A stretch of DNA of 64,000 bases from Janthinobacterium sp. GW456P (GTDB taxonomy: Bacteria > Pseudomonadota > Gammaproteobacteria > Burkholderiales > Burkholderiaceae_D). Both the position numbers and the translations under genes were made by a program. The stretch is from the NCBI RefSeq assembly GCF_002127655.1, contig NZ_NEHB01000010.1, positions 156,127 to 220,126 on the forward strand, read 5' to 3'. The first letter of the stretch is position 1; every line of letters starts with the position of its first letter. Under the pieces are notes generated by a model, which worked only from the letters and a program-made list of their open reading frames with translations, was not told the origin of the DNA and searched no databases. This document shows, one piece after another, positions 1-64,000 of the stretch.

Positions 1-137
1 GCTTTGGCTTCGCCGCCGAATTTCTTCGACAGAACCGTTGCGATTGCAGCGGTCAGCGTGGTTTTACCGTGGTCGACGTGGCCGATGGTGCCGACGTTGA
101 CGTGCGGCTTGGTCCGTTCGAATTTACCTTTTGCCAT
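1..137 (-). CDS. tuf: Elongation factor Tu, N-terminal part (cut by window edge)
   Basis: The 45 visible codons read as the start of EF-Tu, with the G1/P-loop GHVDHGKTT at about residues 19-27. EF-Tu is the cytoplasmic GTPase that brings aminoacyl-tRNA to the ribosome. The start is the ATG at 137, preceded by an AAGGAAG ribosome binding site. The rest of the gene lies left of the window. It is the last gene of the str operon (rpsL-rpsG-fusA-tuf), 72 nt behind fusA. Identity is certain; nothing can be said about the remainder of the protein. Confidence 0.97.
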
Positions 138-171
138 TTTATTCTTCCTTAGAACAATGATTTAAATGTAG

Positions 172-199
172 GGACCGGCATTCTCGTGAAAGCCGGCCC
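172..199 (-). other. fusA-tuf intergenic hairpin
   Basis: An imperfect inverted repeat (GGaCCGGC ... GCCGGcCC) fills the short gap between fusA and tuf. There is no T-run in the minus direction, so it looks more like an mRNA-processing or stability hairpin than a terminator. Its role is inferred. Confidence 0.4.
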
Positions 200-209
200 G
201 GAACTTCTA

Positions 210-2315
210 TTACTTAGCTTTCGAGCTTACGATTGCTTCAGTCACATGCTTAGGTGCTTCAGCATAGTGCTTGAATTCCATCGTGTAAGTCGCACGACCT
301 TGGGTCGACGAACGCAACGACGTAGCGTAACCGAACATTTCCGACAGTGGTACTTCGGCCTTGATGATCTTGCCGCCACCGCCAGCAATTTCATCCATGC
401 CTTGCACCATGCCGCGACGCGACGACAGGTCGCCCATCACGGTACCGGCGTAGTCTTCCGGCGTTTCCACTTCCACGGCCATCATCGGCTCCAGGATGAC
501 TGGCGATGCTTTGCGGCAGCCATCTTTGAATGCCATCGAAGCGGCCATGCGGAATGCATTTTCGTTCGAGTCAACATCATGGTACGAACCGAAGAACAGC
601 GTGACTTTGACGTCAACGACTGGGTAGCCAGCCATCACGCCCGAAGTCAGCGTGTCGCGCACACCTTTTTCAACTGCAGGGATGTATTCGCGAGGAACGG
701 TACCGCCCTTGATCGCGTCAACGAATTCGAAGCCCTTGCCCGGTTCTTGCGGTTCGATCTTCAGAACCACGTGACCGTATTGACCACGACCACCCGATTG
801 CTTGACGAATTTGCCTTCCGACTCTTCGCACACTTTACGGATCGTTTCGCGGTAAGCCACTTGTGGCTTGCCGACGGTCGCTTCAACGTTGAATTCGCGC
901 TTCATGCGGTCAACGATGATGTCCAGATGCAACTCGCCCATACCGGCGATGATGGTCTGGCCCGATTCTTCATCGGTACGCACGCGGAACGATGGATCTT
1001 CCGCAGCCAGGCGGTTCAGCGCCAGGCCCATTTTTTCCTGGTCGGCCTTGGTTTTTGGCTCGACTGCCTGCGAAATCACCGGCTCAGGGAAGACCATGCG
1101 CTCCAGAACTACGCTGGCTTTTTCGTCGCAAAGCGTATCGCCCGTGGTGGTGTCTTTCAGACCCACAACGGCGGCGATGTCGCCAGCGCGCATTTCTTTG
1201 ATTTCTTCGCGTTCGTTCGCTTGCATCTGCACGATACGGCCGATACGCTCTTTCTTCTGCTTCACGGAGTTCAACACCGAGTCGCCCGAATTCAGGGTAC
1301 CCGAGTAGCAACGGATGAAGCACAACTGACCGACGAACGGATCGGTTGCGATCTTGAACGCCAATGCCGAGAATTTCTCGTTGTCGTCAGCTGCGCGCTC
1401 GACTGGCTGCTCGTCGTCATCCAGACCTGGGACAGGTGGAATGTCGATAGGCGATGGCAGGTACTCGATGACCGCGTCCAGCATGGCTTGTACGCCCTTG
1501 TTTTTAAAGGCGGTACCGCACAACATTGGAACGATTTCGCTGGCGATGGTACGCTGACGCAGAGCAGCCTTGATCTCGGCTTCCGACAGGTCGCCTTCTT
1601 CCAGGTACTTGTTCATCAGGTCTTCGGACGCTTCAGCAGCGGCTTCAACCATGTTCTCGCGCCACTTGGCAGCATCGGCGGCCAGGTGTGCAGGAATGTC
1701 GCCGTATTCGAACTTCATGCCTTGCGAAGCGTCGTCCCAGATAACCGCTTTCATCTTGACCAGATCGATCACGCCGGTGAAGACGTCTTCAGCGCCGATA
1801 GGCATCTGAATAGGTACTGGGTTCGCTTTCAGACGCGAACGCATCTGATCGTAGACCTTGAAGAAGTTGGCGCCGGTACGGTCCATCTTGTTCACGAAGG
1901 CCAGACGTGGCACTTTGTACTTGTTAGCCTGACGCCATACCGTTTCCGATTGTGGCTGCACGCCGCCGACTGCACAGTAAACCATGCAGGCGCCATCCAA
2001 CACGCGCATCGAACGTTCCACTTCAATGGTGAAGTCAACGTGGCCTGGGGTGTCGATGATGTTGATGTGGTGCGCTGGGAAGTTGTTAGCCATGCCTTTC
2101 CAGAAGCACGTAACAGCAGCCGAGGTAATCGTGATACCGCGCTCTTGCTCCTGTGCCATCCAGTCGGTGGTGGCTGCGCCATCATGGACTTCGCCCAGCT
2201 TGTGGTTCACGCCTGTGTAGAACAGGACGCGCTCGGTCGTGGTCGTCTTACCTGCATCGATGTGAGCGGAAATACCGATATTGCGGTAGCGCTCAATGGG
2301 GGTCTTGCGGGCCAT
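210..2315 (-). CDS. fusA: Elongation factor G
   Basis: A 701-aa translocation GTPase, the usual length for EF-G. It catalyses mRNA-tRNA translocation and, with RRF, ribosome recycling in the cytoplasm. The start is the ATG at 2315 giving [20 protein letters not shown]; an in-frame extension upstream is not protein-like. Visible motifs are the P-loop [10 protein letters not shown] near residues 17-26, switch [10 protein letters not shown], and NKMD. Domains II-V follow in normal order, ending in SSKAK. It lies 108 nt downstream of rpsG and 72 nt upstream of tuf, as expected for the str operon. Confidence 0.98.
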
Positions 2316-2423
2316 AATTAATCCTAAATGAATGGACAAAACCGAGCAGCATTTTTTTGCAAAAATGAGCCCGGCCTCGAACAACAGATGCTTGACAGCC
2401 GCCTTGCGGTAGCTGGCTTTATA

Positions 2424-2894
2424 TTAGAAGCGGAAATGCGAGAACGCTTTGTTCGCTTCAGCCATACGATGGACTTCGTCGCGTTTTTTCATCGCGCCGC
2501 CGCGGCTTTCAGCCGCTTCCATCAGCTCACCGCCGAGGCGTTGTGGCATCGATTTTTCGCTGCGCTTGTTAGCAGCTTCACGCAACCAGCGCATGGACAG
2601 GGCCATACGACGGACTGGGCGAACTTCGACCGGCACCTGGTAGTTTGCACCACCGACGCGACGGGATTTCACCTCAACCAGCGGCTTGGCGTTGTTGATT
2701 GCGGTAGCAAAAACTTCGAGCGGATCTTTGCCCGATTTTGCTGCGATGTGCTCGAAAGCACCGTAGATGATGTTTTCTGCAACCGATTTCTTACCGGACA
2801 GCATCAGCACGTTTACAAATTTAGCGACATCAGTGTTGCCGAATTTTGGATCTGGCAAAATTTCGCGCTTGGGTACTTCACGACGACGTGGCAT
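2424..2894 (-). CDS. rpsG: 30S ribosomal protein S7
   Basis: 156 aa, full length for S7, which nucleates the 30S head and lies near the E site. The start is the ATG at 2894 ([18 protein letters not shown]), with AAAGGA upstream. An in-frame ATG five codons earlier has no suitable spacing. It is second in the str operon. In E. coli S7 represses its own operon by binding the rpsL-rpsG spacer; the 152-nt spacer here could hold such a site, but I did not model it. Confidence 0.98.
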
Positions 2895-3046
2895 ATCAAT
2901 TCCTTTCAATCTTCAGTTGAGCGCGCGTTCTTCGCACACTCGCGGACGACCATCATAGTCTTCCACTTACTCGACCAGATGCGGTCGACTACATTCACTT
3001 AGCTAGTTGCCACTGAGCGAAACTTGGGTTTGCTGCGTACAACTTA

Positions 3047-3430
3047 TTACTTCTTGCCAGCTTTAGCGCGCTTGGTACCGTACTTCGAACGCGATTGCTT
3101 ACGGTCTTTCACGCCTTGGGTATCGAGGGCACCGCGCACCATGTGGTAACGCACACCCGGCAAATCCTTGACGCGGCCGCCGCGCAACAGCACAACACTA
3201 TGCTCTTGCAGGTTATGGCCTTCACCGCCAATGTACGAAATGACTTCGAAACCATTGGTCAGGCGAACTTTAGCGACTTTACGCAGAGCCGAGTTAGGCT
3301 TCTTTGGAGTCGTGGTGTAAACACGTGTGCAGACGCCACGTTTTTGCGGGCTGTTTTCCAGCGCCGGCGATTTGCTCTTCACGGTCAAGGCGACGCGTGG
3401 ATTGCGAATCAATTGATTGATGGTTGGCAT
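3047..3430 (-). CDS. rpsL: 30S ribosomal protein S12
   Basis: 127 aa, with the universally conserved core [19 protein letters not shown] and [14 protein letters not shown]12 is part of the decoding centre. The lysines in PKKPN and GRVKD, where streptomycin-resistance substitutions normally arise, are wild type. It is the first gene of the str operon and is transcribed from the promoter at 3609-3637 through a leader of about 170 nt. Confidence 0.98.
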
Positions 3431-3465
3431 CGTTATAAATCCAACAAAAAACTACGATTAATAAC

Positions 3466-3482
3466 CCGGGCAAGATGCCCGG
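3466..3482 (-). other. Hairpin in the rpsL leader
   Basis: A perfect 7-bp inverted repeat (CCGGGCA-aga-TGCCCGG) sits about 36 nt upstream of the rpsL start codon, inside the predicted leader RNA. It could be an attenuation, stability or regulatory element. It resembles GC hairpins in other spacers of the ribosomal operons of this window. Confidence 0.5.
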
Positions 3483-3608
3483 CGACTAAAACCTCGTCCC
3501 GCTTTCATCTACTGCGCACCGGAGGCGCCCGCAGCCACTCGATAAGGAGCGGCCATGAAATGCCAAGTAATGCGTAAACGATGAGCAGAATAAAATCGAG
3601 AACTCGCT

Positions 3609-3637
3609 AGTTTAGACCTTGTGTTACAGGGGGTCAA
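3609..3637 (-). promoter_or_regulatory. Sigma-70 promoter of the str operon
   Basis: On the minus strand: -35 TTGACC, exactly 17 bp spacer, -10 TAAACT, directed at rpsL. It explains transcription of rpsL-rpsG-fusA-tuf independently of rpoBC, which is far away here. The 433-nt gene-free stretch 3431-3863 otherwise holds the leader hairpin (3466-3482) and a 7-bp inverted repeat (TGCGACC...GGTCGCA, 3766-3790) on the side of the divergent gene. Confidence 0.8.
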
Positions 3638-3863
3638 TCAGTTTACCGCTTTTTGCTATAAAAAAAGGCAAAGAAAGGGGGTGTTTGTGGCATTTTGACT
3701 AATTTCTGGCGACGACGCACGGACGCCGACATTCGAAAACGATTGATGATTTGGCACTCTTTCCTTGCGACCACGGAATGCACGGTCGCATTCTTGTATG
3801 AACGCGAGACAACAAAAGGATTGATAATAGCGGACATTTTTCGCTGCCTCCCCGCCTCCCTTT

Positions 3864-5789
3864 ATGCGCTCCTTGCTTCGCCCCGCCAATCTGTTCCTGC
3901 TCCTGACGTATGCCTTGCTGACGGCCGTGCCCTTCATCCCCGCGCTGCTGGGGCGCGCGCTCGAGCATCCCTGGCAGATGCTCACGTTCGAGCTGCTGGC
4001 CTGGCTGGCCGTCTGGAGCGTGTTCCAGCGCCCCGCCTGGTTCCACTGGCTGCTGGTGCCCGCCTTCCTGGCCCTGCCGACGGAAATCTACCTGTTCATC
4101 TTCTATGGCCAGGGTATTTCCACGCACCACCTGGGCATCATCTTCGAAACCAGTCCCAAGGAAGCGATGGAATTTCTCGGGCAAAAAGTGTGGCTGATGG
4201 GTGCCGTCATGCTCGGCGTGATCGCCTGGTGCGCCCTGAGTTGGTATGCGGCCACGCGCACGCGCGGCCTGGACTGGCGCGGCAAGACGCGCCCGGCCGC
4301 CTTCGTGCTGCTGCTCCTGCTGGGCGGCTTCTGGTGGTATGGCTACGAATTCGGCTTCGAGGCCAAGGCCGTGCACAGCGCCAGCGCGTCCGCCAAGGCC
4401 AGCGCGCCGTCGGCCAGCGGCAAGGCGGGCGCCTCCGGCTTCGGCGACGCCAGCTCGGCCGACGACGAGACGGCCGAGGAAGAAGAGGAAAGCAGCAAGC
4501 CGGAAAACGCCAGCATCGCCGGCGCCGATGAAACGGGCCTGGGCTGGCCCAGCCTGCCCCACTGGGCGCGCCTGCCCTACGCCTTCGACACCGTCAGCAA
4601 TTCCTGGCCCTTCGGCCTGGCCGCGCGCGGCTTCGATTTCTACAAGGAGCGTCGGTATCTGGCCGAACTGGGACGGAAAAGCAGCACCTTCCGTTTCGGC
4701 GCGCTCCAGCAACAGCCCGATCCCCATCCGGAAGTGGTGGTCATGGTGATCGGCGAATCGTCGCGCTACGACCGCTGGAGCCTGAACGGCTACGAACGCG
4801 ACACCAATCCCCTGCTGAAACAGGAAAGCAACCTGGTGCCGCTGGCCGACGTCATCACGGCCGTTTCCGCCACGCGCCTGTCCGTGCCTGTCATCATCTC
4901 GCGCAAGCCGGCCACGCAAAGCCTCAAGGATGGCTTCTCGGAAAAATCCTTCCTCACCGCCTACAAGGAAGCGGGCTTCAAGACCTACTGGCTGTCGAAC
5001 CAGATCTCGTTCGGCCAGTTCGATACGCCCGTGTCCGTCTTTGCCAAGGAAGCGGACGTGGTGCAATTCCTGAACCTGGGCGGCTTTACCCACAGTTCGA
5101 ACTTCGACCAGATCCTGTTCGATCCGTTCAAAAATGCGCTGGCCGACCCGGCGCCGAAAAAACTCATCGTGCTGCACACGCTGGGCAGCCACTGGAACTA
5201 CAGCCAGCGCTATCCGAAATCGTTCGACAAGTGGCAGCCGTCGCTGTTCGGCGTCGACAAGCCCGTCTACACGGACACGGCCATCAAGCCGCAGCTCAAC
5301 AACAGCTACGACAGCTCCATCCTGTACACGGACTGGTTCCTGTCGAACGTGATCGGCATGCTGAAGGACGATGGCCAGCGCACTGCCCTGCGCAGCTCGC
5401 TCGTCTACGTGGCCGACCACGGCCAGACGCTGTACGACGGCAGCTGCCGCCTGGCCTTCCACGGGCACAACACGCAGTTCGAATTCCACGTGCCCGCCTT
5501 CGTCTGGTATTCGCCGCAATTCCAGCAGCACTACCCGGACAAGGTGACGCAGCTGCGGCGCCATCAGAAGGCGCGCCTGTCGACGGAAAACATGTTCCAC
5601 ACCCTGCTCGACCTGGGCGACATCCGCTTTGCCGGCGAACAGCCCGAATGGAGCATCGTCAGCCCCCGCTTCAAGCAGCACAAGCGCTACGTCGACAGCT
5701 ACGGCTGGACCAACTACGACAACGCCATCATCCGCGGCGATTGCCGCGAAGTGATCGACAAGAGCACGCCGGAAAAGCAGGATAAATAA
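3864..5789 (+). CDS. Phosphoethanolamine transferase-like inner-membrane sulfatase-fold protein
   Basis: 641 aa. The N-terminus holds about five hydrophobic segments (residues 5-165). Next comes a low-complexity Ala/Ser/Lys then Glu-rich linker (about 171-220), then a periplasmic alkaline-phosphatase/sulfatase-type domain. The nucleophile region is GESSRYDRWSLNGYERDTNP from residue 297, where EptA-type enzymes usually have GET; a Ser probably replaces the Thr. Downstream metal-ligand motifs are ADHGQ and FHGHN. Such enzymes move phosphoethanolamine from phosphatidylethanolamine to lipid A or core sugars, changing surface charge and polymyxin sensitivity. The acceptor cannot be told from sequence. 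It is convergent with the MutS-like gene (9-nt gap). Confidence 0.8.
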   Translation: MRSLLRPANLFLLLTYALLTAVPFIPALLGRALEHPWQMLTFELLAWLAVWSVFQRPAWFHWLLVPAFLALPTEIYLFIFYGQGISTHHLGIIFETSPKEAMEFLGQKVWLMGAVMLGVIAWCALSWYAATRTRGLDWRGKTRPAAFVLLLLLGGFWWYGYEFGFEAKAVHSASASAKASAPSASGKAGASGFGDASSADDETAEEEEESSKPENASIAGADETGLGWPSLPHWARLPYAFDTVSNSWPFGLAARGFDFYKERRYLAELGRKSSTFRFGALQQQPDPHPEVVVMVIGESSRYDRWSLNGYERDTNPLLKQESNLVPLADVITAVSATRLSVPVIISRKPATQSLKDGFSEKSFLTAYKEAGFKTYWLSNQISFGQFDTPVSVFAKEADVVQFLNLGGFTHSSNFDQILFDPFKNALADPAPKKLIVLHTLGSHWNYSQRYPKSFDKWQPSLFGVDKPVYTDTAIKPQLNNSYDSSILYTDWFLSNVIGMLKDDGQRTALRSSLVYVADHGQTLYDGSCRLAFHGHNTQFEFHVPAFVWYSPQFQQHYPDKVTQLRRHQKARLSTENMFHTLLDLGDIRFAGEQPEWSIVSPRFKQHKRYVDSYGWTNYDNAIIRGDCREVIDKSTPEKQDK

Positions 5790-5798
5790 GGCCGGCCA

Positions 5799-7394
5799 TC
5801 AGGCCCGTTCGAGCACGCCGCGGCAATCGGCCGGTTGCGCCATGTGCGTGCTGAGCCAGTCGAAGACGCGTCCCGCCTTGTCTTCGATGGCGGGGCCAAA
5901 GCCGCGCTGCGCCAGCAGGGCGATGCCGTTCGTGGCCTGCAGCACGCCGGGCGCCAGCCGCAAGGCGCCATGGACGTCGCGCTGCACGCACCAGGGCGCC
6001 AGGCAGTCTTCCAGCAGCGGCCCCAGCACCAGGTTGTGCGACGAGACGATCACCAGGTGCTGCGCGGCCAGCGTATGCAGCACGGCGGCGGCCGCCGCCA
6101 CCGATTCGAGGTGGTTGGTGCCGCGGAAAATCTCGTCGATCAGGAACAGCGCCGGCGCGCCGCCCTCGGCCAGCGCCAGCAGTTCGCGCGCGCGCCGCAG
6201 TTCGGCGATATAGAGACTTTCGCCGCCATCGAGCGAATCTTCGTTCTGCATGCTCGAATACAGGGGCGCCATCGGCACGCTGGCCGCCTGCGCATAACAA
6301 AAGCCGAAGGCCCGCGCGCTGATCAGATTGAGGCCCACGCCGCGCAGCAAGGTGCTCTTGCCGACGGCATTCTGTCCCGAGATGAAGGCGCCGCGGCCAT
6401 CGAGGCGCAGCGATAGCGGCACGGCGCCGTCCAGCAGCGGATGCACCATGGCATCGAACGACAGGCGCCGCGCGTTTGCTGCCTGCGCCCAGCAGAACTG
6501 CGGGCGGCCGCGCAAGTGGCGCGCCAGGGCCAGGTCCGCGTCCAGGTCCGCCAGCAGCAGGAAACTCTGGCGCAAAAAGGCGCGTTCGCGCCGCACCACG
6601 CGCAGGCTGTGAAAATAGCGGCGAATATTGCCCAGCATCAGCCAGTCGTCATACTCGCTCAGCAGAGGAATCATCTTGATCCAGCGCATTGGCGTGATCT
6701 GGCGGCTGATCACGCCGGCGGCCCGCCCGCCTTCGCGCAGCGCCGCCGTGAATGGCGACGCCAGCGCCGCCAGGCGGCCATGCACCAGCAGTATCTGCTG
6801 CAAGGTGTAGACGCTGCGCTCCCACGGCTTGCAGCGGTCATGCAAGCGCATCTGCAAGGCCATCAGCAACAACCAGACGGGCACCGCGACGGCCCACGCC
6901 AGGGGCGCCACCAGCCATGCGGCCAGCAGCGACACCAGCAGTGCCAGGGTCGGCAGCAGCAGCCAGCGGCTCCACCACGGCGGCGCTGGCGGCGGCGGGC
7001 CGCACAGCAGCGCCGCGACTTCCATATCGGCCGTGCGCAGCGGCAGCATGGCGTGTTCGAGCTCGGCCTGCTGTGCGGGGGCCGCCAGCAGTGCGGCGAT
7101 GCGCGCGCGCGACGCAGTGTTTTCCGTGCCGCTGGCCAGGTGCTGATGCAATCGCTGCTGGCCAAGAATGCTGGTCTGCGTAGCCAGTTGCGCATGGTAG
7201 TCGTCGAGCAGCATTTCATCCCATGTCTGCCTGTCGAGCTGGGGCAAGCCACCGTCGATGCTGTGCAACATGGCAATGTCGCTGGCGGCAAAGGGATAAT
7301 CGTATTCAAGCGGCTCGGGCAGGCTGGCGAACTGGCGCAGCCAGTGTTTTAGCGTGGCAAACGGGGGCTGTTTGAGGGGCGAGGCAGGCATCAT
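5799..7394 (-). CDS. Membrane-anchored MutS-family ATPase
   Basis: 531 aa. The C-terminal 200 residues are a MutS domain-V ATPase: Walker A GQNAVGKST (about 339-347), SMQNEDSLDGGESLY, Walker B LFLIDEIFRGTN, and VSSHNL. There is no mismatch-recognition domain I. The N-terminal half contains two adjacent hydrophobic segments (about residues 140-185), so the protein is probably anchored in the inner membrane. MutS proteins of this layout are annotated as MutS-related ATPases of unknown function; a role in mismatch repair should not be assumed. The start is one of two adjacent ATGs (7394 or 7391). It is divergent from the efflux operon. Confidence 0.75.
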   Translation of the reverse strand: MMPASPLKQPPFATLKHWLRQFASLPEPLEYDYPFAASDIAMLHSIDGGLPQLDRQTWDEMLLDDYHAQLATQTSILGQQRLHQHLASGTENTASRARIAALLAAPAQQAELEHAMLPLRTADMEVAALLCGPPPPAPPWWSRWLLLPTLALLVSLLAAWLVAPLAWAVAVPVWLLLMALQMRLHDRCKPWERSVYTLQQILLVHGRLAALASPFTAALREGGRAAGVISRQITPMRWIKMIPLLSEYDDWLMLGNIRRYFHSLRVVRRERAFLRQSFLLLADLDADLALARHLRGRPQFCWAQAANARRLSFDAMVHPLLDGAVPLSLRLDGRGAFISGQNAVGKSTLLRGVGLNLISARAFGFCYAQAASVPMAPLYSSMQNEDSLDGGESLYIAELRRARELLALAEGGAPALFLIDEIFRGTNHLESVAAAAAVLHTLAAQHLVIVSSHNLVLGPLLEDCLAPWCVQRDVHGALRLAPGVLQATNGIALLAQRGFGPAIEDKAGRVFDWLSTHMAQPADCRGVLERA

Positions 7395-7494
7395 GCTCCA
7401 GAAAGGTAGCCAGCATGGCGCGGCGCGCCATCACTGCGAGCAACAGATCAGGTCGATTGACAGATTATCAAGATATATCGATCACTGCCTTGCC

Positions 7495-7549
7495 CGGACG
7501 GCGCGCGCGGACACGTGGCGGACGGCGCGGACACGGCGGACAGCCGGAC
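7495..7549 (+). promoter_or_regulatory. Direct-repeat cluster, candidate enhancer (UAS) for the sigma-54 activator
   Basis: Five GGAC cores occur within 55 bp. GCGCGGACACG is perfectly repeated at 7505-7515 and 7525-7535 (20-bp spacing, about two helical turns). CGGACGGCGCG is repeated at 7495-7505 and 7519-7529. The cluster lies about 65-120 bp upstream of the predicted transcription start (about 7615), which is where bacterial enhancer-binding proteins normally bind. The binding partner, presumably the regulator at 12290, is inferred. Confidence 0.5.
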
Positions 7550-7587
7550 GCCTGAATTTTTTCCCATGCAAATCAACGACTTAATCA

Positions 7588-7605
7588 TTGGCATGGATCG
7601 TGCTT
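7588..7605 (+). promoter_or_regulatory. Sigma-54 (-24/-12) promoter of the efflux operon
   Basis: TTGGCATGGATCGTGCTT matches the -24/-12 consensus (TGGCACG-N4-TTGCT) with the invariant GG (7590-7591) and GC (7602-7603) separated by exactly 10 bp. The predicted start is near 7615, 15 nt before the first ATG at 7630. An NtrC-type activator is encoded in the same locus, which strongly supports this reading. Confidence 0.75.
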
Positions 7606-7629
7606 TGGAAAAGTGATCCTTCACGAGAC

Positions 7630-8901
7630 ATGACCATGATCCGCGACACTTCCTCTCAAGACGCCGTATTGTCCGCCCCGCCGGGCCAGCGCCACAAGAA
7701 ACGCGCCCTGCTGCTGGCCGGCGCCGTCATCGTCATCGGCGCTGCCGTCGCTGCCGTTGCCGGCTGGCGCAACAGCGAGCATTCCGTCAACAGCAGCCGC
7801 CTGCGCATCGCCGACGTCACGCGCGGCACCCTGATCCGCGACGCCGCCGTCACGGGCCGCGTGGTCGCCTCGATCAGCCCCACCCTGTATTCGACCACGG
7901 TGGCCACCGTCACGCTGAAGGCGAAGGCGGGCGACACGGTGAAAAAGGGCGATATCCTGGCCGTGCTGGAGTCGCCGGACCTGTCCGACGCCCTCAAGCG
8001 CGAGCAGTCGAGCGTGCAGCAGCTGGAGGCGGAAGTGGCGCGCCAGCAGATCCTGGCCAAAAAGCAGAAACTGCTGGCGCGCCGAGAAGCCGATACGGCG
8101 GAAATAGAACGCCTGTCGGCGCAGCGCACCTTGGAACGCTATGAAAGCGTGGCGCAGGTGGGCATCATCGCCAAGATCGACTACCAGAAGGCCAAGGATG
8201 CCTTGAATTCGGCCGATATCCGCAGCCGGCACGCCTCGCAGGCGGCCGGACTGGAAAGCGAAGACGTGAGCCTGGCCCTGAAAACGAAAAGCAATGAACT
8301 CGAACGCCAGCGTCTGAGCCGCGACAACGCCCAGCGCAGGGTCGACGAGCTGACCGTGCGCGCGCCCGTCAACGGCTTCATCGGCACGTTGTCGGTGGCC
8401 AACCGCAGCGTGGTGCAAGCCAATACAGCGCTGATGACCCTGGTCGACCTGTCGCAGCTGGAAGTCGAACTCGAGGTGCCGGAAACCTATGTGGCCGACA
8501 TGGGCCTGGGCATGCGCGCCGAGATCGAAACGGGCGCCATCCGCGCGACGGGCAAGCTGTCGGCGCTGTCGCCCGAAGTGGTGAAAAACCAGGTGCTGGC
8601 GCGCGTGCGTTTCGACGGCGAGCAGCCGGCCGGCCTGCGCCAGAACCAGCGCGTGGCGGCGCGCCTGCTGATCGATGAAAAACCGAATGTGCTGATGCTG
8701 GCGCGCGGCTCCTTCGTCGAAGCCGAAGGCGGCCGCTTCGCCTACGTCGTGCGCGACGGCGTGGCCATCCGTACGCCGATCAGGCTGGGTGCGACCAGCG
8801 TGACGGCCGTGGAAATCCTCGCTGGATTGAAACTGGGCGACAAGGTGGTCGTCGCCGGCACGGAAAACTTCGCGAACGCCGCCCGCGTTTCGCTCAACTG
8901 A
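7630..8901 (+). CDS. Efflux periplasmic adaptor subunit (HlyD/MacA family)
   Basis: 423 aa from ATG 7630; ATG 7636 is also possible. A TTG at 7588 would lie inside the sigma-54 promoter and is excluded. Layout: a short cytoplasmic N-terminus, one membrane anchor (about residues 26-46), a lipoyl/barrel-sandwich half (VTLKAKAGDTVKKGDILAVL), a coiled-coil hairpin (about 110-230), the second lipoyl half (LTVRAPVNGFIGTL), then beta-barrel and membrane-proximal domains. It bridges the inner-membrane ABC transporter to an outer-membrane TolC-type channel, which is not encoded here. It is first gene of a six-gene cluster. Confidence 0.88.
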   Translation: MTMIRDTSSQDAVLSAPPGQRHKKRALLLAGAVIVIGAAVAAVAGWRNSEHSVNSSRLRIADVTRGTLIRDAAVTGRVVASISPTLYSTTVATVTLKAKAGDTVKKGDILAVLESPDLSDALKREQSSVQQLEAEVARQQILAKKQKLLARREADTAEIERLSAQRTLERYESVAQVGIIAKIDYQKAKDALNSADIRSRHASQAAGLESEDVSLALKTKSNELERQRLSRDNAQRRVDELTVRAPVNGFIGTLSVANRSVVQANTALMTLVDLSQLEVELEVPETYVADMGLGMRAEIETGAIRATGKLSALSPEVVKNQVLARVRFDGEQPAGLRQNQRVAARLLIDEKPNVLMLARGSFVEAEGGRFAYVVRDGVAIRTPIRLGATSVTAVEILAGLKLGDKVVVAGTENFANAARVSLN

Positions 8902-8945
8902 ATTCAACGCAATCTCATTCATCTCACTCCCACAAGAGGCCCTCC

Positions 8946-9662
8946 ATGCTGCGCATGCAAAACCTGAGCAAAGTCTACCGCACCCACATGATCGAAACCC
9001 ACGCGCTGCGCGGCTTCGACATTCACGTGCAACAAGGTGAATTCGTCACCGTCACGGGCCCGTCCGGCTCGGGCAAGACGAGCTTTCTGAACATCGCCGG
9101 CCTGCTCGAGGAATTCACCGACGGCGAATACATCCTCGACGGCGTCAACGTCAGGGGCATGGACGACAATGCCCGCTCGCGCCTGCGCAATGAAAAGCTC
9201 GGCTTCATCTTCCAGGGGTTTAATCTGATCCCCGACCTGTCGCTGTTCGACAACGTCGATGTGCCGCTGCGCTATCGGGGCTTCAACCGCGCCGAGCGCA
9301 AGGAGCGCATCGAGGAAGCGCTGGCCAAGGTCGGCCTGGCATCGCGCATGAAACACTATCCGGCCGAACTGTCGGGCGGCCAGCAGCAGCGCGTGGCGAT
9401 CGCGCGCGCGCTGGCCGGCTCGCCCAAGCTGCTGCTGGCCGATGAACCGACGGGCAACCTCGATACGCAGATGGCGCGCGGCGTGATGGAGCTGCTGGAA
9501 GAAATCAATGCGCAAGGCACCACCATCCTGATGGTCACGCACGATCCGGAACTGGCGCTGCGCAGCCAGCGCAACGTGCACATCATCGACGGCCAGGTGT
9601 CGGACCTGGTGCAGCACCGCGCCTCGCTGTCGGCCAAGCCGCAGCACCCCGTGACCGCGTAA
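8946..9662 (+). CDS. ABC transporter ATP-binding protein (MacB/LolD type)
   Basis: 238 aa with Walker A GPSGSGKTS (about 39-47), Q-loop FQGFNLIPDLS, signature LSGGQQQRVAIARAL, Walker B LLLADEPTGNLD and H-loop VTHDPEL. It is a stand-alone ATPase of the mechanotransmission (type VII) class and should power the two permeases directly downstream (9-nt gap to the next gene). It lies 44 nt behind the adaptor gene. Confidence 0.92.
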   Translation: MLRMQNLSKVYRTHMIETHALRGFDIHVQQGEFVTVTGPSGSGKTSFLNIAGLLEEFTDGEYILDGVNVRGMDDNARSRLRNEKLGFIFQGFNLIPDLSLFDNVDVPLRYRGFNRAERKERIEEALAKVGLASRMKHYPAELSGGQQQRVAIARALAGSPKLLLADEPTGNLDTQMARGVMELLEEINAQGTTILMVTHDPELALRSQRNVHIIDGQVSDLVQHRASLSAKPQHPVTA

Positions 9663-9671
9663 GGAGAGCAC

Positions 9672-10994
9672 ATGTTCCGCTACTATTTCACGCTGGGCCT
9701 GCGCAGCCTGCGCCGCAACCGCGCCCTGACCGCGCTGATGGTGCTGACCCTGGCCGTCGGCGTGGCCGCCAGCGTGTCCACCGTCACCATCCTGCACGCC
9801 ATGTCGGGCGATCCGCTGCCGCACAAGAGCGACCGCATGTTCGTGCCGATGATCGACATCCTGCCCGTCAAAGGCTACGTGCCCGGAGAAAAACCGGGTT
9901 TTTCGCAAGCCCAGATGAGCTATATCGATGCGCGCAATTTCATGGACAGCAAGGTGGGAGTGCGCCGCACCGTCATGTACGGCGTGGCCGGTCCGGTCGA
10001 ACCGGCGCGCAAGGATCTCGGCTCCTTCAACTCCCAGGGCATGGCGCCCACGCGCGACTTCTTCAGCATGTTCGAAGCCCCCTTCCTGTACGGTCAGCCC
10101 TGGAGCGATGCCGATGATGCCAGCGGTGCCGACGTCATCGTGCTGAGCCGCGCGCTGGCCGAAAAACTGGTGGGCACAAGCAACCCGGTCGGCCAGCGCG
10201 TCACGGTGCTGGGCCGTCCCTATCTGGTGACGGGGGTGCTGGCAACCTGGGACGTGGTGCCGCGTGCCCATCACATTATCGGCAGCAAGGGCGCCTTCGG
10301 CGCGGAAGACGAATTCTTCATTCCGTTTGCCAGCGCGATCCGCCACGAAACCGACCACGATGGCGGCATGAGCTGCAATGGCGACAATAACGCACCCGGC
10401 TACCAGGGCCGGCTCGCCTCGGGCTGCACCTGGCTGCAGTTCTGGTTCGAAATGGCCAGCAGCGGCGAGCGTGGCCAGCTGCAGCAATACCTCGATGCCT
10501 ATGCGGGCGAGCAGCGCAAGCTGGGACGCATGCCGCGCAACGCCCCCAACCGGCTGTACGACCTGAACGAATGGATGCGCCACTTGCAGGTGGTCGACAA
10601 CGACAACAGGCTGGCGGCCTGGCTGGCCTTCGGCTTTCTGTTGCTGTGCCTGGTCAACACCATCGGCCTGCTGCTGGCGAAGTTTTCCGTGCGCGCCAGC
10701 GAAGTCGGCATCCGCCGCGCACTGGGCGCCACGCGGCGCGATATCTTCCGCCAGTTCCTGATCGAAAGCGGGGTGATCGGCCTGGCCGGCGGCGTGATCG
10801 GCCTGCTGCTGGCGTTTGGCGCGCTGGCCGTGGTCAGCCAGCAGTCGGAGGAACTGGGCACCGTGGCGCACATGGATGTGCCGATGCTGCTGCTGACGTT
10901 TGCCATGTCGGTATTGGCCGCCCTGCTGGCCGGCCTGCTGCCCACCTGGCGCGCCTGCCAGGTGACGCCGGCGATCCAGCTCAAGTCCCAATGA
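9672..10994 (+). CDS. MacB-like ABC transporter permease, first copy
   Basis: 440 aa. The MacB/FtsX topology is visible: one N-terminal membrane segment (about 18-38), a large periplasmic domain (about 40-310), then three C-terminal segments (about 315-340, 360-390, 395-425). The conserved cytoplasmic EVGIRRALGATRRDI coupling motif lies between the second and third segments. Unlike E. coli MacB, ATPase and permease are separate polypeptides. It probably forms a heterodimer with the next gene. The RBS AAGGAGA directly precedes the start. Confidence 0.88.
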   Translation: MFRYYFTLGLRSLRRNRALTALMVLTLAVGVAASVSTVTILHAMSGDPLPHKSDRMFVPMIDILPVKGYVPGEKPGFSQAQMSYIDARNFMDSKVGVRRTVMYGVAGPVEPARKDLGSFNSQGMAPTRDFFSMFEAPFLYGQPWSDADDASGADVIVLSRALAEKLVGTSNPVGQRVTVLGRPYLVTGVLATWDVVPRAHHIIGSKGAFGAEDEFFIPFASAIRHETDHDGGMSCNGDNNAPGYQGRLASGCTWLQFWFEMASSGERGQLQQYLDAYAGEQRKLGRMPRNAPNRLYDLNEWMRHLQVVDNDNRLAAWLAFGFLLLCLVNTIGLLLAKFSVRASEVGIRRALGATRRDIFRQFLIESGVIGLAGGVIGLLLAFGALAVVSQQSEELGTVAHMDVPMLLLTFAMSVLAALLAGLLPTWRACQVTPAIQLKSQ

Positions 10995-11022
10995 CACCCA
11001 CTTCTTCACTATGAGGTCCAGC

Positions 11023-12261
11023 ATGGAAATCCGTCCCATCCTGTCGGCGCTGATGCGCAGCAAAACCGGCGCCGTCCTGGTGGCCGTGCAGATCGCGATC
11101 AGCCTGGCCATCCTGGCCAACGCCCTGTACATCGTCAACCTGCGCCAGGCCGTGGCCGCGCGGCCCACCGGCGTGGCCGCTGAAAACGACATTTTCTATG
11201 TCCATATCCAGAACATGGAGCGCGGCAGCCACCAGCGCCAGCTGTCCGAACAAAAGCGCCAGGCGGCCCTGCTGCGCGCACTGCCGGGCGTACTGTCGGT
11301 GGCGCAGACGTCGCAGGCGGTGCTGTCGCGCTCCGGAAACTCCACCAGCGTGTCGGCCAAGCGCAGCCAGGTCACGCCCAGCGCCAACATTTCGACCTAT
11401 GTCACCCCGGATGCCCTCGTCAAGACCTATGGCTTGAAGCTGGTGGAAGGACGCGATTTTCTCCCCGACGAAGTGTCCGAGATCGACGAAGATGTCGACG
11501 ACAGCTATCCCAAGGTGGCCATCGTGACGCTGGCGGCCGCACAAAAAATCTGGCCCGGCGAAACCAGCTTTGTCGGCAAGACGCTGTACAAGGGCACCGG
11601 CGCCGATGATCCCGAGCTGCGCGTGGTCGGCATTGTCGAACGGCTGCAGACGCAGGTCGGCCAGCTCAGGCCCGAAGGAGAATACTCGATCCTGATGCCG
11701 GCGCGCCTGACGGGCGGACGCGATTCGCTGCTGTATGCGGTGCGCGCAGAGCCGGGCCAGCGCGACCGCCTGATGCAGGAGGCGGAACAGGCCATCCGCA
11801 GCGCCAGCAGCGACCGCCTGCTGGTGCGTATCGACACCCTGGAGCGGCACCGCCAGCTGCGCTACCGGGCCGACCGCGGCCTGTCCTGGATGCTGATCGC
11901 CGTCTCGACCCTGCTGCTGCTGGTCACCGCCAGCGGCATCGTCGGCATTGCCAGCCTGTGGGTGACGCAGCGCAGGAAGCAGATCGGCGTGCGGCGCGCG
12001 CTGGGTGCGCGCCGCATCGACATCCTGCGCTATTTTTTGACGGAGAATTTCATGATCACCAGCGTCGGCGTGGCGTGCGGCGTGCTGCTGGCACTGGGCT
12101 TGAACCAGTTGCTGGTGAGCCAGCTGGAAATGGCGCGCCTGCCGCCCGGTTATCTGCTGGCCGGTGCCCTCGTGTTCTGGCTGCTGGGCGTGGGCGCCGT
12201 GTACGGCCCGGCATGGCGCGCGGCCAGCATTTCGCCGGCCACCGCCACGCGCAGTACCTGA
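11023..12261 (+). CDS. MacB-like ABC transporter permease, second copy
   Basis: 412 aa from ATG 11023, chosen because TGAGG lies 6 nt upstream; an in-frame ATG four codons earlier overlaps that RBS. It has the same topology as its neighbour: N-terminal membrane segment, periplasmic MacB-PCD domain, three C-terminal segments, and the coupling motif QIGVRRALGARRIDIL. The two permeases have diverged strongly in their periplasmic domains, suggesting a heteromeric transporter rather than a recent duplication. Confidence 0.86.
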   Translation: MEIRPILSALMRSKTGAVLVAVQIAISLAILANALYIVNLRQAVAARPTGVAAENDIFYVHIQNMERGSHQRQLSEQKRQAALLRALPGVLSVAQTSQAVLSRSGNSTSVSAKRSQVTPSANISTYVTPDALVKTYGLKLVEGRDFLPDEVSEIDEDVDDSYPKVAIVTLAAAQKIWPGETSFVGKTLYKGTGADDPELRVVGIVERLQTQVGQLRPEGEYSILMPARLTGGRDSLLYAVRAEPGQRDRLMQEAEQAIRSASSDRLLVRIDTLERHRQLRYRADRGLSWMLIAVSTLLLLVTASGIVGIASLWVTQRRKQIGVRRALGARRIDILRYFLTENFMITSVGVACGVLLALGLNQLLVSQLEMARLPPGYLLAGALVFWLLGVGAVYGPAWRAASISPATATRST

Positions 12262-12289
12262 GCTCGCACCTCAGTGATATGCTGCGCGC

Positions 12290-13638
<1,349 letters not shown>

Positions 13639-13639
<1 letters not shown>

Positions 13640-14970
13640 TGGCCTGCCACCCCATGCGCCTCTCCCTGCTCACGCGCTGGACGGCGCTGATCGTCACCTT
13701 GCTGGTACTGGGCATCGTCATCGCCCTGCTGCTCGCGCATTTTTTGCCAGGCCAGCCGCTGCTGGTGCTGGCCGGTACCCTGCTGTGCGTGCTGCCGGTG
13801 GCCGTCATTACCATCCGCGCGCAACTGCAGGCGATGCTGTCGCTGTTTCGCGCCTTGAGCGGCACGGTCGCCAGCTACCAGGACGGCGACTTCGGCTTCA
13901 GCCTGCGCTGGCCGCAGAACGATGAACTGGCCGACCTGGTGGCAGCGCACAATGCGCTGGGCGACGTGCTGCGCAAGCAGCGCCTGGACCTGGTGCAGCG
14001 CGAACTGCTGCTCGACACCATGGTGCAAAACACGCCGGTGGCCATGCTGCTGGTGGCCGAGGGCAGCGCCATCGTCTACGCCAACCTGGCCGCGCGCCAG
14101 CTGCTGCACCACGGCCGCCGGCTCGAAGGGCAGCACCTGGCCGACATCGTGCGCGAGGCGGCGCCGGCCCTGGCCGAAGCGCTGGCGCGCCGCCACGACG
14201 GCCTGTTTACCAGCGGAGAAGGGGAACAGGAAGAGGTGTACCACCTGGCGCGGCGCAGCTTCAGCCTGAACGGACGCAAGCACGAACTGCTGCTGCTGCG
14301 CCAGCTGACGCTGGAGCTGCGGCGCCAGGAAGTGCAAACCTGGAAAAAGGTCATCCGCGTCATCAGCCATGAGCTCAACAACTCGCTGGCGCCACTGGCC
14401 TCGCTGGCCCATTCCGGCGCCGAGCTGGTGCGCCGCGGCCAGACGGAGCGCCTGCCGCAAATCCTCGCCACCATCGAGGAGCGCACGCGCCACCTGGAAA
14501 CCTTCATCCTCGGTTATGCGCGCTTTGCCAAGCTGCCCGCGCCGCGCCTGGCGCCGTGCGAATGGCAACCCTTCCTCGACAGCCTGGCCTCGCAAGCGGC
14601 CTTCACGCTCGACGGTCCGCCGCCAGCGCAGGCTGCCGTGTTCGATGCGGCGCAAATGCAGCAGGCGCTGCTGAACCTGCTCAAGAATGCGCTGGAATCC
14701 GGCTCCAAGCTCCAGCATATCGGCCTGCACGTCAGTCAGGCGCAAGGGCAGCTGCGCATCGAAGTGCGCGACCGCGGGCCGGGCATGAGCGGCGCCGTGC
14801 TGGAAAACGCGCTGGTGCCGTTTTACTCCACCAAGCGCAGCGGCACGGGACTGGGCCTGGCCCTGGCGCGCGAAATCGCCGAAGCCCACGGCGGACGCAT
14901 CACCCTGGCCAACCGCGAGGACGGCGGCCTGGCCGTGACCCTGATTCTTCCTTTGCTGGACAGAAATTAG
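13639..14970 (+). CDS. Sensor histidine kinase (NtrY/NtrB-like) of the efflux locus
   Basis: 443 aa from ATG 13639, which overlaps the regulator stop; ATG 13654 is possible. Two membrane segments (about residues 12-34 and 39-58) are separated by only a few residues, so there is practically no periplasmic sensor domain. Then come a HAMP-like linker, a PAS-like region (about 125-200), the phospho-acceptor H244 in VISHELNNSLAPL, and an HATPase domain with N-box LLNLLKNALES, G1 DRGPGMS and G2 GTGLGLALAREI. It should phosphorylate D52 of the upstream regulator. Confidence 0.9.
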
Positions 14971-14990
14971 TTCCTTGTATAACGATTTTT

Positions 14991-15016
14991 AAATCACATT
15001 ATCCGTGATTTATTTT
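14991..15016 (+). terminator. Putative intrinsic terminator after the efflux/kinase operon
   Basis: Inverted repeat AAATCAC-attatcc-GTGATTT followed by ATTTT, 20 nt after the kinase stop codon. The stem is AT-rich, so termination strength is uncertain. Confidence 0.45.
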
Positions 15017-15125
15017 CAGTGCGATATTAACAATTACAATGTCCAATATTGCAACTTCACGAGCGCCATGCCCGTGTGTTAGAAATAAGCTATTTAAGTT
15101 TGCATAATGATATAAAAATAGCTCA

Positions 15126-15154
15126 TTGACAACGAATTGTCTTGGCGATAATTT
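15126..15154 (+). promoter_or_regulatory. Sigma-70 promoter of the PEP-CTERM gene, with overlapping inverted repeats
   Basis: Perfect -35 TTGACA, 17-bp spacer, -10 TAATTT. GACAA-cgaa-TTGTC (15128-15141) overlaps the -35 box. A second inverted repeat, AGCTATTT/AAATAGCT (15088-15095 and 15116-15123), lies just upstream; either could be an operator. The 5' leader is about 48 nt. Confidence 0.75.
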
Positions 15155-15208
15155 ATCAGCGCGGTACGGTTTTTTTGAAACATCAATCGTCTTTTCGCGG
15201 GGATCAAC

Positions 15209-15733
15209 ATGAAATTAAAATCACTCATCGCAGCGGCAGTCCTCAGCGCTGCCTCCATCGGCAGCGCCAGCGCCGCCGACTACATCGTCAACCTCGTCAA
15301 CACCACGGGCAATCTGTGGACCAGCGGCTTCAACGCCGTGCCCAGTCCCCTCGGCGACTTTACCGATACCTTTACGTTCACTCCCAACGCGACCTTCGGT
15401 TCCACTGCGCAAGCCTTCCTGGCCAACCTGTCTGTCACGGGTTCGGACAGTTCCTCCATCAGCTTCACCAGCGCCAATCTGAACGGCATTTCGCTAAGCG
15501 GCTTTGGCGGCCCTACCGTGTTTGGCTATGCCCAGGGCGAAGTATTGGCGCCGACGAGCATCCTGTTCAATGGTCCGCTGGTCCTCACCGTGATCGGCAA
15601 CACCAAGGGCGGCAGCTATGGCGGCGTCTTCAACCTGAACCTGGCGCCCGTTCCTGAACCGGAAACCTATGGCATGCTGCTGGCCGGCCTGGGCATACTC
15701 GGCTTCCTGGCGCGACGCCGCAAGCAGTCTTGA
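15209..15733 (+). CDS. PEP-CTERM (FxDxF-type) exported protein
   Basis: 174 aa. A Sec signal peptide (about 1-22, cleavage after SASA) leads a Ser/Thr/Gly-rich beta-type body containing GDFTDTFTF, matching the FxDxF subgroup. The C-terminal sorting tail has VPEPETYGMLLAGLGILGF followed by ARRRK. PEP-CTERM proteins are processed by exosortase EpsH/XrtA-type enzymes and linked to exopolysaccharide or floc formation; the exosortase is not in this window. The start ATG has GGGGA upstream. The gene is monocistronic, with its own promoter and terminator. Confidence 0.9.
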   Translation: MKLKSLIAAAVLSAASIGSASAADYIVNLVNTTGNLWTSGFNAVPSPLGDFTDTFTFTPNATFGSTAQAFLANLSVTGSDSSSISFTSANLNGISLSGFGGPTVFGYAQGEVLAPTSILFNGPLVLTVIGNTKGGSYGGVFNLNLAPVPEPETYGMLLAGLGILGFLARRRKQS

Positions 15734-15744
15734 ACGCACCACCC

Positions 15745-15767
15745 AAAAGACGCCACGGCGTCTTTTT
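15745..15767 (+). terminator. Intrinsic terminator of the PEP-CTERM gene
   Basis: Inverted repeat AAAGACGCC-AC-GGCGTCTTT followed by more Ts, 12 nt after the stop codon. Confidence 0.85.
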
Positions 15768-15791
15768 CTTTGGCGGCTGCTACACTGACGC

Positions 15792-16571
15792 ATGACGACC
15801 GATTTTATCTCCACCAGCAACACCGCTTTCAGCCACCCGGGCCACCCGCCCGCCACCACCACCGAACACCGCGGCATCCGCTACCTGCACCTGGGCACCA
15901 AGTGGGTGCAGGGCGCCATGCGCCTGGACAAACCGGACGCCATCGAGCTCGAATACGTGCAGATGATGATGATGTGGATGCTGTTCAAGACGCAGCCCAA
16001 ACGCATCGTGCAGCTGGGCCTGGGCAGCGCCGCGCTGACCAAGTTCAGCTACCGCCGCTTTCCCGACGCCACGGTCACGGCCATCGAACTCAATCCGAAC
16101 GTGATCGCCATCTGCGGCGCCCAGTTCGCGCTGCCGCCGAACGACGCACGCCTCGACGTGCGCGAAATGAATGCGCTCGATTTCGTGCTCGACCCGGCCA
16201 ACCATGGCACGGTCGACGCGCTGCAGGTGGACCTGTACGACGAAGACGCGCGCGGCCCCGTGCTCGACACGCCCGAGTTCTACCAGGCCTGCTTCGACTG
16301 CCTGACGGACGACGGCATCATGTGCACGAATGTCTTCGGCGACTTCCCCAACTACGACAAGAACCTGCAGGCGATGGAACTGGTCTTCGACGCCGTCGTC
16401 TGGGTGCCGGAAATGGAAGACGAAAACATCGTCGTGCTGGCCTTCAAAAAATCGCCATCGCTCGACTTCAGCGAGCTATATGAACGCGCCGCCACCATCA
16501 AGAAGCAGTTCAACCTGCCCGCCAAGAACTGGGTCAACGGCTTGAAGCAGTGGATGCTGGACCAGCAGTAG
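15792..16571 (+). CDS. Spermidine synthase-like SAM-fold protein
   Basis: 259 aa. The Rossmann core shows VQLGLGSAALTKFSY (motif I), AIELNP (the acidic ligand end of beta-2), and LQVDLYDEDARGP in the position of the SpeE catalytic-loop aspartates. The usual N-terminal beta-hairpin domain of SpeE appears short. Such short SpeE-like proteins are often annotated as spermidine synthase, but substrate and reaction are unproven. It ends 8 nt from the convergent MocR gene. Confidence 0.7.
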   Translation: MTTDFISTSNTAFSHPGHPPATTTEHRGIRYLHLGTKWVQGAMRLDKPDAIELEYVQMMMMWMLFKTQPKRIVQLGLGSAALTKFSYRRFPDATVTAIELNPNVIAICGAQFALPPNDARLDVREMNALDFVLDPANHGTVDALQVDLYDEDARGPVLDTPEFYQACFDCLTDDGIMCTNVFGDFPNYDKNLQAMELVFDAVVWVPEMEDENIVVLAFKKSPSLDFSELYERAATIKKQFNLPAKNWVNGLKQWMLDQQ

Positions 16572-16578
16572 CGCCGCA

Positions 16579-18051
16579 TCACGCCGGCAGCAGCGCGCCC
16601 AAGCGGCGCGCCAGGCCATCCATGTGTTCGGCCGGCACCTGCGCATAACCGAGCAGGAAACCGTTCCAGCCCGCCCCGTCTCCCGTGCCGTGCGCGGACA
16701 GCGCCAGCGCCACGATGCCGTCCTGTGCGGCGCGGCGGCTCAGCGCCAGGTCATCCCATGCGCTATCGTGAAAACGCAGCGCCAGGTGCATGCCGGCCGT
16801 GCCGCCATGGATGGCCGCGCCCGCGCACGCATGGCGCTGCAAGGCCTCGCCCAGGGCGTCGCGGCGCTGGCGGTACAGCCTGCGCATGCGTCGCACATGG
16901 CGCGCAAACAGGCCGCTGCGCAGGAACTCGGCCAGCGCCAGCTGTTCCGCCACGCGGCCACGCGCGGCGCCCTGCGCCTGCATCTGCGCGAAGGCCCCGG
17001 CCAGCGCGGCCGGCACGACGATAAAGGCGATGCGCAAGGCGGGAAACATGGTCTTGCTGAAGGTGCCCAGATACACGACGGGCGCGTCGGCCACCAGTCC
17101 CTGCATGGCCGCCAGGGGCGGTCCGCCATGCCGAAACTCGCTGTCGTAATCGTCTTCGATGATCAGCGCTCCGGCCCCGCGCGCGCGTTCGAGCAGCGCC
17201 ATGCGGCGCGCGGGACTGAGCACGCTGCCCGTCGGATACTGGTGCGACGGCGTCGTGTAGATCAGCCGTGGCGGCGTGGCGCGCCAGTCTTCATCCGTCG
17301 GCGCGATGCCATCCATGTCGACGGCGATGCCCGTCACCTGCAGGCCGGCGCCACGACCCGCCGCCAGCGCGCCGCCGTAGCCGGGATGTTCGATCCACAG
17401 GGTGTCGCCCTGGTCGGCAAAGGCGCGCAGGCAGACATCGAGACTGCTCTGCGTGCCGTCCGTGATGAACACCTGGCCCGCATCGCAGACGACGCCGCGC
17501 GCGGCGCGCAAGTGGTCGGCGATGGCCATGCGCAGCTGCGGCTCGCCGGCAGGGTCGCCGTAATTGAGCTGGCGCGGCGTCAGCGCGCGCCACGCGCGCT
17601 CCAGCATGCGCCGCCACTGCGCCAGCGGAAATTCGTCGAGCGCCGGCACGCCAGGCGCGAAGGCGCCCATGGCGTCGGCGGGAAACACCAGCGCAGCGCC
17701 GGCATCCTGTCCTGACACGCCGCGCAAATGCCGGGCGCGGCGCGACAAGCCATCCTGGCCACCGCTCACCGGCGATGCTGCCGGCACGCCGGCGCCGCCG
17801 GCGACGACAGTGCCGCTCCGGTCCGGCAAGACAAACCCTTCGCTGGCCAATTGCTCGTAGGCGTACAGCACGGTATTGCGCGCCACTCCCAGTTCGGCCG
17901 CCAGCACGCGCGTGGCGGCCAGGCGCGTGCCGGGCGCCAGCTGACCGCCGCGGATCGCCGCGCGCAGGCATTCATGCAGCAGGCGCTGGCGCGGCCAGCC
18001 CCGCTCGCGGTGTGTGCGCTCGAACGCGCCCAGCAGCAAAGCGAAATCCAT
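16579..18051 (-). CDS. MocR/PdxR-family transcriptional regulator (GntR HTH + aminotransferase domain)
   Basis: 490 aa. An N-terminal GntR-type winged helix (about 18-80; TRLAATRVLAAELGVARNT) is fused to a fold-type-I aminotransferase domain. The PLP-binding lysine is K333 in GTFSKTMFPALRI. Members sense PLP or amine-containing ligands and often control vitamin B6 genes. It is transcribed divergently from a PNPOx-like flavoprotein gene (108-nt spacer), the typical arrangement for a MocR and its target. The ligand is unknown. Confidence 0.88.
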   Translation of the reverse strand: MDFALLLGAFERTHRERGWPRQRLLHECLRAAIRGGQLAPGTRLAATRVLAAELGVARNTVLYAYEQLASEGFVLPDRSGTVVAGGAGVPAASPVSGGQDGLSRRARHLRGVSGQDAGAALVFPADAMGAFAPGVPALDEFPLAQWRRMLERAWRALTPRQLNYGDPAGEPQLRMAIADHLRAARGVVCDAGQVFITDGTQSSLDVCLRAFADQGDTLWIEHPGYGGALAAGRGAGLQVTGIAVDMDGIAPTDEDWRATPPRLIYTTPSHQYPTGSVLSPARRMALLERARGAGALIIEDDYDSEFRHGGPPLAAMQGLVADAPVVYLGTFSKTMFPALRIAFIVVPAALAGAFAQMQAQGAARGRVAEQLALAEFLRSGLFARHVRRMRRLYRQRRDALGEALQRHACAGAAIHGGTAGMHLALRFHDSAWDDLALSRRAAQDGIVALALSAHGTGDGAGWNGFLLGYAQVPAEHMDGLARRLGALLPA

Positions 18052-18159
18052 GCGCCCCTTTCATCGTGGCTCTATATTATTTGTCAGTTCTGGATCTTTT
18101 TTCAGGGCCAGATGCCGATTATAGTGCGGCCTGCTTCTTCAACCAACCGGATTCCCGCC

Positions 18160-18816
18160 ATGACCACACCCGCCCTGCCTCCCAGCCCCCGTACCCGCGT
18201 GCGCCGCGTCGCCGAACTGGCCAGCTACGAGCAAGCCGCCCTGTACGCCATCCTCGATGCCGCCTACCTGTGCCATATCGCCTTCCACGACGACAAGGGC
18301 AGCCATTGCATCCCGACCGCCTGCTGGCGCATCGATGGCCACCTGTACATCCATGGCTCGAACGGCAGCCGCATGCTCAAGCGCTTGCAAGACAGCGACG
18401 TCTGCGTGACCGTCACCCATCTCGACGGCCTGGTGCTGGCACGCTCCGCCTTCAACCACACGATGAACTACCGTTCGGCGATGGTTTACGGGCAGTTTGA
18501 AAAAGTAAGCGATATCGGCCAGCAGCATGCGGCCATGGATGCGCTGATGAACAAGCTGGCGCCGGGACGCCTGGCGCACGTGCGCGGCGGCAGCGCCAAG
18601 GAATACGCGGCCACCAGCGTGCTGCGCATCGCGCTCGACGAATATGCCGTCAAGCGGCGCCAGGGCGGCCCGCTCGACGACGCGGACGACATGGCGCATG
18701 CCGTCTGGACGGGCGAACTGCCGTTTACGCACGGCCGTGGCGCGGCCATCGCCGATGCGCTCAACACCAGCGACATGCCCGCGTATGCCGCCGCATGGGG
18801 TACGGAATCCGCTTGA
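18160..18816 (+). CDS. Pyridoxamine 5'-phosphate oxidase-family FMN-binding protein
   Basis: 218 aa from ATG 18160. It belongs to the FMN-binding split-barrel superfamily of the nitroimidazole-resistance/PNPOx-like type: HIAFHDDKGSHCIPTACW, LYIHGSNGSRMLK and the NYRSAMVYGQ strand are recognisable. The catalytic role is unknown; flavin-dependent reduction or B6-related chemistry is plausible. The divergent MocR-type regulator suggests control by PLP or a related amine. Confidence 0.75.
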   Translation: MTTPALPPSPRTRVRRVAELASYEQAALYAILDAAYLCHIAFHDDKGSHCIPTACWRIDGHLYIHGSNGSRMLKRLQDSDVCVTVTHLDGLVLARSAFNHTMNYRSAMVYGQFEKVSDIGQQHAAMDALMNKLAPGRLAHVRGGSAKEYAATSVLRIALDEYAVKRRQGGPLDDADDMAHAVWTGELPFTHGRGAAIADALNTSDMPAYAAAWGTESA

Positions 18817-18901
18817 CCGGCCGGCGTGCTTGACCGATGATCGGCATTGATGGCGATCGCCACCAAGTTACCAACCGATCCAATCACGCATGGAGCAGAT
18901 G

Positions 18902-19732
18902 ATGATGAAGCGAGTATCCCTGGCCGCGGCCCTGACGGTCATGCTGGCCTGTGGCGGCAGCGGCGCGGCGCTGGCCGCAGACACGGGCGACGCGGCCCTG
19001 AAGGCGGCCATCGCCGGCAGTGCGCGCACGCCGGCCAATGCGCTGCGCGACAGCGCCCGCCACCCGTATGAAACGCTGACCTTCTTCGGCATCAAGCCGA
19101 CCATGACGGTGGTGGAACTGGCGCCCGGCGGCGGCTGGTACACGGAGATCCTGGCGCCCTACCTGCGCGACAATGGCAAGCTGATCGCCGCCGGCAACGA
19201 CCCGCAATCCGCCAGCGAAGGCGCGCGCCGTGGCGCGGCGCGCTTCCAGCAAAAGCTCGACGCCAATCCGGCCGCCTTCGGTAAGGTGGAAATCGGCGCC
19301 TTCGCGCCGCCCGCCACCTACCGCATCGCGCCGAAAGGCACGGCCGACATGGTGCTCACCTTCCGCAATATCCACAACTGGATACCGATCGGCGAAGCAG
19401 GCATGCAGACCCTGTTCAAGGAAGTGTATGACAGCCTGAAACCGGGCGGCGTGTTCGGCGTCGTCGAGCACCGCCTGCCGGCGAACAAGGCGCAGGATGC
19501 CACCGCCAGCAGCGGCTACATGCACGAAGCGTATGTGATCAAGCTGGCCGAAGGCGCGGGCTTCAAGCTGGCGGCCAAGTCGGAGATCAACGCCAATCCG
19601 AAAGATACGGCGGACCACCAGGGCGGCGTCTGGGCGCTGCCGCCCACTTACGCCAACAAGGATGTGGAGCGGGCCAAATACACGGCCATCGGCGAGAGCG
19701 ACCGCATGACCTTGAAGTTCGTCAAGCCATAA
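18902..19732 (+). CDS. Exported class I SAM-dependent methyltransferase-like protein
   Basis: About 276 aa. Several in-frame ATGs occur (18890, 18899, 18902, 18905); 18902 fits the GGAG at 18892-18895 best. The N-terminus is a signal peptide (KRVSLAAALTVMLACGGSG, with possible AxA cleavage near residue 25). The body has the SAM motif VVELAPGGGWYTEILAPYL, IAAGND, and LKPGGVFGVVEHR. Members of this group in proteobacteria do carry signal peptides. A methyltransferase fold outside the cytoplasm, where SAM is not normally available, is puzzling. Function unknown. Confidence 0.7.
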   Translation: MMKRVSLAAALTVMLACGGSGAALAADTGDAALKAAIAGSARTPANALRDSARHPYETLTFFGIKPTMTVVELAPGGGWYTEILAPYLRDNGKLIAAGNDPQSASEGARRGAARFQQKLDANPAAFGKVEIGAFAPPATYRIAPKGTADMVLTFRNIHNWIPIGEAGMQTLFKEVYDSLKPGGVFGVVEHRLPANKAQDATASSGYMHEAYVIKLAEGAGFKLAAKSEINANPKDTADHQGGVWALPPTYANKDVERAKYTAIGESDRMTLKFVKP

Positions 19733-19742
19733 TCAGGCAAAT

Positions 19743-19769
19743 GGCGGCGCGCCACTGCGGCGCGCCGCC
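19743..19769. terminator. Bidirectional hairpin between convergent genes
   Basis: Perfect 11-bp inverted repeat GGCGGCGCGCC-actgc-GGCGCGCCGCC between the ends of the methyltransferase and the Cys-rich gene. No T-tract, so termination is probable but not classical. Confidence 0.5.
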
Positions 19770-19792
19770 CGATCCGGGATGCGGCTGCCGGC

Positions 19793-19987
19793 TTACAGGT
19801 GGATGCCGTACACGCCGCACAGGCGCTTGACCAGAGTGCAGGAGCTGGCATCGCCGTCCACCACGCACGCGGTGTAGGCTTCCTCGCAGGTTTCGCGCGA
19901 TGGCAAGGCATATGCGGAAGAACTGATGGCGCCGGCAAAACCGACGGCGGCGCAAAAGACAAAGACGGCTTTTTTCACATTGATCAT
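19793..19987 (-). CDS. Small Cys-rich exported protein
   Basis: 64 aa from ATG 19987. A signal peptide (about 1-27, ending SSAYA) leads a mature part of about 37 residues with four cysteines (ETCEEAYTAC ... SSCTLVKRLC), probably forming two disulfides in the periplasm. The family was not recognised. A GGGA sequence lies just before the start. An in-frame ATG at 20056 would place 23 non-signal residues ahead of the signal peptide and is less likely. Candidate promoter elements on the minus strand (TTGATT-17-TTAACT and an extended -10 TGATACTAT) lie at about 20075-20130. Confidence 0.65.
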   Translation of the reverse strand: MINVKKAVFVFCAAVGFAGAISSSAYALPSRETCEEAYTACVVDGDASSCTLVKRLCGVYGIHL

Positions 19988-19989
19988 TT

Positions 19990-20052
19990 TTATCCCATTC
20001 CCAAGAGTTGAGTCGTTATAAAAAACATGGCACAAGCGCCAGCCGCCCGCAT
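19990..20052 (-). CDS. Possible 20-codon upstream ORF coupled to the Cys-rich gene
   Basis: ATG at 20052 follows a perfect GGAGG (20060-20064) with 7-nt spacing. It encodes MRAAGACAMFFITTQLLGMG and stops 2 nt before the start of the Cys-rich gene. The strong RBS and tight junction suggest a leader peptide or translational coupling, but there is no similarity evidence and the reading frame may be fortuitous. Confidence 0.3.
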   Translation of the reverse strand: MRAAGACAMFFITTQLLGMG

Positions 20053-20212
20053 TCATCGGCCTCCAGGCATATGGCGCATAGAAATAGTATCACCCTGAAA
20101 AGTTAATAAATACGCAAACAAGAAATCAAGATAACGTTTCTTTTTCATCCCTTTTCATGAAATAAAAACCGGCCCGCCGCCCTCCTGCCGCGCATTTGCA
20201 TGGAAACAGGCG

Positions 20213-20242
20213 AAAAAAAACCGCAGCCCAGGCTGCGGTTTT
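20213..20242 (-). terminator. Intrinsic terminator of the serine hydrolase operon
   Basis: Stem CCGCAGCC-ca-GGCTGCGG flanked by an A-run on the plus strand, which gives eight consecutive Us after the hairpin on the minus-strand RNA. It lies 13 nt after the stop codon. Confidence 0.9.
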
Positions 20243-20254
20243 GGTATCGACCCT

Positions 20255-21895
20255 TTATTTCTTCGCGTCCTTCGGCTTCACCGGCACCAGGCTCAGGTCC
20301 TGGAAGTCGTAGCTGAAATCCGTCTCGGCCGACACGGGCGCCATCTTCACCCGGTCGATGCTGCCATCGGGATTGAGCGAGAACGTCACGTAGGCGTCCG
20401 CGTTGAAGTTGCGCTCCTTCCAGCGCACGATGAAGGTGTCGTGCTGCCAGTGTTCGAGTTCGCCCGTCAGGTCCGGCGTACGCGTAAAACTGAGGATATG
20501 TTTTTTCCCTTCCGGCTTGATCACGACCTTGCCGTACCAGGCGTCTTCATACTCGCCGTCGTACGCCGCCAGCGGCAGCGAAGGCTGCGATTTCGCCGCG
20601 CGCGCACCCGACGCCTTGCCCTGCTTTTTCACTTCTTCCGCGTGCTGCTCCTGCTCCACCTTGGCCACCAGCGCCAGCCAGTCCGACGGCGCCGCCTGCA
20701 GGTAGTGGTCGAGGATGCGCCATTGCAGCGCCGTCATCGAACCGCCATTTTCCGCATTGGTCAGAATGGCCACGCCCAGCTTCGCTTCCGGCACCATCAC
20801 CACGCGCGAATAAAAGCCCTGCAGCGCGCCGCCGTGCATGGCCACTTTCATGCCCTTGTAGTCGCGCAGCTGGAAGCCCAGGCCATACGCACTGAAGTTC
20901 GGCTTGGTCGCGGCCAGCGCCGGTTTCGGCTCGGGGATCTTGATCGGCGTTTGCGCCGTCCACATCTCGCGGCCCTGTTTTTCGCTGAACAGGCGCGCCT
21001 CCTTGCCGTCCTTGCCCTGCACGCCGGCGATCTTGCCGCCGTCCAGCAACACCATCATCCACTTGGCGATATCTTCCGCATTCGTGTTGATGCCGACGGC
21101 GCCCACGGCGTTCGGCACGGGCATCGATTTGACGGCGGTGATCTTGCCATCGATCTTGCTGTGCGCATTGGCGACGTCGGGATTGCCCGCGTTTTCAGCC
21201 AGGCTGGTGGTGGTGCCCGTCATGCCCAGCGGCGCCAGGATGCGCTCATGCATGGCCTCGCCCCAGCTTTTTCCCGCCTTGTCGGCGATGATCTTGCCGG
21301 CCACGATGTACAGCAGGTTATCGTAGGCATAGCTGTTGCGAAAACTCGTGGCCGGACGGATGTAGCGCAGCTTCTCGATGATCTCGTCGGTGGTAAAAGT
21401 GGTGGTGGGCCACCACAGCAAGTCGCCGGCGCCCAGTCCCAGGCCGCTGCGGTGCGTCAGCAAATCGCGGATGGTCATGGCGCCCGTGACGTAGGAGTCG
21501 TGCATCTGGAAGCCGGGCAAATGCTTGGTGACGGGATCGTCCCAGGCCAGCTTGCCCTCGTCGACCAGCATGGCCAGCGCGGCGGCCGTAAAACCCTTCG
21601 AGTTCGATGCCACTTCGAATACGGTCCGCGCATCGACGGCGGCCGGTTCGCCGAGTTTACGCACGCCAAAACCCTGGGCGGTGACGACCTTGCCATCCTT
21701 GACGATGGCAATCGCCATGCCCGGCACGTCGAACACCTTCAGGGCCATGGCGACGTCGCGGTCCAGGTCGAAGGCGGGCGCGGGTGCCGCCGTAGCTGCG
21801 GCGGCGGCGGGCGCGGCATCAAAGGCCAGCGCCGGCACGGCAATGACGGAAAACGCCAGCACGATGGCGGCGGCGAGGCGGTTCATGGTAGGCAT
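20255..21895 (-). CDS. Exported serine hydrolase (class C beta-lactamase/DD-peptidase fold) with DUF3471-like tail
   Basis: 546 aa from ATG 21895; a TTG at 21922 overlapping the upstream stop is possible. A signal peptide is followed by a beta-lactamase-fold domain with S97-N-S-K100 (SxxK), the tyrosine motif YAYDN and MHGG in place of KTG. The C-terminal 130 residues (AYDGEYEDAWYGKVVIKPEGK...) resemble DUF3471. Such proteins are usually periplasmic peptidases or esterases rather than resistance beta-lactamases. It lies 23 nt behind the M1 peptidase and probably forms an operon with it. Confidence 0.85.
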   Translation of the reverse strand: MPTMNRLAAAIVLAFSVIAVPALAFDAAPAAAAATAAPAPAFDLDRDVAMALKVFDVPGMAIAIVKDGKVVTAQGFGVRKLGEPAAVDARTVFEVASNSKGFTAAALAMLVDEGKLAWDDPVTKHLPGFQMHDSYVTGAMTIRDLLTHRSGLGLGAGDLLWWPTTTFTTDEIIEKLRYIRPATSFRNSYAYDNLLYIVAGKIIADKAGKSWGEAMHERILAPLGMTGTTTSLAENAGNPDVANAHSKIDGKITAVKSMPVPNAVGAVGINTNAEDIAKWMMVLLDGGKIAGVQGKDGKEARLFSEKQGREMWTAQTPIKIPEPKPALAATKPNFSAYGLGFQLRDYKGMKVAMHGGALQGFYSRVVMVPEAKLGVAILTNAENGGSMTALQWRILDHYLQAAPSDWLALVAKVEQEQHAEEVKKQGKASGARAAKSQPSLPLAAYDGEYEDAWYGKVVIKPEGKKHILSFTRTPDLTGELEHWQHDTFIVRWKERNFNADAYVTFSLNPDGSIDRVKMAPVSAETDFSYDFQDLSLVPVKPKDAKK

Positions 21896-21918
21896 GGTCA
21901 GGATGTCCAAAGAAAGGT

Positions 21919-23778
21919 TCAATGCGCTTGCGCGGCCATCAGTTTATCGACGCTTTCCTGCGTCACCGGGTGGTAGCGTTCGCGCGCCTGCGCATACACG
22001 TCCTTGGCCCAGGCATGGCCTTGCGGCGTCTTCATCAGGGCGCTGTACAGGGGCACGACGAACTTCTGGCGGCCCACGCTCAGCAGGAATGCCTGCAAGG
22101 GCTGACGCACGTCGTAGCCGGCGTTCACGGAGGCCAGATAGAAGCGGTAGGCCACTTCATTGTTGCCGCTCTTGCCCACGCCGTAGACCTGGTCCAGCTC
22201 ACGCAATTGCGCCGCGCTGGCCTTGTTGTTGATGTCGTTCAGGAAGTGCATCGATTCGATGGCGATCCACTTGTCCATGCCCAGGTCCTTGGTGGCCAGC
22301 TCGCCTTTCAGCCAGGCGTCGCGGTGCTGGTCCAGCAGCGCCAGGCGCGGCGAGACGACGCGCTGCGCGCTGGCCGGCACGCCCGTGCCATACAGCCATT
22401 CCTCGAGCTCCGCTTCCGGCATCACGTCCGGATGCTGCGCCAGCAGGTTCTTGCGCAGGTAGGCGACGAACTGCTCCGTCGTCACGCTCTGGAACGCATG
22501 CTGGTCGAACCAGCCGCGCAGGAAGGGGTCGAACACGGCGCGGCCGGCACGGCGCTCCATGGTGGCCAGGAACCAGGCGCCTTTCGGGTAGATGATGCCG
22601 TCGTCCGTATAGGTTTCAGCGGGATTGGCGTCCGCATCACGCGTGATCAGCGCCGTTTTCGCGGCTGGCAATTCACGGATCGACGCGGCCAGTTCTTCCT
22701 GGTCGACCTGCACGCCCATCTGCGCCACGTCGCTGCCATACAGCTGCTCGACGATGCGCGTCGTGACGTAGGTGGTGAAGCCTTCGTTGAGCCACATGTG
22801 CTTCCACGAGGCGTTGGTGACCAGGTTGCCCGACCACGAGTGGGCCAGTTCATGCGCGATCAGGTCGACCAGGCTGCGGTCGCCCGCGATCATGGTCGGC
22901 GTGAGGAAGGTCAGGCGCGGATTTTCCATGCCGCCGTAGGGGAACGATGGCGGCAGCACGATCATGTCATAGCGCCCCCAGCCATACGGTCCATACAGCG
23001 CTTCGGCCGCCTGGATCATTTTTTCCGTATCGGCCAGCTCGTATTCGGCCGCCTTGATGCGCGGCGGCTCGGCGTACACGGCCGAGCGGGGACCGAGTTT
23101 GCGTACTTCCAGTTCGCCGATGGCGATGGCCAGCAGGTACGATGGAATCGGCTGCGGCATGCGGAATTTCCAGCCGCCCTTGCCCGTCGCCTTTTCGTCG
23201 TTCTCGGCGCTCATCACGACGCGCATGCCCGCCGGCGCCTCGATGCGCGCGCTGTAGGTAAAGCGCACGGCCGGCGTATCCTGCGACGGCACCCACGAGC
23301 GGGCGTTGATGCTTTGCGACTGGCTGAACATGAACGGCAGCTTGCCCGACATGGTCTGCTGCGGCGTGAGCCACTGCAGCGCGATGGCGTTCGGCGCCGT
23401 GTGATAGTAGACGCGCACCTTGCCCGGCTGGCCCGTGGTGGTGATGCGCAGCGCCTGGCCCTTTTCCGGGTCGGCCTTGTCCAGCTGGTACGGCGCCATC
23501 TGCCAGGCGCCACGCTTGTCCTGTACCTGCACCTTGGCGATCGACAGGTCGCGCGTATCGAGCACCAGCGTGCGCGCTTGCGGGTCGATCCAGTTCAAGG
23601 ACAGCTCGGCATAGCCGGACAGCGTCTTTTGCTTGAAGTCGGCTTTCAGGTCCAGCTGCAGGTCGCGCGTGCGCACCTGGTCGTAGCGCGCGTAGCTGAG
23701 GGGATCGGCGTGCGCGGCCAGAGTCACCTGGCAAAGGAGCGCACAGCCCAGCGCGCGCAGGAAGGTCAAAGTTTGCAT
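21919..23778 (-). CDS. Exported M1-family aminopeptidase / leukotriene A4 hydrolase homologue
   Basis: 619 aa with a signal peptide (about 1-24). The gluzincin site is complete: H309-E310-L-A-H313 with the third zinc ligand E332 (WLNEGF), and the exopeptidase motif PYGGMENP about 30 residues upstream. An LTA4H-type helical C-terminal domain (about 470-619) follows. It is predicted to cleave N-terminal residues from peptides in the periplasm. It is followed in the same direction by the serine hydrolase gene, suggesting a peptide-degradation operon. Confidence 0.92.
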   Translation of the reverse strand: MQTLTFLRALGCALLCQVTLAAHADPLSYARYDQVRTRDLQLDLKADFKQKTLSGYAELSLNWIDPQARTLVLDTRDLSIAKVQVQDKRGAWQMAPYQLDKADPEKGQALRITTTGQPGKVRVYYHTAPNAIALQWLTPQQTMSGKLPFMFSQSQSINARSWVPSQDTPAVRFTYSARIEAPAGMRVVMSAENDEKATGKGGWKFRMPQPIPSYLLAIAIGELEVRKLGPRSAVYAEPPRIKAAEYELADTEKMIQAAEALYGPYGWGRYDMIVLPPSFPYGGMENPRLTFLTPTMIAGDRSLVDLIAHELAHSWSGNLVTNASWKHMWLNEGFTTYVTTRIVEQLYGSDVAQMGVQVDQEELAASIRELPAAKTALITRDADANPAETYTDDGIIYPKGAWFLATMERRAGRAVFDPFLRGWFDQHAFQSVTTEQFVAYLRKNLLAQHPDVMPEAELEEWLYGTGVPASAQRVVSPRLALLDQHRDAWLKGELATKDLGMDKWIAIESMHFLNDINNKASAAQLRELDQVYGVGKSGNNEVAYRFYLASVNAGYDVRQPLQAFLLSVGRQKFVVPLYSALMKTPQGHAWAKDVYAQARERYHPVTQESVDKLMAAQAH

Positions 23779-23864
23779 GGTCGTCTTTTGAATGATTTGC
23801 GAAAGCCCCGGTCCGTGTACGCCGGGGCGTCGCGCAGAATAGCACTTCCGGCGCAGGCCGGTAG

Positions 23865-23889
23865 AAAAAAGCGCCGGACTGGCCGGCGC
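23865..23889 (-). terminator. Intrinsic terminator of the second M1 peptidase
   Basis: Stem GCGCCGG-actgg-CCGGCGC followed on the minus strand by six Us, just after the stop at 23897. It separates this gene from the downstream M1/serine-hydrolase pair. Confidence 0.9.
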
Positions 23890-23896
23890 CGTTTGC

Positions 23897-26284
23897 CTAT
23901 TTTGCTTCTGCCTTGGCTTGCGGCTGGACCTCGGGCGCCTTCAGCGGCGTATTGAAATCCTTCATCAGGTTATGCTTGTCGCGGTCCTGCTTGAACAACT
24001 CCAGACGCGACGGCGTGATTTTTCTCGGCCAGGCGTTATTGCTGGTGTCGATATCGGCCGTCTCCCAGTACGGGTCTTGCACCAGGCCCACCATCGGTTC
24101 GTCCGTGATGATCACCTTGCTGATTTTGTGCGGCGCGTAGCGCCACACTTCGGCCGGCACGCGCTCGATGAGCTTCTTGCCGCTTTGCAGTTCGATTTCC
24201 AGGATCAGCGGCATCACCAGGCCGCCGAGATTCGAAAAGTCGACCAGGTACAGATGCTTGCCCATGTTGCGCTGTTCCAGCAGCTTCCGCTCCCACGGCT
24301 CCAGCGTTTCCTGCTCTTCCGCATAGCTGTTGCGGTCCTTGTTGGTGACCGTGAATTCATCGTGCCGGTTATAGAAATCCTTCAGCGCGGGATCGGTATC
24401 GACCTTCTTCGGCAGCACCTGGTTGCGCTGGTCCGAGATCGAGATGGGCTGCGCCTCCTTCTGCGCCTTCTTCCACGCTTTCTCGACTTCGGGATTCTTC
24501 GTGCTCACGCCATATTCGCTGATGCCGTCGATGCTGATGTCGACCGCATCGGTGGTATAGAACCAGCCGCGCCAGAACCAGTCCAGGTCCGTGCCGGAAG
24601 CGTCTTCCATAGTGCGAAAAAAATCGGCCGGCGTCGGGCGCTTGAACTTCCAGCGCACGGCGTACTGCTTGAAGGCGAAGTCGAACAGTTCGCGCCCGAG
24701 GATGGTTTCGCGCAGGATGTTCAGAGCCGTGGCCGGCTTGTCGTAGGCGTTCGCCGTGAACTGCAGCAAGGACTCGGAATTGGTCATGATGGGCACCTGG
24801 TTCTGGCTGCGCATGTAATCGACGATCTTGCGCGGCTCGCCATTCCAGGAGGGGAAATGCTCTTCCCACGCCTGCTCGGCCAGGTACTGCAGGAAGGAAT
24901 TGAGGCCCTCGTCCATCCACGTCCACTGGCGCTCGTCCGAGTTGACGATCATGGGGAAATAATTGTGCCCCACTTCATGGATGATCACGCCGATCAGGTC
25001 GTATTTCGTCGTCTTCGAATACGTGAGTTCCCCCGTCTTCTTGTCCTTCACGGGGCGTCCGCCATTGAACGCAATCATCGGATACTCCATGCCGCCCACG
25101 GCGCCATTGACGGAAATCGCATTCGGATACGGATAGTCGAAACTGTATTTGTTGTACTGCTCGATCGCGTGCACCACGGCGCGCGTGCTGTACTGCTGCC
25201 ACAGCGGATTGCCCTCGTTCGGATAATACGACATGGCCATCACGCGCTTGCCGCCGCTATTCAAACCCTGCGCATCCCAGATGAACTTGCGGCTCGAGGC
25301 CCACGCCACGTCGCGCACGTTGGCCGCCTTGAAGTGCCAGGTTTTCATGCCCGCCGCGCGGCCCTTTTCCGCCGCCAGCGCCTCGGCGGGGGTGATCACC
25401 AGCAGCGGCGTAGCGCTGTTTTTTGCCTTCGCCAGGCGCTCGCGCTGCGCCGCGCTCAGGACGGCCGCAGGATTTTGCAGTTCGCCCGTGGCGGCCACCA
25501 CGTGGTCGGACGGCACCGTCAGGTACAACTCGTAGTCGCCAAACTCCAGCGTGAATTCGCCGGAACCGAGGAACTGCTTGTGCTGCCAGCCGACGGCGTC
25601 GTAATACGCGGCCATGCGGGGGAACCACTGCGCGATCTGAAAAATCGTGTTCTTGTCGTCTTCAAAATACTCGTAGCCGGAGCGCTCGACGAGCACCTTC
25701 TGGTCATTGATCCGATACGACCAGTCGATGTTGAACGTAATGCTCTGGCCGGGCGCCAGCGCCACCGGCAGATCGATGCGCAGCATGGTCTGGTTGACCA
25801 CATACGGCAGCGGCTTGCCATCGGCCGCTTTCACGGCGCTGAGCTTGAAGCCGCCGTCAAATTCGCGGCCCGCATGGATGGCGCGCAAGTCCTCGAATTT
25901 CAGCGCTTCGTCTTCGTTGCCGCTCAGCCAGGCCTGGCGCGACGGGGCGCTCAATACGCGGCGCTGGTCCGCATCCTGGCGCAAGCCGTTCTGGTCCAGC
26001 TGCAGCCACAGATACGCGAGGCTGTCGGGCGAGCGGTTGTGATAGGTGATCTGCTCGCTGGCCGTGATGGCGCGGCGCGCTTCGTCGAGCGTGGCGCGGA
26101 TCACGTAATCGGCGCGCTGCTGCCAGTAGGCGTGGCCCGGCGCGCCGGAGGCCGTGCGGTAGCTGTTCGGCGTGGGCAGCAGTTCTTCCAGCTGGCGGAA
26201 CTTGTCGTCGAAGGGCGCGGCGGCGCACAGGGCGGGCAAGGGAGCCATCAAACACAAGGCAAGCAAGCGGACAAGAACCGGCAT
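23897..26284 (-). CDS. Second exported M1-family metallopeptidase
   Basis: 795 aa from ATG 26284, with GGAA upstream. The signal peptide is rich in Leu/Ala (1-22). The catalytic site is H436-E-V-G-H440 with E459 (WMDEGLNSF), and GGMEYPMI precedes it. The protein is larger than its neighbour and only distantly similar, matching the broad M1 group often found as periplasmic peptidases of gamma/betaproteobacteria. The C-terminal 180 residues (about 610-795) are beta-rich and end in a Lys/Ala/Glu tail. Confidence 0.88.
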   Translation of the reverse strand: MPVLVRLLALCLMAPLPALCAAAPFDDKFRQLEELLPTPNSYRTASGAPGHAYWQQRADYVIRATLDEARRAITASEQITYHNRSPDSLAYLWLQLDQNGLRQDADQRRVLSAPSRQAWLSGNEDEALKFEDLRAIHAGREFDGGFKLSAVKAADGKPLPYVVNQTMLRIDLPVALAPGQSITFNIDWSYRINDQKVLVERSGYEYFEDDKNTIFQIAQWFPRMAAYYDAVGWQHKQFLGSGEFTLEFGDYELYLTVPSDHVVAATGELQNPAAVLSAAQRERLAKAKNSATPLLVITPAEALAAEKGRAAGMKTWHFKAANVRDVAWASSRKFIWDAQGLNSGGKRVMAMSYYPNEGNPLWQQYSTRAVVHAIEQYNKYSFDYPYPNAISVNGAVGGMEYPMIAFNGGRPVKDKKTGELTYSKTTKYDLIGVIIHEVGHNYFPMIVNSDERQWTWMDEGLNSFLQYLAEQAWEEHFPSWNGEPRKIVDYMRSQNQVPIMTNSESLLQFTANAYDKPATALNILRETILGRELFDFAFKQYAVRWKFKRPTPADFFRTMEDASGTDLDWFWRGWFYTTDAVDISIDGISEYGVSTKNPEVEKAWKKAQKEAQPISISDQRNQVLPKKVDTDPALKDFYNRHDEFTVTNKDRNSYAEEQETLEPWERKLLEQRNMGKHLYLVDFSNLGGLVMPLILEIELQSGKKLIERVPAEVWRYAPHKISKVIITDEPMVGLVQDPYWETADIDTSNNAWPRKITPSRLELFKQDRDKHNLMKDFNTPLKAPEVQPQAKAEAK

Positions 26285-26419
26285 GGCGCATTCCATCTGG
26301 GAATCGTGGACAGAACTGCATTCTAAGTCGAGTCTGTTTACAAATCGATCATTGTTGTCGAAGCCCCACACACCAGGCCGCTACTGGCGCCGGGACGGGC
26401 ATAGGCGTATGATGCGCCT

Positions 26420-26530
26420 CGAACATTGGGGAGTAGTCGTCCCGCGGTCCTGCCGCGGGAACCTGTATCAACATGATTGGCCCGCAGGCCATGGTGCAGG
26501 TGGTTGCAGAACTTGACGAGACCATTGATC
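26420..26530 (+). ncRNA. yybP-ykoY manganese riboswitch aptamer
   Basis: The leader holds the diagnostic elements of the yybP-ykoY class: GGGGAGTAG at 26428, a GC hairpin (CCCGCGG...CCGCGGG), ATCAACATGATTGGCCCG, and GACGAGACC (26514-26522), with a P1-like pairing ATTGG/CCATT. It lies directly upstream of a UPF0016 gene, one of the standard targets of this Mn2+-sensing RNA. Recognition is by conserved sequence and context; no covariance search was run. Confidence 0.88.
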
Positions 26531-26587
26531 CAGGGCGGCCGCATGGGCCGGAGTCGCCCGTGGATCATTGGTTAATTCGTCCGGCCC
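26521..26587 (+). promoter_or_regulatory. Riboswitch expression platform with two competing pairings
   Basis: The 3' P1 strand (CCATTGATCC, 26522-26531) can pair with GGATCATTGG (26562-26571; one mismatch), extended by GGGCG/CGCCC (26533-26537/26555-26559). Alternatively GGGCCGGA (26545-26552) can pair with TCCGGCCC (26580-26587). No U-run follows, so control may be translational or Rho-dependent rather than by intrinsic termination. Confidence 0.6.
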
Positions 26588-26606
26588 GCGTACCTCTTGC
26601 AATCTC

Positions 26607-27182
26607 ATGGAAGCATTCCTCATCTCCACCGGCATCGTCGGTCTCGCTGAAATCGGCGACAAGACCCAGCTCCTGGCCTTTCTGCTGGCTGCCAAATTCC
26701 GCAAACCCCTGCCCATCGTGCTGGCCATTTTCGTCGCCACCATCGCCAACCACGCGTTCGCCGCCGCCGTCGGCGCCTGGATCACCGGCATGCTGGGGCC
26801 CGACGCGCTGCGCTGGGTGCTGGGCGTCTCCTTTTTGGCCATGGCCGCCTGGACCCTGATCCCCGACAAGCTCGATGAAGACGAGACGAAGCTGGCCAGG
26901 TACGGCGTCTTCCTGACCACCCTGATCGCTTTCTTCATGGCGGAAATGGGCGACAAGACGCAAGTGGCGACGGTGGCGCTGGCGGCGCGCTACCACGATA
27001 TCGTTTCCGTCGTGCTGGGCACCACCTTCGGCATGATGCTGGCCAACGTGCCGGCCGTCTACCTGGGCGACAGGATCGCCAACCGCGTCCCGCTGCGCCT
27101 CGTGCATGGCATTGCGGCGCTGATCTTTGCCGTGCTGGGCCTAGCCACCCTGCTGGGTGCGGGCGCGGCCCTGGGATTTTGA
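26607..27182 (+). CDS. UPF0016/TMEM165-GDT1 family cation (Mn2+) exporter
   Basis: 191 aa from ATG 26607. Two repeats of the family signature are visible, EIGDKTQL (near residue 16) and EMGDKTQV (near 114), each within a three-helix hydrophobic half; about six membrane segments in all. Bacterial members such as Vibrio MneA export manganese. The manganese riboswitch upstream fits a Mn2+-inducible detoxification gene. No clear Shine-Dalgarno sequence precedes the ATG (TACCTCTTGCAATCTC), which is notable for a riboswitch-controlled gene. Confidence 0.9.
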   Translation: MEAFLISTGIVGLAEIGDKTQLLAFLLAAKFRKPLPIVLAIFVATIANHAFAAAVGAWITGMLGPDALRWVLGVSFLAMAAWTLIPDKLDEDETKLARYGVFLTTLIAFFMAEMGDKTQVATVALAARYHDIVSVVLGTTFGMMLANVPAVYLGDRIANRVPLRLVHGIAALIFAVLGLATLLGAGAALGF

Positions 27183-27204
27183 GATAACCCCGCATAATTT
27201 CCCA

Positions 27205-27233
27205 TTTACAACATTCATACTCATAATTACAAT
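27205..27233 (+). promoter_or_regulatory. Sigma-70 promoter of the 68-aa gene
   Basis: -35 TTTACA, 17-bp spacer, -10 TACAAT in an otherwise AT-rich stretch. The predicted start is near 27240, about 56 nt before the start codon. Confidence 0.7.
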
Positions 27234-27295
27234 ATCGTCGACATGAATACCGGCGCGCCGATCCGGAACGGTCAGCGCGCTTTCTTGAGGAATAT

Positions 27296-27502
27296 ATGCA
27301 GTTGAATAGACACGTGGCGGCGCTGTGCCTGGCCGCTTGCGCCAGCCAGCCTGCCGCCGCCATGGCGGCACCCCTGCGTCACCACCAGACGGCGACGCCA
27401 TCCGCGCCCGAAGTGCGCACGCGCGACCTGCTGCTACTTGGCGCCGGCTTGATCCTGCTGGCTGGCCGGCGCCGTCCCGAACACGAGAAGTGGCAAAACT
27501 AG
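27296..27502 (+). CDS. Small exported/membrane protein with PEP-CTERM-like tail layout
   Basis: 68 aa with a good RBS (TTGAGGA, 5 nt upstream) and its own promoter. It consists of a signal peptide (about 1-24), a short His/Thr/Pro-rich segment, then a hydrophobic helix (DLLLLGAGLILLA) and an arginine cluster (GRRRPEHEK). This is the order of a protein-sorting tail, but there is no PEP motif. Family not recognised. Its TAG stop shares the palindrome CTAG (27499-27502) with the stop codon of the convergent giant gene. Confidence 0.6.
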   Translation: MQLNRHVAALCLAACASQPAAAMAAPLRHHQTATPSAPEVRTRDLLLLGAGLILLAGRRRPEHEKWQN

Positions 27503-30500
27503 AGCAGCAGTAGCACCGCATAGTCGCGGCCCTCGTCGCGCAGGGCGATGCTGTTGCCGCCCTGCGCCACGCCATCGACTGACAATCCCGCTGCGCGTCC
27601 CTGCGCCTGCTCCACCGTGATGGCATAGCTGCTGGCGCCGAAACGGTAATGCAGCTTGAAGCTGTCCCATTCGGCCGGCATGGCCGGCGCCAGACGCAGC
27701 ACGTTGGCTTCGCGCGTCAGACCCAGCAGGGATTCGACGATCAGGCGGTACAGCCAGCCCGACGATCCCGTGTACCAGCTCCAGCCGCCGCGCCCCACGT
27801 GCGGCGCCACGGCATACACGTCGGCCGTCACCACGTACGGTTCCACCTTGTAGCGCGCCACCGCCTGCGCGTCGACGCCATGGCGCACGGGATTGATCAT
27901 GCGCAGCAGCTCCCATGCCTTTTCGCCGTCGCCCATGCGGGCAAACGCCATCGCCGTCCAGATGGCGGCATGCGTGTACTGGCCGCCGTTCTCGCGCACG
28001 CCCGGCACATAGCCGCGGATGTAGCCGGGGTTGAGGTCGGCCTTGTCGAACGGCGGATCGAGCAGCTGGATCACGCCGGAATCGCGGCGCACGAGGCGCG
28101 CATCGACCTGGCGCATGGCGCCGGCGACCCGCTCCTTGTTGGCGGCGCCCGACAGCACGCCCCAGCTTTGCGAAATCGAATCGATCTGGCATTCCTCGTT
28201 CGTGTGCGAGCCCAGTGGCGTGCCGTCGTCGAAATACGCGCGCCGGTACCACTCGCCATCCCATGCATGTTCCTCGACGTTGGCCGCCAGTTTCACGGCT
28301 TCGTCGCGGCAGAACTGGGCGAACGCGGCGTCGCCGCGCAGCATGGCCACTTCGGCGAAACGCTGCAGCACTTCGTACAGGAAGAAGGCCAGCCAGACGC
28401 TCTCTCCCTTGCCATGTTCGCCCACCTTGTCCATGCCGTCGTTCCAGTCGCAGGAACCGATCAGCGGCAAGCCGTGCACGCCCATGCGCAAGCCATGGCG
28501 GATGGCGCGCACGCAATGCTCGTACAGGTCCGCCGACTCGCCCGAACGCACGGGCAAGTCATAGTAGGAATCCTCTTCCGGCTTGACGGCCCGTCCCTCG
28601 ATGAAGGGTGCTACCTCCGACAGCACGTTGACGTCGCCCGTGGCGATCACATAGCGGCAGGCGGCCAGCGGCAGCCACAGGTAATCGTCGGAGCAGTGCG
28701 TGCGCACGCCCCGGTCCGACGGCGGATGCCACCAATGCTGCACATCGCCTTCGACAAACTGGTGCGCCGCGCACAGCAGCAAATGCTTGCGCAGCAATTG
28801 CGGCGCCGTATGGATCATCGCCATCGCGTCTTGCAGCTGGTCGCGGAAACCGTAGGCGCCGCCCGACTGGTAATAGCCGCTGCGCGCCCACAAACGGCAG
28901 GCGATGGTCTGGTACATCAGCCAGCCATTGGCGATCACGTCGAGCGACGGCTCGGGCGTCTCGATGCGCACGGCGCCCAGGGTGCTTTCCCAGTGCGCGC
29001 GTACCGCGTCGAGCGCCATGCGGGCCGCTTCCTTGCCCGCATGACGCTGCACCATGGTGCTGGCGTCGGCATTGCGGCGCCCGCCCACGCCGAGCAGGAA
29101 GACGATTTCGCGCTCCTGTCCCGGCTGCAGTTCGAACGGCACCTGGATGGCGGCACACTGGTCCAGCCCCGTGCCCGCCTTGCCGGACAGGCGCACGCGG
29201 CGCAGCGCCGCCGGCTGCGCCAGGCTGCCGTTGCGGCCGATGAATTCATTGCGGTCGCAGGTGATGGAACGGATGCTGGCGTCCGTATTGAAAAAGCCGA
29301 CGCGGCCCGAAAACTCCGTGTTGTAGTTATTGCGCGCAAACAGCGCGCCGCTGATCGTATCGACCTCGGTGGCCACATGCATGCCGGACTTGGCGCGCAG
29401 GTCGGCCATCACCCATTCCACGTAACCGGTGACGGACAGGCGGCGCGGCACGCCGCTGTCGTTGCGCACCTTGATGACCGAGTATTTGACGGCCGCATCG
29501 AGCGCCACATAGGTGCACAACTCGGTGGCGATGCCGCCCTCGCTGTGCTCAAAAATGCTGTAGCCGAAACCGTGGCGCGTCACGTAGTCGCCGCTGCCGC
29601 GCGCGGGCAGGGACGAGGGCGACCAGAACTGGCCGGTCTGCTCGTCGCGCACATAAAACGCTTCGCCCGACAGGTCGGACACGGGGTCGTTCTGCCATGG
29701 CGTGAGGCGGAATTCATGCGCGTTCTCGCTCCACGTGTACGCCTGCCCGGCTTCCGACACCACCGTGCCGAATTGCGCATTGGCCAGCACGTTCGACCAC
29801 GGCGCCGGTGTCTGCTTGCCTTCTGCGGTGGTGATCACGTATTCGCGCCCGTCGGGCGTAAAACCGCCCAGGCCATTTTCCAGAATCAGCTCGCGCTGCG
29901 GCGCCCGGTGCGGCACGCCGCCATGCTCGCGCACCGGGTCCTGCAATAGCGGCGGCATGCGCAGCACGGGACTCGGCGGACGCTTGACCTGCTCGGCCAG
30001 GGTGCCGCGCAAATCGCTGATGATGGCGCGCGCCACCGATTGCAGCAAGATGCGGTCTTCGTTGGCGATCTGCTCGGCCAGGCGCACGAAGATGCCGCCC
30101 GGGCGGTCGATCGCCTGCGCATCGATGCCCGAGGCGATCAAGCCCATGATCTGGTCGTGCAGCAGCTGGCGGTAGCCCGACTGCTCCTCGTACCAGATCA
30201 CCAGGTCGACGATCAATCCTTTCAGGCGCCAATAGGCATGCGCCTGCACCATCTGGCGCGCCAGCTCGATATTGGCCGCGTCGCGTATCTGCAGCAGCAC
30301 GATGGGCAGGTCGCCGGAAATGGCATACGCCCACAGGCCGGACTGGCCGCGCTGGTTCTTGATCAGGATGCTCGCTTCGGCGCGCAGGGCCGCATTCGGA
30401 TAGATGACGGCGTTGGCCAGGCGCGCATACAGCTGCGCGTCCGCTTCGCTGGCGTTCAACTGGCGCAGCACCACCTGGCTGTGCGTCCAGGCCAGCTCAA

Positions 30501-33500
30501 ACACGCGGTCGGCCAGATGGCGGTCCTGGTATTTGTCGATCAGGTGCAGCGCCGCCTCGCGCTGCTCCACCATGCCGGTGACGCTGTCGACGGTGACGGC
30601 CTGGTCAGGTTCGAGCGTGATGACGTAGCGGATGGCCACGACGGGGTCGAGCACGGAGCCGTGGCCGCCGCTGAGCGGCCCGTCGTCCTGCAGCGCCTGC
30701 GGCAGCTGCGCCGTGTTGCCGCGGCCGATGAAGCGCGCGCGGTCCGTCTCGAACGACACTTCGTAGCGCTCGATATCGTGCACGGTCATCACATGCAGCA
30801 GCCACGGCATCTGCTCGTCTTTCGAGCGGGGCCGGCGCGTGCACAGGATCGCCTTTTCATGCGCGAGGATTTCCGTCTGCACGAACAGCTTGCTGAACGC
30901 GGGATGGGCCGCGTCGGCGGCCGCCGGCGCCATCACCACTTCGGCAAAGCTGGTGATCTCGATGCGCCGCTGGCGGTTCGAATTGTTGCTGATGCGCGTG
31001 CGGCGGATTTCGATGTCGTCCTCGGGCGAGACGACGATTTCCGTGTACAGGTCGAGGCCATGGTCGGCGCGGCGGAACTCGGCCCGCCCTTCCGAAAAGA
31101 TCACCTCGTACTTCTTCGGTTCGGCCAGGGTCGGCTGGTACATGGTGGACCAGACGGCGCCGTCGTCGAGGTCGCGCAGGTAGCAGAAATTGCCCCAGTT
31201 ATCGCGCGTGCTGTCCTCGCGCCAGCGCGTCACGGACAGGTCTTTCCAGCGGCTGTAGCTGCCGCCCGCATTGCTCACCATGACGTGGTAGCGGCCATTC
31301 GACAGCAGCTGCGTTTCGGGCACGGCGCTGTTGGCCTGCGTGAGGATGCGCATCGGCATGGCTTGCTCGGGCGCGCCGCTGCGCAGCACCGCCAGTTCGG
31401 CCGTGTTCGAGTAAAACGCGCCGGCCTGCGGCGTGCGTTCCTGCAGCACCAGCAAGGCCGATTGCAGCAGCGGATCGGACTCGAAACGGCGCTGCATCGG
31501 GCGGTCGTGCAGCAGGTAGCTGAGGGCCAAAAAGCCCATGCCCTGATGGTGCACCATGAAGGAGCGGATGATGGCGCTACCCTGCCCGCGCGGCAGGCGC
31601 GCCGTGGTGAAATCGATCGCTTCAAAAAAGCCATAGCGGCCCATGTAGCCGGCCGCCTGCATGCGCTGCAGGTTTTGGCACGACGCTTCCGGCTGCACCA
31701 TCAGGCCCATCATGCTGGCGTACGGCGCCACCACCAGGTCGTCGGCCAGGCCACGCTTCAGGCCCAAGCCCGGCACGCCAAAGGCGCGGTACTGGTAATT
31801 CAGGCTGGCGTCGACCGTGTTGTAGCCGGACTCGGAAATCCCCCACGGCACGTCGCGCTGGCGGCCATAGTCGATCTGCGCCTCGATGACGGAGTGGTAG
31901 GTCTGGTCGAGCAGGGTGTTCGGGTAGTTCGGCATCACCAGCAGCGGCATCAGGTACTCGAACATCGAACCGCTCCACGACAGCAGCACGGGCTGGCCGG
32001 CCACCATGCACAGCTGGCGGCCCAGCGCGAACCAGTGCTCCTGCGGCAGCTGGCCCTGGGCGATGGCGATGAAGCTGGCCAGGCGCACTTCGGAGGCGAG
32101 CAAATCGTAGTAGCTGGGGTCCAGCCGGCGTTCGCTGACGTTGTAGCCGATGGCCAGCAGCTTGGTCGACGGGTTGTACAGGAAGCCGTATTCGATCTGC
32201 GCGAAGTCGCGCGCCTGGCCCGCCGCGTGGGCGATGTCGCGCATGTGGCGGCCCGCCTGCTCGCGGCCTTGCGCCAGCAGGGCCGCAAGCTCAGATGGCG
32301 TGCCTTCGGGCACTTCCAGGTTGGCCAGTTCGCGCAGGGTCGGCATGCGCAGCCATGCCGCATCGATGCCCGCCTGCGCCGCCCACGGCGCCAGTTGCAG
32401 CAACTCGGCCAGCGCCGCGCGGCACTGGCGCGCCAGCGCGCCCGTCCACATCGACAGCTCGCCATCCTCGCTTTGCAGGGTCAGCGACAGCAGCGCATCG
32501 GCCGCGCCATTCGCGGCGGCAAGATAAGCATGCCATTCGGCCAGGGTGGCGGGAGCGGCCTGCGCCTGCAACAGGCTCATGCTCTCGCGCATGGCCTTGC
32601 CCTCGCCTTCTGCGGCGATGAATTCCTGCAGCACCTGCGCCGTCGTACGGATGCCCTGCACCACTTGCGCGCCGATGATGGGAGCGTCGTACAGTTCCAC
32701 CAGTCCCGGCTGCAAGGTCAGCAGATGGCCGGCCAGGTTGCCGCTGTCGACCGTCGAGATGTACATCGGCTGCAGTGCCTTGAGCGTTTGCGTGTCGTAC
32801 CAGTTATAGAAGTGACCCTGGAAGCGTTCCAGCTCGCCCATGCTGTGCAGGGTGGCGCGGCTGCGCTCGATCAGTTGGCCCAAGGTGAGATAGCCGAAAT
32901 CGTAGGCCGTCAGGTTGGCCAGCAACGCCAGGCCAATATTCGTCGGCGAAGTGCGGTGCGCCACCACGAGGTTCGGGTGTTCCTGCATGTTATCGGGCGG
33001 CAGCCAGTGGTCGTCCGGCCCGACGAAGGTATCGAAATACGCCCAGGTCTTGCGCGCCACGCCATGCAGGAAACGTCCCTGTTCGGCAGACAGGCGCGCC
33101 ACGGCCCGCTCGATGGGGCGGCTGATCCACCAGGCGATGGCGGGTGCGGCCAGCCAGAGCAGCAGCACCACGGCGGCGGCCGGCAAGGCGGCCGGGCGCC
33201 AGTAGAGCAAGGCGCCGAAGGTGGCCAGCGCCAGCGCGGGCGAGCACCACATGGCGCGCCAGCTGTCGGCCTGGCTGCCGGAAGAGCTGTGCAGGTTGGA
33301 GGCGCGCCAGTCGAGCAAATGTTTGTGCGACACGCCCAGGCGCCACAAGGTGCGCGCGATGGCGTCCAGGCTGATCCACGCTTCATACGGCAGGAAGACG
33401 AGGGTCAGCATGGCGTGCGAAAACTGCACGCCGCAGCGCCGCTCGAACGCGGCCAGGTGCTGGCGCCACAGGGTGTCGCGCGGCTTGCGCAGCAGATCGT

Positions 33501-36210
33501 ACAGGGCCGAAAACACGGGCGGCAGGAAGATGATGGCCAGCACGGCCGCGCTCCAGAAGGCCACGTGCGGCAAAAAGCCCCACACCAGCAGCAGCGACAA
33601 CGTCGTGGCGGGCGCCACGATGCTGCGGCGCAGATTGTCGAACAGCTTCCAGCGCGACAGCATCGACAAAGGATTGCGTTCGCGCTTGCCGGCGCGGCCA
33701 GGCACCCGGCCCAGCAGCCAGCCAATCAGCTGCCAGTCGCCGCGTATCCAGCGCTGGCGGCGGCTGACGTCGGCGTCGTAGCGGGCCGGATATTCCTCGT
33801 ACAGCTGCGAGTCGCTCAAGAGCCCCGCGCGCAGGTAGCAGCCTTCGAGCAAATCGTGGCTGAGGATTTTATTGTCGGGCAGGCGCTGGCCCAGCACGCG
33901 CTCGAACATGTCGAGGTCATAGATGCCCTTGCCGATGAACGAGCCTTCATAAAAGACGTCCTGGTACAGGTCGGACACGGTGCGCGTGTACGGGTCGATG
34001 CCCGGTTCGCCGCCGCACAGCAGCTCGTAGCGCGACGCGTTCGCGCTGGGCAGCGCCACGGCCACGCGCGGCTGCAGGATGCCGTAGCCGGCCACCACGC
34101 GCGTGCCGGCCGCGTCGAGCACGGGACGGTTCAGCGGGTGCATCATGGTGGCGATGAATTCGCGCGCCGCGTCGCGCGGCAGCTGCGTATCGGTGTCGAG
34201 CGTGATCACGTATTTGATCGTGCGCAGGCCACGCAACTCGCCTTCCACCAGCGAGAATTTGTCGCGCGCGCCGCCGCGCAAAAAGGCGTGCAGGTCAGAC
34301 AATTTGCCGCGCTTGCGCTCCTGTCCCATCCACGCATTCTGCTGCGAATTCCACAGGCGCGGACGATGCAGCAGCAGGAACGGCCCCACATGGCCCAGCT
34401 CTTCCGGGTCGGCCGGGTCGCCGTTGTCCTTGAACGCGGCACCCTCCACGCGGTATTTCTCGTTCAGGCCACGGATGGTTTCCTGCGCCTGGTTCAGCAG
34501 GGCTTCGTCGCCGGGCAGGGTTTGCGCCTGCGCGTCGACAAAATCCGTCAGCAGGCAGAAACGCAGGTTCGGGTCGCGGTTGGCGAGATAACGCACTTCC
34601 AGCGCCTCGCACAGGGCCGCCACGTTTTCCGGGCTGTAGATCAGGGTCGGCACCACGACGATGCCGCGCGCATCGGACGGAATGCCGGACTGGTAATCCA
34701 TGCGCGGCAGCGGATGCGGCGACGTCATCAGGGTTGCCAACCAGTTCACCACGGCCACGGCCAGCTGGCTGCTGCCCAGCAGCGCCAGCGCGCCCAGCGC
34801 CGCCAGGGGCCAGCCCTGCACGCCATGGCGCACGGCGCGCTCGAGCAGCAAGGCGCTCGTCGCCAGGGTCAGGAACGAGATCGCCCCCAGATAGACGGCC
34901 AGCGGCGCGGCGCGCGCCGTATGCTGCAGCGCCTCGATGAACGGCAGCTTGGCGCCAGCCTGCTTTTCCAATACCAGCACGCCGCGCCCGACCAGGTAAA
35001 AGCCGATATGGCCGCGGCGCGCGTCATTGCCATTGCCGTGCGTGTGCGCCAACTGCACCACCATCTCGGCCACTTCCACTTCGCTGCGCGCGCTGCGCCT
35101 GGCGATGCGTTCGATGGCGTGGCGGTAGCTGTCGCGCGTGGCGAAATCCATCAAGCCATACGTACCTGCCGGGTCCAGGCGCAAGGTTTGCTCGACCACG
35201 CTCATGGTCTCGACGAATTCCTGCCAATCCATGGTGCCGAGAAAACGCAGGCTGCCGATGCTGTTGGCGATCGAGACCTGGTCGGCCGCCTGCTGCCCGA
35301 TCTCGGACTGGATCTGTTGCTCGATGGTGAGGCCCGACTCGGCCAGCTTGTGCGTCAGCCACGACAGCGCCAGGGTCAGCGAGGAACTCTGTCCCTGCAG
35401 CCGGCGCGACAATTCGGCCACGAAGGCGCTGGTCATCGGCGGATTCGAACGGGCCATGTCCGCCACGAGCAGGATCAAGCCGCTGGGATTGCGCTCGGCG
35501 ATCTCCGTCATCTGGTCGGCCCAGGTGTTGGCCAGGTCGCGCTGCATGCGGTCGTCGGCCACGCGCGCGGCAACGCGGCGCAGGTTTTCGATCAGCGCCA
35601 GGCGCAGCATGATGGGCACGGCCCACAGTTCGCCCAAGGTCAAGGTGGCCACGTCCTGGTAAGCCTCGACGAAGTGACACAGGTTTTCCAGGTCGACCCT
35701 GCCATCGCCGTGCGAGATGATTTCCAGCGCGATTTTATACACGCGCGGGCAACCCGCATCCACGCCGGAACTCAGCCGTGGCAACTCCTTGCTGTAATTC
35801 TTCGGCAAGTGGCGCCGCGTGGTGCGGATCTGCTCTTCGATCAGGTAAAAATTATCGAGCAGCCACTCCGAAGCGGGCGTGACCTGGCGCCCGCTTTTGA
35901 CAGTCGCCGTCAGTTCATTGACGGTGGCCGTGATCAGGGCCGCATTGTCGGCCAGGCGCGCCAACAGGCGGTCGCGGCCATGATGCTTGCCCACCGCATG
36001 GCCGGCGGCCACGTGCTTGCCGTGGGCGGCCATCTGCATGGCGCTGAATAACTCCGAACGCAGGGGCAAGGCATCGTCGCGCGCGGCGTCGAAAGTGTCC
36101 GCTGCAAGGGAATGGTCGCGGAAGATTTCTTTGACTTTGGAAATCTGTTCCTTGATCTGTTCTGCGACTACTGCTGTGTACTCTTTCAACTTGGGCCTCG
36201 CTAGGTGCAC
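27499..36210 (-). CDS. ndvB: Cyclic beta-1,2-glucan synthase-like protein (GT84 + GH94)
   Basis: 2903 aa if started at GTG 36210; a TTG at 36189 has a better spaced GAGG and may be the real start. Order of parts: cytoplasmic N-terminus (1-430); membrane segments (about 432-493); GT84 glycosyltransferase with DTDTQLP (near 665) and RRQRWIRGDW (near 815); more membrane segments (about 860-1030); a glycoamylase-like region (about 1200-1550); and GH94 phosphorylase-type domains with GSCDWNDGMDKVG (near 2585). Rhizobial NdvB/ChvB are about 2800 aa with the same plan. It makes cyclic beta-1,2-glucans for periplasmic osmoadaptation. Product identity is inferred from family. Confidence 0.88.
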   Translation of the reverse strand: MHLARPKLKEYTAVVAEQIKEQISKVKEIFRDHSLAADTFDAARDDALPLRSELFSAMQMAAHGKHVAAGHAVGKHHGRDRLLARLADNAALITATVNELTATVKSGRQVTPASEWLLDNFYLIEEQIRTTRRHLPKNYSKELPRLSSGVDAGCPRVYKIALEIISHGDGRVDLENLCHFVEAYQDVATLTLGELWAVPIMLRLALIENLRRVAARVADDRMQRDLANTWADQMTEIAERNPSGLILLVADMARSNPPMTSAFVAELSRRLQGQSSSLTLALSWLTHKLAESGLTIEQQIQSEIGQQAADQVSIANSIGSLRFLGTMDWQEFVETMSVVEQTLRLDPAGTYGLMDFATRDSYRHAIERIARRSARSEVEVAEMVVQLAHTHGNGNDARRGHIGFYLVGRGVLVLEKQAGAKLPFIEALQHTARAAPLAVYLGAISFLTLATSALLLERAVRHGVQGWPLAALGALALLGSSQLAVAVVNWLATLMTSPHPLPRMDYQSGIPSDARGIVVVPTLIYSPENVAALCEALEVRYLANRDPNLRFCLLTDFVDAQAQTLPGDEALLNQAQETIRGLNEKYRVEGAAFKDNGDPADPEELGHVGPFLLLHRPRLWNSQQNAWMGQERKRGKLSDLHAFLRGGARDKFSLVEGELRGLRTIKYVITLDTDTQLPRDAAREFIATMMHPLNRPVLDAAGTRVVAGYGILQPRVAVALPSANASRYELLCGGEPGIDPYTRTVSDLYQDVFYEGSFIGKGIYDLDMFERVLGQRLPDNKILSHDLLEGCYLRAGLLSDSQLYEEYPARYDADVSRRQRWIRGDWQLIGWLLGRVPGRAGKRERNPLSMLSRWKLFDNLRRSIVAPATTLSLLLVWGFLPHVAFWSAAVLAIIFLPPVFSALYDLLRKPRDTLWRQHLAAFERRCGVQFSHAMLTLVFLPYEAWISLDAIARTLWRLGVSHKHLLDWRASNLHSSSGSQADSWRAMWCSPALALATFGALLYWRPAALPAAAVVLLLWLAAPAIAWWISRPIERAVARLSAEQGRFLHGVARKTWAYFDTFVGPDDHWLPPDNMQEHPNLVVAHRTSPTNIGLALLANLTAYDFGYLTLGQLIERSRATLHSMGELERFQGHFYNWYDTQTLKALQPMYISTVDSGNLAGHLLTLQPGLVELYDAPIIGAQVVQGIRTTAQVLQEFIAAEGEGKAMRESMSLLQAQAAPATLAEWHAYLAAANGAADALLSLTLQSEDGELSMWTGALARQCRAALAELLQLAPWAAQAGIDAAWLRMPTLRELANLEVPEGTPSELAALLAQGREQAGRHMRDIAHAAGQARDFAQIEYGFLYNPSTKLLAIGYNVSERRLDPSYYDLLASEVRLASFIAIAQGQLPQEHWFALGRQLCMVAGQPVLLSWSGSMFEYLMPLLVMPNYPNTLLDQTYHSVIEAQIDYGRQRDVPWGISESGYNTVDASLNYQYRAFGVPGLGLKRGLADDLVVAPYASMMGLMVQPEASCQNLQRMQAAGYMGRYGFFEAIDFTTARLPRGQGSAIIRSFMVHHQGMGFLALSYLLHDRPMQRRFESDPLLQSALLVLQERTPQAGAFYSNTAELAVLRSGAPEQAMPMRILTQANSAVPETQLLSNGRYHVMVSNAGGSYSRWKDLSVTRWREDSTRDNWGNFCYLRDLDDGAVWSTMYQPTLAEPKKYEVIFSEGRAEFRRADHGLDLYTEIVVSPEDDIEIRRTRISNNSNRQRRIEITSFAEVVMAPAAADAAHPAFSKLFVQTEILAHEKAILCTRRPRSKDEQMPWLLHVMTVHDIERYEVSFETDRARFIGRGNTAQLPQALQDDGPLSGGHGSVLDPVVAIRYVITLEPDQAVTVDSVTGMVEQREAALHLIDKYQDRHLADRVFELAWTHSQVVLRQLNASEADAQLYARLANAVIYPNAALRAEASILIKNQRGQSGLWAYAISGDLPIVLLQIRDAANIELARQMVQAHAYWRLKGLIVDLVIWYEEQSGYRQLLHDQIMGLIASGIDAQAIDRPGGIFVRLAEQIANEDRILLQSVARAIISDLRGTLAEQVKRPPSPVLRMPPLLQDPVREHGGVPHRAPQRELILENGLGGFTPDGREYVITTAEGKQTPAPWSNVLANAQFGTVVSEAGQAYTWSENAHEFRLTPWQNDPVSDLSGEAFYVRDEQTGQFWSPSSLPARGSGDYVTRHGFGYSIFEHSEGGIATELCTYVALDAAVKYSVIKVRNDSGVPRRLSVTGYVEWVMADLRAKSGMHVATEVDTISGALFARNNYNTEFSGRVGFFNTDASIRSITCDRNEFIGRNGSLAQPAALRRVRLSGKAGTGLDQCAAIQVPFELQPGQEREIVFLLGVGGRRNADASTMVQRHAGKEAARMALDAVRAHWESTLGAVRIETPEPSLDVIANGWLMYQTIACRLWARSGYYQSGGAYGFRDQLQDAMAMIHTAPQLLRKHLLLCAAHQFVEGDVQHWWHPPSDRGVRTHCSDDYLWLPLAACRYVIATGDVNVLSEVAPFIEGRAVKPEEDSYYDLPVRSGESADLYEHCVRAIRHGLRMGVHGLPLIGSCDWNDGMDKVGEHGKGESVWLAFFLYEVLQRFAEVAMLRGDAAFAQFCRDEAVKLAANVEEHAWDGEWYRRAYFDDGTPLGSHTNEECQIDSISQSWGVLSGAANKERVAGAMRQVDARLVRRDSGVIQLLDPPFDKADLNPGYIRGYVPGVRENGGQYTHAAIWTAMAFARMGDGEKAWELLRMINPVRHGVDAQAVARYKVEPYVVTADVYAVAPHVGRGGWSWYTGSSGWLYRLIVESLLGLTREANVLRLAPAMPAEWDSFKLHYRFGASSYAITVEQAQGRAAGLSVDGVAQGGNSIALRDEGRDYAVLLLL

Positions 36211-36477
36211 GCAGGCAGCCAGCGGCCACCGTCATGCGGGCCCAGTCTGAAAGAACACGATCGGACACTGGCGAAGACGGAAAGCGAAGCGCCGGAGCGT
36301 TGCGACGAATCTCAGGGTATAGGGAGATTTTCTGAACTTCATCGTAGGAGGGCGGCGCAGGCAAGACCGTGCGCTAGCGTACATACTCAGTGTTTTAGGG
36401 ACGTTTCAACAAAGAAATCAGCGTGTTGAACGGCAGAAAAATGCCGGTGGGAAATGAACGGGAGAAAAGGCGCGACA

Positions 36478-36505
36478 TGCACCGTGCCGATGATGACACG
36501 GTGCA
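36478..36505. other. Perfect 9-bp inverted repeat in the 323-nt gap before the glucan synthase gene
   Basis: TGCACCGTG-ccgatgatga-CACGGTGCA lies 29 nt past the end of the desulfurase-fusion gene. No U-run follows in the minus direction, so it is a weak terminator candidate for that gene. The rest of 36211-36477 must carry the promoter of the glucan synthase gene; I could not identify convincing boxes (a TTGAAA near 36406 has a poor -10). Confidence 0.45.
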
Positions 36506-36533
36506 ATATTTCATGGAAGAAAGTTCAAGCAAC

Positions 36534-38573
36534 TCAGGCCGCAATCGCCAGCGGATGGCGCTTCGCCTCCGCCATCGCCATGCCGCCGTTGAGTTGCCAT
36601 GCCGCGCCATGACCTAGGCGGCGCAGGCAGGCGCTAGCGCGTGCGCTGCGGTTGCCGCTGCGGCAGAAAAACACCAGCGAGCGCCGAGGTTCTTGCAGCC
36701 AGGCGGCCACCTGCCCCGCCAGACGGCTCAGCGGTACGCTGCGCACCTCGCAGCCTTCGAATACCGTGCCGGCGCACGCCGCGTGTTCATACGCTTCGCG
36801 CACGTCGATCAGGATGGCGTCGGGATGCTGCCGCAGGAAGGCGGGCAAGGCGGCCGCGTCGAGCTGCAGTTCGGCGGCCGGCACGCTACCGTTCTGCACC
36901 GTGCGCACGGTGCCGCAGATGCTGCCGTCGTCGCCGGACGCGCACAGCACCGTGTCTTGCGTCAGCAGCGCCGCATCCAGCAAGGGGGTCAGCGCTTCGG
37001 GCGCCAGGGAGCCGATGAAGGCGAAGCGCTGCTCCAGCAGATACACATGGGTTTCGCCGCACTCGATGCGGCGCAGCCGCTGCCGGCCCAGCGCCAGCTC
37101 GCCGTCGATATCGACGCGGCCGACCTGTTCGATCTCCAGTTCCTGCAGCAGCGCGAGACGCGCGGCGCCATGGTCGGCGGGCGCCGTCGTGTGCACGATG
37201 GCGCGCAAGGCCAGGTGCTGGCAGCGGATGAAGGCGGCCAGGCGCGGCACGAGCGCGGCGGCGGGATCGATGACGACGCAACTGGCGCTGGCGGCGTCGC
37301 TGAGCAGCCAGGTGCACTGGCCGTCCACGCTCAGCTGGACTACGCCGTCCTGCGCGCCGTCCTGCGGCGATGGCGCCAGCGCCGACGGCAGCAGACAGCT
37401 GCTGCGCAGCGCTTCACCGCAGCGCTCGATGCGCGCGCAGGCGGCAGCGACCGTCGCCGCGTCGATCAGGGGACCGAACGACAAACGGATGGCGGAACTG
37501 GCGCGCCATTGCGGCACGTGCATCGCTTCCAATACATAGCTGGGCAGCGCCTTGGCGGCGGAACAAGCGCTACCCGAGCTGACGCGCACGCGCGCCGCGT
37601 CGAACAGGTCCAGCAGCTCTTTCGAGGACAGGCCAGGCACGGAAAAATTAAGCGTCGTCGGCAAGGACAAATCGCTCGGCATATTGAACACGATGCCGGG
37701 GAAAGCGCGTTCCAGGCTGGCCACCAGCTGCTCGCGGAACGCGGCCAGGTCGGCGTGGCTGCGGAAGGTCTTGCCATCGTCCAGCGCGGCGAGCACGGCG
37801 CCCAGCGCGGCGATACCGGCCATGTTTTCCGTGCCCGAGCGCAGGCCCGCCTCTTGGCCGCCGCCCATCATCAAGGGCGTAAAGGGAGCGCCGGCGCGCA
37901 CATACAGCATGCCGATGCCCTTGGGCGCATACAGCTTGTGGCCGGAAAACGGCGCGTAATCGATGCGCGTGGCGGCCAGGCTCAGTTTCAGCTTGCCCAG
38001 CGCCTGTACGCAATCGACCATCCAGTAGGCGTCGGCACCGCGTTCCTGCAGCAGTTGGGCGATGGCGGACAAATCGCTGACGACACCGGTTTCATTATTC
38101 GCCGCCATCGTGCACAGCATGGCCGCCTCGCCGATCAGCGCATCGAGCGCCTGCAGATCGTGGCGCCCTTGCGCATCGACGGGCAGCTTGCGTACTTCGA
38201 GGTTCAGGCCCAGTAAACGGTTCCAGTGCGCCAGGCTTTCCGGCACGGCCTTGTGCTCGGTCGCGCCATATAGCAGCAGGCTGCCGATGCGCTTGCCCGC
38301 GTCGCGCCGTTCGCGCAGCGCACACAGGGCCGACAGCACGGCCGTCTGGATGCCTTCGGTGGCGCCGCTGTTGAACATCAATCGGCCGTCGCCCACGCCC
38401 AGCAAGCCGCTGGCGCGCTGGCGCACGCCATCCAGCATGGCCTTGGCCTGCAAGCCCGTGGCGTGGGTGCTGCTGGGATTGCCATAGCCCTGCTCCATTG
38501 CCTGCTTGGCGGCGGCAACGGCGGCGGGCAGCACGCAAGTGGTGGCATTGCTGTCGAGGTAGATTTCTTTCAT
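36534..38573 (-). CDS. Cysteine desulfurase fused to degenerate MBL domain and rhodanese
   Basis: 679 aa in three parts. Residues 1-390 are a class V aminotransferase of IscS/NifS type, with PLP lysine K213 (SGHKLYAPKG) and persulfide-accepting C337 (SSGSACSAAKALPSYVL). Residues about 405-560 resemble a metallo-beta-lactamase/persulfide dioxygenase module, but the THxHxDH motif is degraded to TTAPADH (462-468). Residues about 575-679 are a rhodanese with active-site C637 (CRSGNRS). It would release cysteine sulfur as persulfide and pass it to the rhodanese. It is divergent from a DecR-like regulator gene, which suggests cysteine/sulfide homeostasis. Confidence 0.85.
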   Translation of the reverse strand: MKEIYLDSNATTCVLPAAVAAAKQAMEQGYGNPSSTHATGLQAKAMLDGVRQRASGLLGVGDGRLMFNSGATEGIQTAVLSALCALRERRDAGKRIGSLLLYGATEHKAVPESLAHWNRLLGLNLEVRKLPVDAQGRHDLQALDALIGEAAMLCTMAANNETGVVSDLSAIAQLLQERGADAYWMVDCVQALGKLKLSLAATRIDYAPFSGHKLYAPKGIGMLYVRAGAPFTPLMMGGGQEAGLRSGTENMAGIAALGAVLAALDDGKTFRSHADLAAFREQLVASLERAFPGIVFNMPSDLSLPTTLNFSVPGLSSKELLDLFDAARVRVSSGSACSAAKALPSYVLEAMHVPQWRASSAIRLSFGPLIDAATVAAACARIERCGEALRSSCLLPSALAPSPQDGAQDGVVQLSVDGQCTWLLSDAASASCVVIDPAAALVPRLAAFIRCQHLALRAIVHTTAPADHGAARLALLQELEIEQVGRVDIDGELALGRQRLRRIECGETHVYLLEQRFAFIGSLAPEALTPLLDAALLTQDTVLCASGDDGSICGTVRTVQNGSVPAAELQLDAAALPAFLRQHPDAILIDVREAYEHAACAGTVFEGCEVRSVPLSRLAGQVAAWLQEPRRSLVFFCRSGNRSARASACLRRLGHGAAWQLNGGMAMAEAKRHPLAIAA

Positions 38574-38691
38574 GATGGCAGTCTGAGTATTCTATAAAAA
38601 GGCACAGCGCAGGCGGCTGGAACATATGAACAGTCTAGCGGCACGCCTCCGTGAAGATATGCCAAAAGACACTGCAACTACGGTACTATGC

Positions 38692-38705
38692 AGCATGTTC
38701 ATGCT
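38692..38705. promoter_or_regulatory. Palindrome in the desulfurase-Lrp divergent region, candidate operator
   Basis: AGCATG-TT-CATGCT, 20 nt upstream of the Lrp-type regulator start and about 120 nt upstream of the desulfurase start. Its position between divergent genes and its symmetry suit a regulator binding site; no binding evidence. Confidence 0.4.
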
Positions 38706-38725
38706 ATAAAAACCGGAATACTAAA

Positions 38726-39223
38726 ATGAATTCACCAAACACCCCGCTCGACAAATTCGACTGCGCCATCTTGGCAGCCCTGCAGCAGGACGGCACTCTG
38801 TCGATTGCCGCCCTCAGCGAGAAGATCGGCCTATCCAGCACGCCATGCTGGAAGCGGGTCAAGCGCCTGGAGGAAGACGGCTATATCGAGAGCCGCGTGG
38901 CCATCGTGAACCGGCAAAAAGTGGGCTTGCCCGTGACCGTGTTCGTCAGCGTGCGCACGGGCCAGCACGATGAAAAATGGCTGCGCCGCTTCGCCGCCGC
39001 CGTCATCGTCTTGCCCGAAGTACAGGAATTTCACCGCATGAGCGGCGACATCGACTACCTGCTGAAAGTCGTCACCACCGACATCAAGGGCTACGACACC
39101 TTCTACAAAAAGCTGATCAAGACCGCGCAGCTGACGGGGGTGTCATCCGCCTTTTCCATGGAACAAATCAAGTGCAGCACGGAATTGCCGCTGGAATTGA
39201 TCGCCCACGGCTTGCCTGCCTGA
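38726..39223 (+). CDS. Lrp/AsnC-family regulator resembling DecR (YbaO)
   Basis: 165 aa from ATG 38726 (MNSPNTPLDKFDCAIL). A winged helix with TLSIAALSEKIGLSSTPCWKRVKRLEEDGYI is followed by the RAM ligand-binding domain (FHRMSGDIDYLLKVV, FSMEQIKCSTELPLE). These stretches are very close to what I recall of E. coli DecR, which activates cysteine detoxification genes. The divergent cysteine desulfurase fusion supports a cysteine-responsive switch. Assignment to DecR is by motif memory, not alignment. Confidence 0.82.
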   Translation: MNSPNTPLDKFDCAILAALQQDGTLSIAALSEKIGLSSTPCWKRVKRLEEDGYIESRVAIVNRQKVGLPVTVFVSVRTGQHDEKWLRRFAAAVIVLPEVQEFHRMSGDIDYLLKVVTTDIKGYDTFYKKLIKTAQLTGVSSAFSMEQIKCSTELPLELIAHGLPA

Positions 39224-39352
39224 GGCGAGAAGACGTTGCTGCAATGCAACATAAGTAAATGAAAAGCAGCAATGGTGCGATGGAACGTACAGTGCGGCCG
39301 GTATACTGTTGGCCTGTCTGCCCGTAGTGCAGGCCATCTTCCAAGGTCTTCC

Positions 39353-41329
39353 ATGTCTCTGCTCCGCCGCCTCTCCATCCAGAAAAAACTCCTGTTCAGC
39401 ATGGGCTTGTGCCTGCTGCTCTTCATGGCGATCTCGTCTTTCCTCAGCGTGCGCATGAGCAGCGATTACGTGCGCGAGCGCGTCGTCAGCCAGGAATTGC
39501 CGGCGCAAGTGGGCGAGATCCGCAACGACGTGCTGCGCCAGATCAGCCAACCCCTGTCCGTGGTGCAAACCATGGCCAACGATGTTTATCTGCAAGACTG
39601 GGAAGACGCCGGCTTGCCCGACAGCGGCATCGCCACCTTCCAGCGCTACGCTGCCGTGGTCAAGGAAAAGAACAAGGCCGCCTCAATCAACTGGGCCTCG
39701 GCCAGCACGGGCAAATATTTCACCACCGAAGGCTTGCTGCGCACCCTGGACAAGAACCAGGCGGCAGACCAGTGGTTTTATGGCTTGCTGGCCGGAGACA
39801 AGGCCTACACGCTCGATATCGACAAGGCGGAAAACTCCAGCGACCTGATGCTGTACCTGAATGCGCGCGGCCAGACGGCCGGCGGCAAGCAGATCGCGGC
39901 CGGCCTGGGCTTGTCCATCAATGCGCTGGCCGACACCATCCGCAGCTACAAGATCGGCCAGACGGGCCATGTCTACCTAGCGCGCGCCAATGGCGTGCTG
40001 CTGGTGCATCGCGACACGGCCCTGTCCGACGGCAAGCATGCACTCAAGGATCTGCCCGGCTTTAGCGATAGCCTGAGCAAGAGCCTGCTGACCGGCAACA
40101 AATACGCGTACGCCGTCTACGACGCGCCTGCGGGACGCCAGTTCGTCGCCGCTTCCTTCGTGCCGGAACTCAATCTATATGTGATGGCCGAAGTGCCGGA
40201 AGCGGAAGTGCTGGGCAACGTCACGCGCTCGGCCCTGATCGCCGCCCTGATCGCCGGCCTGGTCGGTGGCGGTATCGCCCTGTGCATCATTTATGTCATC
40301 AGCCGCGCCATCGCCGCGCCCGTCGCGCGGGCAGCGGACATGCTCAGCGAAATCGCCAGTGGGAATGGCGACCTGAGCCGCCGCATGCCCGTGGAATCGG
40401 AAGACGAGGTCGGCGCGCTGGCCGCTGCCTTCAACCGCTTCGTCGCGTCGCTGAACGTGACGATACGCGAAGTTCGCGACAGTACCGGGGCCATTGCCAG
40501 CGCATCGAGCCAGATCGCGTCGGGCAACCTGGATCTGTCGGCCCGCACGGAAGCCCAGGCATCGAGCCTGGAAGAAACGGCCGCGGCCATGGAAGAGCTG
40601 ACGTCGACCGTGAAACAGAATGCGGACAACGCGCGCCAGGCGAACCAGCTGGTGGTGTCGGCCTCGGGCCACGCCGTCAAGGGCGGCGAAGTGGTCGACC
40701 AGGTGGTGCAGACGATGGGTGCGATTACGGAAAGTTCGCGCAAGATCGCGGACATTATCGGCGTGATCGACGGCATTGCCTTTCAAACCAATATCCTCGC
40801 CCTGAACGCGGCCGTCGAGGCGGCCCGCGCGGGCGAACAGGGCCGCGGCTTTGCCGTCGTGGCAACCGAGGTGCGCAACCTGGCGCAACGCTCAGCGGCT
40901 GCAGCCAGGGAAATCAAGGACTTGATCGTCGACTCCGGCAGCAAGGTCGAAGCGGGCAGCAAGCTGGTCGACTCGGCCGGCGCCACCATGCAGGACATCG
41001 TCGTCTCCGTGCAGAGGGTGGCCGACCTGATGGGCGAGATCGCTTCGGCCAGCCAGGAACAAAGCCAGGGCATCGCGCAAGTCAATGCCACGGTCACGCA
41101 GATGGATGACGCGACCCAGCAAAATGCGGCGCTGGTGGAAGAAGCAGCGGCGGCAGCCCAATCCTTGCAGGACCAGGCGGGACGCTTGGCGCAGGTGGTC
41201 AGCGTCTTCAAGCTGGAAGAAACGGGGCATGCGGCGCAGCAGCAGCCTCGGCAGCCGGCGCACAAGCCCATGCTGCCCACGCCATCGCGCCCGAAAGCGC
41301 CGGCCAGCGATGCGTGGGAAGAGTTTTAA
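39353..41329 (+). CDS. Methyl-accepting chemotaxis protein
   Basis: 658 aa from ATG 39353. N-terminal membrane segment (about 12-33), a periplasmic Cache/PDC-type ligand-binding domain (about 35-290), second membrane segment (about 295-320), HAMP, and a cytoplasmic signalling hairpin with the invariant tip [20 protein letters not shown]. It ends in DAWEEF, an xWxxF-type pentapeptide that in other receptors tethers CheR/CheB. The ligand is unknown. It is convergent with the thioredoxin gene, with only 17 nt between stops. Confidence 0.93.
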
Positions 41330-41346
41330 GGAATGTTGGAAAACGC

Positions 41347-41847
41347 TTAAATCGCTGGCGCTTTCACGCTGGCGGCTTGCTTGAAGAAATCGTAAATGCC
41401 GCTCTCGCTCATGCGGCGGGCATTCGCCAGTTCGCCGCCCTTGGTGGCGTACAGCACCTGCTTGTTGTCGCTCGATACGAGGACGGCAGCCGGGATGCCT
41501 TTCTTGAGCGGATTGCCATAGGCTTGCGCCACGTCCAGGTTATGGTCGAAGTTACCCACGTCGACCTTGACGACCTTGAACTGCTGTTGCATCAACTCTG
41601 CGTTCTTGCCTTCCTTCAAGGCCTTGTCGAGTGCGCGGCAATCCTCGCACCAGTTGGCGCCAAAGATCAGCAGCACGGGCACGTGCGCCGCCTTGGCCTC
41701 GGCCAGCGCGCGGGCCACGTCGGCCTTGGCATCGGCCGCCGCGTTGTACGGCAGATGCGGCGTGGCGACCGGGTTGGCCGGTGTGGGGGCGGCGGCAACG
41801 GCGGTGCCGGCAAGCAGCAGACTGGCGAGCAAGATGGAAAAGCGCAT
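41347..41847 (-). CDS. Exported thioredoxin-family protein
   Basis: 166 aa from ATG 41847 (AGGAG upstream). A signal peptide (about 1-19) and a thioredoxin fold with W66-C67-E-D-C70 follow. The conserved cis-Pro loop reads KKGIPAAVL. Likely a periplasmic thiol-disulfide or thiol-reductase-like protein; the acidic CEDC active site does not indicate a specific Dsb role. Confidence 0.85.
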   Translation of the reverse strand: MRFSILLASLLLAGTAVAAAPTPANPVATPHLPYNAAADAKADVARALAEAKAAHVPVLLIFGANWCEDCRALDKALKEGKNAELMQQQFKVVKVDVGNFDHNLDVAQAYGNPLKKGIPAAVLVSSDNKQVLYATKGGELANARRMSESGIYDFFKQAASVKAPAI

Positions 41848-42008
41848 GCGGGGGCTCCTGAAAGAAAATCGTGAAGCCGGCTGGACAGGCGCCAGCGGGC
41901 GTGATTGTCTAGAATATGCCTGCTTGTGGGAAATATCCACCATTTAATTGCACTGTGCTTATGCGGAAAACGTATAAGCGCGTATCCGCACCAGCAAGGA
42001 GTAGCCGC

Positions 42009-42305
42009 TTGAACATGCCAAATGCCTTACCCCCTACGCTGTCCGGCGCCGCGCGCATGTTGCGTAGCGCCTATCCCGGCGGCATGCCCGATACAGCGTA
42101 TTTCGCCGTGCTGGCCCTGCTGTACGAACACTTTTCCGACCGCAACCTGGCCGAACTGATGGCCGCCGTCACGGGCAAAGATGCGGCAATCGTCCTCAAT
42201 GACATCTATGCCTGCGTCAGCAGCAAGCCGGCGGCGCCCGCCATCGCAGCCACCAGGACGCTGCTGACGCGGCACGGCTTGCAAGCCGTCTGCGCCGAGG
42301 ATTAA
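42009..42305 (+). CDS. Small DUF3349-like protein
   Basis: 98 aa if started at TTG 42009, which is 7 nt after AAGGAG; ATG 42015 gives 96 aa with a poorer spacing. The region MLRSAYPGGMPDTAYFAVLALL ... FSDRNLAELMAAV resembles the helical DUF3349 family known mainly from actinobacteria. Predicted soluble and all-helical, function unknown. It sits 85 nt upstream of the HPP-CBS gene. Confidence 0.55.
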   Translation: MNMPNALPPTLSGAARMLRSAYPGGMPDTAYFAVLALLYEHFSDRNLAELMAAVTGKDAAIVLNDIYACVSSKPAAPAIAATRTLLTRHGLQAVCAED

Positions 42306-42390
42306 TGCCCACAGGCAGCGAAATGCAACGCATGGGATAATATCGGGCTCACACTGACACTGAGCAACGCGGCCCGAACGCGCCCTCCCC

Positions 42391-43557
42391 ATGACGACTT
42401 CTTTCCTGGCACGCTGGCTGCCGCAACCGAACAACGGCAGCCGCCGCGAACAATTGCGCGCCTGCGCGGGCGCCATCTGCGGCCTGCTGCTGACGGGCCT
42501 GATCTGCCATTTCCTGCTGGCCCCGGACAGCGCCAGCGTCTACCTGATCGCGCCCATGGGCGCCTCGGCCGTGCTGCTGTTCTGCCTGCCGGCCAGCCCG
42601 CTGGCGCAACCATGGTCCGTGGTGGGCGGCAACGTCGTCTCCGGCCTGGTCGGCATGGCCTGCGTCAAATGGCTGGGATCGAGCGTGGGCGTGGCGGCGC
42701 TGGCCGCCTGCCTGGCCATCGGCGCCATGTTTGCGCTGCGCTGTTTGCATCCGCCGGGCGGCGCCGTGGCGCTCACCACCGTCGTCGGCGGCGCCAGCGT
42801 GCATGCGGCCGGCTTTGAATTCGTCTTCATCACCGTGCTGTTCAATTCCGCCGTGCTGGTCGCCTGCGCCGTGCTGTACAACAACCTGACGGGGCGCCGC
42901 TACCCGCACATCCAGCAACTGGTGGCGCCGCATCCGCACGCCACCAAGGATGAGGTGCCCAGCAACCGCCTGGGCTTTTCACCGGATGATCTCGACGCCG
43001 TCTTGCGCCAGCACAGCGAGGTGCTCGACATCAGCCGCGACGATCTGCAAGCGATTTTCCTGCAAACGGAAATGCGCGCCTACCAGCGCCGCTTCGGCGT
43101 CGTCACCTGCGCCGACATCATGTCGAAAGACGTGCTCAGCGTGGAATTCGGCACGCCTCTCGATGTTGCCTGGCGCACCATGCGCGAGCACGATGTGGGT
43201 GCGCTCCCCGTCGTGAACCGGGCGCGCCGCGTCATCGGCATCATCACGCAGACGGATTTCCTGCGCCATGGCGGGCTCGACGATTATCAGGGCATGCGCC
43301 AGCGGCTGCGCGGCCTGCTGCAGCGCAGCGGCCTGTCCCACAGCGACAAGCCGGAAGCGGTGGGCCAGCTGATGACGCCGTCGCCGCACACGGCCCGCCT
43401 GGGCACGCCCATCATCGACCTCGTGCCCTTGATGGCCGACGCCGGCTACCACCATATTCCCATCGTGGATGACGAAGAACGCCTGGCCGGCATCATCAGC
43501 CAGTCCGACCTGATGGCGGCGTTATATGAAAGCCGCTTTGCCGAGGCTGTGGCATGA
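42391..43557 (+). CDS. HPP-family membrane protein with tandem CBS domains
   Basis: 388 aa. The N-terminal half has four hydrophobic segments and the family motif H120-P-P in CLHPPGGAVAL. The C-terminal half (about 235-385) holds two CBS repeats (CADIMSKDVLSVEFGTPL..., VGQLMTPSPHTARLGTPI...), a nucleotide-sensing module. Some HPP proteins are thylakoid or bacterial nitrite transporters; transport here is unproven. Its TGA stop overlaps the ATG of the following peptidase by 4 nt (ATGA). Confidence 0.85.
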   Translation: MTTSFLARWLPQPNNGSRREQLRACAGAICGLLLTGLICHFLLAPDSASVYLIAPMGASAVLLFCLPASPLAQPWSVVGGNVVSGLVGMACVKWLGSSVGVAALAACLAIGAMFALRCLHPPGGAVALTTVVGGASVHAAGFEFVFITVLFNSAVLVACAVLYNNLTGRRYPHIQQLVAPHPHATKDEVPSNRLGFSPDDLDAVLRQHSEVLDISRDDLQAIFLQTEMRAYQRRFGVVTCADIMSKDVLSVEFGTPLDVAWRTMREHDVGALPVVNRARRVIGIITQTDFLRHGGLDDYQGMRQRLRGLLQRSGLSHSDKPEAVGQLMTPSPHTARLGTPIIDLVPLMADAGYHHIPIVDDEERLAGIISQSDLMAALYESRFAEAVA

Positions 43558-44651
43558 CGCCATTCCAGGCACGGCTGACCGGTCCCGATGGCGGTGCCGC
43601 CGGCACGCCCGTCAGCGCGCACTTCTTCGGCGCGCAGCTGGCCATCGATGCGCCCGGCTCCCCTGTCGATATCGCGCAGCTGGTCGTCAGCGTGGGCGGC
43701 ATGGAGCACCCTGAACTGTTCCTGAACTGGCTCGATGCACAAGGCCGGCAAGCGTCGCTCAAGCCGCTGACAGCGGACGACATCGCCATCGTCTTGCGCG
43801 AAGCGCCGGCCGCGCTGCAGCCGCAATTGCAGCGGCTGTGGGGCGAGCGCCAGCGCAACCGGCGGCAAGTGTCGGGCTGGCTGGCCGGTTTGACGGGCGC
43901 GGCCGTCGTCGCTGCTGCCCTGCTGTGGTGGCAAGGCGGCCATGCCGTCGGCGCGCTGTCGGGATGGATCCCCTTGTCGACGGAAAAGCAGCTGGGCGAA
44001 CTGGCCCTGGCGCAAGTGCGTGCGCAGGGCGGCATCGTTGACAGCGGCGTGGCGCAGCAGACGGTGCAGGACATCGGCCGCAAGCTGACGGCCGGGTCGC
44101 GCTACGAGTACCGCTGGCTGGTCAAGCAGGACGATACGGTCAACGCGCTTGCCATGCCCGGCGGCATCGTCGTCGTGCATACGGGCTTGCTGCGCCAGGC
44201 GGGGGACCCGGGCGAGCTGGCCGGCGTGCTCGCGCATGAAGTGCAGCATGTGGAACAGCGCCATTCGCTGCGGCAAATGATCAGCAGCCTCGGCTGGGGC
44301 GCCCTGGTGGGGCTGACCATCGGCGACATCAGCGCCGTGGCCGCCATGCTGGCGCACCAGGCCGGCACCCTGTATTTCAGCCGCGACATGGAGGAAGAGG
44401 CGGACCGGCTCGGCTTGCTGGCCTTGCAGCGCGCGCGCATCCGCCCCGACGGCATACTGCGCTTTTTCCAGAAGCTCGATGAGAAGGACCAGGCCAAGGT
44501 CCCGGGCTGGATTTCCTCGCATCCGCAAACGGCGGCGCGCGCGCGGCAGATCAAAAGCCTGATCGCCGCCACGCCCTGCCCTGCCTGCCTTCCCTTGAGC
44601 AGCAGCCATTGGCCAGCCATGAAAGCGGCCCTGCCGCCTACGGCAAAATAG
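43554..44651 (+). CDS. Membrane M48-family zinc metallopeptidase
   Basis: 365 aa. The N-terminal 100 residues are soluble, a membrane segment follows (about 105-125), then an M48 domain with H228-E-V-Q-H232 and the third ligand in EEEADRLG. The GGIVVVHTGLL strand before the site is typical. Translationally coupled to the HPP-CBS gene by a 4-nt overlap, so a joint role in membrane protein quality control or signalling is possible. Confidence 0.85.
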   Translation: MTPFQARLTGPDGGAAGTPVSAHFFGAQLAIDAPGSPVDIAQLVVSVGGMEHPELFLNWLDAQGRQASLKPLTADDIAIVLREAPAALQPQLQRLWGERQRNRRQVSGWLAGLTGAAVVAAALLWWQGGHAVGALSGWIPLSTEKQLGELALAQVRAQGGIVDSGVAQQTVQDIGRKLTAGSRYEYRWLVKQDDTVNALAMPGGIVVVHTGLLRQAGDPGELAGVLAHEVQHVEQRHSLRQMISSLGWGALVGLTIGDISAVAAMLAHQAGTLYFSRDMEEEADRLGLLALQRARIRPDGILRFFQKLDEKDQAKVPGWISSHPQTAARARQIKSLIAATPCPACLPLSSSHWPAMKAALPPTAK

Positions 44652-44786
44652 CAACATTCCTTCCGCATAATTTATCCAAACGCACTGGGCAATGGCGTAT
44701 GCTTACGCCCCGGCTGCTCCCACGCGACCGGCCACCCCGACCCGCAACGCCTCCATTCATTCCCCTCCTTACAAAGGACATCGCGC

Positions 44787-46607
44787 ATGAAGCATCGTTT
44801 TGCCGCCGGCACCCTCGGCACCCTGGCCATCTCCCTGCTGCTCGCCTACGCGCCCATGACGCAAGCGGCCCAGCCCGCGGCCAAAGCAGCCGTCGCGCCG
44901 GCCGTCAGCGCGCCAAAAGCCAGGCAGCAGCTGCAAGTGCTGGCCGACCAGTACTATGATGCGCTGGCCCGTTTCGAGCCGATCAATGCCACCGAGAGCG
45001 GCGACAACCGTTTTGACGACCAGATCGGTTCAGCCATCGTGCCCGCCGTGCGCGCCAAACAGTTTGCCCTGTACCGCCAGTACCAGAAAACCCTGCGCGG
45101 CATTGCCCGCGCGCAGCTGTCGCACCAGGACCAGATCAACTACGATATCCTCGACTATGAGCTGGCGACGGCCCTGAGCTTCGAGCGCTTCCCCGAATAC
45201 CTGCTGCCGCTCAACCAGATGGACAGCATGCCCGTCACCCTGGCCAATTATGCGGGCGGCGAGGCATCGCAGCCTTTGACCACGGTCAAGGAGTATGACG
45301 CTTACCTGAGCCGTATCGGCCAGTTGCCAGGCTGGATAGACCAGGCCATCGCCAACATGAAAGTCGGCATGCAAAAGGGCATCGTGCTGCCGAAGGCGCT
45401 GACGGAATCGGCCCTGCCGCAATTCAAGAAGCTCGTCAGCGCCACGCCGCAGGACAGCGTCTATTACACGCCCATCAAGAACTTGCCGGCCAGCTTTTCC
45501 GCCGCCGACAAGGCGCGCCTGACGCAAACCTACACCGTCATCATCGAGGCCAAGCTGATGCCGGCGCTGCAGCGCCTGGCCACCTTCATGGAACGCGATT
45601 ACCTGCCGGCCGGCCGCACGAGCAGCGGCTGGAGCGCCCTGCCCGATGGCGCCGCCTGGTACCAGGCGCGCGTGGCCAGCAGCACCACGACGGATTTGAA
45701 ACCGGAGCAAATCCACGCCATCGGCTTGCGCGAAGTGGCGCGCATCCAGGAACAATATGCGATCGTCGGCCCGAAGATGGGCTACAACGGCCCGGCCGCC
45801 GGCTTGCCCGTGTGGGTCTCGGAACAGGCGAAATACCGCCCGTTCAAGACGGAGCAGGAAGTGCTCGACGTCTACCGCAAGCTGAACGTGCTGCTCGACA
45901 GCAAATTACCCGCCCTGTTCACCCTGGTGCCGAAAGCGCCGCTGGACTTGCGCCTGGAACCTGAACTGAGCCGCGACACGGCCGCCGATCATTACACGGC
46001 GCCGGCCGCCGACGGTTCGCGCCCGGGCGTGTTCTGGTCCGTCGTCACCGATCCGAAACTGTATGGCGACACGGGCATGACCACCCTGTTCCTGCACGAA
46101 GGTAAACCTGGCCACCATTTCCACCTGGCGCTGGTGCAAGAGATGGACTTGCCGAATTTCCGCCGTTTCGGCGGCAATAATGCCTTCACGGAAGGCTGGG
46201 CCCTGTACGCGGAAACCCTGGGCAAGGAAATGGGTCTGTTCGACGATCCGGCCCAGTACTTCGGCCATTTGAACGACGAGATGCTGCGCGCCGTGCGCCT
46301 GGTGGTCGACACAGGCTTGCACACCAAGGGCTGGACGCGCGAGCAGACGATCAAGTACATGCGCGATACCCTTGGCTACGACGCCGTGGCGAGGAGCGAA
46401 ACGGAACGCTACATGGCCTGGCCTGGCCAGGCGCTGGGATACAAGATCGGTTCGCTGAAAATCGTCGAACTGCGCCAGCGCGCCCAGCAGGCGTTGGGCG
46501 ACAAGTTCAGCCTGCCAAAGTTCCACGAAGTGGTGCTCAGTGACGGCACCCTGCCCCTGAAACTGCTGGAAGCCAAGGTCGACCGGTGGATCGCGCAGCA
46601 GAAGTAA
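44787..46607 (+). CDS. Exported DUF885-family protein (putative metallopeptidase/carboxypeptidase)
   Basis: 606 aa with a signal peptide (about 1-27). The helical body contains LHEGKPGHHFHLAL from about residue 436, a HExxxHH-type zinc motif characteristic of DUF885, and the downstream TEGWALYAETLGKE segment supplying another ligand. DUF885 proteins are related to M32-like carboxypeptidases. Its own terminator follows at 46625. Confidence 0.87.
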   Translation: MKHRFAAGTLGTLAISLLLAYAPMTQAAQPAAKAAVAPAVSAPKARQQLQVLADQYYDALARFEPINATESGDNRFDDQIGSAIVPAVRAKQFALYRQYQKTLRGIARAQLSHQDQINYDILDYELATALSFERFPEYLLPLNQMDSMPVTLANYAGGEASQPLTTVKEYDAYLSRIGQLPGWIDQAIANMKVGMQKGIVLPKALTESALPQFKKLVSATPQDSVYYTPIKNLPASFSAADKARLTQTYTVIIEAKLMPALQRLATFMERDYLPAGRTSSGWSALPDGAAWYQARVASSTTTDLKPEQIHAIGLREVARIQEQYAIVGPKMGYNGPAAGLPVWVSEQAKYRPFKTEQEVLDVYRKLNVLLDSKLPALFTLVPKAPLDLRLEPELSRDTAADHYTAPAADGSRPGVFWSVVTDPKLYGDTGMTTLFLHEGKPGHHFHLALVQEMDLPNFRRFGGNNAFTEGWALYAETLGKEMGLFDDPAQYFGHLNDEMLRAVRLVVDTGLHTKGWTREQTIKYMRDTLGYDAVARSETERYMAWPGQALGYKIGSLKIVELRQRAQQALGDKFSLPKFHEVVLSDGTLPLKLLEAKVDRWIAQQK

Positions 46608-46624
46608 GCTAGCCCCCGCAACAG

Positions 46625-46656
46625 CGGCAGCTCCCGTCGGGGCTGCCGTTTTTTTT
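46625..46656 (+). terminator. Intrinsic terminator of the DUF885 gene
   Basis: Stem CGGCAGCTCC-cgtc-GGGGCTGCCG followed by eight Ts, 17 nt after the stop codon. Confidence 0.93.
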
Positions 46657-46761
46657 CGCCCCGATGCTTGATCTGGCACAGATCCAGCGCATCTCGCCCA
46701 CGCCTGCCGGAACGCGTATCAGGCAATGCTGCCTAATTCCCATACACGGAAGGGAGGCAGC

Positions 46762-47847
46762 ATGAGCATGCAAAACGAAGACAGGAACGACGCTGCCACG
46801 GCCAGCCCATCCGCCTGGCCAGCGTCAGCGAAGATACCAGGGCATGGGCATGACGCCATTCTGCACTACACGAGTGCGCGCGGCCAGGCCAATAGGCGGC
46901 TGCAGCGCCACATTCCCGACGATACCGCGCACGCCAGCCATGCCTTGCTCACGGCGCTTGGCTGGCTCAGCATCGGCCTGGGCCTGGCCCAGCTGGTGGC
47001 ACCGCGCGGTCTGGCGCGGGCCAGCGGCTTGCGCGGCGTCTCGTCTTTCTGGATACGCGCCATCGGCCTGCGCGAAATGGCGTGCGGCGTGGCCTTGCTG
47101 CGCGGCGAAACCGCTCCGGCATGGCGCTGGTCGCGCATCGCCGGCGACGCCATGGACCTGTCGCTGCTGGGCGTGGCCATGGCCAGCCGGCGCCATGCGC
47201 GCAAGCGCCTGGCGGCGACGGCGGCCGTGGTGGCAGGCGTGACGGCCATCGACTATATCGCCGGCGCCCAACTGGCGCCGCGCAAGCTGAGCGAATTGCC
47301 GGCGCCCGGCGAACAGGGACTGGCGCTGCAAAAGAGCGTGATCGTCAACCGCTCCGCCGACGATTGCTACCGCGCCTGGCGCGACCTGGAAAACCTGCCC
47401 CGCTTCATGCCGGGCCTGCAGTCGGTGCAGCTGATCGATGCGCGCCGCTCGCGCTGGCAAAGCGTCGAAGGCGAGTGGATAGGCGAACTGACGCAAGAGC
47501 GTCCGGGCCAGGGCTTGCGCTGGCGCGCGGCGGAGCACCATGCCGAGACGGGCGCGCTGGAACTGTCGCCCGCCCCCGATGGGCGCGGCACCGTGGTCAC
47601 CATGCAACTGCACATGCAGCCGCCAGCCGGCAAGGTGGGCGCGGCCGTGGCGGGCCTGTTCAGCCAGGCGCCCGCCTACCAGATCGAAACCACCTTGCGC
47701 CGCTTCAAGCAGTGGATGGAAACGGGCGAGGTCAGCACCACCGAGGGCCAGCCGTCTGGCAAGCGCAGCTTCAAGACGCGCTTGCTGCACAAGGCTAACA
47801 ACACAGCCGCTGCCCCTCGACCGCAAGCAAACGGAGGTGTGTCATGA
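46762..47847 (+). CDS. SRPBCC (cyclase/dehydrase-type) membrane protein
   Basis: 361 aa from ATG 46762, preceded by GGGAGG. Residues about 60-190 contain several hydrophobic segments. Residues about 195-330 form a START/SRPBCC-like domain beginning [24 protein letters not shown], the pattern of polyketide cyclase/dehydrase and YbaA-like stress proteins. Coupled to the dehydrogenase gene by a 4-nt ATGA overlap. Such pairs are commonly seen among general-stress genes; the ligand is unknown. Confidence 0.78.
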
Positions 47848-49019
47848 AAGCCAATTGCTGGCACGGCAAGCGCGACGTGCGGATCGAACAAGTACCCGAT
47901 CCCGCCATCCTCAATCCCGGAGACGCCATCATCAAGGTCAGTTCCACGGCCATCTGCGGTTCCGATTTGCACCTCTACAATGGCGTCGTGCCCAGCATGG
48001 AACAAGGCGACATCCTCGGCCATGAATTCATGGGCGAAGTGGTGGAGGTGGGTGCCGCGGTGCGCAAGCTCAAGGTGGGAGAACGGGTGGTCGTGCCGTT
48101 TCCCATCGCCTGCGGACGCTGCTTCTTTTGCGAACAACAGCTGTACTCGGTGTGCGAAAACTCCAATCCCAACGCCTACATGGCGGAAAAGATGTGGGGC
48201 CACTCGGGCGCGGGCATCTTTGGCTATTCCCACCTGACAGGCGGCTACGCGGGCGGCCAGGCGGAATATGTGCGCGTGCCGTTTGCCGACGTCGGCCCCA
48301 TCCAGGTACCAGACGAGCTCAAGGATGAACAAGTGCTGTTTCTCTCTGACATACTGCCGACCGGCTACATGGCGGCCGAAGCGTGCGCCATCGCGCCGGG
48401 CCAGGTGGTGGCCGTGTGGGGTTGCGGCCCCGTGGGGCAGTTCGCCATCCAGAGCGCCTTCCTGCTCGGCGCCGAGCGCGTCATCGCCATCGACCATTAC
48501 CCGGAACGCCTGCGCATGGCGCGCGAGCTGTCCGGCGCCGAAACCCTGCATTTCGATGCGGTGGACGTCCCCGATGCGCTACGGGAAATGACGGGAGGAC
48601 GGGGCCCTGATGCGTGCATCGATGCCGTCGGCATGGAAGCGCACGGTTCCGGCATCAGCTATATCTACGACCGCCTCAAGCAGACGATGAAACTGGAATC
48701 GGACCGTCCCACGGCCCTGCGCGAAGCCTTGATGGCATGCCGCAACGGCGGCGTCGTCTCGGTGCCGGGGGTCTATGGCGGCTTCAGCGACAAGATTCCG
48801 TTTGGCTCCATCATGAACCGTTCATTGACCATCAAGACGGGGCAAACGCACGTGCAGCGCTATATGCAGCCGCTGCTGGAACGGATACAACGGGGCGAGC
48901 TCGATCCCGGCGCCATCATTTCCCACCACTTGAGCCTGGACGAAGCGCCGCACGGCTACGAGATCTTCCAGAAGAAACAGGAGCAATGCATCAAGGTCGT
49001 GCTGCATCCCGGCCATTGA
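47844..49019 (+). CDS. Zinc-dependent alcohol dehydrogenase (MDR family, formaldehyde dehydrogenase-like)
   Basis: 391 aa. Catalytic zinc motif GH60[10 protein letters not shown], structural-zinc loop with four cysteines ([16 protein letters not shown]), and Rossmann motif [15 protein letters not shown]. The long insertion and the overall pattern fit the glutathione-independent formaldehyde dehydrogenase-like branch of medium-chain dehydrogenases. Substrate cannot be fixed from sequence. Second gene of the operon with the SRPBCC protein. Confidence 0.87.
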
Positions 49020-49046
49020 GCGGCGTCGGCAGGCGACACCACCAGG

Positions 49047-49889
49047 TCAGACGAGCAGCGCCGCACTCATCGAACGCACTTCCTCGGCCGATTCAGCCAG
49101 GATGCTTTGCAGGGTTTCATTGTCGATAATAAAATCGATGACGGAATCGGAAGGTGTAAGCATTTCCACATAGGTCGCCTGCAAGGGCGAGGGCACAGGC
49201 GATAGTTGTTTGGCCAACAACAGGGTATCGAGCAGGGAGTCAGGCGGAATGGACAGCAAGCCATCGCGCAAGCCTTCGATGGCTTCGCTCACGGCCAGCG
49301 GGATCAGCAGCTTTTTCATGACTTCGCGCGAAATGATCTCTTCGGCGGACTCCATCCAGTGATCGGCATCGTCGTCGAGCAGGCCGGGAAATTCATCGGC
49401 ACGCGACAACAGGTAAAAACCGCCCACCTCATGCACGATGCCGGCGAACAGCGCCGTGTCGGCATCGACGTGCGTCACGCGGCGGGCAAGCACATGCGCC
49501 AACGCCGCCACGTGCGCCGTGTGCTCCCACAGCTGGGTCGCCTTCTGGCGCAGGATGGGATCGATGATCTTGCTGCCGAACTGGCGCACCACCATGGCCG
49601 CCACCAGCGCATACAAATTGCGGTATCCCATGCGCATGACGGCGGCGCGCACGCTGGTCACGGGCGCCGCGTCGCCGCGGCTATAGACGGCCGAATTGGC
49701 CAGCGCGACCGTGCGCGCCGCCAGCAGGGGCTCGGCCAGTACCAGCTTGATCGCATGGTCGATATGGCAGTCCGGTTCAGCCAGGGCCAATTGTAATTGC
49801 AGTGCTGAATTAACACTCGTGGGGAACGTTAATTCCCCGCGCACCGCTTGGGAAACAATTAAACCGAAAGCCTGTAATTTGTTCATCAT
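49047..49889 (-). CDS. HDOD-domain protein
   Basis: 280 aa. The HDOD region (about 20-215) shows LPTSV-like start FPTSVNSALQLQLAL, ARTVALANSAVYSRG, VRAAVMRMGYRNLYALV and the HD-like but non-catalytic FAGIVHEVGGFYLL. HDOD proteins lack phosphodiesterase residues and act as signalling scaffolds in stress and motility control. It starts with two adjacent ATGs (49889/49886). Convergent with the dehydrogenase, divergent context on neither side. Confidence 0.85.
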   Translation of the reverse strand: MMNKLQAFGLIVSQAVRGELTFPTSVNSALQLQLALAEPDCHIDHAIKLVLAEPLLAARTVALANSAVYSRGDAAPVTSVRAAVMRMGYRNLYALVAAMVVRQFGSKIIDPILRQKATQLWEHTAHVAALAHVLARRVTHVDADTALFAGIVHEVGGFYLLSRADEFPGLLDDDADHWMESAEEIISREVMKKLLIPLAVSEAIEGLRDGLLSIPPDSLLDTLLLAKQLSPVPSPLQATYVEMLTPSDSVIDFIIDNETLQSILAESAEEVRSMSAALLV

Positions 49890-49965
49890 ACGATCAATCC
49901 GCCTCAGATATTATTTCAGCAAACAACTTCAGCTTATATCAGAAATTGATTATCAACTCCGACCG

Positions 49966-50598
49966 TTAAAAAACAGATGGCAAGCCATTCGACTGCCATG
50001 GCTGATCCGGTAATTCCAGCGCCTGCAAAGCCGATTCATCGCCAATCACAAACAGCTTCGGCTGCTGTAATACTTGCAGCAGAAATGGCTGCCCCTCTCG
50101 CAAGCGGCGCCGATAATCAGACAGCGTATATAGGTTGGGATTGATTTTACGCCTTAAGGTTCGCTCGGCCGGAGCCAATCGCGTCAACAGATCGCCATAA
50201 TTGGCTTCTTCGCCCACCAGCAGCAAATCGATGGCGCTGCCAGGCATGTCCTGTCCCTTCGCCGTGGCGCCCGACACAAATGCCAGGTGCAGCTGGGCAC
50301 GCAAGGGCGCCAGGGTCATGCTGAGCACGCCGACGATGCCGAAGGTTTTTTGCACCAGTCCGCTCAACTCCGGATACACGAGGCTTTCCTTGTTGGGCCA
50401 GAAGCGCCGCACATTGCCGATCCGCTCCGATATGATCAGGCCGGCCTCATGCAGCCGGCGCAGTTCGCGCTGCGCCGACGCGCTCCCCATGCCCGTCAAG
50501 CGCATGATCTCGTTCAAGTGAAAGCCTTCATTCACGCGGACAAACAGCAATCCCAGCAATTTCTGCTGGGCGGGAGTAAACAGGGCTTGGGCAATCAT
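49966..50598 (-). CDS. Winged-helix regulator with degenerate nucleotidyltransferase domain
   Basis: 210 aa from ATG 50598; an open extension upstream is Cys/Arg-rich and not protein-like. An N-terminal ArsR-like winged helix (about 5-75; NEIMRLTGMGSASAQRELRRLHEAGLI) is followed by a minimal nucleotidyltransferase fold (about 95-150). The expected GSxARGxxxxxSDxDL signature is altered to GATAKGQDMPGSAIDLLLVG: the first catalytic Asp is Ala, so catalysis is doubtful. Function unknown; possibly a nucleotide-sensing transcription factor. Confidence 0.7.
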   Translation of the reverse strand: MIAQALFTPAQQKLLGLLFVRVNEGFHLNEIMRLTGMGSASAQRELRRLHEAGLIISERIGNVRRFWPNKESLVYPELSGLVQKTFGIVGVLSMTLAPLRAQLHLAFVSGATAKGQDMPGSAIDLLLVGEEANYGDLLTRLAPAERTLRRKINPNLYTLSDYRRRLREGQPFLLQVLQQPKLFVIGDESALQALELPDQPWQSNGLPSVF

Positions 50599-51149
50599 GC
50601 GCCAAATCTTAGCATGAATGAACTGAAAACTGGCGTGGCAACAACAATAGGACGCGACGCTGCAACAACGCGTGATGCGCCGCCAGAAGCAGTCGCGCGA
50701 GCCCATGCTCAGCAAAGCGGGGAGGCCCAACGGCGCGCAGGCGGCAATCCGCCATTCTTGTGAGTGCTCACTTCAGATTTGCCGACACGCCGGCCGGAGA
50801 CTCCGCACCACCGCATCGGCCAGCCTGGCGCCAGGCGCACCGCCGATATTTAACCCATCAATTCAAGTATGCCAAGCTTGATAGTCACGCAGCGATATTG
50901 ATACGCCAAGCAAACAGGTGAATCAGATACAGAGACTTTATTCCTTATCTCAGCCATTAATAAGGGCATGGCTCAGCAGGAGCTTCAATACCTGGCCCAC
51001 GTCACTTTACGCAGACATCCAAAACTTCAAGGCGCCAGTTAAATCGCGCTTTGGCGTGCCGATAATATTGGATATAAAGCAGCACCATGATTTTTCGTAT
51101 TCCGGACTATGCGTCAACATGTATTGAATAAGCGACCGGTAATAAAAAA
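50599..51149. other. Gene-poor, partly AT-rich spacer before the rpoC tail repeats
   Basis: No convincing gene. A perfect 14-bp palindrome GCCTGGCGCCAGGC occurs near 50825. From about 50870 to 51140 the base composition drops clearly below that of the neighbours. A 69-codon plus-strand frame with GTG start (50918-51127) lies in this AT-rich part; it lacks a ribosome binding site and resembles nothing I recognise, so it is not called as a gene. It may be decayed foreign or duplicated DNA. Confidence 0.5.
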
Positions 51150-51167
51150 CGGCATCCGAAGGTGCCG
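51150..51167 (-). terminator. Terminator of the third rpoC-tail copy
   Basis: CGGCATC-cgaa-GGTGCCG (one T-G pair); five Us follow on the minus-strand RNA. Confidence 0.8.
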
Positions 51168-51345
51168 TTCTTGTCAGCTATCAGCGCAGATGACGCTTCG
51201 TCGCCGTGGTGTTGCCGGGTTTCGATAAGCGGGCAGATCTTCGGTGGCTACACCGGACAGCGTGCTTGTATCGGCCAGCAGCAGCGCTTGCCGTTCTTCC
51301 GCCTCCCTCGCTACCTGCCTCGCAGACGAGAGGAAATGGCATAAA
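51150..51345 (-). repeat. Diverged tandem copy (third) of the rpoC 3' end plus terminator
   Basis: Minus-strand reading gives [23 protein letters not shown], parallel to the genuine rpoC end [23 protein letters not shown], then the GACGAAGCG that encodes the terminal DEA, then a hairpin. It shares ACGCTGTCCGGTGTAGCC and an out-of-frame tail [13 protein letters not shown] with the neighbouring copy, so the two copies are more similar to each other than to rpoC. More decayed at its upstream end. Confidence 0.85.
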
Positions 51346-51349
51346 AAAA

Positions 51350-51367
51350 CGGCACCCGCAGATGCCG
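51350..51367 (-). terminator. Terminator of the second rpoC-tail copy
   Basis: CGGCACC-cgca-GATGCCG with one mismatch, followed by seven Us on the minus strand. Weaker stem than the rpoC-proximal one. Confidence 0.75.
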
Positions 51368-51545
51368 TTCTTGTCAGCTATCAGCGCAGATGACGCTTCG
51401 TCGCCGTGGTGTTGCTGAGTCTCGATTTTCCAGCAGATCTTCGGTGGCTACACCGGACAGCGTGGTTTTATCGGCCAGCAACAGCGCTTGACGCTCTTCC
51501 ACTTCCCACGCTTCTTTTCGGGCGCAGCGGAAGGCCGCGCAACAG
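51350..51545 (-). repeat. Diverged tandem copy (second) of the rpoC 3' end plus terminator
   Basis: Minus-strand reading gives [21 protein letters not shown], almost identical at its start to rpoC residues [23 protein letters not shown] 3-nt deletion removes KE, and a later indel shifts the frame so the end reads [13 protein letters not shown] instead of QQHHGDEA. The GACGAAGCG block and the terminator hairpin follow in the same order as behind rpoC. A 62-codon frame stays open through it, but there is no RBS. Period to the genuine end is 207 bp, to the third copy 200 bp. Confidence 0.88.
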
Positions 51546-51550
51546 GCATA

Positions 51551-51574
51551 AAAAAACGGCACCCGAAGGTGCCG
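51551..51574 (-). terminator. Intrinsic terminator of the rpoBC operon
   Basis: Perfect 7-bp stem CGGCACC-cgaa-GGTGCCG (on RNA a UUCG loop) followed by at least six Us on the minus strand, 24 nt after the rpoC stop codon. Confidence 0.93.
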
Positions 51575-51597
51575 TTCTTGTCAGCTAGCAGCGCAGA

Positions 51598-54500
51598 TTA
51601 CGCTTCGTCGCCGTGGTGTTGCTGGGTCTCGATATCTTGCAACGCTTCGGCAGCTTCGCCAGCCATCGAGGCTTTCTCGGCCAGCAGCAGCGCTTGACGC
51701 TCTTCCACTTCCCACGCTTCTTTCTCTTTGCGTGCGCGGTGGAAGGCCAGGCCCGTACCGCCAGGAATCAGGCGGCCGACGATGACGTTCTCTTTCAGGC
51801 CACGCAGACCATCGCGTTTGCCCATGATCGCCGCTTCGGTCAGCACGCGGGTGGTTTCCTGGAACGATGCGGCCGAGATGAACGAATCGGTCGACAGCGA
51901 TGCCTTGGTAATACCCAGCAAGACGTTCTCGTAGGTCGCAGGAATCTTGTTCTCCGACGTTACGCGATCGTTCTCGTCCAGCAGTTCCGAACGCTCCACC
52001 TGCTCGCCAACGATGTAGTTGGTGTCGCCGGCATTGACGATCTGCACGCGGCGCAACATCTGACGCACGATCACTTCGATGTGCTTGTCATTGATCTTCA
52101 CGCCTTGCAGACGGTACACGTCCTGAACTTCGTCAACGATGTAGCGAGCCAGCGCTTCGATACCCAGCAGGCGCAGGATGTCTTGCGGATCGGCCGGGCC
52201 GTCCACGATCATCTCGCCCTTGTTCACGACCTGGCCGTCATGCACCAGCACTTGCTTGTCCTTGGTAATCAGGAACTCGTGCTTGTTGCCGTCCATGTCC
52301 GTGATTTCCAGACGCTGCTTGCCCTTGGTTTCTTTACCGAACGCAACCGTACCCGTGACTTCCGCCAGCATACCGGCATCTTTCGGCGAGCGCGCTTCGA
52401 ACAGTTCCGCAACGCGTGGCAGACCACCGGTAATATCGCGCGTTTTTTGCGATTCGGTCGGGATACGTGCCAGCACTTCACCCACCGATACCTGTTGACC
52501 GTCCTTGACCATGATCAGCGCGCCGACCTGGAAGCCGATCGCCACCGAGTGTTCGGTGCCGGCGATCTTGACTTCTTCGTTCGCGTCGTTGATCAGCTTG
52601 ACTTGCGGACGCAACGTTTTCGTCAGCGAGCCGCGACGTTTTGCATCGATCGCCACCAGGGTGGACAGACCGGTCACTTCGTCGACCTGACGGGCCACGG
52701 TGACGCCTTCTTCGACGTTCTCGAAACGCACTTGACCGGCGTATTCGGTAATGATCGGACGGGTCAGCGGATCCCACGTTGCCAGGGCCGTACCGGCCTT
52801 GATGACCATGCCGTCCTTGACGATCAGGGTCGCGCCGTACGGTACTTTATGACGCTCACGCTCACGGCCATGGTCGTCGGTGATCAGCACTTCGCCGGAA
52901 CGGGAAATGACGATTTGCGCGCCCTTGCCGTTCGTCACGTAACGCATGGTTGCCGTGAAGCGGATGGTACCGTTCGATTTGGCTTCCACCGACGATGCCA
53001 CTGCCGCACGCGATGCCGCACCACCAATGTGGAAGGTACGCATGGTCAGCTGGGTACCAGGTTCACCAATCGACTGCGCTGCCACCACACCGACGGCTTC
53101 GCCGGCGTTGACCAGCATGCCGCGGCCCAGGTCGCGGCCATAGCACTTGGCGCACAGGCCGAAGCGCGTGTCGCAAGTCAGTGGCGTACGCACCTTGACT
53201 TCATCGATGGACAGACGCTCGATCTCTTCGACCATGTCTTCGTCCATCAGGGTGCCGGCGTCATACAGGGTTTCCTGAGTTTCAGGATTGACGACGTCAT
53301 GCACCACCACGCGGCCGAGAATACGGTCACGCAACGGTTCGATGACTTCACCGCCTTCAACCAGGGCCTTCATGACTGTACCGTTCATGGTGCCGCAATC
53401 GTCCTCGATCACCACCAGATCCTGCGTCACGTCGACCAGACGGCGCGTCAGGTAACCGGAGTTAGCCGTTTTCAGCGCCGTATCGGCCAGACCTTTACGA
53501 GCGCCGTGGGTCGAAATGAAGTACTGCAACACGTTCAGGCCTTCGCGGAAGTTCGCGGTAATCGGCGTTTCGATAATCGAACCATCCGGTTTGGCCATCA
53601 GACCACGCATACCGGCCAACTGGCGAATCTGGGCTGCGGAACCGCGCGCGCCGGAGTCGGCCATCATGTAAATGGCGTTGAACGATTCTTGCGTCGACTG
53701 GGTGCCGTCGCGGCGGATCACGTCTTCGACTTTGAGCTGGTCCATCATGGCCTTGCCGACTTCATCGGAGGTCTTGCCCCAGATATCGACGACCTTGTTG
53801 TAACGCTCGCCGGCGGTCACGAGACCCGAGGCGTATTGCTGTTCGATCTGCTTGACTTCCGATTCGGCCGTCGCGATCAGGGTGACTTTTTGAGGCGGTA
53901 CCAGCATGTCGTCGACGCAGATCGAGATACCGGCGCGTGTCGCCAGGCGGAAACCCGATTGCATCAGTTTGTCTGCGAACACCACGGTGGCGCGCAGGCC
54001 GCACTTGCGGAACGACGTGTTGATCAGCTTGGAAATTTCTTTCTTTTTCAGCGCGCGGTTCAGGACGGAGAACGGCAGGCCTTTTGGCAGAATTTCCGAC
54101 AGGATGGCACGGCCGATCGTCGTTTCGTAACGCGTGACCGTTTTCTCGAATTCGCCCGTTTCGGCGTTTTTCGGGTACTCGGTAATACGCACGGTGACGC
54201 GGGTCGTCAGTTCGACTTCCTTGTTGTCGTAGGCGCGGATCACTTCCGACACGTCAGGGAACATCATCCCTTCGTTCTTCGCATTGATCGCTTCGCGGGT
54301 CGCGTAGTACAGACCCAGCACGATATCCTGCGACGGCACGATCGACGGTTCGCCGTTCGATGGGAACAGGATGTTGTTCGATGCCAGCATCAGGGTGCGT
54401 GCTTCCATCTGCGCTTCGATCGACAGAGGAACGTGGACCGCCATTTGGTCACCGTCAAAGTCGGCGTTGAATGCGGCGCAGACGAGCGGGTGCAGCTGGA

Positions 54501-55839
54501 TGGCCTTGCCTTCAATCAGCACTGGCTCGAACGCCTGGATACCCAGACGGTGCAAGGTCGGTGCGCGGTTCAGCATGATCGGATGTTCGCGGATCACGTC
54601 TTCCAGGATGTCCCACACGACCGGCTCTTGAATCTCGACCAGCTTTTTCGCGGCCTTGATCGTGGTCGCCAGACCCATCAGTTCCAGTTTATTGAAAATG
54701 AATGGCTTGAACAGTTCCAGCGCCATCAGTTTCGGCAGGCCGCACTGATGCAGTTTCAATTGCGGGCCCACGACGATGACCGAACGACCGGAGTAATCGA
54801 CGCGTTTGCCCAGCAAGTTTTGACGGAAACGGCCGCCCTTGCCCTTGATCATCTCTGCCAGCGACTTCAGCGGACGCTTGTTGGCGCCGGTCATCGCTTT
54901 GCCGCGACGGCCGTTGTCCAGCAGCGAGTCGACCGCTTCTTGCAGCATGCGCTTTTCGTTGCGCGTGATGATCTCTGGAGCGCGCAGCTCCATCAGGCGT
55001 TTCAGACGGTTGTTACGGTTGATGACGCGGCGATACAGATCGTTCAGATCCGAGGTCGCGAAACGGCCACCGTCCAGCGGTACCAGCGGACGCAGTTCCG
55101 GCGGCAGCACTGGCAGCACTTCCATGATCATCCAGTCAGGCTTGATGCCCGAACGCTGGAACGCCTCTAAAACTTTAAGACGTTTGGCGTATTTCTTGAT
55201 CTTGGCTTCGGATTTCGATTCCTTCAGTTCCACGCGCAGGGTTTCGGCATCGCGGTGGATGTCGATCGAGCGCAGCAGTTCACGGATACCTTCGGCGCCC
55301 ATGAAGGCGGTGAAGTCGTCGCCGTACTCTTCGTACTTGGCGGCGTAGTCGTCTTCCGACATGATCTGGCATTTTTTCAGCGGGGTCATGCCTGGATCGG
55401 TCACCACGTATGCTTCAAAGTACAGCACGCGTTCGATGTCCCGCAACGTCATGTCCAGGACCATGCCCAGACGCGACGGCAGCGACTTCAGGAACCAGAT
55501 GTGCGCGGTCGGCGAGGCCAGCTCGATGTGGCCCATGCGCTCGCGGCGCACTTTGGCCAGGGTGACTTCGACGCCGCACTTTTCGCAGATCACGCCGCGG
55601 TGCTTCAGGCGCTTGTACTTGCCGCACAGGCATTCGTAATCCTTGATCGGGCCAAAGATCTTGGCGCAGAACAGGCCATCGCGCTCAGGCTTGAAGGTAC
55701 GGTAGTTGATGGTTTCCGGCTTTTTGACTTCGCCGTAGGACCACGAACGGATTTTCTCAGGCGAAGCGAGACCGATCTTGATTGCATCGAAGGTCTCGTT
55801 GGTCTGTACTTGCTTGAATAGATCGAGCAGTGCTTTCAT
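51598..55839 (-). CDS. rpoC: DNA-directed RNA polymerase subunit beta'
   Basis: 1413 aa, full length for a betaproteobacterial beta'. N-terminal zinc ribbon ([20 protein letters not shown], residues about 70-88), catalytic NADFDGDQM near residue 460 carrying the three Mg-binding aspartates, and a second zinc site ([16 protein letters not shown]). Start ATG 55839 with GGAG 8 nt upstream. The protein ends [15 protein letters not shown]. It is last gene of the L11-L10-rpoBC block. Its 3' end is the source of the tandem repeats downstream. Confidence 0.99.
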
Positions 55840-55886
55840 GTATCACTCCAGAGGTGATTAAATTTCTATATTCCTGAGACTACATT

Positions 55887-55954
55887 GCCCGGCGTGGTTT
55901 CCCAGCCGGGCTTTGTGTTTCCCAAACCAAATGACGCTTATTGGGTCAATAAGC
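55887..55954 (-). other. Two hairpins in the rpoB-rpoC spacer
   Basis: GCTTATTG-ggt-CAATAAGC (55936-55954) lies just after the rpoB stop. GCCCGGC...GCCGGGC (55887-55911, 11-nt loop) follows. Neither has a U-run, so they are more likely mRNA processing or stability elements than terminators. Confidence 0.5.
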
Positions 55955-55961
55955 CTGTCGT

Positions 55962-58900
55962 TTAGTTGCGTTCGAGGTCGATATCGATACCCAGCGAACG
56001 GATTTCCTTGACCAGCACGTTGAACGATTCCGGCATGCCGGCGTCGATCACGTGGTCGCCCTTGACGAGGTTCTCGTACACTTTGGTACGGCCATTCACG
56101 TCATCGGACTTGACGGTCAACATCTCTTGCAAGACATACGACGCGCCATACGCTTCCAGTGCCCAGACTTCCATCTCACCGAAACGCTGACCACCGAACT
56201 GGGCTTTACCGCCCAGAGGCTGTTGCGTCACCAGCGAGTAAGGACCGGTCGAACGCGCATGCATCTTGTCATCAACCAAGTGATGCAGTTTCAGCATGTG
56301 CATGACGCCGACAGTGACCTTGCGCTCGAACGCTTCACCGGTGCGACCGTCATACATGGTCACCTGGTTCTTCGACGCGGTCATGCCCAGATTCTTGGCG
56401 ATGTCGTCCGGATACGCCAGGTCCAGCATGCGGCGGATCTCTTCTTCATTCGCGCCATCGAACACTGGCGTGGCGAACGGAACACCTTTTTTCAGGTTTT
56501 CCGCCAGCTTCATGATTTCTTCGTCGTCGAAGTCGTTCAGCTCTTCCGCACGGCCGTTGTCGTTGTAGATCGTCGTCAGGTACTTGCGCACTTGCTCGAC
56601 CTTGGTTTGCGCCTTCAGCATTTCGCCGATGCGGATACCCAGACCCTTGGCAGCCCAGCCCAAGTGCGTCTCGAGAATCTGACCAACGTTCATCCGCGAA
56701 GGAACGCCCAACGGGTTCAGCACAACGTCGGCTGGCGTGCCGTCGGCCATGTATGGCATGTCTTCCACAGGAACAATACGGGAAACCACACCCTTGTTAC
56801 CGTGGCGGCCTGCCATCTTGTCGCCCGACTGCAGGCGGCGTTTCACGGCCAGGTAGACCTTGACCATTTTTTGCACGCCTGGTTGCAGCTCATCGCCTTG
56901 CGTCAGTTTCTTGCGCTTCTCTTCGAAGGCCAGATCGAACTGGTGACGCTTCTCGTTGATCGATTCCTTGATCGCTTCCAGCGCTACCGCCGCATCGTCG
57001 TCCGCAGGGCGGATGTCGAACCAGTGGTATTTGTCCAGATCGGCCAGGTATTCCTTGGTGATCTTGGCGCCTTTGGCCAGCTTTTTAGGGCCGCCGTTGA
57101 CAACTTTGCCGATTAGCATTTTTTCCAGACGCTGGAAGGCATCGCCTTCGACGATACGCATCTGGTCGTTCAAGTCCAGACGGAAGCGTTTCAGTTCGTC
57201 ATCGATAATTTGCTGGGCACGCTTGTCGCGCACGATGCCTTCACGGGTGAAGACTTGCACGTCGATCACGGTACCGATCATGCCCGAAGGCACGCGCAGC
57301 GACGTGTCTTTCACGTCCGAGGCTTTTTCGCCGAAGATCGCGCGCAGCAGCTTCTCTTCCGGAGTCAGCTGGGTTTCGCCTTTTGGCGTCACTTTACCGA
57401 CCAGGGTGTCGCCCGCTTGTACTTCCGCGCCGATGTAGACGATACCGGATTCATCCAGACGAGCCAGCTGGTTTTCAGCCAGGTTCGAGATGTCGCGCGT
57501 AATTTCTTCCGCGCCCAGTTTCGTGTCACGCGCCACCACCGACAACTCTTCGATGTGAATCGAGGTGTAGCGGTCGTCCTTGACGACGTTTTCCGAGATC
57601 AGGATCGAATCTTCGAAGTTCAGACCATTCCATGGCATGAACGCCACGGTCATGTTCTGGCCCAGCGCCAATTCACCCAGGTCGGTCGATGCGCCATCGG
57701 CGATCACGTCGCGCTTGGCAACACGGTCGCCCACTTGCACGATAGGACGCTGGTTGATGTTGGTGTTCTGGTTCGAACGGGTGTACTTGATCAGGTTGTA
57801 GATGTCGACGCCCACTTCACCAGCTTGCGCTTCGTCATCGTTAACACGAATCACGACACGGCCCGCATCGATGTAATCGACGATACCGCCACGCAGCGCT
57901 TGCACGGTGGTGCCCGAGTCGACCGCAACGGTGCGTTCGATGCCGGTACCGACCAGCGCTTTTTCCGGACGCAAGCAAGGCACCGCCTGGCGTTGCATGT
58001 TGGCGCCCATCAATGCACGGTTCGCATCATCGTGTTCGAGGAACGGAATCAGCGAGGCAGCGACGGAAACGATCTGGCCCGGCGCCACGTCCATGTACTG
58101 GATGCGCTCTGGGGATACCAGGATGGTTTCGCCGGCTTCACGGGCCGAGACCAGTTCATCGGACAGCATGCCTTCGTCGTTGATGGTCGCATTCGCCTGG
58201 GCGATGATGTAGCGGCCTTCTTCGATGGCGGACAGGTAGTCGATCTGATCGGTAATCTTGGAGCCTTCGACCTTGCGGTACGGGGTTTCCAGGAAGCCGT
58301 ATTCATTCAGGCGGGCATACAGAGCCAGCGAGTTGATCAGACCAATGTTCGGACCTTCCGGTGTCTCGATCGGGCAGACGCGGCCGTAGTGGGTCGGATG
58401 CACGTCGCGCACTTCAAAGCCGGCGCGTTCGCGTGTCAGACCGCCGGGTCCCAGAGCCGATACGCGGCGCTTGTGGGTGATTTCCGACAGAGGATTGGTT
58501 TGGTCCATAAACTGCGACAGCTGGGACGAACCGAAGAACTCGCGAATCGCGGCCGAAATCGGCTTCGAGTTGATCAGGTCGTGCGGCATCAGGTTGTCCG
58601 CTTCGGCTTGGCCGAGGCGTTCCTTGACGGCGCGCTCAACACGCACCAGGCCGGCGCGGAATTGATTCTCGGCCAGTTCGCCCACGCAACGTACGCGACG
58701 GTTACCCAGGTGATCGATATCGTCGACTTCGCCGCGGCCATTGCGCAGTTCCACCAGGATCTTGATCACGGCCAGCACGTCTTCGTTCGACAGGGTCATG
58801 GCGCCGGTCAGTTCATCGCGGCCAATGCGGCGGTTGAACTTCATGCGGCCCACGGCCGACAGGTCGTAGCGGTCCGAGTTGTAGAACAGGCCATTGAACA

Positions 58901-60068
58901 GCGCTTCAACGGAATCTTCCGTTGGCGGTTCGCCTGGACGCATCATGCGGTAGATCGCCACTTTCGCAGCCATCTGGTCGGCGGTGTCGTCGATACGCAG
59001 GGTTTGCGAGATGTAGGCGCCCTGGTCCAGGTCGTTCGTGTACAAGGTCTGGATTTCGGAAATGTTGGCATCGCGCAAGCGGCCCAACAGGTCTTCGGTC
59101 AGCTCATCGTTCGCGGAAGCGACGACTTCACCGGTGTCCGCATCGACGATATTCTTCGCCAATACGCGGCCCAGCAGGTAGTCTTCCGGTACGGAAATGT
59201 GCTTGATGCCGGCAGCTTCGATATCACGCACGTGTTTCGCGTTGATACGCTTGTCTTTCAGCACCAGGGTCTTGCCCGACTTGTCGACGATGTCGAAACG
59301 CGCCACTTCGCCGCGCAGACGCTCGGAGACGAATTCCATTTCCGCGCCTTCGGAGCGCAGGTTGAAATTATCGAAGACGAAGAAGTTCGCCAGGATTTGC
59401 TCGTGCGACATGCCGATGGCTTTGAGCAGGATCGTCACAGGCATCTTGCGGCGGCGGTCGACGCGGAAGAACAGGATGTCTTTCGGGTCGAACTCGAAGT
59501 CCAGCCACGAACCGCGGTAAGGAATGATACGCGCGGAGAACAGCAGTTTACCGGACGAGTGGGTCTTGCCGCGGTCGTGCTCGAAGAACACGCCAGGCGA
59601 ACGGTGCAGCTGGGACACGATAACCCGCTCCGTGCCGTTGATCACGAACGAACCGGTGGTCGTCATGAGCGGCAATTCGCCCATGTAGACTTCCTGTTCC
59701 TTCATCTCTTTGACGACGGGCTTGGTTGGCGATTCCTTGTCCAGGATCACCAGGCGCACTTTCGCGCGCAGCGGCGACGCGAACGTCAGGCCACGTTGTT
59801 GACATTCTTTGACGTCAAAGGCAGGATCGCCGAGAACGTACGACAAGAATTCGAGACGCGCAAAACCATTGTGCGACACGATAGGGAAAATCGAGGTGAA
59901 AGCCGACTGCAGGCCATCATTCTTGCGGCCGGACGGTGCTATGTCCTCTTGCAAGAAGCTATGATAAGACTCGAGCTGGGTCGCCAGCAGGAACGGAACG
60001 TGGTGAACGTTGGCGCGCTTCGCGAATGATTTGCGAATGCGTTTCTTCTCAGTAAATGAGTAGTGCAT
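55962..60068 (-). CDS. rpoB: DNA-directed RNA polymerase subunit beta
   Basis: 1368 aa, the usual proteobacterial length, from ATG 60068 ([19 protein letters not shown] upstream). An in-frame extension upstream is not conserved. The rifampicin pocket reads [26 protein letters not shown] at the expected place, with D, H and S at the classical resistance positions unchanged. The C-terminus ends [11 protein letters not shown]. It is followed by rpoC after 122 nt. Confidence 0.99.
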
Positions 60069-60247
60069 GGACACTCCGTGAGTGACAGAAAGGATAGAAA
60101 ATTCAGGTTTTGCAAGTGTTCGTTTGCACCGCTGCGTGTGACACAGACGAAACCTCAAGGCTCTGCTTTCCGGCTTGAATCGAATAAAAACTGCTGCTAC
60201 AACGACATGACAAATACGATGCAGACGACAAAGGAGCCAAAGTCGGA

Positions 60248-60269
60248 TTTCCCCCCTTGCGAGGGGAAA
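60248..60269 (-). other. rplL-rpoB spacer hairpin, candidate attenuator or processing site
   Basis: Perfect 7-bp stem TTTCCCC...GGGGAAA with an 8-nt loop in the 244-nt gap between rplL and rpoB. In E. coli this spacer holds a partial terminator and an RNase III site that lower rpoBC relative to rplJL; a similar role is inferred here. Confidence 0.45.
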
Positions 60270-60312
60270 CCTCAGACTTTGACTCGGGCGCTAACTGCCG
60301 CCAGTACAGCTA

Positions 60313-60690
60313 TTACTTCATCGAAGCGGTTGCGCCGGCTTCAACCAGTTTCTTCACTGCAGCTTCAGCGTCAGCTTTCGACACTGCTTCTTTCACAGTT
60401 TTTGGTGCGCCATCGACCAGGTCTTTAGCTTCTTTCAAGCCCAGGCCGGTGATTTCGCGAACTGCTTTAATGACGCCAACTTTGTTTGCGCCGAAGGTGT
60501 CCAGAACAACGTTGAACTCGGTTTGCTCTTCAGCTGCTGCGCCGCCTGCTGCTGCGCCGCCGGCTGCTGGAGCAGCCATAGCTGCTGCCGACACGCCGAA
60601 TTTTTCTTCGAATGCTTTAACCAGGTCGTTCAGGTCCATTACGGACATGGCGCTAACTGCTTCCAGGATATCGTCTTTGCTAATTGCCAT
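60313..60690 (-). CDS. rplL: 50S ribosomal protein L7/L12
   Basis: 125 aa with AGGAG 7 nt upstream of ATG. N-terminal dimerisation helices, an Ala/Gly-rich hinge ([18 protein letters not shown], about 38-55), and the conserved factor-binding C-terminal domain ([23 protein letters not shown]). It forms the stalk that recruits translational GTPases. Confidence 0.98.
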
Positions 60691-60757
60691 TTTGAAACTC
60701 CTAAATTTATTACGTTAGTTACATCAGATTGGTACTGAGAGAAAAAAGTGCGCGCAA

Positions 60758-61294
60758 TTAAGCGGCTGCTGGGGCTTCTTCTGCTGCTGCTTCTGCAGGA
60801 GCGGCGCCTTCGCCTTTTTTCGCTGCCAGGGCAGCCAGACCACGTGCAAAGCCCGAAACCGGAGCCAGCATAACGCCCAACAACTGCGAAATGAGGACTT
60901 CACGGCTAGGAATGCTCGCCAACGCGGTGACAGCAGCTGTATCCAGCGGCTTGCCTGCGTAGTTACCTGCTTTGATGACCAGTTTGTCGTTGGTTTTAGC
61001 GAAGTCAGCGATGACTTTAGCTGCTGCAACGGCATCGGCCGAGATCGAGTAGATCAACGGGCCGGTCATGGCATCTGCCAGGCTGGCGAATGCGGTACCT
61101 TCAACGGAGCGACGAGCCAGAGTGTTTTTCAACACACGCAGGTACACGCCTTGGGCACGCGCTTTAGCACGCAGTTGCGTCAAGTGACCAACCTGGATGC
61201 CACGATATTCGGCCACGACGATCGTTTGCGCATTTGCTACTTGTGCGGAAACTTCGGCGACGACGGCCTTTTTGTCATTCAGATTGAGACTCAC
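60758..61294 (-). CDS. rplJ: 50S ribosomal protein L10
   Basis: 178 aa, started at GTG 61294 because a perfect AAGGAGG lies 6 nt upstream and the resulting [15 protein letters not shown] is the usual betaproteobacterial start. An in-frame GTG 11 codons further upstream would bury that RBS. L10 anchors L7/L12 to the ribosome and, as L10-L12 complex, represses its own mRNA. Rich in Ala at the C-terminus. Confidence 0.97.
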
Positions 61295-61614
61295 GGTCAA
61301 CCTCCTTAAATGATGTTCGGCAATCACAACCGAGTGGTTGAGCGCCTTGCATCGGTTCGAACACGGCGTCCGAAGTCAAGAAGTACTAAACTGAGCGGAT
61401 GGATTCACGCAGCATGAGGACTACAAAACTTGTTCGGGTACACCATCTGCGTTGGGCACTTGCCGTTGCCGGCAAGCCTATTAACCTTCTGCATGTGCCA
61501 TCGCAGTCGGCCCAACGGTCTTTGATTGTCTGCCTGCCCGGCGCGAACACCGGGCAGACAGCCCAAAGATGCGCCCGCAGCGCCCGAAGGCGCTACAGGA
61601 CTTGATTCTGTTAC
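61295..61614 (-). promoter_or_regulatory. rplA-rplJ spacer: L10 leader region with two strong hairpins
   Basis: A 320-nt gap. Directly behind rplA is a UUCG-capped hairpin (AGCGCC...GGCGCT, 61579-61594). Next is CTGCCCGG...CCGGGCAG (61534-61557). The rest, up to the AAGGAGG before rplJ, is where E. coli and relatives have the rplJ promoter and the L10-L12 binding site. I could not identify clear -35/-10 boxes. Confidence 0.55.
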
Positions 61615-62310
61615 TTAAGCTGCCAGGCTAGCCTGGTCAACACGGACGCCAGCGCCCATGGTCGACGACAGCGAAACTTTGCGCAGGTACACGCCTTTGC
61701 TCGATGCTGGCTTGGCTTTGTTCAGGGCGTCGATCAGTGCGACCAGATTCGATTTCAGATCTGCGTCAGCGAACGATTTACGGCCGATGGTAGCGTGGAT
61801 GATACCGGATTTGTCGGTACGGTACTGAACTTGACCGGCTTTCGCGTTTTTCACGGCGGTAGCGACGTCAGGAGTAACAGTGCCGACTTTCGGGTTAGGC
61901 ATCATGCCGCGTGGGCCCAGGATCTGACCCAGGGTACCAACGATACGCATGGTATCTGGCGAAGCGATGACGATATCGAAAGGCATGTCGCCGGCTTTGA
62001 TCTGCTCGGCCAGGTCTTCCATACCAACGATGTCGGCGCCGGCTGCCTTGGCAGCTTCCGCTTTTTCGCCCGATGCGAAGACAGCAACGCGCACGGTCTT
62101 GCCGGTACCAGCTGGCAGCACGACGGAGCCGCGCACCACTTGGTCGGATTTCTTAGGATCCACGCCCAGTTGTACCGATACGTCGATCGATTCATTGAAC
62201 TTGGCCGTTGCGCACTCTTTGATCAGAGCGACAGCGTTGTCGAAAGCGTACACTTTGGTACGGTCGACTTTGGCTTTCAAAGCCTTGATACGTTTGGATA
62301 ACTTAGCCAT
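61615..62310 (-). CDS. rplA: 50S ribosomal protein L1
   Basis: 231 aa; starts [21 protein letters not shown] and contains [15 protein letters not shown], typical of L1. Forms the mobile L1 stalk next to the E site and in many bacteria autoregulates the L11 operon. Its ATG shares one base with the rplK stop (TAATG), so translation is coupled. Confidence 0.98.
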
Positions 62311-62744
62311 TATACAACACCTTCCACCGTGATACCAATCGAACGAGCGGAACCAGCGATGGTGCGCACAGCAGCATCCATGTCGGCAGCGGTCAGATCA
62401 GGGGTTTTCAATTTAGCGATTTCTTCAGCTTGTGCGCGGGTCAGCGTACCGACTTTGTCGGTATGTGGCTTCGGCGAACCTTTGGTGATCGCAGCAGCTT
62501 TTTTGATCAGGTAGGTTGCTGGAGGCGTCTTCATCACGAACGTGAAGGACTTGTCCGCGAACGCGGTGATCACGACTGGAATCGGCATGCCTGGCTCCAG
62601 ACCTTGGGTCTGTGCATTGAAGGCCTTGCAGAATTCCATGATGTTCAGACCACGTTGACCCAGAGCTGGACCGATTGGTGGGGATGGGTTTGCTTTACCA
62701 GCTGGCACTTGCAGCTTGATAAAACCAATGATTTTCTTTGCCAT
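62310..62744 (-). CDS. rplK: 50S ribosomal protein L11
   Basis: 144 aa with the conserved [21 protein letters not shown]-terminus and the [12 protein letters not shown] segment. L11 forms the GTPase-associated centre with 23S rRNA and is needed for RelA activation. Promoter elements in the 115-nt gap behind nusG are not obvious. Confidence 0.98.
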
Positions 62745-62774
62745 GATGGCTCCTATCTTGGATTGAGTAGTAGC

Positions 62775-62801
62775 GCCCCGCCGATCCTACCCTGGCGGGG
62801 C
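62775..62801 (-). other. Hairpin in the nusG-rplK spacer
   Basis: Perfect 8-bp stem GCCCCGCC-(11 nt)-GGCGGGGC. No U-run. In E. coli the L1 target lies in the L11 leader; this stem may be part of such a structure. Confidence 0.45.
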
Positions 62802-62859
62802 TCCTCTGACCGGATTTTGCTGAGACTGCCGCAACGCTCCTGGTGGCGCTTGATGATAC

Positions 62860-63486
62860 TTAAACTTTTTCGACCTGGCCGAATTCGAGTTCCACCGGGG
62901 TGGCGCGGCCGAAAATGGTGACCGAGACGCGCACTTTGGATTTCTCGTAGTTGACTTCTTCGACATTGCCGTTGAAGTCGGTGAACGGACCATCCTTGAT
63001 GCGGACTTGCTCGCCCACTTCGTACAAGGTCTTTGGACGGGGCTTTTCAACACCTTCCTGCATCTGGCGCATGATGGCATCGATTTCGCGCGCGGAGATC
63101 GGCGTCGGCTTGTTCGATTTGCCACCGATGAAACCGGTAACCTTGCTGGTATTCTTGACCAAGTGCCAGCTTTCGTCCGTCATTTCCATTTCAACCAGCA
63201 CGTAGCCAGGATAGAAACGACGTTCGGTCACGGACTTCACGCCATTCTTGACTTCAACCACTTCTTCGATCGGCACCAGGATCTGGCCGAACTGGTCTTG
63301 CATGCCCGCGCGCTCGATGCGCTCGGTCAGTGCGCGCATGACGCTTTTTTCCATGCCGGAATAAGCATGCACGACATACCAGCGCTTGCTGCTCACTGGC
63401 ACGCTCAGCGCTGCGCCAGTGTCGGCTACCGGAGCGTCGCCCGGAACGGACTCGTCCGCCGCTTCATCATGCACATTTTCGCTCAT
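62860..63486 (-). CDS. nusG: Transcription termination/antitermination factor NusG
   Basis: 208 aa from ATG 63486. An unconserved acidic N-terminal extension of about 30 residues is followed by the NGN domain ([16 protein letters not shown] ... [12 protein letters not shown]) and the KOW domain ([22 protein letters not shown]). It couples RNA polymerase to the ribosome or Rho. The start overlaps the secE stop by 1 nt (TAATG). Confidence 0.97.
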
Positions 63487-63869
63487 TATTTTTTCCAACC
63501 CAGAATTACGTCATACAACAAAAACTCGAGCAATTTATCCGTGCCCCACAGGAAAATCGCCATGACCAGCACAAAGGCAAACACGATCGCAGTAATCTGC
63601 GTGGCTTCTTTGCGGGTAGGCCAAACGACTTTCTTGGTTTCGCGCACAGCTTCTTTGGCGAAATTGAGAAATTCACGGCCGGTCGTCGAGACATACAAGA
63701 GCGCAACAGCAATAACCAAACCAGCCACAAGCGCGCTTGCACGCACCAGAGCTGGTTGGCCTGCCAGGTAATAAAACCCGACTACTCCTGCAATCGCAGC
63801 TACTATTGCCAGCGCGACTTTTATCTTGTCACTCGACGTGCTAACGGTTTGCACGGATTGATTTGACAT
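63486..63869 (-). CDS. secE: Preprotein translocase subunit SecE
   Basis: 127 aa from ATG 63869. Three membrane segments (about 18-36, 41-60, 95-117) as in the long proteobacterial SecE, with the amphipathic conserved helix [20 protein letters not shown] before the last one. Part of the SecYEG channel. It lies 32 nt behind tRNA-Trp and overlaps nusG. Confidence 0.97.
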
Positions 63870-63901
63870 TTTTCTACTTTCGGTGCCCTGCACCTTGACG
63901 G

Positions 63902-63977
63902 TGGCAGGGACGGAGGGCATCGAACCCCCAACCTTCGGTTTTGGAGACCGACGCTCTGCCAATTGAGCTACGTCCCT
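63902..63977 (-). tRNA. trnW: tRNA-Trp (anticodon CCA)
   Basis: 76 nt including an encoded 3' CCA. Acceptor stem AGGGACG/CGTCCCT, D-arm GCTC...GAGC, anticodon loop CTCCAAA, T-arm GGGGGTTCGATGCCCTC with the invariant TTCGA. It lies directly upstream of secE, the standard betaproteobacterial order; a tuf gene is expected just beyond the right window edge. Confidence 0.97.
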
Positions 63978-64000
63978 ACGTAAAACTTTCGAGGAGTGCT

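Follow-up and report, generated by a model that had tools for sequence, protein, structure and literature searches.

In Rhs loci a constant gene is followed by a series of displaced 3′ regions, and tandem intrinsic terminators occur behind highly transcribed operons. For the orphan immunity-gene arrays of the Vibrio cholerae T6SS, homology-facilitated illegitimate recombination has been suggested (Kirchberger et al. 2017, PMC5361080), and that paper also names Rhs C-terminal displacement, in which orphaned 3′ regions form strings. In Streptococcus pneumoniae, transformation gives rise to small duplications without flanking repeats, as described in PMC3784515.

The locus analysed here is a tandem array of rpoC 3′ ends in Janthinobacterium. 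It resembles Rhs in that displaced 3′ regions stand in strings behind a constant gene, but rpoC encodes no variable toxin tip and the repeats hold only its tail and terminator. Like tandem intrinsic terminators, it places several hairpins with T-tracts in series; unlike them, each unit includes ~150 nt of coding tail, and no significant extra constraint was found. With the V. cholerae arrays (PMC5361080) it shares an intact proximal gene, older 3′ parts displaced in the same orientation and sometimes in series, and the lack of a known integrase. The anchor there is a T6SS region with effector variants under selection, whereas here it is the essential gene rpoC, and no gene lies between the repeats in Janthinobacterium, unlike the V. 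cholerae arrays. The S. pneumoniae case (PMC3784515) is likewise a partial duplication around an essential gene by imprecise recombination, but that duplication was ~3.3 kb and laboratory-made, whereas the rpoC array is ~200 bp and old. No relevant paper on rpoC 3′-end arrays or rpoC-linked insertion was found among the matches listed for the open-licence literature. The novelty is the rpoC end as a recurrent target more than the array itself; repeated displacement of a gene end is unexpected at an essential, nearly invariant gene.

Results

The 64,000-nucleotide stretch of Janthinobacterium sp. GW456P that was analysed (the window) encodes an intact, 1,413-aa rpoC on the minus strand (51598..55839; ORF list and Pfam RNA_pol_Rpb1 domains 1-5), followed on the same strand by its own terminator, a hairpin with a UUCG loop and a T-tract (51550..51579; fold -21.2 kcal/mol). 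The last ~150 nt of rpoC plus this terminator are the source of the repeat. The original prediction had proposed that this segment is triplicated in tandem, in one orientation, at periods of 207 and 200 bp, and that proposal was borne out by three methods: a repeat search of the window recovered three units in register with spacings of 200 and 207, Tandem Repeats Finder returned one array (51144-51718; period 200, 2.8 copies, 84% matches, score 772), and blastn with the rpoC tail and terminator as query matched at 84% over +62..+260 past the stop codon (51338-51536) and at 83% over +286..+454 (51144-51312). Coding tail, stop region and hairpin are all similar between units, so the similarity is not limited to the hairpins.

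Also as predicted, the two downstream copies are diverged and changed in frame. Copy 2 (51338..51536, minus strand) is frameshifted, as its alignment and translations show, and its terminator hairpin (51343..51372, minus strand; -19.5 kcal/mol) has a G-U wobble in the stem. Copy 3 (51144..51312, minus strand), also frameshifted, is more decayed, with 36/132 differences from rpoC in the tail and a hairpin (51144..51172, minus strand; -15.2 kcal/mol) with an imperfect stem and an interrupted T-tract. Both copies have TCA where rpoC has its stop codon TAA, and they have in common a middle block that is absent from the window's rpoC. The private substitutions that the original prediction had noted in the two copies are thus supported, and they recur in copies from nine other genomes of the genus. 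Each of the three units has a hairpin and T-tract, and all three fold. A simple terminator scan flagged none of the three (0/3), a miss probably due to the stem extending into the T-tract. Rfam detected no RNA family other than tRNA in 40000-64000, and no integrase was found in nine ORFs scanned from the window. The DNA beyond the array, which had been described as convergent, begins with two genes co-directional with rpoC: an HTH-type gene next 3′ of rpoC (49966..50730, minus strand), whose Pfam HTH hits are weak and fall short of the curated cut-offs, and an HDOD gene (49047..49889, minus strand; ORF list and Pfam). An ADH gene is convergent to rpoC but lies farther away than either.

Comparison with related genomes, which the original prediction had called for, covered 40 Janthinobacterium genomes including the window's own, of which 37 were readable at the locus; G028 and G037 gave no match and G022 no anchor. 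At least one extra copy was present in 12/37 (G000, G001, G007, G010, G012, G015, G017, G018, G019, G024, G032 and G033; that of G024 partial) and short relics in three (G005, G008 and G035), giving an array or relic in 15/37 genomes and no extra copy in 22/37. Full arrays have up to four units counting rpoC. On an rpoB-rpoC tree, arrays have a patchy distribution in the crown clade and are present too in the clade of G015 and G033, where copies are similar to their own rpoC over most of the unit. The HTH gene forms the right-hand border of a variable interval and was matched in 36/37 genomes, downstream of rpoC by 125 bp to 6.1 kb. No displaced rpoC end was found behind genes in any Janthinobacterium genome in the 6-11 kb examined.

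Several array-free genomes of the genus have FAD monooxygenase-like and TetR-like genes, named by eye, filling the rpoC-HTH interval, and such genes lie just after rpoC at loci L034, L044, L046, L059 and L065. At L040, close to the last copy of the array, the tail and the distal terminator are separated by an AT-rich insert of roughly 150-200 bp (about 1525-1685, by eye), which may have short target repeats; similar inserts occur in L031, L054 and L038. The insert of L040 is perhaps a small mobile element.

Similarity along the units is a mosaic. The divergent middle block is common to the crown-clade copies and was found in none of the 37 rpoC genes of the genus. Across this block, copies differ from their own rpoC by 0.308 and from other genomes' copies by 0.144, and thus the block split from rpoC before those species did. 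The 3′ part, from the last codons to the T-tract, reverses this order, its nearest relative being the rpoC of its own genome (0.025 against 0.062 for other genomes' copies). Such a mosaic is typical of concerted evolution: conversion or unequal exchange keeps the 3′ part close to the rpoC of its own genome. The unit alignment omits the rpoC rows of G002, G003, G011, G021 and G031, the block comparison three incomplete copies, and the crown totals G015 and G033. The original prediction had placed an amplification or conversion step after the split from rpoC; homogenisation with rpoC is seen at the 3′ end of the units and not in the private block.

As in the concerted evolution of a tandem array, copies from one genome are more alike (mean difference 0.050, 15 pairs) than copies from different genomes (0.183, 175 pairs), the copies of G024, G015 and G033 being left out. 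The exception is the window's own pair, which differs by 0.186 and looks old. About 48 nt past the last unit of G018 match the sequence that follows the one terminator of G038, a result expected from gain or loss of whole units beside a fixed right border; the border of G032 matches those of G029 and G020 less well. A foreign origin of the private block was considered and rejected: with a 48-residue array-type sequence as query, no RpoC was closer than Janthinobacterium RpoC (83%) among the best 80 of 172 loci. Within the collection searched, it resembles a Janthinobacterium copy that has diverged, not one brought in from elsewhere.

Displaced rpoC 3′ ends occur in other genera of the family as well. 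A conserved 79-residue RpoC stretch was found in 351/392 family genomes, and 12 of the 14 genomes with at least two matches were searched again. Nine of 313 non-Janthinobacterium genomes with a match have, downstream of rpoC and co-oriented with it, a second, 5′-truncated piece of its 3′ end. Among the other three re-searched genomes, the second match of G108 and G187 is on another contig, and two full-length rpoC frames lie 225 kb apart on one contig of G321 (G321:C1:4569658 and 4794243). G238, outside the 12, has one rpoC split over two frames. Counted from the end of the tblastn match, which coincides with the stop or lies at most a few residues from it, the main displaced blocks begin at varying points from -675 to -236, and in 8/9 genomes a piece extends to +50..+80, just past the terminator; the G190 piece ends at -98 and the first of two G328 pieces at +10. 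Displaced blocks longer than 60 nt are 89-99% identical to their own rpoC and start 0.2-6.4 kb after it. Among all loci compared, most displaced ends are closest to their own rpoC. Exceptions are the ends of G334 and G384, part of which matches another species better, and the second G328 piece, for which such a match is better by a slight margin. Windowed identities of own and displaced ends gave no clear switch marking which end is the newcomer. Reading 79 named loci 1-3 kb downstream identified four Massilia with a second rpoC end or terminator (L167, which is G260, L184, L196 and L204); in Massilia sp. MS-15 (L196) the second end is at only +157..+271.

Other genes lie between rpoC and the displaced end in 7/9 genomes. 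G328 has two gene blocks in series, each closed by a truncated rpoC end: an AriA/AriB-like (PARIS-like) pair before the first and an Hp1-like gene before the second (L214:1500-7800). G373 encodes a GmrSD_N gene and a RiboL-PSP-HEPN gene ahead of its truncated end (L216:1466-3197), and G190 encodes VgrG and downstream genes with little or no Pfam match (L085:4443-10203). The interval holds an AAA_15/DUF3696 ATPase in G252, a TraB-like gene in G129, a CsgG gene in G384 and, in G260, a gene with no hit in Pfam. The pieces of G334 and G385 start at +255 and +165, respectively, with no separate 100-aa gene between.

As a control, the polA 3′ end gave a second match in 3/381 genomes. Adjacent displaced ends were found for polA in 1/341 and for rpoC in 9/313 genomes outside the genus (Fisher p=0.0085); rpoC is thus enriched for end displacement but not unique, on a comparison with one control gene in which decayed pieces are easier to detect with the rpoC query, the better conserved of the two. 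G351 carries part of a second polA 3′ end on the same strand, ~3.7 kb past the gene (G351:C5:318016-322153), showing that end displacement is not limited to rpoC.

Discussion

We consider the array probably a non-coding relic of an rpoC-end duplication that recombined, was partly overwritten by rpoC and was likely founded by imprecise recombination. A 5′-truncated rpoC 3′ end, reaching just past the terminator, would have been duplicated behind rpoC in the crown-clade ancestor, and the array would then have grown, shrunk or disappeared through recombination between repeats, a step suggested by the range of one to four units per genome and by the G038 border that matches the outer border of G018. 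The 3′ ends of the units, terminator included, were, as the similarity mosaic shows, overwritten repeatedly by the matching part of rpoC, and the middle block drifted almost free of coding constraint. The original prediction had offered a relic of recombination as one of two readings, and patchy copy number, mosaic similarity and a near-neutral middle block support it. The founding event was most likely an imprecise recombination of the class seen at rpoC in other genera, by homology-facilitated illegitimate recombination or single-crossover insertion, although a plain small tandem duplication would leave the same picture in the window. An intact proximal gene with one or more 5′-truncated 3′ ends distal to it in the same orientation is found in the window as in the nine genomes of other genera, and by analogy the Janthinobacterium array may be the cargo-free form of their recurrent rpoC-end event: non-homologous DNA separates rpoC from the displaced end in 7/9 of those genomes and in no array-bearing Janthinobacterium genome, the window's included. 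These arrays offer a clean natural case in which one part of a repeat is continually overwritten by an essential parent gene and the adjoining part is spared.

A wider proposal, which we regard as tentative, is that the Oxalobacteraceae rpoC 3′ end is an integrase-free docking point where cargo is left before a truncated end, the Janthinobacterium arrays being cargo-free stages. Incoming DNA with an rpoC end would recombine, leaving a truncated rpoC end and terminator behind the cargo; the cargo would often be anti-phage or T6SS genes and could stack in series, and through the repeats cassettes could be lost and regained by ordinary homologous recombination. If the rpoC end does anchor incoming cassettes, it would be a testable integrase-free entry route for defence and competition genes, and the truncated rpoC end with its terminator would be a marker for finding such cassettes.

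The other reading in the original prediction, a selected tandem-terminator array insulating the HTH and HDOD genes from read-through of the rpoBC operon, draws on the folding of all three window hairpins, on the co-directional genes downstream and on the 18 crown copies, in which only 8/485 hairpin sites differ from the genome's own rpoC against 454/2318 tail sites. The flank adjoining the hairpin is nearly as conserved (13/431; Fisher p=0.19, on few changes), as homogenisation predicts and by itself explains; selection on the hairpin is compatible with this but not required. With the hairpin of copy 3 decayed and the extra copy missing from most genomes of the genus, we find the insulating array unsupported and rather unlikely. 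The almost intact hairpins nevertheless count against the relic reading, conversion and selection being only partly separable, and on sequence grounds the extra terminators may still stop some transcripts, although the data do not require selection for stopping. That the copies make a product, either a 3′UTR-type small RNA or a small protein mimicking the beta-prime C-terminal tail, is highly improbable. Four copies in G001, G007 and G010 have an ATG-started open frame of about 54 codons with an RpoC-like tail, directly behind the previous T-tract, and may encode a small protein there; by our reading of the translations, an open RpoC frame to the stop is kept in 13/23 copies (in G017 the second half only), perhaps more than expected of a long-dead pseudogene, a point against the relic reading. 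However, 10/23 copies, including the window's two, are frameshifted, cut short or without a stop, and all copies of G012 and G032 are frameshifted. Variable columns of the middle block fall 7/3/6 by codon position, without third-position bias, and its divergence of 0.140 compares with 0.183 at fourfold sites of the HDOD gene (36 pairs, 9 genomes), close to a synonymous rate of change. Tests of frame, codon position and divergence thus leave a coding function unsupported, and the array has neither an Rfam match nor, inside it, a detected sigma-70-like site.

Two further explanations are less likely than the relic reading. The repeats could be footprints of an integrase-borne element that attaches at the rpoC 3′ end and carries a replacement 3′ end, as suggested by the unrelated genes flanked by rpoC 3′ ends in seven genomes of other genera and by the variable length of the rpoC-HTH interval across the genus; we hold this very unlikely, as the starts of the repeats vary, unlike a fixed core site, and no integrase or recombinase was found among 22 ORFs from 7/9 loci (12/22 without a Pfam match; G384 scanned in part). 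An assembly artefact, against which the original prediction had cautioned, might be suspected in a 78-contig draft with N-bridged tandem copies elsewhere, but the rpoC copies are diverged with no N between them, and similar arrays lie on contigs of >6 Mb in seven genomes (G001, G010, G012, G017, G018, G019 and G033), making its probability practically negligible. In 459,801 bases of the same genome, the window included, there are six other arrays of period at least 60, none of them both genuine and intergenic like that behind rpoC. Five of the six each consist of two near-exact copies joined by a single N and are probable scaffold-gap artefacts; the remaining one sits inside an open frame. The N-separated copies are at L233:978-1276, L235:16215-16489, L236:18253-18550, L239:7883-8001 and L239:9546-9733.
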